Notes under the pieces: generated by a model
What the model was told of the DNA's origin: nothing
The model's database searches: none
The model's input: only the letters and a program-made list of their open reading frames with translations
Shown: piece after piece, positions 1-33,837 of the stretch
How positions within the stretch are numbered: position 1 is the stretch's first letter
Layout of the letters: every line of letters starts with the position of its first letter
DNA from: a virus
Virus record (IMG/VR): IMGVR_UViG_3300029267_003252
Location: 1 to 33,837 of that record
DNA length: 33,837 bases
Reading direction: 5' to 3' (one strand)
Made by a program: the position numbers and the translations under genes

Positions 1-36
1 CCAACCCTCTCCCATCAAGGGAGAGGGAGGAAAAGG
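1..36. repeat. GGGAGAGGG-type repeat at the left edge, supplying the transposase RBS
   Basis: The window opens inside an imperfect hairpin (CCCTCTCCC, then ATCAA, then GGGAGAGGG) directly before the transposase gene. Its right arm runs into GGGAGG, which serves as the ribosome-binding site. Related CCCTCTCC/GGAGAGGG hairpins occur near 5830, 14043, 16740 and 21490. A contig edge inside a multi-copy repeat fits an assembly break, so the true phage left end and any repressor gene probably lie outside. Confidence 0.6.
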
Positions 37-1893
37 ATGACTCCCGAAGAGGCGCGCCGGCATATCCTCCGGGCGCTGGAGTCCGCCCCCTACGGGGAGC
101 GGACCGCCATCGCGGAAAAGCTGGCCTCGGAGTTTGGCCGGCACCGGAGCTGGGTCTACCGCCAGGCGGTAAAGGCCGGGCTCGACCTGGCCAAGAGAAA
201 AGAGCCGACGGAGGGACAGATCGCCGTCGGAAAGGCGCTTGAGAGAGCATTACATGGGGAAAAAGCGGAATTAGTAAAAAAACTTACAGAAGAAAAGGCC
301 CGGCACCGCAGCACAATATACCGCCAGGCCGCCAGAGGGAGCGATCTTTACGGCTGGCACAAGTCGCGCCGGCATATCAACATCGACAAGGACACCCTCC
401 TGACCATCGCCCAGATGATCCACGGCTCCAAGCGCAAGGGGCGGCGGATGGTGATGGGAGTCGAGGATGCCGTGGAGATCCTGCAAAACCACGGGGCAGA
501 AATCACGCTCGGAGTCCGGCAGATCCAGCGGCTGCTCCACCGGCTGCGCCTCTCCCGGCGCCAGATGCAGGACGCGATTGACAACTCCCCCCACGTCCGG
601 CTGGCCAGCCTGCACCCCAACCACGTCCACCAGTTCGACATCTCCCCGGCGATAAAATGGTATTTCAGCAAGACCGGCCGCCTCTCTGATCGGGACACAA
701 AAACAGATTTCTATATCAAAAAACCGAACAGCTTCAAGAAAATCCGGAGGCATATTCTCCGGTTTATCCTGGTTGACCATTTCACCGGGGCCGCCTATGT
801 CCGCTATTTCTACGAGGCGGGCGAGCGGGCGGTGGACGTGGTCCGCTTCTGGTGGGAGGCCTGGGCGGACAAGGAGGAGGTCTTCGGATATCACTGGAAA
901 GACTACCTCGGCAAGCCCCGCCAGCCCGGCCCGCACAAGTTTCCCTTCCGGGGGATCCCCGAGCTTCTGATTCTCGACAAAGGCTCCGCCGGGATGGCCA
1001 ACATGGCCCAGTCTTTTCTCGACGGCCTGGGCGTCCCCAGCGACCCCCACCTGCCCGGCAACCCCCGGGCCAAGGGCTCCGTCGAGGGCTTCATGAATAT
1101 CTGGGAGCAGAAGTTTGAAAGCCGCCTGCGCCTCTATCCCTGCGAGACCCTGGAGGACCTGAACCGCCTGGCCCTGATCTACTGCGTTTATTTCAACGCG
1201 TCGAAGATCCACCACCGCCACGGCCGGACCCGGATGGCACTTTGGAGCACTATCCGCTCCGAGCACCTCAAGGTCCCCCCATCGTGGGAGATCTGCCGCC
1301 GGCTGGCCCATTCCAAGCCAATCGAAAAGCGGGTCAAGAAGGACGGGACCTTCCGCTTCGGCGGGCGGCTTTATTTCCTCGGTGACACCGATATCTGGGG
1401 GGCGGTCGGCCAGGTCCGGCACAACCCCTGGGAGCACCCCGCGGTCGACTTTCTCTACCAGGGGCAGATCTGGAAAGCCGTTCCCCTGGCCGTCAACGAG
1501 GCCGGCTTCCCGGAGAATGCCGTTGTCTACGGCGAATACCGCCAGCCCAAACATACCCGGACGCAGAAACAGATCGCCCAGTTTAAGGGCCGGCCCCTGC
1601 CCGAGTTCAGCCGCGAGGCCGACCTCGAGGCCCTGGCCGAGCGGGCCGAGCCCTACGAGCACATCAAGCGCCCCGGCGACCTGCTCGAGGTGCCGGACGA
1701 CCGGGCCGGGGCCCTGGTCTCCCGGACCCAGGCCATGAGCCAGGCGGCCGACGAGCTGGGGCGCAACATCACCCCGGCCGAGTTCCAGCGGATCTGCGAC
1801 GGGTTTCCCGAGCAGGTGACCGAGGCCCAGATCAAACAAATGGTTGATTTTCTCGCGGCCCAGGAGGAAGAGGAGGCCGCGGTGGGAATTTAA
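37..1893 (+). CDS. MuA-like DDE transposase
   Basis: Probable transposase that cuts and joins phage ends during integration and replicative transposition, expected to work with the ATPase encoded next. The core has an RNase H-like (rve) fold with a visible DDE triad: D201 in HQFDIS, D314 in LILDKGS and E350 in AKGSVEG. A Mu-type beta-barrel C-terminal region follows (about 430-500), then a charged tail. The N-terminal 100 residues carry two similar HTH-like units, each ending in RHRS-x-x-YRQA (about 35-44 and 89-98), which look like an internal duplication. At 618 aa it is slightly shorter than Mu A (663). The ATG has a GGGAGG site 10 nt upstream. Family assignment is strong; the boundaries of DNA-binding subdomains are inferred. 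Confidence 0.93.
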   Translation: MTPEEARRHILRALESAPYGERTAIAEKLASEFGRHRSWVYRQAVKAGLDLAKRKEPTEGQIAVGKALERALHGEKAELVKKLTEEKARHRSTIYRQAARGSDLYGWHKSRRHINIDKDTLLTIAQMIHGSKRKGRRMVMGVEDAVEILQNHGAEITLGVRQIQRLLHRLRLSRRQMQDAIDNSPHVRLASLHPNHVHQFDISPAIKWYFSKTGRLSDRDTKTDFYIKKPNSFKKIRRHILRFILVDHFTGAAYVRYFYEAGERAVDVVRFWWEAWADKEEVFGYHWKDYLGKPRQPGPHKFPFRGIPELLILDKGSAGMANMAQSFLDGLGVPSDPHLPGNPRAKGSVEGFMNIWEQKFESRLRLYPCETLEDLNRLALIYCVYFNASKIHHRHGRTRMALWSTIRSEHLKVPPSWEICRRLAHSKPIEKRVKKDGTFRFGGRLYFLGDTDIWGAVGQVRHNPWEHPAVDFLYQGQIWKAVPLAVNEAGFPENAVVYGEYRQPKHTRTQKQIAQFKGRPLPEFSREADLEALAERAEPYEHIKRPGDLLEVPDDRAGALVSRTQAMSQAADELGRNITPAEFQRICDGFPEQVTEAQIKQMVDFLAAQEEEEAAVGI

Positions 1894-1930
1894 TGATTGC
1901 GGATTTCGGATTGCGGATTGCGGATTTTTA
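1894..1930. repeat. GGATTGC-type short tandem repeat
   Basis: The spacer between transposase and ATPase genes holds about four copies of GATTGCG/GGATTTCG, the reverse complement of the AATCCGCA array seen near 6239, 12885, 19710, 28912 and 30306. Such arrays are typical of host intergenic DNA rather than compact phage genomes. Confidence 0.7.
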
Positions 1931-1967
1931 AAAGTCCAACCCGCATCCAGAGAGGAGGGTGAAAAAA

Positions 1968-3239
1968 ATGGCAGAGGCGGCGCGGAAACTAAAGGACCCG
2001 CCGGTCCGAGACACCAAGCTCAAATGGTGGCTCCGGGCCCGGGGGATCCGGGCGGAGGACCTGGCCCAGGCACTCGGGAGGGCGAGGTCGATCGTGGTCA
2101 ACCTTTTAAATGGACGGGGCAAATGGCCGAGCTGGGGATTTCGGGACGAAAAGCTGCTCCGGGATTTTCTCAAGCGGCACAAGCTCGACCGCAAGGCTGC
2201 CCTGGAGCCGGCCACCGAGGAGGAAATCTCGGCGGCCCAGGAGGAAATGACCATTCGCGGCTTCACCCACTGGGCGGCATTTAAAGTCAACGGAATAGTT
2301 GACCGGCGGGTGAATCCAAAAAGGGAGGCAAAGGTGCGGGGAAAAAAGAAAACCGGAAGGGAGGTAGAACCAGAGATGCTGTCTTTCGAGGCGATAAATC
2401 ATTTTCGGCTTAAAGCCGATCCATTCACCAACGAGATCCGGGGGAAGTCGGACGTTTTCTTCAACGAGGAAAACACCACGATCAAGCAGGCCATCCTCGG
2501 GGCCGCGAAAAACCAGGGCCTCCTGGCCCTGATCGGCGAGGTCGGCTCGGGGAAGTCGACCATCCTCCAGGCCGCCCTGGGATCGCTCAACGGCGACGAC
2601 TCGATCCAGGTGATCTTTCCCCAGGCGGTGGCCAAGGAGCGGCTGACCGCGGTGCAGATCACCGAGGCCATCGTCCGGGACCTCAATCCCACCGCCGTCC
2701 CCCGGGCCGCGGTCGAGGCCCGGAGCCGCCAGGTCCGGGAGCTGCTGGAGGCCCGCGCCGGCGAGGGCGGGACCGCGGTTTTGATCCTGGAGGAGGCCCA
2801 CGCCCTGCCGATCACCACCATCCGCCAGCTCAAGCGCTTTTACGAGCTGACCCAGGCCCGGGGTTACCGCAAGCTCCTGGGGATCATCATGGTCGGCCAG
2901 CCCGAGCTGGAGGCCAAGTTCCGGAGCCACGAGATCCGCGAGGTGGCAAAGCGAGTCCGGGTGGTCAAGTTCGTCGGCCTCCCCAAGCGCAACGGGATCC
3001 AGAAATACCTCGAATTCAAGCTCAGCCGGGCCGGGGGCGACGCGGGCCGGATTTTCGACGGTGACGTTTACAGCCTGCTCTCCCGGGTCCGCTGGGCCGG
3101 CAACCCCCTCGACCTCAACAACATTGTCATCCGGGCCATGAACCAGGCGGTCCGGATAGGATCTCCCAAGATCACCCGGGAGATCATCGGCTCCATTCCC
3201 AACGTCGAGCTGGCGGAAAGGGGCGAAACCCGTGAATAA
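1968..3239 (+). CDS. MuB-like AAA+ transposition ATPase
   Basis: Probable target-selecting ATPase that binds DNA and delivers target to the transposase. From the ATG at 1968 it is 423 aa. Residues about 20-55 resemble an XRE-like HTH (GIRAEDLAQALGRA), as in the N-terminal domain of Mu B. A Walker A motif GEVGSGKST lies near residues 190-198 and a Walker B motif LILEEAH near 273-279, followed by a sensor-like IIMVGQPEL, typical of the TniB/ExeA-like AAA group. It is longer than Mu B (312 aa), mainly through the N-terminal part and a linker around residues 105-135. A GTG at 1959 overlaps the AGGAGGG site, so the ATG 9 nt downstream of that site is preferred. The 3' end overlaps the next gene by 8 bp. 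Confidence 0.88.
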   Translation: MAEAARKLKDPPVRDTKLKWWLRARGIRAEDLAQALGRARSIVVNLLNGRGKWPSWGFRDEKLLRDFLKRHKLDRKAALEPATEEEISAAQEEMTIRGFTHWAAFKVNGIVDRRVNPKREAKVRGKKKTGREVEPEMLSFEAINHFRLKADPFTNEIRGKSDVFFNEENTTIKQAILGAAKNQGLLALIGEVGSGKSTILQAALGSLNGDDSIQVIFPQAVAKERLTAVQITEAIVRDLNPTAVPRAAVEARSRQVRELLEARAGEGGTAVLILEEAHALPITTIRQLKRFYELTQARGYRKLLGIIMVGQPELEAKFRSHEIREVAKRVRVVKFVGLPKRNGIQKYLEFKLSRAGGDAGRIFDGDVYSLLSRVRWAGNPLDLNNIVIRAMNQAVRIGSPKITREIIGSIPNVELAERGETRE

Positions 3240-4299
3240 ATACCAGCGGATAATCAAGCGGGAGGCCGGGAAATACGGCCTGGACCCGGGCCTGATCCGG
3301 GCCCAGATCACCCAGGAGAGCGCCTGGGACCCCCGGGCCGAGTCTCACTGCGGGGCCCGGGGGCTGATGCAGCTCATGCCCGCCACCGCCCTCGAGGTTG
3401 CCGAGTGGCTCCACTTGACCAGGGAGCCCGATCTTTTCGACCCCGACACCAACATCCGGCTGGGGGCCGCTTACCTGGCCTACCAGATCAAGTGCTTCCC
3501 CGAGATCCCGGACGACCTGGAGCGGGTCAAGTTCGGCCTGGGGGCCTACAACGGCGGCCGGGGCTACATCAACAAGGCGATCAGGCTGGCCCGGGAGGAC
3601 TGCCGCCGGCTCCCCCTGGTCTCCGCCCGGGACATCGCCGAGCACCGGCACGCCCTCCACCCCCCGGGGTCGCAGTGGTGCCGGGACCTTTACAGCCGCA
3701 TGGACGCCTGGCAGGTCTGGACGTTTTCCAGCCGCTACCTGGCCGACCCCCGCTGTAAAGTCAAAGGCCGCCGGCCGGACCACAAACAGATCACCGACTA
3801 CGTCCGCAAAATCATCATCGGCTGGCTGGGGTCGCCCGGGTGGGCGGCGACGCAGACCGGGAGCGGGAGCAACGGCCGGACCCGGACGGCGGGGACGGCG
3901 GAGCCGACGATCAACGCCGCCAAGGGGTGCGCCGTCCGTCCCGGGGTGAGCTACGGCCCGGCCCCCTACGGGGTCAAAAACCGCCTCCGGCTGGAGGCGA
4001 TATCCCGCGGGAGGCGTGGCAATGAACATCCGGACCCAACTGCTCATCCTTTATATATTGGCCGGCGCCGTTATGGCCGGCCTCTGGATATTCTCCAAGC
4101 TGATCACGGGGGGCTTTTAAATTGCGGGTCAAAGTCAGATGTCCCAAGTGCGGGGATACATTCGAGACCGAGGACCTCAACAGCCGGGGCACGGAGCTCG
4201 ACCGGCTCTTTAATGAGTACCTGGACCTCTTCCGCCCCCGGCGGGAGTCAAAACCTCCCTCCGGGGAGAAGCGCCTCCGGCTCCAGCGGGAGATCATAA
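3232..4299 (+). CDS. SLT-type lytic transglycosylase, possible phage endolysin
   Basis: Residues about 1-130 form a soluble lytic transglycosylase domain: the catalytic Glu is E29 in QESAWDP, followed by GARGLMQLMPATA and, near 105, AYNGG. It should cleave the MurNAc-GlcNAc bond of peptidoglycan. There is no signal peptide, so access to the wall would need a holin or the phage particle. The GTG start overlaps the end of the ATPase gene. Third-position GC stays high in this frame until about 4010, then collapses, while the frame of a 32-aa gene (4022-4120) and that of the next gene (4122) take over. The last 90 residues are therefore probably read-through. A one-base shift would end the protein at 4025, overlapping the small gene by ATGA. 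Position among early genes is unusual for a lysis enzyme. Confidence 0.85.
   Translation: MNKYQRIIKREAGKYGLDPGLIRAQITQESAWDPRAESHCGARGLMQLMPATALEVAEWLHLTREPDLFDPDTNIRLGAAYLAYQIKCFPEIPDDLERVKFGLGAYNGGRGYINKAIRLAREDCRRLPLVSARDIAEHRHALHPPGSQWCRDLYSRMDAWQVWTFSSRYLADPRCKVKGRRPDHKQITDYVRKIIIGWLGSPGWAATQTGSGSNGRTRTAGTAEPTINAAKGCAVRPGVSYGPAPYGVKNRLRLEAISRGRRGNEHPDPTAHPLYIGRRRYGRPLDILQADHGGLLNCGSKSDVPSAGIHSRPRTSTAGARSSTGSLMSTWTSSAPGGSQNLPPGRSASGSSGRS
4022..4120 (+). CDS. 32-aa single-span membrane peptide
   Basis: A short gene below usual ORF cut-offs. The ATG at 4022 has GGGAGG about 6 nt upstream, and the frame ends at TAA 4118-4120. The product begins MNIRTQ and continues with about 18 hydrophobic residues (LLILYILAGAVMAGLWIF), then SKLITGGF: one membrane span and almost nothing else. 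It overlaps the 3' part of the transglycosylase frame exactly where that frame loses its coding signal, and the next gene starts 1 nt after its stop. This tight packing supports translation. A role as a lysis accessory (holin or pinholin) for the neighbouring transglycosylase is inference only. Confidence 0.6.
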   Translation: MNIRTQLLILYILAGAVMAGLWIFSKLITGGF

Positions 4300-4655
4300 A
4301 CCTTTTCCGGAGCGGGGCTTTTATCTATTACGGGAGGCCGTACCCGGTTTCGACGGACGAGATAAAGGCGGCCCTGAAGGAGGTCTGCAATCGGGAGCCC
4401 ATCGGCCTGGTCAACCACAACTATTTAAAAAAGGTGATGATCACGATGGTTGAAAAAGCTCCCCCGAGCAAGACTCGGGGGCTACCCATGACTCGGGGCT
4501 ACCCGGGGAGGGTTGGGGAGAGGGGGGGATTGTCAGAAGATCCGGATCCCGGCCGGCTCCGGCTCCGGAGGGAGCGGGACGGGAGCGCCCTGATGGACGG
4601 ACCGACCCCGCTCGGGGAGCTGAAAACAATTCAAACGCAAAGGAGAGAGAAATGA
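4122..4655 (+). CDS. Zinc-ribbon-like protein with a repeat-derived tail
   Basis: The product, from a TTG start, begins with a single CPKC knuckle (residues 7-10, RCPKCGDTFET) like the first half of a zinc ribbon. A helical, charged region follows to about residue 113, with one more Cys (KEVCNRE). No second CxxC is present, so zinc binding would need a partner or the lone Cys. From about residue 113 the sequence (PPSKTRGLPMTRGYPGR) is translated from the CCCCCGAG..CTCGGGGG palindromic repeat at 4461-4506 and adjoining GGGGAG repeat, so the original C-terminus was probably shorter. It overlaps the Gam gene by 4 bp. Function unknown; the position between transposition genes and Gam fits early DNA metabolism or regulation. 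Confidence 0.6.
   Translation: MRVKVRCPKCGDTFETEDLNSRGTELDRLFNEYLDLFRPRRESKPPSGEKRLRLQREIINLFRSGAFIYYGRPYPVSTDEIKAALKEVCNREPIGLVNHNYLKKVMITMVEKAPPSKTRGLPMTRGYPGRVGERGGLSEDPDPGRLRLRRERDGSALMDGPTPLGELKTIQTQRREK
4461..4506. repeat. CCCCCGAG..CTCGGGGGCTACCC palindromic repeat, copy 1
   Basis: An 8-bp palindrome (CCCCCGAG / CTCGGGGG, loop CAAGA) followed by CTACCC and a second, shorter ACTCGGGGCTACCC unit. Near-identical copies occur at 5854-5880 and 6261-6287, and a related inverted copy at 31462-31507. This copy lies inside the zinc-ribbon-like gene and is translated in frame. Confidence 0.85.
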
Positions 4656-5149
4656 AAAAGCTGGAAGTCAGAAACTGGGATGAGGCCGACGCGGCCCTGC
4701 ACATGATCGGCCGGATCCAGGTCGAGCGCCAGGGGCTGGAGGCCAACCTCAACACCAAGGTCCAAAACCTGCGGGAGAATTTCCAGGACCTGACCCGGGA
4801 CGGCATCGAGGAGGAAAAGGCCCTGGCCAAGGCCCTGGAGAAGTTCGTCAAGGCCAACCAGGCTGACCTGGACGGCCGGAGCAGAAAGCTCCTCTGGGGC
4901 ACGGTCGCCCTGCGACTCACCCCGCCGAAGCTGGTGGTCCGGAGCGTCAAAAATACCCTGGCCAAGCTCAATGAGCTGGGCGGGAAGTGGCGGGCCTACA
5001 TCCGGGTCAAGGAGGAAATTGATAAGGACTCCCTGGAGGAGCTCTCCGACGGCGAGCTCAAGCAGGTGGGTCTCTCCCGGAGCCAGTCTGAAAAGTTTTA
5101 CGCCGAGCCGGACCTGGAAAAGATCCTAAACGCGGGGGCGAAAAGATGA
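4652..5149 (+). CDS. gam: Mu Gam-like host-nuclease inhibitor
   Basis: Matches the Mu Gam family (Pfam Phage_Mu_Gam), a Ku-like dimer that binds DNA ends and shields linear phage DNA from exonucleases. At 165 aa it is close to Mu Gam (174). Visible hallmarks are the N-terminal DEADAALHMIGRIQ, the long charged helix of about residues 25-75, the central strand-rich stretch WGTVALRLTPPKLVV (about 88-102) and a C-terminal helical tail ending in KILNAGAKR. The ATG overlaps the preceding stop (ATGA), indicating translational coupling. As in Mu, the gene lies downstream of A and B. Confidence 0.88.
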   Translation: MKKLEVRNWDEADAALHMIGRIQVERQGLEANLNTKVQNLRENFQDLTRDGIEEEKALAKALEKFVKANQADLDGRSRKLLWGTVALRLTPPKLVVRSVKNTLAKLNELGGKWRAYIRVKEEIDKDSLEELSDGELKQVGLSRSQSEKFYAEPDLEKILNAGAKR

Positions 5150-5460
5150 CGGAAGTCGACGACATCAAGGGAATCGACGCCGCCGTGAACGAAGGGGCCA
5201 AGGTCGTCCTGCTCTTTTCTCACGAGCATTGCGCCGCCTGCCCCCAGGTGGAGGCCCACCTGGAGGAAAACCGGCCGGCGGCCGAGGACATGGGCTGGCA
5301 GGTCTGCAAGCTCAACGTGATCCGCCTCCAGCCCCTGCCCGACTGGCATGTGACCTCGGTCCCCGCGGTCCTGATCTTCGCAGGGGGCGGCGTCGCCCGG
5401 GCCTGGCGCCGGAGTGAGGGGAGCATCCTTCGGGCTCTGGCGGAGGTGGACGACGGGTGA
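5146..5460 (+). CDS. Thioredoxin-fold protein with CAAC active site
   Basis: A 104-aa protein of thioredoxin size. The sequence shows a beta strand VVLLFSHEH, then C29-A-A-C32-P, a helix, and a cis-proline motif TSVPAVLIF (P73), the normal order for a redox-active thioredoxin. The active-site dipeptide is AA instead of GP, so its redox potential cannot be guessed. There is no signal peptide, so it should be cytoplasmic. It overlaps Gam by 4 bp and the next gene by 4 bp, so it is an integral part of the early operon. Possible roles include reducing a phage or host enzyme such as ribonucleotide reductase, or acting as a processivity partner as host thioredoxin does for T7 polymerase; both are inference. 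Confidence 0.75.
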   Translation: MTEVDDIKGIDAAVNEGAKVVLLFSHEHCAACPQVEAHLEENRPAAEDMGWQVCKLNVIRLQPLPDWHVTSVPAVLIFAGGGVARAWRRSEGSILRALAEVDDG

Positions 5461-5945
5461 ACCAGGGCGAGTTGTCATTTTTCCCCGACCTGTCCTGGGA
5501 GGAGCAAAAAGTCTCCCGGTTGATCCGGTGCCACGTCGGCCGGGATAAGGCTATCTCTGTCCGGGATCTGGCCCTCAAGACCGGCCTGGAGGAGAAGCGG
5601 GTCCGGGAGGTGGTCCGTGAGCTCATAATCCGCCACGGCGAGCCGATCGGCTCCACGCCGGGATCCCCGCCGGGGTATTACATCCTAAGCTCCCAGGACG
5701 AAATCAACCGGGCCTACAAGAGCCTGGTAGACAGGGGCAAGGCGATAATCTTTCGGGCCTCGCGCCTGCGGCAGTTTTCGGTGGACGAGGTCCTGGGCCA
5801 GATCAAATTGGAGTTTGAAAACAACACCCCCTCTCCCTTGCCCTCTCCCCGCACCCCCGAGCAAGACTCGGGGGCTACCCGGGGAGAGGGCCTGTCCCGA
5901 GCGGAGTCGAGGGGCAGGGGTGAGGGGCATCAAGGGAGGGGATGA
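5457..5945 (+). CDS. Winged-helix DNA-binding protein with repeat-derived tail
   Basis: Residues about 17-90 look like a winged helix: AISVRDLALKTGLEEKRVREVVRELIIRHG contains the helix-turn-helix, and GYYILSSQDEINRA the wing and following helix. The next segment to about 120 is helical. From about residue 123 (TPSPLPSPRTPEQ) the protein is translated from host-type repeats, including the second CCCCCGAG..CTCGGGGG palindrome. The GTG start overlaps the thioredoxin stop (GTGA), and the stop overlaps the next start (ATGATGG). A regulatory or replication-initiation role is plausible; no specific family was recognised. Confidence 0.65.
   Translation: MNQGELSFFPDLSWEEQKVSRLIRCHVGRDKAISVRDLALKTGLEEKRVREVVRELIIRHGEPIGSTPGSPPGYYILSSQDEINRAYKSLVDRGKAIIFRASRLRQFSVDEVLGQIKLEFENNTPSPLPSPRTPEQDSGATRGEGLSRAESRGRGEGHQGRG
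5830..5937. repeat. Composite host-type repeat: CTCTCCC hairpin plus CCCCCGAG palindrome, copy 2
   Basis: The 3' end of the winged-helix gene consists of CCCTCTCCC elements, the CCCCCGAG..CTCGGGGGCTACCC palindrome (5854-5880), GGGGAGAGGG and a CCCGAGCGGAGTCGAGGGG element. The final GGGAGGGG also acts as ribosome-binding site for the gene at 5942. Confidence 0.75.
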
Positions 5946-6217
5946 TGGCGACAAGGATGATAGTTGATAGCGATGGTACTATTTTTAAACCAATAAGCCA
6001 TCCTGATAACGGCAACGGATGGCATTTTCCGGGCGACCGGCCGATAACCGGCGCCGACATTGACCGGTCCATCCGCCGGCTGGGTAAAGGCCAGGGGCTC
6101 CCCGTCCTGATCCTGAAAACGGGGAAGGTCCCCGCGTGGAAGCTGGCCGCCCTGGCGGCAGGCTTCACCTCGGCGGGGTTTGTCCTGGGGGCGGTCATGG
6201 CAAGAGTCATTATATAA
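5942..6217 (+). CDS. Small protein with C-terminal membrane anchor
   Basis: 91 aa. The N-terminal two thirds are polar (MMATRMIVDSDGTIFKPI..., GADIDRSIRRLGKG), and the last 28 residues (WKLAALAAGFTSAGFVLGAVMARVII) form one hydrophobic span running to the C-terminus, so it may be tail-anchored in the inner membrane. The tandem ATGATG has a strong GGGAGGGG site directly upstream, and the start overlaps the previous stop. The coding sequence before 6080 is more AT-rich than its neighbours. Function unknown; not assignable to a family by eye. Confidence 0.6.
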   Translation: MMATRMIVDSDGTIFKPISHPDNGNGWHFPGDRPITGADIDRSIRRLGKGQGLPVLILKTGKVPAWKLAALAAGFTSAGFVLGAVMARVII

Positions 6218-6232
6218 AGGATGATATAAAGG

Positions 6233-6763
6233 ATGATGAATCCGCAATCCGCAAAGGATTCCCCCGAGCAAGACTCGGGGGCTACCCTTGGATCGGGGGC
6301 TACCCTTGGATCGGGGGCTACCCTTGGATCGGGGGCTACCCTTGGATCGGGGGCTACCCCGCCGGGCCGCGATCGGAAGGTCAACGCTCATATCTGGTAC
6401 GTCGCCGGGAAGCTCGGGCTCACTAACGCCCAGGTAACGGATATCAACCGCTACCTCAACAACTGCCGGGTCAGCCAGAACACGCCGGCCAAGGACGCTA
6501 AGCTCCTGGCCGACCTGAAAAAGCGGCGGCGGCCGCGGAAGCGCTACCACCGCAAGCTGAAATTTAACGAGCAGATCACCCCCGCCCAGGAGACGATGAT
6601 CAACGCCCTGGCCGCAGACCTAAATCTCTCCCTGCCGCACCGCCAGGGCGTGGTCCGCCGGGCCTGCGGCCGGGCCTGGCCCCAGTCCAAAGGCGAAGCC
6701 GACCAGGTGATCGCGGCGCTGAAATCAATGCTCCGCCGCCGAGAGCAGAAGGCAAGTCAATAA
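6233..6763 (+). CDS. GemA/Mu gp16-like protein with repeat-encoded N-terminus
   Basis: Residues about 47-176 fit the Mu gp16/GemA-type family (DUF1018): AHIWYVAGKLGLTNAQVTDI near the start, ITPAQETMINALAADLNLS in the middle and a C-terminal CGRAWPQSKGEADQVIAALK. In Mu, GemA modulates host gene expression and supercoiling. The first 46 residues are translated from an AATCCGCA array, the CCCCCGAG palindrome and an 18-bp tandem repeat, giving five GSGATL-type units. The annotated start is the first ATG of an AAAGGATGATG sequence; no convincing alternative exists closer to the conserved domain, so either the repeat is translated or a weak internal start is used. Confidence 0.65.
   Translation: MMNPQSAKDSPEQDSGATLGSGATLGSGATLGSGATLGSGATPPGRDRKVNAHIWYVAGKLGLTNAQVTDINRYLNNCRVSQNTPAKDAKLLADLKKRRRPRKRYHRKLKFNEQITPAQETMINALAADLNLSLPHRQGVVRRACGRAWPQSKGEADQVIAALKSMLRRREQKASQ
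6275..6359. repeat. 18-bp tandem repeat (TCGGGGGCTACCCTTGGA), about 4.7 copies
   Basis: Exact units begin at 6275, 6293, 6311 and 6329, with a partial one from 6347. The unit is the right half of the upstream CCCCCGAG..CTCGGGGGCTACCC palindrome plus TTGGA, so the array looks like local expansion from palindrome copy 3 (6261-6287). Because 18 is divisible by 3, the reading frame of the GemA-like gene is preserved. Confidence 0.92.
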
Positions 6764-6782
6764 GTTGAGAAGTAAATAAGGG

Positions 6783-6992
6783 ATGAACCAGAATCCGCAA
6801 TTCGAAGTTAAGTTGATCAGCCCCCGGGTGTTTTACGAGCGCCTGGTCAAGCAGATCGGCTCCCCGCCGTCCCTGCGAACTATTTACCGTCTGATCGACG
6901 AAGGAAAGATCAGGTCGGTCCGCCTCTCCCCCCGGATCATCCGGATCCCGGAGGACGAGGTGGTGAGATATCTCGGTGCAGAGCCCAGGTAA
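6783..6992 (+). CDS. MerR/excisionase-type HTH protein
   Basis: A 69-aa protein that is essentially one winged-helix domain of the HTH_17 type: SLRTIYRLIDEGKIRSVRLSPRIIRIPEDEVVRYL, in which the recognition helix precedes the typical strand pair RSVRLSPRIIRIP. Such small proteins act as excisionases or transcription cofactors. It starts 19 nt after the GemA-like gene stop, and the first codons (CAGAATCCGCAATTC) include a trace of the AATCCGCA repeat. It is the last gene before a new promoter at about 7010, so it may regulate that promoter; this is inference. Confidence 0.7.
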   Translation: MNQNPQFEVKLISPRVFYERLVKQIGSPPSLRTIYRLIDEGKIRSVRLSPRIIRIPEDEVVRYLGAEPR

Positions 6993-7009
6993 ATTTTTTT
7001 AGCCGGGAC

Positions 7010-7043
7010 TTGACAAACGCCCGGACATCTGCCAGGATATAGT
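7010..7043 (+). promoter_or_regulatory. Candidate sigma-70-type promoter (middle promoter)
   Basis: A perfect -35 hexamer TTGACA lies at 7010-7015. Downstream, AGGATATAGTTG offers a -10 as GGATAT (7035-7040, 19-bp spacing) or TATAGT (7038-7043, 22-bp spacing). Neither spacing is ideal, which suggests weak or activator-dependent activity. Transcription would start near 7047-7050, right at the first base of the leader helix described below. Confidence 0.45.
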
Positions 7044-7047
7044 TGAT

Positions 7048-7169
7048 GCACACGGGAGCCAAAAACCAGAGATTACCGGGGAGCGAGGGCGGCGAAAGCC
7101 GACGGCCTCACTCCCGTGTGCCCGGCGAGTACCCGCCCTCAGCCCCCGGAAAACACGGGAGGAAAAATG
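7048..7169 (+). promoter_or_regulatory. Structured mRNA leader with mutually exclusive pairings at the ribosome-binding site
   Basis: GCACACGGGAG (7048-7058) is perfectly complementary to CTCCCGTGTGC (7111-7121), an 11-bp helix. It encloses a hairpin with GAGG (7085-7088)/CCTC (7106-7109) and CGGC-GAAA-GCCG (7090-7101, GNRA loop). The same core, ACACGGGAG, recurs at 7153-7161, where its GGGAGG is the ribosome-binding site of the next gene, and again at 7201-7209 inside that gene. CTCCCGTGT can therefore pair with the 5' segment (site free) or with the ribosome-binding site (site hidden). This is the expected layout of a translational switch. I do not recognise a known riboswitch class. Confidence 0.55.
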
Positions 7170-7397
7170 GCATGGGAACCGACAGAGTGGGCGTGTGGCC
7201 ACACGGGAGCGATGCAGCTGTACGGCAAGCGAGCCGGCCGGGACAGCCGGGTGGCGTATGAGGCAGGCCGCAAGTGCATGGCCTGCTGGCTGATCGAGCG
7301 GTGGGAGGCCGAGTCTGATCCCCGAGCCGCGCGGGCCGACAGGATGGATCTTGCTGTATCGATTGCCGCCGGCAAGGGCATCCGCATCAGGATGTGA
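7167..7397 (+). CDS. Small Cys/His protein downstream of the leader
   Basis: 76 aa from the ATG at 7167, preceded by GGGAGG and five A. The sequence shows WACGHTGAMQLYG, then AGRKCMACWLIERWE, and a helical tail RADRMDLAVSIAAGKG. The pattern C9-x-H11 followed by C38-x2-C41 could hold a zinc ion. A longer reading from 7116 would run through the structured leader and is not supported. It is the first gene after the promoter at 7010. Such CGHxG/CxxC proteins occur in phage middle regions without known function; I cannot assign one. Confidence 0.65.
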   Translation: MAWEPTEWACGHTGAMQLYGKRAGRDSRVAYEAGRKCMACWLIERWEAESDPRAARADRMDLAVSIAAGKGIRIRM

Positions 7398-7424
7398 TGC
7401 GGCCGGCGGGAAAGGAGGAACAAA

Positions 7425-7739
7425 ATGAAAACGCAATGGATGAGCAAAGGTATGCACGAGCACCCGGCAAAGCACCAAAAGGGTACCTTCGGCCGCGTCG
7501 CCCTCTCGCAGGCGGGGGCATACGGCCTGATGCAAGGCAATGTCTGGATGAGCTGCCCCCAGGGGTGGGCGGCGGCGATCCACGCCGCCGAGACCCGCGA
7601 GGATCGGGGCTGGAGCCAGGAGTCACTCGCCCACGCGCTGGGAGTTTCCGTCCGCACTCTCGCGCGCTGGGAGTCGGGCGAGGCCCAGCCCTCGCAGCTG
7701 GCGCGGGAACAGATCAAAAAACTCCTCGAGGACGCGTAA
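7425..7739 (+). CDS. XRE-type HTH regulator, candidate late-gene regulator
   Basis: 104 aa. Residues about 52-100 are an HTH_XRE domain: AAETREDRGWSQESLAHALGVSVRTLARWESGEAQPSQL is the Cro/CI-type helix-turn-helix with the usual SxxxLAxxLGVSxxTLxRWExG pattern. The N-terminal 45 residues (KTQWMSKGMHEHPAK..., VWMSCPQGW) are unassigned. The start has AAAGGAGGA 8 nt upstream. It is the last gene before the terminator at 7767 and the first late element at 7795, the position of the middle activator gene C in Mu. Mu C is of the Mor family, so equivalence of role is inference from position only. Confidence 0.75.
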   Translation: MKTQWMSKGMHEHPAKHQKGTFGRVALSQAGAYGLMQGNVWMSCPQGWAAAIHAAETREDRGWSQESLAHALGVSVRTLARWESGEAQPSQLAREQIKKLLEDA

Positions 7740-7766
7740 AAAAATAATTCGGGAATTTTCCCCCAG

Positions 7767-7797
7767 CCCCGGCATTACCTGCCGGGGTTTTTGTTTT
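7767..7797 (+). terminator. Rho-independent terminator ending the early/middle operon
   Basis: CCCCGGCA (7767-7774), loop TTACC, TGCCGGGG (7780-7787): a perfect 8-bp GC-rich stem followed by TTTTTGTTTT. It lies 27 nt after the XRE regulator stop and immediately before the repeated late element. Confidence 0.9.
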
Positions 7798-7880
7798 CTT
7801 TCCCCAAAAATACCAGAAACTTTTTCTGCCAATTTTGCCAGGAGTGTTAGACATCCGCGCCTCCTGACGGTTTAGTTGGA
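7795..7880 (+). promoter_or_regulatory. Repeated non-coding element, copy 1 (candidate late promoter)
   Basis: Aligns without gaps to 14097-14182 (constant offset 6302). The central 30 bp (7826-7855), including TTTTGCCAGGAGTGTTAGAC, are identical. A 12-bp variable stretch of the same length follows, then an identical CGGTTTAGTTGGA. The two copies lie just after a terminator and before the lysis/packaging block, and just before the protease/scaffold gene, the positions of the Mu late promoters Plys and PI. No good -35/-10 pair is visible, which would fit activator-dependent promoters. Direct repeat TGCCA-ATTT-TGCCA (7827-7840) could be a binding site. Confidence 0.6.
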
Positions 7881-7900
7881 GGCAAAGAACCTTTAACTGG

Positions 7901-7920
7901 ATTCCCGCGTCGGTGGGAAT
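7901..7920. repeat. ATTCCC-N8-GGGAAT element
   Basis: ATTCCC, eight bases, GGGAAT: the same layout as the neisserial dRS3-type repeat found widely in bacterial intergenic DNA. A related copy with nine central bases is at 29106-29126. It lies between the late element and the holin-like gene. Confidence 0.7.
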
Positions 7921-7943
7921 GACGAAAAGGGCGGAGGTGATTT

Positions 7944-8387
7944 ATGGATTTTATCGTTAATGGGGCTTTATCGGTGGCGGCGGTTTTGATCGCGGCGGGG
8001 CTGACCGCCCTGGTCAGCCTGGCCGCCTGGCGGATCTTCAAGTACAAGATCCCCGCTGATAAGGAGGCTACCATCCGCCGGACCCTCCAGAACTTCATCC
8101 TCCAGGCGGAGGAGAAATATCTCAAGAGGGAAATCACCGACAAGTTTCACTGGGTCTGGGGCCAGGCCCTGAAAAAGTTCCCCGGCCTGGGGAGCCTCGA
8201 GGTCACCGACCTGATCCACCAGGAGATCCCCAAGCTCGCCCCCCTGGGCGTCGGCCTGGCGGGAAAAGACCTGCTAAAAAAAACTCAACTCTCCTTGCCG
8301 TTGACCGGACCGGGGTCTGGGGCGGCCTCCGCTACGGGCGGGGGAAATGGAACGCCTCAGCCCTCGGCGGCTACGACTGGAGATTAA
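7944..8387 (+). CDS. Holin-like membrane protein
   Basis: 147 aa. One strong membrane span sits at residues about 6-30 (VNGALSVAAVLIAAGLTALVSLAAW), followed by an amphipathic helical region (RTLQNFILQAEEKYLKREITDKFHWVWGQALKKF) and a Gly/Ala/Thr-rich C-terminal tail. This arrangement, one N-terminal span then AEEK-type helices, resembles LL-H-type holins (superfamily 6), which export or activate an endolysin. The start has GGAGGTGA 6 nt upstream. It is the first gene after the first late element, where Mu has its lysis genes. Alternative: a general phage membrane protein; the holin call is moderate. Confidence 0.55.
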   Translation: MDFIVNGALSVAAVLIAAGLTALVSLAAWRIFKYKIPADKEATIRRTLQNFILQAEEKYLKREITDKFHWVWGQALKKFPGLGSLEVTDLIHQEIPKLAPLGVGLAGKDLLKKTQLSLPLTGPGSGAASATGGGNGTPQPSAATTGD

Positions 8388-8417
8388 ACGACTGGAACGT
8401 AAAGGGGAGCCTTCAAT

Positions 8418-8741
8418 ATGAGTTCTAAAATCGAGGAAATCAAATCCAAGCTGTACGACAAACTCGACGCCTTAGACAAGCTCAAGATCGAGGTCAAGGA
8501 CCTGCTCAAGGAGCTCCCCCAGAACGGCGACACCGAGGAGAGCGACGACACGATCGACGCCGCGATCAAGATCATCGAGCAGGAGCTCCGCGGGATCACC
8601 GCCCCCCAGGAAAAGAAACCTCAGCTAAAGGGCGCAGCCAAGCTGAAAAAGCTGATGCGCCTCTATGCCAAGATCAACACCATCACCCACGAGACCGACG
8701 TGGAGGCCCTGCTCCACGCCCGGGGGGATAAAGATGAGTAG
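8418..8741 (+). CDS. Small coiled-coil protein
   Basis: 107 aa, highly charged and almost all helical: SSKIEEIKSKLYDKLDALDKLKIEVKDLLKEL at residues about 2-33 has heptad spacing of Leu/Ile, followed by an acidic hinge (GDTEESDDTIDAA) and a basic C-terminal half. No Cys, no membrane segment. It lies between the holin-like gene and the interrupted membrane-protein gene, in the region where Mu-type phages carry small uncharacterised proteins. No family recognised. Confidence 0.6.
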   Translation: MSSKIEEIKSKLYDKLDALDKLKIEVKDLLKELPQNGDTEESDDTIDAAIKIIEQELRGITAPQEKKPQLKGAAKLKKLMRLYAKINTITHETDVEALLHARGDKDE

Positions 8742-8765
8742 ACCAAGGGCGCGGAGCGCAGAGCG

Positions 8766-8959
8766 ATGAACGCCCTGGAAGGTTTTTTCGGCTTTGCCCG
8801 CGAGATCATCTCCGACCCGAGCGGTTTTTTCATCTTTTCGCTGGGTCTGAATTTTTTTTTCTGTGGTGGATCGTCCGGGAGAAGGTCCGCCGGGACCTGC
8901 TCGAGGGGCAGGTCTTTAAGCTCACCGAGCTCCTGGCCAAGATCCTGAGCCGGAAATGA
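8766..8959 (+). CDS. Small membrane protein interrupted by a -1 shift at a T9 run
   Basis: The ATG frame encodes MNALEGFFGFAREIISD, then a hydrophobic stretch SGFFIFSLGLNFFF. At 8852-8860 there are nine T. Continuing in the same frame gives a low-quality tail ending at 8948. A -1 shift on the T run gives LWWIVREKVRRDLLEGQVF and KLTELLAKILSRK, ending at TGA 8957-8959 with high third-position GC, and this stop overlaps the next start by ATGA. The joined product is about 64 aa with one span and an amphipathic tail, resembling DUF2730-type small proteins before Mu terminase genes. The shift may be programmed slippage, a real mutation or a homopolymer error. Confidence 0.6.
8852..8860 (+). promoter_or_regulatory. 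T9 slippery run, candidate recoding site
   Basis: In the incoming frame the bases read T TTT TTT at 8852-8858, which fits the X XXY YYZ rule for -1 ribosomal slippage. A run of nine T is also suitable for polymerase slippage. Either event links the two halves of the small membrane-protein gene. Confidence 0.4.
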
Positions 8960-9147
8960 ACGGCAGGATAGGGAGATATCTCGACACCATCCGCTACAAC
9001 GCCCTGCTCCCGCAGGCTGAGCAGGAGCTGGTCCAGTCCAGCCTGGAGATCTTCGAAAAAGAAGTGGAGAAATTAGAGCATGGCTTCATACAGCCCGAGA
9101 GCAATCGAGGAGTTTTACCAAGCCTGGGCTCGGCACCGGAAGCTTGA
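8956..9147 (+). CDS. Small helical protein before terminase
   Basis: 63 aa, MNGRIGRYLDTIRYNALLPQ followed by an amphipathic helix AEQELVQSSLEIFEKEVEKLE. The ATG overlaps the stop of the shifted reading of the preceding gene. The last 22 residues lie over the start of the terminase small-subunit gene (9080), and coding bias fades there, so the functional part is probably the first 42 residues. Function unknown. Confidence 0.5.
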   Translation: MNGRIGRYLDTIRYNALLPQAEQELVQSSLEIFEKEVEKLEHGFIQPESNRGVLPSLGSAPEA

Positions 9148-9595
9148 CCCCGCCCTGGAGGAGCTCCGGCGGCAGTACCCCTCCCTCTCTCGCCCGACAT
9201 TAAAGAAATACCGCGACGAGCTGGAGTGGGAGGAGCGGGCGGCCAAGGCCGACGCCTTCGCCCAGCGGCTGGAGCAGGAGGCCAACGACGTCGAGCTGGC
9301 CCTGCTCAGCGACCTCAAGGCCCTGGCGGAAAAAAAGTCGGCCCACCTCCGCACCACCAAGTCTCTAGACAACCAGGACCTGTTCGCTTACCTGAAAATC
9401 GCCAACCAGATCAGCCAGATCACCAACCGCCGGCGGACGGCAGAGCAGAAGATAGACAAGCCGGCCCTCTTCCTCGAGCTCCTCGAGGTTGAGATTAAAT
9501 ACCTTACCGAGCAGGGAGAGACCGAGCTGGTCGAGGCCCTGGCCCAGCACCTCGACGGAATGGGGAAAGCCATCGAAGCCCAGTTTGGAGGCTAA
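9080..9595 (+). CDS. Terminase small subunit (Mu gp27-like)
   Basis: 171 aa. The N-terminal 60 residues have an HTH-like pattern, EEFYQAWARHRKLDPALEELRRQYPSLSRPTLKKYRDELEW, used by small terminase subunits to bind packaging sites. A long helical region follows, with TTKSLDNQDLFAYLKIANQISQI and a C-terminal LVEALAQHLDGMGKAI. Length and position directly before the large subunit fit gp27-type proteins of Mu-like phages. In Mu-type headful packaging the complex would begin cutting in flanking host DNA. The start lies inside the 3' end of the previous gene. Confidence 0.75.
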   Translation: MASYSPRAIEEFYQAWARHRKLDPALEELRRQYPSLSRPTLKKYRDELEWEERAAKADAFAQRLEQEANDVELALLSDLKALAEKKSAHLRTTKSLDNQDLFAYLKIANQISQITNRRRTAEQKIDKPALFLELLEVEIKYLTEQGETELVEALAQHLDGMGKAIEAQFGG

Positions 9596-9598
9596 CCG

Positions 9599-11323
9599 AT
9601 GGCCGCCCGCCGTCGTCTTACTACCAAGCAATTCAAGAAGGGGATTGACGAGCTCAAGGAGGAGGTCCGTCTCCTTCTCGCGGAGCATACCCAACCTTTT
9701 CCGAAAGACGCAAAAGCTCAAAAGAAAAGGATCGAGCGGGCCTCCAAATCCCTCGAGTTTTTTGGCCTGACATACTTCCCCCATTATCTCGAGAAACCCA
9801 ACTCTGAGCTGCACCGGTATCTCTGCGAGCGGAGCCAGAAGCTGATCGATCACGCGGAGGAGACCGGCGAAGGCGACAAGGAATCCGACGCCGCCCCCCG
9901 GGGCAACGCCAAGTCCACCTGGGAGACGCTGATCCTCCCCCTCTGGTGCACGACCTTTAAAAAGCGGCGGTTCATCCTTATTACCAGTGATACGAAGGAC
10001 CAGGCCGATGACTTCGTCTCGTTCATCCAGTTCGAGCTGGAAATGAACGAGCGGCTGGCCCAGGACTACCCCGACATCTGCATCCCCGGCCGCACCTGGC
10101 GGAGGGGAACGCTGATCACGATAAACGGGGTGAAGATCCGGAGCGCGGGGGCCGGCCAGCGGATGCGGGGGATGCGGCACGGCGCGATGAGGCCCGACCT
10201 GGTGATCGGGGACGATCTGGAAAACGAGGAGGGCGTCGAATCACCCGAGCAAAGGAAAAAGCTGGAAAACTGGTTTTTTAAAACCCTGATGAAGATAGGG
10301 AAGAAATACACGGTCTTTATTGTCGTCGGGACGATTCTCCACTATGACAGCCTCTTAAACCGGCTTCTAAAGCGGCCGGGGTGGAAGGGCCGGAAGTTCC
10401 AGTCGGTGCTCAAGTGGTCCGAGTCTCCGCTCTGGGAGGAGTGGGAAAAGATTTTTATCGACATTACCGTCGGGAAAGAGAAGGCAGAGCGGCTGGCGGA
10501 CGAGTTCTTCGAGCGGAACAGAGAAGAAATGCTCGCCGGGACAAAAGTCCTCTGGCCGGAGGAGGAGGACTATTACTACCTCATGAAAATGAGGATCTCC
10601 GACGGCCCGGCTTATTTCGACTCCGAGAAGCAGAACGAGCCGATCAGCCCCGACGAATGCCCGTTCAAGCCGGAAGACTTCCATTTTTGGGAAGAGGGGG
10701 ACACCCACCTGGCCGACGCGCCCCGCTACGGCGCCCTCGATCCGTCCATGGGAAAGAAGTCCCGGAAAAACGATCCTTACGCCCTGATGATCGGGGATTA
10801 CGCCCAGGACATCTTGTGGTTGGACATAGCGGACATCGACCGCAAGGACCCCGACTCCGTTCTCGAGGACATTTTCACCTACCATAAAAAGAAGAGCCTT
10901 TCAGCGTTTGCGGGTGAAATAATTCAGTTTCAGGAATATTACATCCGCCGGATCGAGCGGATATGCCATGAACGTGGCGAGACCCTCAACGTGGTCACCC
11001 TCAAGCCCAACGTTGACAAGGGCCTCCGGATCATGAAGCTCCAGCCGTGGATCCGCAACGGCTGGATCCGGTTCCGGAAGCACCACCGGACCCTCCTGGA
11101 CCAGCTCAAGTATTGGCCGAAGGCCGACCACGATGACGGCCCGGACGCGCTGGAGATGCTGGTCAGCTTGATCGAGCTCAACCCGGTGTTCAGGTTTGAA
11201 TACCGCTCCGTCCGGCCCCGGCCGATGAAGGGCGGGGAGAAGCCGGGGAAAAAGTTTTCCATGCGGCCGCCCGACCGGACCGCAAAACGGGCGGGGAGCG
11301 CGGACAAATTCAAGGAGTTCTAA
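9599..11323 (+). CDS. Terminase large subunit (Mu gp28-like)
   Basis: 574-aa packaging motor and nuclease. An N-terminal region with EFFGLTYFPHYL precedes the ATPase: Walker A-like APRGNAKST (about 99-107), adenine/strand segment FILITSDTKDQADD, Walker B PDLVIGDDLEN (about 199-208) and coupling motif IVVGTILHYD (about 241-250). The C-terminal RNase H-like nuclease has a first acidic motif ALDPSMGK (about 379) and a late one in ADHDDGPDALEML (about 510-522). The gene begins 3 nt after the small subunit stop. The Walker A lacks the classic GKT end but matches the form seen in Mu-like terminases. Confidence 0.93.
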   Translation: MAARRRLTTKQFKKGIDELKEEVRLLLAEHTQPFPKDAKAQKKRIERASKSLEFFGLTYFPHYLEKPNSELHRYLCERSQKLIDHAEETGEGDKESDAAPRGNAKSTWETLILPLWCTTFKKRRFILITSDTKDQADDFVSFIQFELEMNERLAQDYPDICIPGRTWRRGTLITINGVKIRSAGAGQRMRGMRHGAMRPDLVIGDDLENEEGVESPEQRKKLENWFFKTLMKIGKKYTVFIVVGTILHYDSLLNRLLKRPGWKGRKFQSVLKWSESPLWEEWEKIFIDITVGKEKAERLADEFFERNREEMLAGTKVLWPEEEDYYYLMKMRISDGPAYFDSEKQNEPISPDECPFKPEDFHFWEEGDTHLADAPRYGALDPSMGKKSRKNDPYALMIGDYAQDILWLDIADIDRKDPDSVLEDIFTYHKKKSLSAFAGEIIQFQEYYIRRIERICHERGETLNVVTLKPNVDKGLRIMKLQPWIRNGWIRFRKHHRTLLDQLKYWPKADHDDGPDALEMLVSLIELNPVFRFEYRSVRPRPMKGGEKPGKKFSMRPPDRTAKRAGSADKFKEF

Positions 11324-11324
11324 C

Positions 11325-13664
11325 ATGGCAACGAAGAAAAAGGCGCAGAAAAAAACCTTTGACCACCGCAATAAAAAACCAGCCCCAAAGGGAGCGAGGG
11401 TCAAAGGCAGGCGGGAATCGGCCCAGTTCGTCGCGGGGAAAGCCCCCTCGGAAAAAGAGCTGGCCCGGCGGCTGGTTACGGTGGACCAGCGGGACCAGTC
11501 CCTGGAACACCCCGTGGCGGGGATGAAGCCCGCTGACCTGGCGGCCATTCTCAGCCGGGCCCAGGACGGCTATGACTGGTACCGTCTCCAGGACTTATAT
11601 TCGGATATTCAGGTCCGCACCCCGCGCATCGGCGGCAACTGCTCCACCCGCCGCCTGGCAGTCCTCAATCTGCCCTGGACGGTGGAGGCGGCCGACTCCG
11701 AAAATTCCCAGGACGAGGAAATCGCCGACGCCTGCAAATCAGCGATTCGCTGGATCGATGGACTGCGCGACTCTCTCGAGCACCTTCTCGAGGGGCCCGC
11801 CCGAGGCGTGGCCGCCTGCGAGATTATGTGGGAGCGGTCCGGCAAGCAGCTCGTGCCCGTGGCCTTACCCGAGGTCGCCCACCGCAAGCTGATCTACAAC
11901 CGCGCCACCGGCGGATTTAATTTCTATACCGACGACCAGCCCAAGACCGGCGTGGAAATGTCCCCCTATAAATTTATCCTCAACCGGGTCAGCCGCGGGG
12001 CCGAGACCCTGAAAAAGGGTTTCCTGATGTCCGGCCTCTGGTATGACCTCTTCGGCCGCTACGGAATCAAGGATTGGGTCAGCTTCCTCGACGTCTACGG
12101 CTTTCCCCTGCGGGTGGGAAAATATCCCAACAACGCCCGGGACGAGGACATCCAGGTCCTGGTCAAGGCGATCCTGGACCTGGCCTCGGATGCGGGCGCG
12201 GTCATCCCCGCCGGCTGCGAGATCGAATTTGTCGAGGCGCAGAAGGCCGGCACCTCCGCGGTATTCAAACAGTTCGTTGAGTTTCTGCTTAACGAGCTGA
12301 CCATTGTCATCCTCGGCCAGACGCTGACCACTTCCACTGGGGGAACCGGGTCCTACGCCCTGGGCCGGGTGCACGAGAACGTCCGCCAGGACCTGGTCGA
12401 GGCCGATGCCCTTCGGCTCATGGACGCGATTGACAGCTACTTGATCGTTCCCTTCGTCGACCTCAATTACGGCCCCCGCTCCGCCCGGAGCGGATATCCC
12501 CGTTTTAAAATTGAGTACGAGCCGGCCACCGATGAAAAACTCGAAGCCGACACCAAGGAGGTCCGGGCCCGGACGCTGGAAACCTTACAACGGATGGGGG
12601 TGCAGATCGGGAAAAAGCAGGTCCAGCGCGAGTTTGACATTGACGAGGTGGAGGATGACGACGAGGTCCTCGAAGCCCCCGCGTCCCCGGCGGCCGGTCC
12701 CCTCGGCTTCGCTGCGGCTCAAAAAAAAACGCTAGACGCCGGGCTTGAGTTTGCCGCTGCGGACCCGATCGATTCTTTCCTCCGGATCGCCCTATCCCGC
12801 GGCCGCCGCGCGTTTAATCCGCTGCGCCAGGAGCTTGAGAAAATAATTAGCCAGGGGTCCTTTGACTCGGTAGAGTCCCTTCTCAAATCCGCAATCAACA
12901 ATCCGCAATCCGAAATGCTTGACGAGTTTGCCGAGTCGATCGCCCTCTCAATCCACTCCGCCCGCCTGGGGGCCAGGGCGGAGATCATCGACTACCTCTC
13001 CGGGTTTGAAGAAGTAAAATTCGCCGCCGGGCAATTCGCCCGGTCCGATATTTTCCCGCCGGAGCCCCTGCCCCCGGAGGAGGCGATCAAGTATTTCTCG
13101 GGAAAGATCCCGCTCCGGGCCGATGAGTTCTACGCCCTGCTGGACCAGGCCCGCCAGGCCGCCTTTACCGTCAGCGGGATCACCCGGAAGCGGGTCCTGG
13201 AAGTGCTCCAGGAGGAGCTGTCCCGGTCCCTTTCCGAAGGGCTGACCCTGGACACCTTCCGCAAGAACGCCGCCGACCAGCTTGTCGGGTTTTCTGATTT
13301 TCGGATTGAGACCATTTTCCGGACCAACCTCCAGACCGCTTACAACGCCGGCCGGTGGGAGCAGCTCAAGAGCCCGGAGGTGGCCGAGGCCTTCCCCGCT
13401 TACAAGTATGTGACCGCCGGCGACTCTGCCGTCCGGGACGAGCACGCGGCCATGGACGGAAAGGTCTTTGCCGCGGACGATCCGGTCTGGGACACTTGGT
13501 GGCCGCCCAACGGTTTTAACTGCCGCTGCCAGGTGGTGCCAGTGCACCGCTCCCAGAGCTACCAGGTCAGCCAGTGGCGCCCCACCGCCCGGCCCGAGGA
13601 GGGCTTTCAGTCCAGCCCCTCATCGGCCCTGGCCTCTCTGGCCCGGGGGGAATTGCCAGTTTAG
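11325..13664 (+). CDS. Portal protein fused to MuF-type head protein (Mu gp29 + gpF/gp30)
   Basis: 779 aa combining two proteins that are separate in Mu. Residues about 60-430 match DUF935 portal proteins (DLYSDIQVRTPRIGGNCSTR, LGQTLTTSTGGTGSYALGRV), which form the dodecameric channel. An acidic, Ala/Pro-rich linker lies at about 440-475. Residues about 600-775 match the gpF-like head morphogenesis domain, with FRTNLQTAYNAGRWEQL, SAVRDEHAAMDGKVF and the terminal WPPNGFNCRCQVVPV signature. In the linker region an AATCCGCA array (12885-12916) is translated as KSAINNPQSEM. No stop or frameshift separates the halves, so the fusion looks real in this sequence. Starts 1 nt after the terminase stop. 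Confidence 0.88.
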   Translation: MATKKKAQKKTFDHRNKKPAPKGARVKGRRESAQFVAGKAPSEKELARRLVTVDQRDQSLEHPVAGMKPADLAAILSRAQDGYDWYRLQDLYSDIQVRTPRIGGNCSTRRLAVLNLPWTVEAADSENSQDEEIADACKSAIRWIDGLRDSLEHLLEGPARGVAACEIMWERSGKQLVPVALPEVAHRKLIYNRATGGFNFYTDDQPKTGVEMSPYKFILNRVSRGAETLKKGFLMSGLWYDLFGRYGIKDWVSFLDVYGFPLRVGKYPNNARDEDIQVLVKAILDLASDAGAVIPAGCEIEFVEAQKAGTSAVFKQFVEFLLNELTIVILGQTLTTSTGGTGSYALGRVHENVRQDLVEADALRLMDAIDSYLIVPFVDLNYGPRSARSGYPRFKIEYEPATDEKLEADTKEVRARTLETLQRMGVQIGKKQVQREFDIDEVEDDDEVLEAPASPAAGPLGFAAAQKKTLDAGLEFAAADPIDSFLRIALSRGRRAFNPLRQELEKIISQGSFDSVESLLKSAINNPQSEMLDEFAESIALSIHSARLGARAEIIDYLSGFEEVKFAAGQFARSDIFPPEPLPPEEAIKYFSGKIPLRADEFYALLDQARQAAFTVSGITRKRVLEVLQEELSRSLSEGLTLDTFRKNAADQLVGFSDFRIETIFRTNLQTAYNAGRWEQLKSPEVAEAFPAYKYVTAGDSAVRDEHAAMDGKVFAADDPVWDTWWPPNGFNCRCQVVPVHRSQSYQVSQWRPTARPEEGFQSSPSSALASLARGELPV
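12885..12916. repeat. AATCCGCA array inside the portal-MuF gene
   Basis: Three AATCCGCAA/AATCAACA units in frame in the region joining portal and MuF domains. Host-type intergenic repeat that has been incorporated into coding sequence without disrupting the frame. Confidence 0.8.
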
Positions 13665-13702
13665 ACATTGACGGAATTAAACCAATCATTCATGCTTTAA
13701 GT

Positions 13703-14011
13703 ATGATTAATGGGAGAAATTTTAATTACTCAAAGGCCATGCTGGACGCCGAGGACGACGGAGAAGTCCTTCTTGATTGGTTCCGGTCGAAAACAATTAC
13801 CGTGACGGCGGGAGTAGCGTTTGCATCCTCTATTTTACTCCCTCTTTGCCTCCCAGGGCATAAGGGGGAAATTGAGTGTGAAGCGTTTGATAAAGCCCCC
13901 CATTACGAAGTCCGTGTTACAATGCCAAACAGCTTTGGAATACCGGTTGGCGCCACGACTTCAGTAGATTCGACCTCAGGGGCAGAGTTCTCCGAGATTT
14001 TCACAATCTAA
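13703..14011 (+). CDS. AT-rich extra gene (possible moron)
   Basis: An open frame of 102 aa from the ATG at 13703 lies between the portal-MuF gene and the second late element. Its base composition and codon use are clearly more AT-rich than the surroundings (TTTAATTACTCAAAG, ATTTTACTCCC). The product has SKTITVTAGVAFASSILLPLCLPGHKG, a strand-like region EVRVTMPNSFGIPVGATT and ends AEFSEIFTI. No ribosome-binding site is evident and the frame is open further upstream into the 3' end of the portal gene, so the start is uncertain. No family recognised; composition and position suggest a late-acquired gene. Confidence 0.5.
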   Translation: MINGRNFNYSKAMLDAEDDGEVLLDWFRSKTITVTAGVAFASSILLPLCLPGHKGEIECEAFDKAPHYEVRVTMPNSFGIPVGATTSVDSTSGAEFSEIFTI

Positions 14012-14042
14012 ACAAGGTCCCGCAATAGGCTGAATCTTTCCT

Positions 14043-14087
14043 CTCTTGAGCCCTTCCCCTCGGTGGGAGGGGGCGGAGGGAGAGGTG
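14043..14087. repeat. CCCTTCCCC/GGGAGGGGG imperfect hairpin
   Basis: CTTGAGCCCTTCCCCTCGG-type and GGGAGGGGGCGGAGGGAGAGG halves form an imperfect GC-rich hairpin between the AT-rich gene and the second late element. It belongs to the CCCTCTCC/GGAGAGGG dispersed family and might also reduce read-through from upstream. Confidence 0.5.
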
Positions 14088-14096
14088 TGTTTCGGC

Positions 14097-14182
14097 TTTC
14101 TTTCCCCGAAATCCCCCAAAACTTTCTCTGCCAATTTTGCCAGGAGTGTTAGACATCTTTTCCGTCTCCCGGTTTAGTTGGA
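14097..14182 (+). promoter_or_regulatory. Repeated non-coding element, copy 2 (candidate late promoter)
   Basis: Second copy of the element at 7795-7880: same TTTCTTTCCCC start, one mismatch in AAACTTTYTCTGCC, an identical 30-bp core at 14128-14157, a different 12-bp stretch, and an identical CGGTTTAGTTGGA at 14170-14182. It ends 4 bp before the protease ATG, so GGAAG at its 3' end also serves as the ribosome-binding site. Its place upstream of the protease/scaffold gene corresponds to Mu promoter PI. Confidence 0.6.
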
Positions 14183-14186
14183 AGCG

Positions 14187-15296
14187 ATGGAATTCGAAAT
14201 CCCCATTTTCATCGCTGGAGAATACCCAGGGAAAATTCCTGTTTCGGTCGAGGACCTGGACACGGTCGTCGCCGATTACGATCCGGCAAGATACAACGCC
14301 CCGCTTTGTTTCGGCCACCCGGAAATTGACAGCCCCGCCTGGGGCTGGGTGACCGGTCTCCGCCGTGCGGGCGAGACCCTTCACGCCAAGCTCAAGGGGA
14401 TCGCTCCCTGGGTCAAGGACGTAGTCAACAAGGGGATGTTTCAGTATGTGAGCCCCCGGTTTTTCCGCCCGGAAGAGTCCCCGACCAAGAAAATTCACCT
14501 TCGTCATGTCGGGATGCTGGGGGCGGCGGACCCCGCGGTGCATGGTCTGGAGGGGATGAAGTTTAACCAGCTCACCCCGGAGGAAATCCAGAGCCGGATT
14601 AGTGCGGCCTCCGCGGCCGGGGAGAATTTCTGTTTTCAGTTTAGCCAGGACGGCAGCCATTCGTTGAATTTTTATTCGGGAAAAGTCGGGCCCGATCCGG
14701 GCCAGAAAATCAAAAATGAGGAGGAAAAACAGATGAAGGAGAAACTGATCAAATTGCTGGGGCTTAAAGAGGCCGCCGACGAGACGGCGGTCTTTTCCGC
14801 TATTCAGGCCGCGGTCGAGGCCGGCAAAGCCTCCACCGAGTTTACGGCCGAGCTGTCGAAGGTGCTCGGGTTCAGCGAGACCCCGAAGGAAAGCAGGGAA
14901 ATCATCGGCCGGATCCACGAGCTGAAGATGGACGGCGCCACTTTCGACAAGACCCAGTTCTCCTCTCTCCAGGACCGGGTGGGGAAAATGGAGGCTGAGG
15001 GGTTGGTTAAAAAGTACGAGGACGAGGGGAAGATCATCCCGGCCATCCGGGAGGAGGCCCTTTCCTTCGCCGCCTCGGACCCCGAGCGGTTCCAGAAGTA
15101 CATGGAAAAGGCCCCGAGGATCGCTCCCGACCCCGGCTCCGTCCAGGACAGGTCGGACGGCCCCGAGAAAAACCAGTCAACCGAGGCCCAGAAGTCATGG
15201 TTCGCGGCCGCCGGGTTTGAAGAGGGAAAGGCCGAAGAGCTCCTCGGCTGGAAGAAGCCGGAGAAAAAGCCGGAGGAGAAACAGGCCCAGCAATAG
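14187..15296 (+). CDS. Mu gpI-like prohead protease with C-terminal scaffold
   Basis: 369 aa from the ATG at 14187. The N-terminal 150 residues fit the Mu-like protease family (Mu-like_Pro): EIPIFIAGEYPG, YNAPLCFGHPE, GWVTGLRRAGETLHAKLKGIAPWV and VSPRFFRPEE, ending in HVGMLGAADPAVHG. It should process scaffold and head proteins during capsid maturation. Residues about 183-369 are helical and charged, typical of a scaffold, ending in a Lys/Glu/Gln-rich tail. A TTG at 14178 lies in the repeated element and is less likely. A strong internal start at 14733 could yield the scaffold alone, as with Mu genes I and Z. Confidence 0.85.
   Translation: MEFEIPIFIAGEYPGKIPVSVEDLDTVVADYDPARYNAPLCFGHPEIDSPAWGWVTGLRRAGETLHAKLKGIAPWVKDVVNKGMFQYVSPRFFRPEESPTKKIHLRHVGMLGAADPAVHGLEGMKFNQLTPEEIQSRISAASAAGENFCFQFSQDGSHSLNFYSGKVGPDPGQKIKNEEEKQMKEKLIKLLGLKEAADETAVFSAIQAAVEAGKASTEFTAELSKVLGFSETPKESREIIGRIHELKMDGATFDKTQFSSLQDRVGKMEAEGLVKKYEDEGKIIPAIREEALSFAASDPERFQKYMEKAPRIAPDPGSVQDRSDGPEKNQSTEAQKSWFAAAGFEEGKAEELLGWKKPEKKPEEKQAQQ
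14733..15296 (+). CDS. Nested scaffold protein (Mu gpZ-like) from an internal start
   Basis: In frame inside the protease gene, ATG 14733 is preceded by GAGGAGG with 8 nt spacing, a better site than that of the full-length gene. The 187-aa product begins MKEKLIKLLGLKEAADETAV and consists of helices with SKVLGFSETPKESREIIGRI and a charged C-terminus. In Mu the scaffold Z is made by internal initiation in I, so this matches a known strategy. Scaffold would be needed in excess over protease, which the stronger site would provide. Confidence 0.7.
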   Translation: MKEKLIKLLGLKEAADETAVFSAIQAAVEAGKASTEFTAELSKVLGFSETPKESREIIGRIHELKMDGATFDKTQFSSLQDRVGKMEAEGLVKKYEDEGKIIPAIREEALSFAASDPERFQKYMEKAPRIAPDPGSVQDRSDGPEKNQSTEAQKSWFAAAGFEEGKAEELLGWKKPEKKPEEKQAQQ

Positions 15297-15355
15297 CCCG
15301 GAGTAACGGCAGAGGCAAGGCCAGGCCATAGAACAAAAACCAGGAGGGATAGATC

Positions 15356-15757
15356 ATGGCGATGACAAAGGACAGAAACACCCGGGTGATCGGCGTGGGG
15401 TGCGAGTTTGACGCCCCGGTTGCCGCTTCCACCAAGCTCTACTCCGGAGGAATCATCCAGGCCATTTCCGGCTATGCCGGGGAGGCCGGCGGGAATAGCC
15501 AGCCGATCCTGGGGATATCCCAGGAGCAGAAGGACAACTCCAGCGGGAGCGCGGGGGATAAGGACATCAAACTGATGCGGGGCTGCGCTTTCGGCCCGCT
15601 CAAGAACAGTGCCACTGACCCGGTGGCCCAGGCTAACGCCGGGGCCGACGTTTACGCCGAGGACGCCGAGACAATCTGCGCGACCCAGGGGTCCAAGCTG
15701 GCCGTCGGCAAGCTCCTCAAAGTGACTTCCGAGGGGGTGTTCATTTACATCCCGTAA
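15356..15757 (+). CDS. Small head protein, probable capsid decoration protein
   Basis: 133 aa, Gly/Ala-rich and beta-predicted: VIGVGCEFDAPVAASTKLYSG, IQAISGYAGEAGG, GAFGPL-like turns and a final VGKLLKVTSEGVFIYIP. Size, composition and location between scaffold and major capsid gene fit capsid decoration or stabilising proteins of other phages; such proteins often end with a strand like this one. AGGAGGG precedes ATG 15356 by 7 nt. Assigned by position and general features, not by a diagnostic motif. Confidence 0.6.
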   Translation: MAMTKDRNTRVIGVGCEFDAPVAASTKLYSGGIIQAISGYAGEAGGNSQPILGISQEQKDNSSGSAGDKDIKLMRGCAFGPLKNSATDPVAQANAGADVYAEDAETICATQGSKLAVGKLLKVTSEGVFIYIP

Positions 15758-15814
15758 GCCGGCGCTTCTATCGGCGGAGAGACAAGTAAGAGTAACCGTA
15801 AAAAGGAGGATACA

Positions 15815-16705
15815 ATGGGCGGAATTTTAGACAGTGCAGAGCTCCAGGCCGCGTCCTATACATACCGGGCGCTGTTCAAGGAAAGGCTGGCGGAGCTGCC
15901 CCAGCTCTACAAAAAGCTGGCCACGATCATCGAAAACCCCGACTCGGCGGCGACCAAGCTGGACTGGCTCGCCGATATTTCCGAGATGAAGGAGTGGCTC
16001 GGCGACCGGCAGATCGAAAAGCTGAGGGCTTTCGATTATTCAATCACCCACAAGGACTGGGAAAACACTATCCAGGTCCACAAGCGCGACCTCAAGCGCG
16101 ACAGGGTCGGGATAGTAAAACCCCGCATCAACGCGATGGCGGAGAGCTATATCGACCACCTCCAGGGCATGGTTAACACCCTGGTCACCGGGATGTTTTC
16201 CACCGCCTGTTACGACGGGCAGTACCTCATCGACACCGACCACCCGCTCGAGGACGGGTCCACCCAGTCGAACAAGCTCACCGCGGCCCTGAGCGACTCG
16301 TCTTTCAAAGATGCCATCGAGGTGATGGCCTCGCTCAAGACCTACAAGGGGCTGACCGTTCACCAAACCCTGAGCGGGCTCTTGCTCCTTATCGGCCCCA
16401 GCAACATGGCCACGGCCCACAAGATCGTCGGGAATAAGGGCGCCGGCCAGGCCCTTACCGGGTACGAGGGGATGGCGGAGCCGGTGGTCTGCCCGGTCCT
16501 GGTCGGAAGTCATGCAACCAAATGGGCGCTGGTCCGCCCCCGCTTCGGTCTGATGCCGTTCATCATCTCCCGGGAACAGGACGTTGAGTCGGCCCAGGAT
16601 CTCCTGTTCATGCGGCCGTATTATCTCTTCGGGGTCGACTCCAGCGACAACGCCGGCTACGGCCTCTACGAGGTGATCGTCGGGTCTACCGGCGAGGGAG
16701 TGTAA
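15815..16705 (+). CDS. Major capsid protein (Mu gpT-like)
   Basis: 296 aa, matching the Mu gpT family in length and features: a short N-terminal helix region (AASYTYRALFKERLAELPQLY), LDWLADISEMKEWLGDRQIEKL, the basic RDLKRDRVGIVKPRINAMAE, LIDTDHPLEDG and the C-terminal FIISREQDVESAQDLLF with VDSSDNAGYGLYEVIVGS. It forms the icosahedral shell through the HK97-type fold. A strong AAGGAGG site precedes the ATG by 6 nt, as expected for an abundant protein. Confidence 0.9.
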   Translation: MGGILDSAELQAASYTYRALFKERLAELPQLYKKLATIIENPDSAATKLDWLADISEMKEWLGDRQIEKLRAFDYSITHKDWENTIQVHKRDLKRDRVGIVKPRINAMAESYIDHLQGMVNTLVTGMFSTACYDGQYLIDTDHPLEDGSTQSNKLTAALSDSSFKDAIEVMASLKTYKGLTVHQTLSGLLLLIGPSNMATAHKIVGNKGAGQALTGYEGMAEPVVCPVLVGSHATKWALVRPRFGLMPFIISREQDVESAQDLLFMRPYYLFGVDSSDNAGYGLYEVIVGSTGEGV

Positions 16706-16737
16706 GAGGATACCAATCCGCTAGAGAGCGATTGAGT

Positions 16738-16790
16738 GTCTCTCCCCCTGCCCTCTCCTCCGGGGGAGGGCAGGGGTGAGAGGGAAGAAA
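16738..16790. repeat. CCCTCTCC/GGGAGGG hairpin after the capsid gene
   Basis: TCTCCCCCTGCCCTCTCC, a short CGGG turn, then GGGGAGGGCAGGGGTGAGAGG form a long GC-rich hairpin in the spacer after the major capsid gene. Same family as the repeats near 5830 and 21490. It could also act as an mRNA stabiliser or partial terminator. Confidence 0.6.
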
Positions 16791-16814
16791 AAGGAACCTG
16801 CCAAGGAGGAAACG

Positions 16815-17591
16815 ATGAAAAAGATCAAGGCATTTTTAATTACCGCCCTGGCGCTGGCGTTCTGGTTTGTGCTGGCCCAGCCGGCCCTTGCCGGGGGGCT
16901 CGCTGACAACCCCTCGGACGACGCGCTTTATGTGTTGGGGAGCGCGACTGCCGGCGAGACATTGGTAAACGGCACCGCCGAGTATTCGAGCGCGGTCAAT
17001 GTCCAGGGCCTGGGCGGGCCCCTGGGGATATGGGTGCAGGCCTCCGGGACCACCCCCGTGGTGAAAATCGCCTACCAGGTATCCACGGCGCGGTCCAACT
17101 CGGTTGCCGCCTTCGGATATCCCGAGGGGTCGTCCTGGGTGGTGGAAACCCTGAACGATACCAACGTCCATCAGATCGTTAAGAACGTCGACAACCTGGG
17201 GTGGCTCCGGTTTGCCGTGTTCCCGATCTCCGGGACCAGCCCGAAAGTTACCCTTAAAGTTTATCGGCCCACGGTTGACTCCGGTCCCGGCCAGCTTACG
17301 TATCCTCTTTCGACTACGGCATGCGCAGACGGTGCGATTGCCTCCAGAGGAGGGAAGCTCATTGCCGGGGCCGTATTGACCCGGGTGGTGGATTCCGGCA
17401 CCGACACCACGGTCAAGGTCGTGGACGGCACGGACGCGACCGGGACCCAGTACATTTATCTCGGCCTTCAGGCCACGGAGGGGTCTGTGTCGGTGATGTT
17501 CCCCCGGCCGATCGAGTTTGCCACGGGGATATTTGCGGACTTCGACGTGGACACCGGGGAGGCGTGTATCCAGCTCTACGAGGTGAAGTGA
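16815..17591 (+). CDS. Exported protein with type I signal peptide, in the head operon
   Basis: 258 aa from ATG 16815, preceded by AAGGAGG. The N-terminus is a textbook signal peptide: MKKIK, a hydrophobic core AFLITALALAFWFVLA and QPALA before G27, with likely cleavage after A26 and no lipobox. The mature part is beta-rich with repeated G/T/V turns (GIWVQASGTTPVVKIAYQV, LRFAVFPISGTSPKVTLKVY). Two Cys, in TTACADG and EACIQLY, could form a disulfide. Head proteins are normally not exported, so this is out of place between capsid and connector genes. It could be a periplasmic superinfection-exclusion protein or a host-derived structural protein; no family was recognised. Confidence 0.7.
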   Translation: MKKIKAFLITALALAFWFVLAQPALAGGLADNPSDDALYVLGSATAGETLVNGTAEYSSAVNVQGLGGPLGIWVQASGTTPVVKIAYQVSTARSNSVAAFGYPEGSSWVVETLNDTNVHQIVKNVDNLGWLRFAVFPISGTSPKVTLKVYRPTVDSGPGQLTYPLSTTACADGAIASRGGKLIAGAVLTRVVDSGTDTTVKVVDGTDATGTQYIYLGLQATEGSVSVMFPRPIEFATGIFADFDVDTGEACIQLYEVK

Positions 17592-17884
17592 TGTCCAGGA
17601 AAGACGACGAAAAAGACAAGCAGAAGGGCACCGACCAGGCCATTCTCCGGGTAACCTACCTCAAGAAGGACGGGAAAAGCTTCTGGCGGGGGGGCATCGA
17701 GCACCAGGGCGAGAAATACTACGACCCCCGGGTTTTCACCAAGGACCAGATCACGGCCATCCGCGAGGAAGGAAAGCTCGGCCAGGCCCTGGCGGTCGAT
17801 ATTGTCGGCCGCGGGGATGTGGAAAAAGCCGGTCTGCCGATCATTGAGTCCCTGGAGACAGAGCCCCGGCAGGAAGGGCAGTAA
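17591..17884 (+). CDS. Mu gp35/HI1506-like small protein
   Basis: 97 aa from ATG 17591, overlapping the previous TGA by one base. It contains GKSFWRGGIEHQGEKYYDPRVFTKDQITAIREEGKLGQALAV, which resembles the gp35/HI1506 family of Mu-like phages, where a short RRAG-type strand pair precedes LTxxQxxAL. In Mu the gene likewise lies between gpT and gp36. The N-terminus is charged (SRKDDEKDKQKGT). Role in the virion is unproven for the family. Confidence 0.6.
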   Translation: MSRKDDEKDKQKGTDQAILRVTYLKKDGKSFWRGGIEHQGEKYYDPRVFTKDQITAIREEGKLGQALAVDIVGRGDVEKAGLPIIESLETEPRQEGQ

Positions 17885-18068
17885 TCCGCGGACGGAGCCC
17901 GGGCTCTTTTAAGCGATCGCGACCTGATGGGATGGGTGGTAGCAGCCAAACAGGGAAAAGGCTTTTAAACGCGAATTTCGAGCTCAACGCAGGAAAATCA
18001 AACAGCCGTTTGAAAACAAGCAGCCGGGTCCCAGAAAGTCCCGGCTGTTTTTACCTTGAGGAGAAAAC
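17885..18068. other. Spacer before the connector/tail operon
   Basis: 184 nt with no supported gene. It holds the terminator at 18021-18052 and an AT-rich tract. The next gene starts 16 nt after the terminator, so a tail promoter, if present, must overlap it. I see no clear -35/-10 pair and no copy of the late element. Confidence 0.6.
18021..18052 (+). terminator. Rho-independent terminator after the head genes
   Basis: CAGCCGGG (18021-18028), 11-nt loop, CCCGGCTG (18040-18047): a perfect 8-bp stem followed by TTTTT. It separates the head block from the connector and tail genes, so the tail genes need read-through or their own promoter. Confidence 0.85.
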
Positions 18069-18500
18069 ATGGCTTATTGCACTCAGGAGGATATAGTCGC
18101 CCGAATCGGGATGTCCGAGCTGGTGGGCCTGGCCGATGATGACGGCGACGGCCTGCCCGATTCCAGCAAAGTCGTCCAGGCGATCGCGGACGCGGACGCC
18201 GTGATTGATTCTTTCCTCTCCAACCGCTACTCGACCCCGCTCTCAGCTCCCCCCGCGGTAGTCAAGGCTCTCTCAATCACCATCGCCATTTACAACCTGG
18301 CCAAAAACCCGCCCCGGCGGCCCACCGAGGGGCAAAAGGAAGACTACGAGAGCGCGCTCAAAGCCCTCCAGCGGGTCCATGACCGCAAGCAGGACCTCCC
18401 GGGGATTAGCGAAAAGACCGGGGTGGACGACAAGGTTAACGTGGGTGTCACCGACGGCCAGGAAAGGGTCTTCGACCGGGGGACCCTGGAGGACTTTTAG
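18069..18500 (+). CDS. Mu gp36-like head-tail connector protein (DUF1320)
   Basis: 143 aa fitting DUF1320: starts MAYCTQEDIVARIGMSELVGLADDDGDG, then VVQAIADADAVIDSFLSNRYSTPLS and VVKALSITIAIYNLA, all helix-rich as expected for the gp36/gp6-type adaptor. The C-terminal part (VNVGVTDGQERVFDRGTLEDF) is typical of the family. It probably forms part of the head-tail junction. The stop overlaps the next GTG by one base. Confidence 0.85.
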   Translation: MAYCTQEDIVARIGMSELVGLADDDGDGLPDSSKVVQAIADADAVIDSFLSNRYSTPLSAPPAVVKALSITIAIYNLAKNPPRRPTEGQKEDYESALKALQRVHDRKQDLPGISEKTGVDDKVNVGVTDGQERVFDRGTLEDF

Positions 18501-18940
18501 TGTCCGGATACAGCGTCACGCTCCACAAAGACAAGGCTTTCCAGCGGGCCATGCGAAGGGCCGGGGCCCGGATGGGGGACCTCACCGTGCCATTTAAAGA
18601 GGGCGGCGCCCACATGCTGGCCTCGGTGGCCGAGAATTTCCGCCGCGAGGGCCGGCCGGAAAAGTGGGCCCCGCTGGCCCCCGAGACCCTGGCCGAGAAA
18701 CAAAAGCGCAAGCACGACAAGATCCTGGTCCGGTCCGGCGGGCTCAAGTCCTCGGTGACGTTCAAGGCCCTCCGGGACGCTCTCCAGATCGGCACCAACA
18801 AGGTCTACGGCCGGATCCAGCAGCTCGGCCGGGGCCGTCTCGGGCGCGGGCCCAGGGTCGGCCGGCCTTATTTGATGTTCCAGGAGGAGGACGTGGAACT
18901 GGTGAAAGACGCGCTAATGAATTACGTCCTGGGAGGCTGA
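18500..18940 (+). CDS. Mu gpG-like tail completion protein (Phage_tail_S family)
   Basis: 146 aa. The pattern MLASVAENFRREGRPEKWAPLAPETLAEKQKRKHDKILVRSGGLKSSVTF is the hallmark of phage virion morphogenesis proteins (P2 gpS/Mu gpG), in which a basic GxPxxWxPL motif is followed by L-x-x-SG-L-x-x-S. The C-terminus RVGRPYLMFQEEDVELVKDAL is also typical. It acts at the head-tail joint. Starts with GTG overlapping the gp36-like stop. Confidence 0.85.
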   Translation: MSGYSVTLHKDKAFQRAMRRAGARMGDLTVPFKEGGAHMLASVAENFRREGRPEKWAPLAPETLAEKQKRKHDKILVRSGGLKSSVTFKALRDALQIGTNKVYGRIQQLGRGRLGRGPRVGRPYLMFQEEDVELVKDALMNYVLGG

Positions 18941-19420
18941 TTGAATTACACCGACGAACAGCTCATTGACGCGGTGGTCGAGCAGCTCCGGGGCAGCCGC
19001 CTCCCCGACCTGTTCCCGGGGATAACAATCAAGGAATATCACGGCGAATTCCTGGACGAGGAGCTTTACCAGGAAGACATGAAAAAGCTCCCCGCCTGCC
19101 TGGTGTTTGTCCGCGATGACGAATACACCGAGCTCGACGCCGGCTTTAACAGCTTTGACGTGGAGACGTTTATTTGCGTCATCATGGGGCACCGCCACGC
19201 CGCCGGGCTTACCGCTACCGCCCGCGGCCGGGACGGGGGCGCCGGGATCTTTGACATGGCCCGGGAGGTCCGCCGCTGCCTGGCGGGGAACGACCTTAAC
19301 CTGGACATCAACCCGCTTGTCCCCAAGCGGAGATCGGCGCTGGTCTCGACTAAAGAAGGGACGATTCATTATTTCGATTTTCGTTTTGTCCACGACTATG
19401 ACCGAACGACGGAGGCATAA
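18941..19420 (+). CDS. Mu gp37-like protein (DUF1834)
   Basis: 159 aa with a TTG start immediately after the gpG-like stop. The N-terminal helix TDEQLIDAVVEQLRGS and strands ACLVFVRDDEYTE, VETFICVIMGHRH, and the C-terminal HYFDFRFVHDYDR fit gp37-type tail terminator-like proteins of Mu-like phages. Position after gpG agrees with Mu order. Probable tail terminator or connector component. Confidence 0.7.
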   Translation: MNYTDEQLIDAVVEQLRGSRLPDLFPGITIKEYHGEFLDEELYQEDMKKLPACLVFVRDDEYTELDAGFNSFDVETFICVIMGHRHAAGLTATARGRDGGAGIFDMAREVRRCLAGNDLNLDINPLVPKRRSALVSTKEGTIHYFDFRFVHDYDRTTEA

Positions 19421-19429
19421 ACGAGAGAA

Positions 19430-19498
19430 CAAGTTTCGAGTTCCGAGTTTACAGTTTGCAGTTAACCAGAAACCAGAAACTAAAAACTAGAAACTGAA
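19430..19498. repeat. AAACTAGAAACT array, copy 1
   Basis: The spacer after the gp37-like gene contains GAAACCAGAAACTAAAAACT and AGAAACTGAAAA. The reverse complement of this array is at 20749-20776, after the tail-tube gene, so the two copies form an imperfect inverted repeat flanking the genes at 19518 and 19760. Confidence 0.8.
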
Positions 19499-19517
19499 AA
19501 TAATCCGGGAGGCGAAC

Positions 19518-19757
19518 ATGAAAGAAAAAACCGTCACGCTCAAAGTTAAAGACGGCCTGGGGACGGTGGGCGTCCATACCACCGGCTACGACCGGGAGTT
19601 CGAGCCCGGCCGGACCCACGAGGCCACCGAGCAGGAATACGACCTTTACCTGAAACACGTGGAGAGTCTGGAGACCGTGTCGGAGGGCGAGAAGGGAAAG
19701 GCGGGGGCAAAATCCGCAATCCGCAATCGCCAATCCGCAATCACTGAGGAGGATTAG
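19518..19757 (+). CDS. Small tail-region protein with repeat-encoded C-terminus
   Basis: 79 aa: KTVTLKVKDGLGTVGVHTTGYDREFEPGRTHEATEQEYDLYLKHV, a compact beta-rich core like small proteins in the gp38 position of Mu-like phages, with a GGGAGG ribosome-binding site. The last 16 residues (KSAIRNRQSAITEED) are translated from an AATCCGCA array at 19710-19744. Family not certain. It is followed after 2 nt by the tail-tube-like gene. Confidence 0.6.
   Translation: MKEKTVTLKVKDGLGTVGVHTTGYDREFEPGRTHEATEQEYDLYLKHVESLETVSEGEKGKAGAKSAIRNRQSAITEED
19710..19744. repeat. AATCCGCA array at the 3' end of a tail-region gene
   Basis: Four AATCCGCAATC-type units, one with a CGCC interruption, in frame at the end of the 79-aa protein gene. 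Same family as 6239, 12885, 28912 and 30306. Confidence 0.85.
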
Positions 19758-19759
19758 TC

Positions 19760-20744
19760 ATGTCTGAATGGTTTAGTCAAATACAGCGGGCTTTTTCGAC
19801 CAAGAAGCAGAGCGCCTGGGGGACCGCCCTGGTCAACGGCTCGATGACCGAGGCTTTTCCCTTCAAGGGCGAGGCGGTGGCCGTGCCCGGGGTGGCCCTG
19901 ATCGGCGACGACGAGGAGACCGGCCGGGGGCACGAGTGGCCGACCGACTCCGTGGTCGCGCGGCTGGAGTCGAGCCTCAACTTGAGCTACGACCTCTCCA
20001 CCGAGGCGGCCGGCTATCTCTTGGCTTTCGCGATGGGGGCCTGCTCCAGCGCCCAGCAGGGCGGGACGGCGGCCTACAAGCACGACTTCACCCTCCTGGC
20101 CCCGGCCACGGCCGACCAGCTCCCCTACACCACGATCGTCGAGAAGCTGACCAGCGGGATCAAAAAGAAATACTCCGACATGGTGGTGGACTCGGTCCGG
20201 ATCTCCGGCGAGCGGCTCCGGGAAAGAGGCCACCAGCGACCTCACCATGCCCGCCGCCACCGCGATGAACTTCCTCCCCTGGGGAGGGGTCTCGTTCAAG
20301 TACGGGACCCGGGACTCCGAGACCGAGGTCAAGACCCGCCTGACCCAGTTTGACTTCGCCATCCGCAACAACCACCTCCGGGACCTGGGCTACCAGGCCG
20401 GGGGCGGGACGGAGCGGGCCCAGCTCCTTTTCGGCAAGCGGGGATTCGACTTCAGCTTCACCCTCCTGGCCGACAACACCTCCACCATCCGGGACGACTG
20501 GCGGGCGGGCACGGAGAAAAGCGTTTTGATCGAGATCACCGGGGCCCTGATCGCCTCCACCTACTACCACAAGCTCTACATCGACATCCCCAATTTCATC
20601 ATCACCAGCCTGGAGCACGTCAAGGTCGAGGCCCGGAACGCCTGGCGGATCACCGGCAAACTCCACTACCACAGCGGGACATCGAAGATCCTCTCCGCCT
20701 ACGTCATCAACACCGAGACGGCGTACCTGGGGACGGAAGCCTAA
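19760..20744 (+). CDS. Tail-tube-like protein, split by a frameshift near 20217
   Basis: Two overlapping open frames are clearly one gene. The first starts at ATG 19760 (GGAGGA site) and is good to about 20216: SEWFSQIQRAFSTKKQSAWGTALVNG, GHEWPTDSVVARLESSLNLSYDLS, DSVRISGERL. Coding signal then moves to the frame ending at 20744 (SGKEATSDLTMPAATAMN, LGYQAGGGTERAQLLFGK, RNAWRITGKLHYHSG). Skipping one base near 20216-20220 joins them into about 327 aa. The gene sits where the major tail tube protein is expected, before chaperones and tape measure, and replaces the sheath/tube pair of Mu. In an essential gene the shift is most likely an assembly error or recent mutation. Confidence 0.6.
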
Positions 20745-20748
20745 GTTT

Positions 20749-20776
20749 AGTTTCTAGTTTTTAGTTTCTGGTTTCT
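20749..20776. repeat. AGTTTCTAGTTTTTAGTTTC array, copy 2 (inverted)
   Basis: Reverse-complement counterpart of the array at 19464-19495, followed by a diverged GAAACTGGAGACCAGAAAC unit up to 20811. Lies between the tail-tube and chaperone genes. Confidence 0.85.
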
Positions 20777-20827
20777 AGCTAACTGCAAGCTCGAAACTGG
20801 AGACCAGAAACATCACCGGAGGTGATT

Positions 20828-21226
20828 ATGTACCCATTAGACCGAGGCCTGATCCGAGTCAAGCTGGTTGACGAGACGATCACCCCCCCGACGGAGGTGG
20901 TCCACGCTTTTCGCGAGCCCACCCCGGCCGAGTGGCTCAAGTACACCCGGGAGTCGGCCCGCCTGCGCCCGGTTAAGGGGGAGAACAAGGACGAGCTGTT
21001 ATTCGAGGCCCCCGGCAACGTCCAGGCTATGATGGACCTCTGGGAGGCGCTGATCGTGGAGGTGGAGGGCTACGGCCAGGGCGGGGAAGCAGTCAGCCTG
21101 ACCGATGAGATCAAGGGCAAGATCCCGCCCCGGCACCGCCTGGCCGCGGCCCAGCGGCTGGACCGGGTCCGGACCCGGATCGAGGGGGACGACCGAAAAA
21201 ACTCCCCGCCGCCCTCCGGGTCCTGA
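20828..21226 (+). CDS. Tail assembly chaperone, short form (G-like)
   Basis: 132 aa from ATG 20828, with GGAGG 5 nt upstream; a GTG at 20822 overlaps that site and is rejected. The product begins MYPLDRGLIRVKLVDETITPP, with FREPTPAEWLKYTRESARL and a helical region NVQAMMDLWEALIVEVEGYG. Small, mostly helical proteins with an EP-x-x-x-E-x-x-K/Y pattern directly before a tape measure gene are typical tail chaperones. Near its 3' end is an A AAA AAC site that permits a -1 shift into the extension ending at 21522. Confidence 0.8.
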   Translation: MYPLDRGLIRVKLVDETITPPTEVVHAFREPTPAEWLKYTRESARLRPVKGENKDELLFEAPGNVQAMMDLWEALIVEVEGYGQGGEAVSLTDEIKGKIPPRHRLAAAQRLDRVRTRIEGDDRKNSPPPSGS

Positions 21227-21522
21227 AGAGGATCAAGTCGGAGGGCGGGTGCCCGCCCGACCGGGGGAGCTGTCCCCGGCGGGACGCGACAACCGGATGT
21301 GACACATGTCCGCTGAATCTGCCGGAAGAAACAGACCTGAAATGGATCGAGCACCTGGCCGGGATCCGCGAGCTCCAGGCCGCCGGCTGCCGGTTCGCCC
21401 CGGACGATCTCACCGTCCGGGAGTGGAAGGCCCTGCTCACCTTCGAGCAGGCGGCGGTCAAGATGCAGGAGGAGGATCTTCCCCGCGACACCCTCTCCCC
21501 TGGCGGGAGAGGGCGGGGGTGA
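20828..21522 (+). CDS. Tail assembly chaperone, long form (GT-like) by -1 frameshift
   Basis: A -1 slip at A AAA AAC (21196-21202) joins the short form to a second well-coded frame, giving about 231 aa. The extension (LPAALRVLKRIKSEGG..., DLKWIEHLAGIRELQAAGCRFAP, LTVREWKALLTFEQAAVKMQEED) has no start codon of its own near its beginning, as expected for a T domain. It carries a cysteine group CPPDRGSCP...GCDTCP (C-x6-C-x8-C-x2-C) that could bind zinc. In lambda the G:GT ratio set by such a shift is needed for tail assembly. The last residues come from a CCCTCTCC/GGGAGAGGG repeat. The tape measure gene starts 14 nt further on. Confidence 0.82.
21196..21202 (+). promoter_or_regulatory. Programmed -1 frameshift slippery site A AAA AAC
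   Basis: In the incoming frame the codons read CGA AAA AAC, so the heptamer A AAA AAC has the exact phase of a -1 slippery site. The zero frame ends at TGA 21224-21226 and the -1 frame stays open to 21520. GC-rich complementary segments shortly downstream (GGGCGGGTGCCCGCCC near 21242-21257) could act as a stimulatory hairpin. Confidence 0.85.
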
Positions 21523-21529
21523 GAGGGAA
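21490..21529. repeat. CCCTCTCCCC/GGGAGAGGG hairpin before the tape measure gene
   Basis: CCCTCTCCCC, TGGC, GGGAGAGGGCGGGGGTGAGAGG: host-type hairpin repeat forming the last codons of the long chaperone form and lying 8 nt before the tape measure start. It could lower translation of the next gene or simply be an inserted repeat. Confidence 0.65.
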
Positions 21530-21536
21530 AAAATAA

Positions 21537-23171
21537 ATGGTGGCTAAAAGCAAATACGACGTTGAGCTCCGGCTGACCGGGAAGGACCAGGCCTCCGGGG
21601 CGCTCCGGTCCGCCGACTCCTCCATGAACAAGCTGGGGAGCACGGTCAAGCGCGTGGGCGCCATGCTCGGGGCGTATTTCGGCACCCGGGCCCTGATCAA
21701 CTTCGCCCGGAGCTCGATGGAGGCGGCCCAGGTCCAGGAGGACGCCGAGAACCGCCTGGCCACCGCCCTGAAGGACACCAACAAGTACACCCGGGAAAAC
21801 CTGGAGCTGTTGAAAGAGCAGGCCTCGGCCATGCAGAGGGTCTCGCGCTACGGCGACGAGCAGGTGATGGCCGCCCAGCAGGTGCTCCTGGGCCACGAGA
21901 TGGACGTGGAGGTGATGGAGAAGGCGACCCGGGCCACGCTCAACCTGGCGGCGGCGAAAAAGATGGACCTGGCCGCGGCCGCCGAGCTGGTAGGCCGGGC
22001 CTTTGAGGGCGAGACATCCACCCTCAGCCGCTACGGGATCATTATCGAAGAGGGCCTGGAAGGGACAGAGAAGTTCGACGCCGTCATGGAAAAGATCCAG
22101 AGCCGCTTCGGCACCGCCGCCCAGGCCGACATCAACTCCTACGCCGGCCGGGTGGAACAGCTCTCCAACGCCTGGGGGGACGTGAAGGAAAAGCTCGGGG
22201 ACACGGTGACCAAGTCAAGCGAGGTCAACGCGGCCATCGTCGCCCTGACGGAGCTTTTTCAGGGCAAGCTCAGCTTAGCCGGGAAGGATTTTGAGGACAC
22301 CCGGGCTTTTATTGGCGAAGGAATAAACACTCTGATTACGGGGACAGGCGAGCTGATTAAGCTCATCCCCGGATTCGCCACGGCCTGGCACAGTACCGCC
22401 GCAGCGGCGATCAAACCGATAAAGTTTCTAATCGACCTCTATAACAAGCTAAAAGGGGACGCGCCATATAAAGAATCGGCTCAGGAACTGGCCCAAACAC
22501 TGGCCGCCTGGTCGGAAGACCACGAGCAGAGGGCGCAGGGGGCCTTTAACACCTGGAACAAGGTGGACGAGGCTAAAGTGAACGTCTTAAAGCGGGTATT
22601 CGAGCTCTCCGAAGAGATGAAAAACGCCCAGGACGAGGGCGAAAAATCGACCCAGGCGGCCAAAAAAGGCGTCGAGGAGGTGGGCGAGGCCCTGGACGCC
22701 ATCGGGCCGAAGATCGGGCTCTACGGGCTCGACTGGAAATATACCTTCGAGTGCCAGGAGGACCTGGCCCGCAGGACCGCCCAGAACATGGAGCGGGGCT
22801 TTTCCGACTTTTTTTTCACCGTGATGAAGGGCGAGTTTGACTCGCTGGAGCAGGTGGCCCAGAGCTTCTATAACTCGATGCTCCGGATGCTGGCGGACCT
22901 GGCGGCGCGGTACGTCATGTACCAGGTATCCCCCGCGATGTTCGGCACCGCGCCCGGGGCGGGAGGCGGGGTGGCCGGGTCCACCGCCAGCGCATACGCC
23001 CCGACTCAGCCGATGGCCGCGGTCGCTTCGGCCCGGCCGGTGGATATCCACGTCTCGATCGACCCGCAGATGTTCGGCTCGTCCATGAGCCCCGAGCAGG
23101 TGACCGCGATCGTGGCCAGCGACATCCAGCGCGACGGCCGGGTCAGGAAAACCATCCGGAGGTATATCTGA
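21537..23171 (+). CDS. Tail tape measure protein
   Basis: 544 aa, largely alpha-helical. The N-terminus (KYDVELRLTGKDQASGALRSADSSMNKLGSTVKRVGAMLGAYFGTRALINFA) has the usual tape-measure pattern of coiled coil plus a hydrophobic helix. Then follow AQVQEDAENRLATALK, VMAAQQVLLGHEMDVEVMEKATRATLNLAA, a second hydrophobic stretch near residues 275-300 (LIKLIPGFATAWHSTAAAAIKPIKFLIDLY), and a Gly/Ala-rich C-terminal part. Tape measure length sets tail length; at about 1.5 Å per residue this one predicts a tail near 80 nm. The protein follows the chaperone pair as in other tailed phages. Confidence 0.85.
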   Translation: MVAKSKYDVELRLTGKDQASGALRSADSSMNKLGSTVKRVGAMLGAYFGTRALINFARSSMEAAQVQEDAENRLATALKDTNKYTRENLELLKEQASAMQRVSRYGDEQVMAAQQVLLGHEMDVEVMEKATRATLNLAAAKKMDLAAAAELVGRAFEGETSTLSRYGIIIEEGLEGTEKFDAVMEKIQSRFGTAAQADINSYAGRVEQLSNAWGDVKEKLGDTVTKSSEVNAAIVALTELFQGKLSLAGKDFEDTRAFIGEGINTLITGTGELIKLIPGFATAWHSTAAAAIKPIKFLIDLYNKLKGDAPYKESAQELAQTLAAWSEDHEQRAQGAFNTWNKVDEAKVNVLKRVFELSEEMKNAQDEGEKSTQAAKKGVEEVGEALDAIGPKIGLYGLDWKYTFECQEDLARRTAQNMERGFSDFFFTVMKGEFDSLEQVAQSFYNSMLRMLADLAARYVMYQVSPAMFGTAPGAGGGVAGSTASAYAPTQPMAAVASARPVDIHVSIDPQMFGSSMSPEQVTAIVASDIQRDGRVRKTIRRYI

Positions 23172-23734
23172 TGGCGATGGGCCTCCCGATCCTCTCGGTC
23201 AGCTCCCATTACCCCCGCCGGCGGGCGGTGGAGTTCTCCACAATCAAATCGGAGTTTGAGTCCGGCGTGGCCCGGACCCGGGCGGGCTGGACCCGGGAGC
23301 GGGCCCGGTTTGTCCTCAACTGGCGCTCGATCCGCAACACCGACGCAGCCACCCTCTGGGCCTTTTACGAAGGCCGGAAAGGCGCGGCCCTGCTCTTTTA
23401 CTTTCAGGACTACCGCGACTACCAGGTGGCCGACGAGGCGGTGGGAACCGGGGACGGAAGCCAGACCGCCTTTCAGCTGGACAAGAAATTCATAGTGGAA
23501 GGGAGCGAAACGGTGAAGGTCGGCGGCGTCACCAAGACCCGCGGCGTGGACTATACCATCAATAACGACACCGGCGTCGTGACGTTCGGCGCGGCACCCG
23601 GAGAGAGCGTGGCCGTGACGGCCAGCTACGAGTTTTATTACCGCTGTTCCTTCGAGCAGGACAGCCTGACCGAGGAGGAGTTCATGCACCAGTTTTATAA
23701 CGAGGGGCTCTCGCTGGTGGAGCGGTTTGTGTAA
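23171..23734 (+). CDS. DUF2460-like distal tail protein
   Basis: 187 aa. Contains the family-like features RRAVEFSTIKSEFESGVARTRAGWTRERARFVLNW, LWAFYEGRKGAALLFYFQDYRDYQV, and a middle KVGGVTKTRGVDYTINNDTGVVTFGAAP hairpin unit. These resemble DUF2460 proteins, which sit at the tail distal end in gene transfer agents and many siphophages, bridging tube and baseplate. The ATG overlaps the tape measure stop. In gene transfer agents the next gene is a DUF2163 protein, as here. Confidence 0.75.
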   Translation: MAMGLPILSVSSHYPRRRAVEFSTIKSEFESGVARTRAGWTRERARFVLNWRSIRNTDAATLWAFYEGRKGAALLFYFQDYRDYQVADEAVGTGDGSQTAFQLDKKFIVEGSETVKVGGVTKTRGVDYTINNDTGVVTFGAAPGESVAVTASYEFYYRCSFEQDSLTEEEFMHQFYNEGLSLVERFV

Positions 23735-23743
23735 CGGAAAACG

Positions 23744-24397
23744 ATGAAATCCTTAACCTCCAATCTCATCGCGGCCAAGAACGCCCTGGCCGGCGGCGCC
23801 CCCTGGATCTGGCTGGTCAAGCTGGATATCTACTTCGCCGGCTCGCTCCAGGACACCTACTACTGGACCTCCTGCGACGTGGACGTGGAGTGGGACAACC
23901 AGACCTGGGAGGCCTTTCCCCTGGCGGTCAGCCTGCCCGAAGAGTCCGAGGGCGGCGGAGCCCCCCAGGGCGAGCTGGCCCTGGGGAACGCGGACCGGGC
24001 CGTCCAGGCCCTCCTGGACGCCTACGGGGGGCTGGTACAGGGGAGCAAGGTCACTCTCTGCCTGGTCAACCACGATTACCTCTCCAACACCGCGGACAAA
24101 CTGGAGTTCGGCTTCGAGGTGCTGGAGGCTTTCGAGTCAGCCCCGGTGGTCCGCCTGGCCCTGGGCTCCCCGGCCGACATCCAGGACATTTATTTTCCCG
24201 GCCGGAAGCTCCTCCCCGACTACTGCCAGTGGCGCTACAAGGAGGACGGCTGTTACGAGGGCGACTCCATGCCCTCGGGCTTCGCTCACGACGACGAGGA
24301 CTGCGACAAGACTCTGGCCGGGGCCAAGGGCTGTAACTACCACAACAACGCCGCCCGGTTCGGGGCTTTCCCCGGGTGCAAGGCGGGGGCCGACTGA
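23744..24397 (+). CDS. Lambda gpL/DUF2163-like tail tip protein with Cys cluster
   Basis: 217 aa. The N-terminal two thirds are beta-rich (WLVKLDIYFAGSLQDTYYWTSCDVDVEWDNQTWEAFPL) as in DUF2163 hub proteins. The C-terminal domain holds C161 (LPDYCQWRY), C170 (DGCYEG), C187 (EDCDKTL) and C197 (KGCNYHNN), followed by ARFGAFPG. The order and the first spacing of nine match the lambda gpL C-terminal domain, whose four cysteines hold an iron-sulfur cluster. The extra C212 is not part of that set. A gpK-type NlpC/P60 peptidase normally follows but is absent here. The stop overlaps the next ATG by one base. Confidence 0.8.
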   Translation: MKSLTSNLIAAKNALAGGAPWIWLVKLDIYFAGSLQDTYYWTSCDVDVEWDNQTWEAFPLAVSLPEESEGGGAPQGELALGNADRAVQALLDAYGGLVQGSKVTLCLVNHDYLSNTADKLEFGFEVLEAFESAPVVRLALGSPADIQDIYFPGRKLLPDYCQWRYKEDGCYEGDSMPSGFAHDDEDCDKTLAGAKGCNYHNNAARFGAFPGCKAGAD

Positions 24398-27300
24398 TGG
24401 GTTTTAACCCTCACCCCCCCTCTCTCCCCCGCGGGCCGTTTCAGTTCGGCGCCACCCTGGGCGGGATGTACCTGGGCTCGATGGTGGGAGGGCCGCTGGG
24501 GGCGGTGGTCGGGGCCGCGGTGGTCGGGACCGCCTTCAACCTGCTCTGGCCCCTGGAAGCGGACCTGGAGACGCCGGATTCCTCCACCTATGCCTGGGGC
24601 GGTTATCAAAACCAGATGCGCCCCGGGGGCCCGGTCCCGATAGTCTACGGCAAGCACAAGATCGCCCCGCCGGTGGCGGGCTCGGTTGTGACCTACCGGC
24701 TGGAAGCGGACGGGGCCTATTTCAAAATCCCCGACCATGCCGACCTGGAGCTGGTCCTGGCCTCCTCCGAGGGGCCGGTCCAGTCTCTCTCCGCAATCAA
24801 GCTGGACAGGAACGCGATAGACGGCGACCCGGACATCCTCTCCACGGTCAGCCTGGGGGAGTGCTCACCGGCCGAGGACTACACCTTTCCCCGGGCCCGG
24901 ACCCAGGTGGTCAAGAGCCTGGACATCTCGGACGGGGAGACCAAGTCCTTCACCACCGACGGGGACGTGGACCGGCTCTGGTTTAACTTCAGCGTGGAAA
25001 AGCTCTACCGGGCCGCCAACCAGGGCCTGCTCAGCTCCACGGTGCACATCCAGTGGCGCTACCGGATCAACCCGGCCGGGGACTGGTCCGAGTGGCAGGA
25101 GAAGATGATCCGCGACACCCGAACCGGGAAGGCCTATTTCGGCTTTGCCGCCTTTGAAGGCGAGGACCTGGACACCTACGACATTGAGCTGAAGCTGGAA
25201 TACCAGACCAACGACGACGTCGTCCTGGTTTTGGAAAGCACGGTGGAGCAGAACAGCGAGATATTCAAGTTTCCCTATACCGCCTGGGCCCGGGTCTACC
25301 GGATCCCGGTGGAGAAACTGCGGGGCGGGATCCCCACGGTCACCTGCGAGATCGAGGGGCGCAAGCTCCGCTCCTGGGACGGGGAGTCCATGCAGGCGGA
25401 GGCGTACAGCAACAACCCGGCCTGGATCGTCCTGGACATGCTGACCAACAAGCGCTACGGGGGCGGGAACCAGATCTCCGACGACGACATAGACCTGGAC
25501 AACTTTAAGGCCTTCGCCGACTACTGCGACACCCAGGTGGACGGTGAGAACCTCCACGAGATCAACTGCGTGGCTGACTTCCGCTCCCGGGCCCGGGACC
25601 TGGTAGACAAGGTCCTCTCCACCTGCCGGGCCTCCCTGGACGACTCCTCCGGCAAGTACCGGATAATCTGGGACCGGGCCCAGGACCCGGCCGCGGTCTT
25701 CAGCATGGGAAACATCATCAAGGGGTCGTACTCGGGGCATTGGTTTTCCCGCCGGGACCGCTACAACACCCTAGAGATCTACTACATGAACGAGGACGAC
25801 GACTGGGAGCGGAACGTGATCAACCTCCAGGTCGGCGACCTCTACGGCTCGGCCCCGGTGGAGCCGGAGCGCAAGCTCTCGGTGGAGCTCTTCGGGTGTA
25901 CCCGCTACACCCAGGCGGCCCGGGAGGCCAACTACAACCTGCGCAAGATGGCCCTGATCAACCGGGCGATCGAGTTCACCGCCGACATCGAGGGCCTGGG
26001 CCTCCAGCGCGGGGACGTGATCGCCTTTCAGCACGACGTCCCCACCGGCTGGGGCTGGGGCGGGCGGATATCCTCCAAACTCTCGCCCGACCGGGCGGTC
26101 CTGGACCAGGAGGTGACCCTGGCCGAGGGCAAGAGCTACAAGATCGTTATCTGGCTGGACGACAACACCGTGGCCGAGGCCGATGTGCAAAACTCCGCCG
26201 GGGCCACGGACGAGATAAAGTTCGACACGGAGGACATCGCCTTTGCCGCCTTTTCAACCGGCCAGCCTTACATTATCTACGAGACCAGCGCGGGGGAGCT
26301 GAAAGAGTTCCGGGTGGCGGAGATCACCCCGGCCGAGGGGCATTTCCGCCGGATCCGGGCCCTGGCCTACGACGAGGACGTGTACAGCGAGGCCACGATC
26401 GAGGCCCCGACCAGCACGGCCGCCGAGCCGCCGCCCTCCCCGATCGCCGCGCCCCCGGCGGTGACCGACCTGACCCTGACCGAGAATCCGGAGCGGATGG
26501 GTTCGATCCTGGTGACCTGGGCGGCCGACTCCGACTACCTCTATTACGACCATTTCCAGGTCCTTGTCAGCAAGACCGGGACATACTTTATCCAGTACGC
26601 CGACGTGGGGGGGTGCTCCTGCGCGATCCACCCGGTGGACCCAGGGTCGAAGTGGTGGGTCCGGGTGATCGCCTGGAATAAGCAGGGCCGGAGCTCCTCG
26701 GCCGTGACCGGCTCGATCGAGTTCACCGGGCAGATCTACTGGTCCCCGGCGGACGTGACCGGCCTGGAGCTTTTCGGCCAGGGGCACGGGACCGAGTTCA
26801 TGGGGCGGGACGCCAAGTTCCGCTGGACCCAGACCTGCGTGGGGAAGGGGGCGGACTTTGAGCCCGCCGACGAGGAGATCTGCGGCTCCGGCCAGGGCTA
26901 CCAAGCGGAATATTTCGACGGCTACATCGTGGTGATCGAGAGCCTGGACGCCGATTCCAACTGGGTGGAGCGGCGGCGCGAGCACGTCTACGAGAACAGG
27001 TACGTCTACACCTGGGAGAAAAACTACGAGGACCACGGGGGATCTCCGAAAAACCAGTTCCGGATCTCGGTCTGGGAGATATCCAAGCAGGCGGTCATGT
27101 CCGTCAACCCGGCGGTCCTAACCGTCTCCAACCCCGCGCCCTCCCGGCCCTCCGGGGTGACCGTGTTCGAGTCGCTCAAGGGGATAATGCTGGTCTGGGA
27201 CCGCAACCCCGAGGCCGACGTGGCCGACGCCGGGGCCTACCGGGTCTGGGCCAGCCAGACCCCGAGCTTCGAGCCCTCAAACGACAGTTTGATTTACGAC

Positions 27301-28896
27301 GGCCCCGCCAACCTGATCGAGAAGAAGTGCGGGACCAACGAGACCTGGTACTTCCGGGTCGCGGCGGTGGACAGCTTCGGCACCGAGTCCGAGCGGACCG
27401 ACGAGTACAGCGGGACCAGCTCCTTTATCCAGAGCTTCGACCTGGCCTTCGACGCGGTCGGGGACGAGGCGGCGATCAATATGCTCCGGTTCAGCGATTT
27501 TGAGGCCGACGACGCCCTCGACTATTGGGACGCCCACCAGTGCACCCGGGCGCGGGAAAACGGCGAGGGGGTCTCGGGCTACGCGCTCGAGATCACCAAG
27601 AGCCTGGGAGCCGGGAACGAGGCTTATATCTACACCCCCTCGGCCAAGCGGTTCGCCGCCCTGGCGGGGGAGAAATTTGTCGGGTCGCTCTATGTCAAGT
27701 CGTCCGACGGGGTGGACTGCTACCTGTTTCTGGAGGCCTACAACTCGGGCGGGAGCTTTATCAGCGCCTTTGCCAGCGACAGCGTCACCGCCTCCTCCAG
27801 CTACGCCCGGCTCAGCGCCACCGGCACGGCCCCGGCCGGGACCGCCACCATCCGGATCCGCGTGGCCTTCGACTCGGACGAGGACGCCAGCTCGGTCATG
27901 TACCTCGACCGGGTCATGCTCCACCGGGGCGAGAAGCTCCGGGGATGGGTGGCGCACCCCCGGGAGTTCATCGAGCTGGGGCTCTACCTGCTCCAGCACG
28001 CCGAGCTGGGCGACGACGCGGTGGACACCAACAACGTCGCGGCCCTGGCCATCACCACCACCGAGATAGACGACGACGCCATTTCCACCCCCAAGCTCCA
28101 GGCCAACTCGGTCACCGCCGCGATCGTCTACTCCGGGGTGACCATGTCCCTCCGGATCGCCGCCAGCAACCTACGGACCGACACCGCGGTAATCACCCAG
28201 GCCGCGCAGATAGCTAACCTGATCGTGTCCCCCGGCAAGCTCACGGTCTCCCAAATGGAAAACCTGATCTCGGGGTCTGGCTTTTATTTTGTTGAGTCTC
28301 CAGGAGAGAATCCTATAATTCCGTGTTGGGCTGTAACCGGCGTCTCCGGCCTGGAAATTCACCAATTCAGTTTTGGTGGCCCGGTCTCGGGCGGAGGGAT
28401 CAGGTACACAACAACCAGAACAGATGCCACTGGTATCTTGATGAGTGACGAATTTAGGGTAAAAAACAAGGACACGCTCAGCATTTCGGTTTACGCCCGG
28501 ACAAACAACATCTCTGGCTCTAGCAAGTCATCCATGTACATAAAGTGGTACGATGCCTCCCACTCGTATATAGGTTCTTCGTCTGCGGCTGAGATAAGTG
28601 GTGACAGTGGCTGGGTCTGGCTAAAAGTCGAGAATATCCCAGTCCACGGTGGCGCTTATTATGCCAGGTTGACCCTGGTCTGTGGAAAATGGGACGGACT
28701 CCAGGATGGAGGACACACAGAATTTGACGCCCCGGCTGTGGTCAGCGGTGAGCAGGCCGCAAGCGAAGCATGGCAGGCCCTGGGATTGACAGAAGTCGAA
28801 GGCAGGCTCCTGACCACCGGCCGGGTCCAGTCCACCGACAAGAAAACTTATTTCGACCTGGACGACCAGCGGCTGGTCATGGTGGACACCTCATGA
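24397..28896 (+). CDS. J-like tail tip/central fibre protein with FN3 repeats
   Basis: 1,499 aa from ATG 24397. A glycine-rich hydrophobic stretch (GGMYLGSMVGGPLGAVVGAA, about 22-45) precedes the J-type hub: AWGGYQNQMRPGGPVPIVYGKHK, YNTLEIYYMNEDDDWERNVI, INRAIEFTADIEGLGLQRGDVI. About 684-775, 781-905 and 914-1008 are three fibronectin III-like domains. A jelly-roll-like carbohydrate-binding module follows (about 1028-1184), then a linker DDAVDTNNVAALAITTTEIDDDAI. A second beta module (about 1288-1464) is encoded by clearly AT-richer DNA and is the likely receptor-binding part. The protein should bind the host surface at the tail tip. A longer start at GTG 24376 is not needed. Confidence 0.85.
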   Translation: MGFNPHPPSLPRGPFQFGATLGGMYLGSMVGGPLGAVVGAAVVGTAFNLLWPLEADLETPDSSTYAWGGYQNQMRPGGPVPIVYGKHKIAPPVAGSVVTYRLEADGAYFKIPDHADLELVLASSEGPVQSLSAIKLDRNAIDGDPDILSTVSLGECSPAEDYTFPRARTQVVKSLDISDGETKSFTTDGDVDRLWFNFSVEKLYRAANQGLLSSTVHIQWRYRINPAGDWSEWQEKMIRDTRTGKAYFGFAAFEGEDLDTYDIELKLEYQTNDDVVLVLESTVEQNSEIFKFPYTAWARVYRIPVEKLRGGIPTVTCEIEGRKLRSWDGESMQAEAYSNNPAWIVLDMLTNKRYGGGNQISDDDIDLDNFKAFADYCDTQVDGENLHEINCVADFRSRARDLVDKVLSTCRASLDDSSGKYRIIWDRAQDPAAVFSMGNIIKGSYSGHWFSRRDRYNTLEIYYMNEDDDWERNVINLQVGDLYGSAPVEPERKLSVELFGCTRYTQAAREANYNLRKMALINRAIEFTADIEGLGLQRGDVIAFQHDVPTGWGWGGRISSKLSPDRAVLDQEVTLAEGKSYKIVIWLDDNTVAEADVQNSAGATDEIKFDTEDIAFAAFSTGQPYIIYETSAGELKEFRVAEITPAEGHFRRIRALAYDEDVYSEATIEAPTSTAAEPPPSPIAAPPAVTDLTLTENPERMGSILVTWAADSDYLYYDHFQVLVSKTGTYFIQYADVGGCSCAIHPVDPGSKWWVRVIAWNKQGRSSSAVTGSIEFTGQIYWSPADVTGLELFGQGHGTEFMGRDAKFRWTQTCVGKGADFEPADEEICGSGQGYQAEYFDGYIVVIESLDADSNWVERRREHVYENRYVYTWEKNYEDHGGSPKNQFRISVWEISKQAVMSVNPAVLTVSNPAPSRPSGVTVFESLKGIMLVWDRNPEADVADAGAYRVWASQTPSFEPSNDSLIYDGPANLIEKKCGTNETWYFRVAAVDSFGTESERTDEYSGTSSFIQSFDLAFDAVGDEAAINMLRFSDFEADDALDYWDAHQCTRARENGEGVSGYALEITKSLGAGNEAYIYTPSAKRFAALAGEKFVGSLYVKSSDGVDCYLFLEAYNSGGSFISAFASDSVTASSSYARLSATGTAPAGTATIRIRVAFDSDEDASSVMYLDRVMLHRGEKLRGWVAHPREFIELGLYLLQHAELGDDAVDTNNVAALAITTTEIDDDAISTPKLQANSVTAAIVYSGVTMSLRIAASNLRTDTAVITQAAQIANLIVSPGKLTVSQMENLISGSGFYFVESPGENPIIPCWAVTGVSGLEIHQFSFGGPVSGGGIRYTTTRTDATGILMSDEFRVKNKDTLSISVYARTNNISGSSKSSMYIKWYDASHSYIGSSSAAEISGDSGWVWLKVENIPVHGGAYYARLTLVCGKWDGLQDGGHTEFDAPAVVSGEQAASEAWQALGLTEVEGRLLTTGRVQSTDKKTYFDLDDQRLVMVDTS

Positions 28897-29065
28897 GTCA
28901 TTTATATTCGTCAATCCGCAATCCGCAATGCCTCTTGACGCGGAGGCCAAGAGCCGCTTTAGTAGCAATCGTAGTGGCCGGGCTTGCCCGGCATACAACG
29001 GCCTCAGATTTCCCCCCACGAAAAATTCCCGGCCGGCTGGTTCCCGGCCGCAGGAGGGTGACTCA
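28897..29065. other. Repeat-filled spacer before the lipoprotein-like gene
   Basis: No supported gene. Holds an AATCCGCA array (28912-28930), a GGCCGGGC-TT-GCCCGGC palindrome near 28977 and a GGCCGGCTGGTTCCCGGCCG element. An upstream extension of the next gene to 28928 would translate these repeats and is not believed. Confidence 0.6.
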
Positions 29066-29794
29066 ATGTGGCAGAGGACTTTTTTCGTGGGGAGCAAATC
29101 GCGTCATTCCCGACCTGATCGGGAATCCAGTCTCGGGCTTAGGTTTTTACTTAACCGCAGCCTTGTTTTTCTTTTCCTTTTCCTGGTCTCCTGCGGCCAG
29201 GTCCCGCTCCAGTACACCTTCGACCTTCCCAACCCAGAGATTGAGGAATGCGGCGGCCAGGATTGCCTGGCTGGCGACGATTTCGAGATCCTCTATGATT
29301 CGGCGACAATGGCAAACCGCTTATTAATAGGCAAAGACTCCGGCGGTAATTACAAGGTCCGGCTGACCAAGTCGGGCTATAACGCCATCACCGACTCCGA
29401 CGACACGCATTATATATTTAATTCTGACCGGAATGTATTCAAAATCGCGCAGACCGGAACGTTTAGCAAGACGATCGGCGAGGGCTTCAACTGGGGCATT
29501 CACACGATAACCCACAACCTGGGCTATCAGCCGATGGTTCTTTTTGCCTGGCGGCGGTCAGACATGTCTCTTGAGTACAACACTCCATTTTTTACATCTA
29601 TCAATAAATGGGCCGCCGACGAGGAGGACGGCTCGCCCGACTTCCAGTTCTTGGCCATAACTGCTCTGCTTAACATCTACCACTCTTCTGTCAACCAGAC
29701 GACTTTCTATATTGAGCAAAGCGAAGACGCGCCGGAAGGCGGGACGACGTATTACTTCCGGTATTATTTTTGCGTTGAAACGGCAGATTCTTGA
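29066..29794 (+). CDS. Lipobox-bearing fibre-like protein
   Basis: 242 aa from ATG 29066 (CAGGAGGG upstream). Residues about 27-43 are a hydrophobic segment FLLNRSLVFLFLFLVSCG ending in a lipobox LVSC, so C43 would be lipidated by diacylglyceryl transferase. The n-region is unusually long because an ATTCCC-N9-GGGAAT repeat (29106-29126) is translated there. The remainder (KVRLTKSGYNAITDSDDTHYIFNSDRNVFKIAQTGTF, HNLGYQPMVLFAWRR, YYFRYYFCVE) resembles phage tail-fibre or tail-associated C-terminal domains. A surface lipoprotein next to receptor-binding genes recalls receptor-masking lipoproteins such as T5 Llp; that role is inference. AT-rich from about 29400. Confidence 0.6.
   Translation: MWQRTFFVGSKSRHSRPDRESSLGLRFLLNRSLVFLFLFLVSCGQVPLQYTFDLPNPEIEECGGQDCLAGDDFEILYDSATMANRLLIGKDSGGNYKVRLTKSGYNAITDSDDTHYIFNSDRNVFKIAQTGTFSKTIGEGFNWGIHTITHNLGYQPMVLFAWRRSDMSLEYNTPFFTSINKWAADEEDGSPDFQFLAITALLNIYHSSVNQTTFYIEQSEDAPEGGTTYYFRYYFCVETADS
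29106..29126. repeat. ATTCCC-N9-GGGAAT element, copy 2
   Basis: ATTCCC GACCTGATC GGGAAT, followed by CCAG. It matches the copy at 7901-7920 apart from the length of the centre and lies inside the lipobox gene, where it is translated. Confidence 0.75.
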
Positions 29795-29796
29795 TA

Positions 29797-30348
29797 ATGC
29801 AAACCCTGGTAATAAAGGACGGCCTTGATCTCTGGACGATTGAGGAGTATAACCCGGCCCTTCACCCGGCGGTCGACCTCAACGACGAGAACGCCTACAC
29901 GCCATCTGCACCGGGGGCCGCAGTTGTCTTGGTATGTCACGAATTCCGCGCCAGCCGCCACAAACTGCTGTTTGATTCTCACGGTAATTACACTGGCTTC
30001 CGCGATACCCGCACCGGGGAGCTCGTTGAAGGCTTTGACCCGGAAACGGGCGAGACCTCCGAGCTCCCCCTCGCCTTTTTTGCCCGCCCGGAGGAGCGCG
30101 ACGGTGTCGTCGGCCTCCTCCGGATCTTCGGGCCCCTGGGCGCGGCGGCGGAGTGGAAGGGCAAGGGGCCCCTCCCGCCGGACCATCTGGGGGGCGATCC
30201 GGTCCCGCTGAAGGATCGGGACCCGGATGAGGGGATCCCGCTCTGGGGCCTGGGGACCGACGGTCTCAGCGGAGGCAAGGTGTCCGTGACCCCGGGCGGC
30301 CGGGGCAATCCGCAATCCGCAAGAGGAGCGAACGATGTCCCAATATAA
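29797..30348 (+). CDS. Hypothetical protein in the tail-fibre block
   Basis: 183 aa from ATG 29797, 2 nt after the preceding stop; a TTG at 29791 is an alternative and neither has a good ribosome-binding site. The product starts MQTLVIKDGLDLWTIEEYN, contains HEFRASRHKLLFDSHGNYTGFRDTRTGELV and DPETGETSELPLAFFARPEE, and is rich in Asp, Gly and Pro. The C-terminus GNPQSARGAND is translated from an AATCCGCA array (30306-30323), which also provides the purine-rich site for the next gene. No family recognised; probable tail or fibre-associated protein by location. Confidence 0.55.
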   Translation: MQTLVIKDGLDLWTIEEYNPALHPAVDLNDENAYTPSAPGAAVVLVCHEFRASRHKLLFDSHGNYTGFRDTRTGELVEGFDPETGETSELPLAFFARPEERDGVVGLLRIFGPLGAAAEWKGKGPLPPDHLGGDPVPLKDRDPDEGIPLWGLGTDGLSGGKVSVTPGGRGNPQSARGANDVPI

Positions 30349-31000
30349 AGCCGGCAACGTCGACCTGACCAACGGCTCCGCCGCCGTAGTGGGGCACGAC
30401 ACCGTATGGACCGCGGCACACGAGGGGAAACCCTTCCGCCGCCGGGGCCTCGGCACCGCCTACATTATCCAGACCGTTACCGACAACACCCACCTCACCC
30501 TGTCCACCGTCTACGGGGGTTCCTCGGAAAACGGGGTCAACTACGACATTTTCATGGACTTCACCGCCAACTGCAACTTTAAAGAGGTGGCCAAGGGGGA
30601 ATACGACGGATTCTGGGCTATGACCGACAACATGCGGAAGATAGATGAGATCCTCCAGAAAGAAGTCCGCTTCTTTATCTCCGGCGACCTCTCGGCCGCC
30701 GCGGGTCAGGGAGGGGTCTGGGTGGCCAACTTCTCGGGCGTGATCAAAAAGTGCATCGCTTATATAAAGGATACCGGCTCCTCCGGGAGCACTATCATTG
30801 ACGTCAATATCGCCGGGACATCAATTTTTGCCACGAGGCCCGAGATCCCCTACAGCTGGGCCGAATGCCCCATGGACACCGGCACGATTGATACCGACCA
30901 CGACGATTTCGCCGAGGGGGACGTGATCACCGTGGACATAGACCAGATAGCCGGCGGCACCCCCGACAACCTGACCGTGATTCTGTTTCTGGGGAAATGA
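30335..31000 (+). CDS. Probable tail or baseplate structural protein
   Basis: 221 aa. The N-terminal 70 residues (KAGNVDLTNGSAAVVGHDTVWTAAHEGKPFRRRGLGTAYIIQTV, THLTLSTVYGGSSENGVNYDI) form a compact beta unit common in phage tail proteins, where SxxVxGxGTxW precedes F and Y/IxxV. The rest is beta-rich (GGVWVANFSGVIKKCIAYIKDTGSSGSTIIDVNI; DDFAEGDVITVDIDQIAGG) with a C-terminal strand. GAGGAG precedes the ATG by 7 nt and the stop overlaps the next start by ATGA. Confidence 0.65.
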   Translation: MSQYKAGNVDLTNGSAAVVGHDTVWTAAHEGKPFRRRGLGTAYIIQTVTDNTHLTLSTVYGGSSENGVNYDIFMDFTANCNFKEVAKGEYDGFWAMTDNMRKIDEILQKEVRFFISGDLSAAAGQGGVWVANFSGVIKKCIAYIKDTGSSGSTIIDVNIAGTSIFATRPEIPYSWAECPMDTGTIDTDHDDFAEGDVITVDIDQIAGGTPDNLTVILFLGK

Positions 31001-32295
31001 TCAACATCAGTAATCTCCGGATAGACCCCGACCTGGAGGCCCGCCGTCCCGCCGGCCTGGCCGCCTGGGATTTTTTTCACCCGACCAACCCCCGCCGGCG
31101 GATCCGGATCGTCCGCAGGAAGGACCCCGTTTATTCGACCCGGGAGATTGTGGTGGCGGCCGAGACGGTTAAGCTGGGCGGGATCGGCCTTACGCCACTG
31201 ACCAAAGCGGCCCCGGTCGCGAGCCTGGCCGAGGGGAGGGTGACTTACCCGGGGGCCTGGACGGACTCAGATGTCGAGCTCAAACGGTCGTTTGACCAGG
31301 CCAAGGGCTCTATCCTTATTAATAGCACTAAATGCCCGGCCTCGTTTGATTTCCGGGTGTCTCTACCCCCGGGATGCCGCCTGGAGGGCAGCCGGATCGT
31401 GGACGGCGACGGCAACCTCCGCGCTTGGATTCCCGGCGCCTGGATGGCCGAGTTCTCCCCGGTGGTAGCCCCCGAGGGAGGGGTAGCCCCCGAGTTTTAC
31501 TCGGGGGAAGACGACATCGGCCAGGTCGCCTTTGAGCAAATCGGGGAAACCGTAGTTAGATTTATCCCGGATCGGGCCTGGCTAGAGGACAAAAACAGAA
31601 AATTCCCCGTGATCCTCGATCCCTCGGTAACTCGGCAGGGTGCGAGTTATATTGAGGACGCGTATGGGTCTGGTTATTTTTCTAATCCACCTAAAAATTT
31701 TGGAGGGAGAGTTCTTTTTTATGTGGGCAATCATGGTGGCAATATTTGCCGGGCGTGGCTGAGGCTGGACTCTTCGGCTATCCCGGACGGAGAAATAACA
31801 CTGTTTCAATTGGGTGCGTATTGTCTGGGTTTTGTTACCGGTTCGGTGGCGATTCTTATACTGTATCAGATCAAACCCGCTAACGATTGGGTAGAAGGGA
31901 CCGCAGATGGTACAATACAAGCCGGATCGTCGTGCTGGAATTATGCTAAGTATGATACCCAGCCCTGGGCAGGGTCTGCTGGGTGTGGAACGTCTGGTAC
32001 TGATTATTTTGCCTGGGAAGCAGGAGATCCCGAGACGATTGTTGACGCTACTGGCGCATGGTTTGATTGGGATATTCCTACGGATTGGGCCGATGCCCGC
32101 AAGGCCGGGGAAGACGAGGGGATTTTAATGGTCAGCAACAGCGAAGGGACGCTGACCAAACCGAAGTTTTCCTCCACCGAATACACCACCGACCCCGATC
32201 TCCAGCCATATTTTTATATTGAGTATGAGCCGGAGGCCGCCACCGGCTCCGGGCGCCGCCGCAGGATGGTTCAACACCGGAGGATTCAATGCTGA
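30997..32295 (+). CDS. DNRLRE-like putative fibre or adhesin protein
   Basis: 432 aa. N-terminal residues 1-190 are beta-rich and end with KFPVILDPSV, as often precedes a DNRLRE module. The following domain, ASYIEDAYGSGYFSNPPKNFGGRVLFYVGNHGG with RAWLRLDSSAIP and IKPANDWVEGTADG, matches the DNRLRE carbohydrate-binding-like pattern found in cell-surface and phage fibre proteins. DNA for this module (about 31640-32060) is AT-rich compared with both ends. A repeat related to CCCCCGAG is translated at 31462-31507 (VVAPEGGVAPEFYSGED). Likely a receptor-binding fibre; specificity unknown. It overlaps the next gene by 7 bp. Confidence 0.65.
   Translation: MINISNLRIDPDLEARRPAGLAAWDFFHPTNPRRRIRIVRRKDPVYSTREIVVAAETVKLGGIGLTPLTKAAPVASLAEGRVTYPGAWTDSDVELKRSFDQAKGSILINSTKCPASFDFRVSLPPGCRLEGSRIVDGDGNLRAWIPGAWMAEFSPVVAPEGGVAPEFYSGEDDIGQVAFEQIGETVVRFIPDRAWLEDKNRKFPVILDPSVTRQGASYIEDAYGSGYFSNPPKNFGGRVLFYVGNHGGNICRAWLRLDSSAIPDGEITLFQLGAYCLGFVTGSVAILILYQIKPANDWVEGTADGTIQAGSSCWNYAKYDTQPWAGSAGCGTSGTDYFAWEAGDPETIVDATGAWFDWDIPTDWADARKAGEDEGILMVSNSEGTLTKPKFSSTEYTTDPDLQPYFYIEYEPEAATGSGRRRRMVQHRRIQC
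31462..31507. repeat. GGTAGCCCCCGAG repeat, inverted copy
   Basis: Two GGTAGCCCCCGAG units, the second forming the palindrome CCCCCGAG-TTTTA-CTCGGGGG. It is the reverse orientation of the repeats at 4461, 5854 and 6261 and lies in frame in the DNRLRE-like gene. Confidence 0.85.
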
Positions 32296-33113
32296 GAAAA
32301 AAACAGGCGACCGCGGACGTGATCCTCTCCCTGCCGCTACTAAGAAACGATGGGACACAGGCGTCCGGTTTGACCCTGGGAACGCTGTCAACAAAGATTA
32401 TCAAGCCCGACGGCACGGCTTTATCGGGCTATACTGAGGCGACGTTCACGGAGCCCGGCGGCGACGGTGTTTATGTCTGCAAATTCCCGGCCGGGGCGGA
32501 AACGAAGGCTTTTAATCAGGAGGATCAAGCCAATCCCTACGTCGTCACCCTGGACAGCTCCACCGAGGATGTGGAGCCCACCACCGTCGAGGTCTGGATC
32601 GCCTCTCAATATCCCTGGGCGTCGGGCCTGGAGACTACGCTGACGGCAATCAAGGGGAGCGGTTGGTCGGATGAAACGCTGGTGGATATCCGGGCCGCGA
32701 TCGCGGCCCTCGTGCCCCCGGCGTACAGCGAGCTGATCCTGGTCCAGAACCAGGAGATCGTCCTCTCGGGGCAAACCGGGCCGTTCAAGATCAAGAAAAA
32801 TGACCGCCTACCGGCGTTGACCATCCAGCTCCTAAACGGCGGGGACAACAGCGCGATCGACCTGACCGAGGCCTCGTCGGTCAAGGTCTACATGAAAAAC
32901 AAGTCCACCGGCACGCTCAAGATCAACGGCTCCAGCGCCACTGTCACCGACGCCGCCAACGGCCGGGTCAAATACTCCTGGGCCGCTGCGGACACCGACA
33001 CCGCCGGGAGCTACCTGTTTGAGTTTAAAATCGACTGGGGATCTTCTATTTATCAGACGGTCCCTGCCCAGACGGTCCTGCAAATCGAGGTCGTCGAAGA
33101 CCTCGCCGGTTAG
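32289..33113 (+). CDS. Fibre/baseplate protein with BppU-like C-terminal domain
   Basis: 274 aa. Residues about 1-110 form a beta domain (ADVILSLPLLRNDGTQASGLT, LSTKIIKPDGTALSGYTEATFTE, DGVYVCKFPAG), then a helical section (WSDETLVDIRAAIAALV). The C-terminal part, KNDRLPALTIQLLNGGDNSAIDLTEASSVKVYMKNKSTGTLKINGSSATV, with GRVKYSWAAADTDTAGSYLFEFKI, resembles the N-terminal domain of BppU-type baseplate proteins: an Ig-like fold with the PxLxxxLxxxxG..DLTGA pattern. It is the last protein-coding gene. The N-terminal region is similar in style to fibre connectors. Confidence 0.65.
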   Translation: MLRKKQATADVILSLPLLRNDGTQASGLTLGTLSTKIIKPDGTALSGYTEATFTEPGGDGVYVCKFPAGAETKAFNQEDQANPYVVTLDSSTEDVEPTTVEVWIASQYPWASGLETTLTAIKGSGWSDETLVDIRAAIAALVPPAYSELILVQNQEIVLSGQTGPFKIKKNDRLPALTIQLLNGGDNSAIDLTEASSVKVYMKNKSTGTLKINGSSATVTDAANGRVKYSWAAADTDTAGSYLFEFKIDWGSSIYQTVPAQTVLQIEVVEDLAG

Positions 33114-33201
33114 GAAGGAATGGATATTAAAGGATAGAGGGGAGCACAGCAGAGAGGGCCTCACCCCTCCCCGCCGATCCTGGCGGCAACCAGGACGCGG
33201 T

Positions 33202-33232
33202 GGCTGGGAGGGGTGCTGGGACCCTCCCAGCC
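33202..33232 (+). terminator. GC-rich hairpin, possible terminator of the late operon
   Basis: GGCTGGGAGGG (33202-33212), 9-nt loop, CCCTCCCAGCC (33222-33232): a perfect 11-bp stem. It is followed by TTCCCCTATT, not a proper T run, so intrinsic termination would be weak. It lies between the last protein gene and the tRNA. Confidence 0.5.
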
Positions 33233-33251
33233 TTCCCCTATTAAAAGGAGA

Positions 33252-33326
33252 AGCGGAGTGGAGGAGTGGTCACCTTGGGAGGTTCATACCCTCCAGACGT
33301 CGGTTCGAATCCGGCCTCCGCAACCA
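33252..33326 (+). tRNA. tRNA-Met (CAT), initiator-like
   Basis: All arms can be folded. The acceptor stem AGCGGAG pairs with CTCCGC at six positions and 1:72 is an A-A mismatch. D arm GAGG/CCTT with an 8-nt loop containing GG. Anticodon stem GGAGG/CCTCC with loop TTCATAC, anticodon CAT. A 4-nt variable region AGAC. T arm GTCGG/CCGGC with loop TTCGAAT. Discriminator A and encoded CCA. The unpaired 1:72 position and A11-T24 pair are bacterial initiator marks, and the T arm and 3' end match bacterial tRNA-fMet closely. The third mark, three G-C pairs next to the anticodon loop, is incomplete (AGG/CCT). It may be phage-carried or flanking host DNA. Confidence 0.82.
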
Positions 33327-33358
33327 AGCTCCACTCCCCAATTTTAGGTTTTCTTTCT

Positions 33359-33402
33359 TGTGGACAACTCGGAGATTTTATCCCGCCTTTAGCTGTGGAT
33401 AA
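33359..33402. promoter_or_regulatory. Two DnaA-box-like 9-mers
   Basis: TGTGGACAA (33359-33367) and TGTGGATAA (33394-33402) are the reverse complements of TTGTCCACA and TTATCCACA, both standard DnaA-box forms, in the same orientation 35 bp apart and both followed by CTC. Their neighbourhood is AT-richer than the genome. Two boxes alone do not make an origin. Confidence 0.4.
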
Positions 33403-33442
33403 CTCCCAGGTGCACTTCCCCAGCCGCCCCCGATGAGCTAAA

Positions 33443-33542
33443 ATCTCACCTAATTAAACCGCCGGGATTCAAACGATGGTTTGATTTTTCGGCAAAATGC
33501 GACAAGTGTCGTTTTCGGCCCTGCTTTTCGCGTCGCTGCTCA
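33443..33542. repeat. Left arm of a perfect 100-bp inverted repeat
   Basis: Begins ATCTCACCTAATTAAACC and ends GTCGCTGCTCA. Identical to the reverse complement of 33738-33837. The arm itself contains two small dyads, TCAAAC-GATG-GTTTGA (33469-33484) and CGACA-AG-TGTCG (33500-33511). Confidence 0.97.
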
Positions 33543-33737
33543 TCTTCCCGCCTCTGGCGGGATTCCTTTCAGGAAGCTAAAGTCAAAGGTGACATTTGGA
33601 TTTACTACCCTGCCCCCGTAAAATCCGGCTAGAAAAAATCCCCCGATAATATACCATCGCACAGTCGCCATATAGAACTGTCGTAGTGTCATCATGTCCT
33701 TGTGTCTTAGGGTCTTCAAAAACCCCGCGGGTATTCC

Positions 33738-33837
33738 TGAGCAGCGACGCGAAAAGCAGGGCCGAAAACGACACTTGTCGCATTTTGCCGAAAAATCAAA
33801 CCATCGTTTGAATCCCGGCGGTTTAATTAGGTGAGAT
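33738..33837. repeat. Right arm of the 100-bp inverted repeat, at the window edge
   Basis: Reverse complement of 33443-33542 over all 100 bases; the arm's last base is the last base of the window. Arms plus 195-bp centre form a 395-bp unit like a miniature inverted-repeat element, or mark a fold-back or repeat-collapse end of the contig. Confidence 0.97.

Follow-up and report, generated by a model that had tools for sequence, protein, structure and literature searches.

A candidate alternative-pairing leader in front of a two-gene operon of a Mu-like phage

In a phage record where six successive genes follow one another closely (intergenic distances of -4 to 19 nt), what does the 174-nt gap that follows them contain, and could it control the small two-gene operon at whose 5' side it lies? 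The window studied here, i.e., the whole stretch of DNA at its full length of 33,837 bases, is a virus record which was assigned to a transposable (Mu-like) phage on the basis of its gene content: two transposition proteins, a Gam-like protein and a weak match to PHROG 286, which from its gene position reads as GemA-like, followed by terminase, portal and head genes. A transglycosylase (SLT) gene (3232-4299) is also found among the early genes, adjoining the transposition genes.

The gap is filled by a leader (all stranded features are given on the plus strand), and the order of elements is a promoter-like site, the leader, the gene of a putative zinc-binding protein, a helix-turn-helix gene and an intrinsic terminator. 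The first gene (7167-7397) encodes a small protein of 76 amino acids, which displays a C-x-H ... C-x2-C pattern suggestive of a zinc site and weakly matches PHROGs 16123 and 3036, both of unknown function. The second (7425-7739) encodes an HTH_3 (Cro/C1-type) protein of 104 amino acids (Pfam PF01381, E = 3.6e-11), a possible regulator of the operon, which is closed by a 10-bp terminator stem with a T run (7765-7789). Judged from the promoter-like site, leader, two genes and terminator together, this operon looks like a separate, self-contained transcription unit.

The promoter-like site (7010-7038) comprises TTGACA (7010-7015), a 17-nt spacer ending in TGC, and CAGGAT (7033-7038). The -35 element is exact and an extended -10 TGn is present (TGcCAGGAT), but the -10 hexamer matches the consensus at only three of six positions, which explains why the site was absent from an automatic consensus promoter scan and why the promoter is to be regarded as unproven. 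The preliminary description, made from the letters of the DNA, had placed the start of transcription at the first base of the 5' helix; the spacing of the putative promoter indeed suggests a start at about 7045-7048, with the poor -10 as the weak point of this claim, and the mRNA would then open with about 120 untranslated bases. The putative -10 region contains TGCCAGGA, which is met again at 7836-7843, after the operon terminator and upstream of the gene at 7944, and might there belong to a second promoter; this motif shows no enrichment in the window. A leader peptide, or an N-terminal extension of the small protein, was considered, the reading frame being open from 7047, and rejected, as the relatives of the 76-aa protein all start at the same MAW.

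Within the leader, one segment, hereafter the hub (CTCCCGTGTGC, 7111-7121), is complementary to three others. It pairs exactly over 11 bp with the 5' arm GCACACGGGAG (7048-7058), which would constitute the first bases of the transcript and itself resembles the ribosome-binding site. Its first nine bases (7111-7119) pair exactly with ACACGGGAG at 7153-7161, within the copy ACACGGGAGG (7153-7162) that carries the GGAGG (7158-7162) of the ribosome-binding site. Finally, 7111-7120 pairs over 10 bp with a further copy, CACACGGGAG (7200-7209), inside the gene at codons 12-15, where it encodes H-T-G-(A) of a conserved CGHxGA motif and is overlapped by a perfect 14-bp palindrome, CGTGTGGCCACACG (7192-7205), one of six palindromes of that size in the window. 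The first two pairings, and a copy of the 9-mer within the gene (7201-7209), had been correctly located in the preliminary description. The exact 9-mer ACACGGGAG occurs at four sites in the 33.8-kb record, all of them here and one inverted, and the likeness of the two flanks extends beyond it, since 13 of 15 positions are identical between 7050-7064 and 7153-7167. The hub is thus a single segment with two mutually exclusive partners, one of which lies on the ribosome-binding site, as in translational leaders that work by alternative pairing.

Folding predictions modified this picture. The first 74 nt (7048-7121) were predicted to form the 11-bp stem enclosing a GNRA (GAAA) hairpin (7085-7109), with a better fold than 200 of 200 shuffled sequences (z = -3.3). 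This helix and its hairpin had been drawn correctly, but a stronger competing stem had been overlooked. This stem, named L, joins 7076-7092 (CCGGGG..GCGAGGGCGG) to 7133-7149 (CCGCCCTC AG CCCCCGG) through 16 pairs, ends 3 nt before the ribosome-binding-site copy and is the strongest element of the leader, with a duplex energy of -33.2 versus -21.4 kcal/mol for the 5' hairpin drawn earlier. It displaces the GNRA hairpin in the minimum-energy fold once position 7150 is included, and places the hub in its own loop. The region containing it (7070-7170) gave z = -2.7 against shuffled sequences; the whole 168-nt leader region gave z = -0.9, no better than shuffles.

Stem L and the 11-bp 5' helix have no base in common and can therefore coexist as an H-type pseudoknot. 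The helix between hub and ribosome-binding site, which as a nested fold lies 7-9 kcal/mol above the most stable one, could form on the scaffold of stem L as a second pseudoknot, 3 nt downstream of L. Both pseudoknots are inferred. Rough sums gave about -69 kcal/mol for L with the 5' helix and about -67 kcal/mol for L with the hub on the ribosome-binding site, to be compared with -67.5 kcal/mol for the best nested ensemble; these sums are additive and include an assumed pseudoknot penalty of about 9.6 kcal/mol. By this rough arithmetic, closure of the ribosome-binding site by the hub in a pseudoknot is plausibly competitive, the gaps being within the error of the sums. When stem L is formed, the ribosome-binding site is predicted to be open, at a cost of 1.4 kcal/mol to clear it; with the 5' helix and no stem L, it would be partly closed by a local hairpin with 7143-7148, at a cost of 7.2 kcal/mol to open. 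The two-state switch proposed in the preliminary description thus kept its alternative pairing and its setting as a leader, with its own promoter-like site, a ribosome-binding site and an independent operon. As drawn, it is not what the folds predict: its closed state is unfavorable when nested, stem L is what actually competes with the GNRA hairpin, and in its 5'-helix state without L the ribosome-binding site is not free.

A cis-acting leader that controls translation by alternative pairing is, in our opinion, the most likely reading of this locus, ahead of a passive structure and of a DNA operator, with a probability of about 0.4. One hub segment (7111-7121) would then set the translation of the zinc-type protein. 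Stem L would act as a scaffold lifting the hub into a loop between two near-identical flanks, the 5' end and the ribosome-binding site. As long as the hub held the 5' end, in the H-type pseudoknot of L and the 5' helix, the ribosome-binding site would stay open; were some trigger to hide, remove or bind the 5' end, the hub could close the site. With this presumed direction of control, the default state would be open, because the 5' helix forms first during transcription. In a more specific proposal, the message would begin with a decoy copy of its own ribosome-binding site, a hub in the loop of a scaffold hairpin would pick one of two pseudoknots, and translation would report whether the 5' end is free; in itself, this is improbable.

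The main competitor is a passive structured 5' region, in which the 5' hairpin and stem L would stabilize the mRNA or be mere by-products of a G+C-rich sequence, with no switching, and in which the repeated GGGAG would be the Shine-Dalgarno core and, in the gene, codons of the conserved motif. We hold this to be possible, and several observations are in line with it. Exact inverted repeats of 11 bp within 80 nt turned up in 60% of shuffles and are unremarkable alone, and the folding of the leader as a whole is average (see above). Two of the copies are partly explained otherwise, GGGAG being the Shine-Dalgarno core and GGGAGC coding the conserved G-A; the homologue L001 likewise uses GGGAGC for this G-A of the CGHxGA motif. 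On the other hand, neither the Shine-Dalgarno sequence nor codon constraint accounts for ACAC within the repeats, and sets of four copies are rare by chance: a direct-inverted-direct-direct 9-mer set within 170 nt arose in one of 300 dinucleotide-preserving shuffles (three-copy sets in 6%), in a test that was designed after the motif had been seen. Copies lie where transcription would begin and on the ribosome-binding site, a suggestive placement. The alternative-pairing geometry is real, and pure chance is an unlikely explanation for it.

Related leaders were looked for, using homologues of the downstream gene, HTH genes, TnpB, the tape-measure protein and terminase. Relatives of the 76-aa zinc-type gene, with 62-74% identity, are present in eight viral contigs. 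The motif was absent from the upstream DNA of L001 (the same as L025), L002-L005, L026, L027, L028, L030 and L031, which is unrelated in sequence, and 398 genomes from the phylum of one distant relative yielded one weak match with an internal stop. The only near-identical record (L017/L018, IMGVR_UViG_3300017989_000654) begins only near position 8304 of the window and does not reach the leader, and no operon clearly corresponding to this one was seen upstream of terminase in other Mu-like relatives (L019-L023). When viral contigs were scanned for exact copies of both 10-base inner arms, separated by 40-65 nt, there was one match, L016, in which the full 11-bp arms form an inverted repeat (948-1009) upstream of a Cys-rich ORF of another phage. 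It was rejected as a homologue, since the inner sequence and the ribosome-binding-site copy are not shared and about one chance match is expected by our own estimate. The preliminary description had suggested a comparison with Rfam, in which no family matched the leader at the gathering score, and relaxing the threshold to E = 10 added nothing above chance level. As no homologous leader was found in the viral contigs, phages, plasmids and genomes searched, the pairings receive no support from covariation. The existence of relatives of the gene with no such leader is in line with a passive structure and shows that the leader is not an obligatory partner of the gene; its absence elsewhere does not show that it is functionless.

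The repeats may also be read at the DNA level, ACACGGGAG and its inverse being operators bound by a regulator, most simply the HTH_3 protein of the same operon, which would repress its own promoter. One copy lies at the inferred transcription start and the 14-bp palindrome overlaps the fourth copy, both in favor of such operators. Moreover, the succession of promoter, small gene, HTH gene and terminator is the layout of self-repressed phage operons such as acr-aca, in which the Aca sites are inverted repeats within the core promoter (PMC9410906). The present operon differs from these by a first gene with no matched function, and no convincing palindromic operator was found in the core promoter: no copy of the 9-mer lies inside the -35/-10 core, where the only 5-bp inverted repeat, CCGGG-12-CCCGG, differs in sequence and has a chance expectation of 0.8 per shuffle. 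In addition, the 9-mer has no palindromic symmetry, only its ACACG half falls within the palindrome of the gene, and the spacing between successive copies is irregular. We consider this explanation unlikely.

A further explanation would be that the leader RNA is bound by a protein, the HTH or the zinc-type one, which would repress or activate translation. Phage Mu Com binds the mom mRNA leader and thereby controls translation, and an RNA-binding role has reportedly been found for the HTH regulator Aca2. The present locus shares with com-mom a transposable phage, a small zinc-type protein and an mRNA leader structure at the ribosome-binding site, and the two operon products, one a small candidate zinc protein and the other an HTH protein, would suit such a role. 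However, neither Com nor Mom has an identified homologue here, homology searches gave no sequence link between either operon protein and Com or any known RNA-binding regulator, and, to our knowledge, the C-x-H ... C-x2-C pattern is not that of Com. The zinc-type protein is also unlikely to be a dedicated partner of the leader, because homologues of its gene have other leaders. Control by a bound protein thus appears quite unlikely.

Returning to alternative pairing in cis, we would place its nearest known designs, by analogy, among ermC-like attenuators and among type I toxin mRNAs whose competing folds include a pseudoknot that controls translation. In ermC-type translational attenuators, segments are chained (1:2 versus 2:3) and their pairing decides access to the ribosome-binding site, a logic that the present leader could share. 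Unlike ermC, it has no leader peptide with a Shine-Dalgarno sequence and start codon at the 5' segment, no ATG, GTG or TTG being located at a usable distance after the 5' GGGAG, and no drug-stalling logic. In type I toxin mRNAs (hok, aapA3, timP), as proposed here, several partners compete for one leader segment, and access to the ribosome-binding site depends on which of them it pairs with. The mutually exclusive folds of timP mRNA include a pseudoknot required for translation (PMC11228461), while in aapA3 transient hairpins form on the Shine-Dalgarno sequence (PMC6733600). These mRNAs encode small membrane toxins, whereas the C/H-containing 76-aa product is charged and soluble-looking, different from a small hydrophobic toxin. 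Type I systems also use an antisense RNA as antitoxin, and from the sequence alone none was identified here; the likeness is one of design, with no relation by sequence or covariation established. If real, the phage leader would offer a compact "decoy 5' end" design, to be added to the known means by which phages restrain operon translation, and would point to an uncharacterized small zinc-type phage protein in need of dosage control.

Other features of the record were observed outside this locus. A short tandem repeat, GGGGGCTACCCTTGGATC, is located at 6280-6360, within the 5' part of the ORF at 6233-6763. A tRNA-Met (CAT) gene (33252-33326) lies close to the right end of the record, and a perfect 100-nt inverted repeat (33443-33542 and 33738-33837, with 195 nt between the arms), whose second arm ends exactly at the end of the record, could be either a fold-back of the assembly or a genuine terminal feature.
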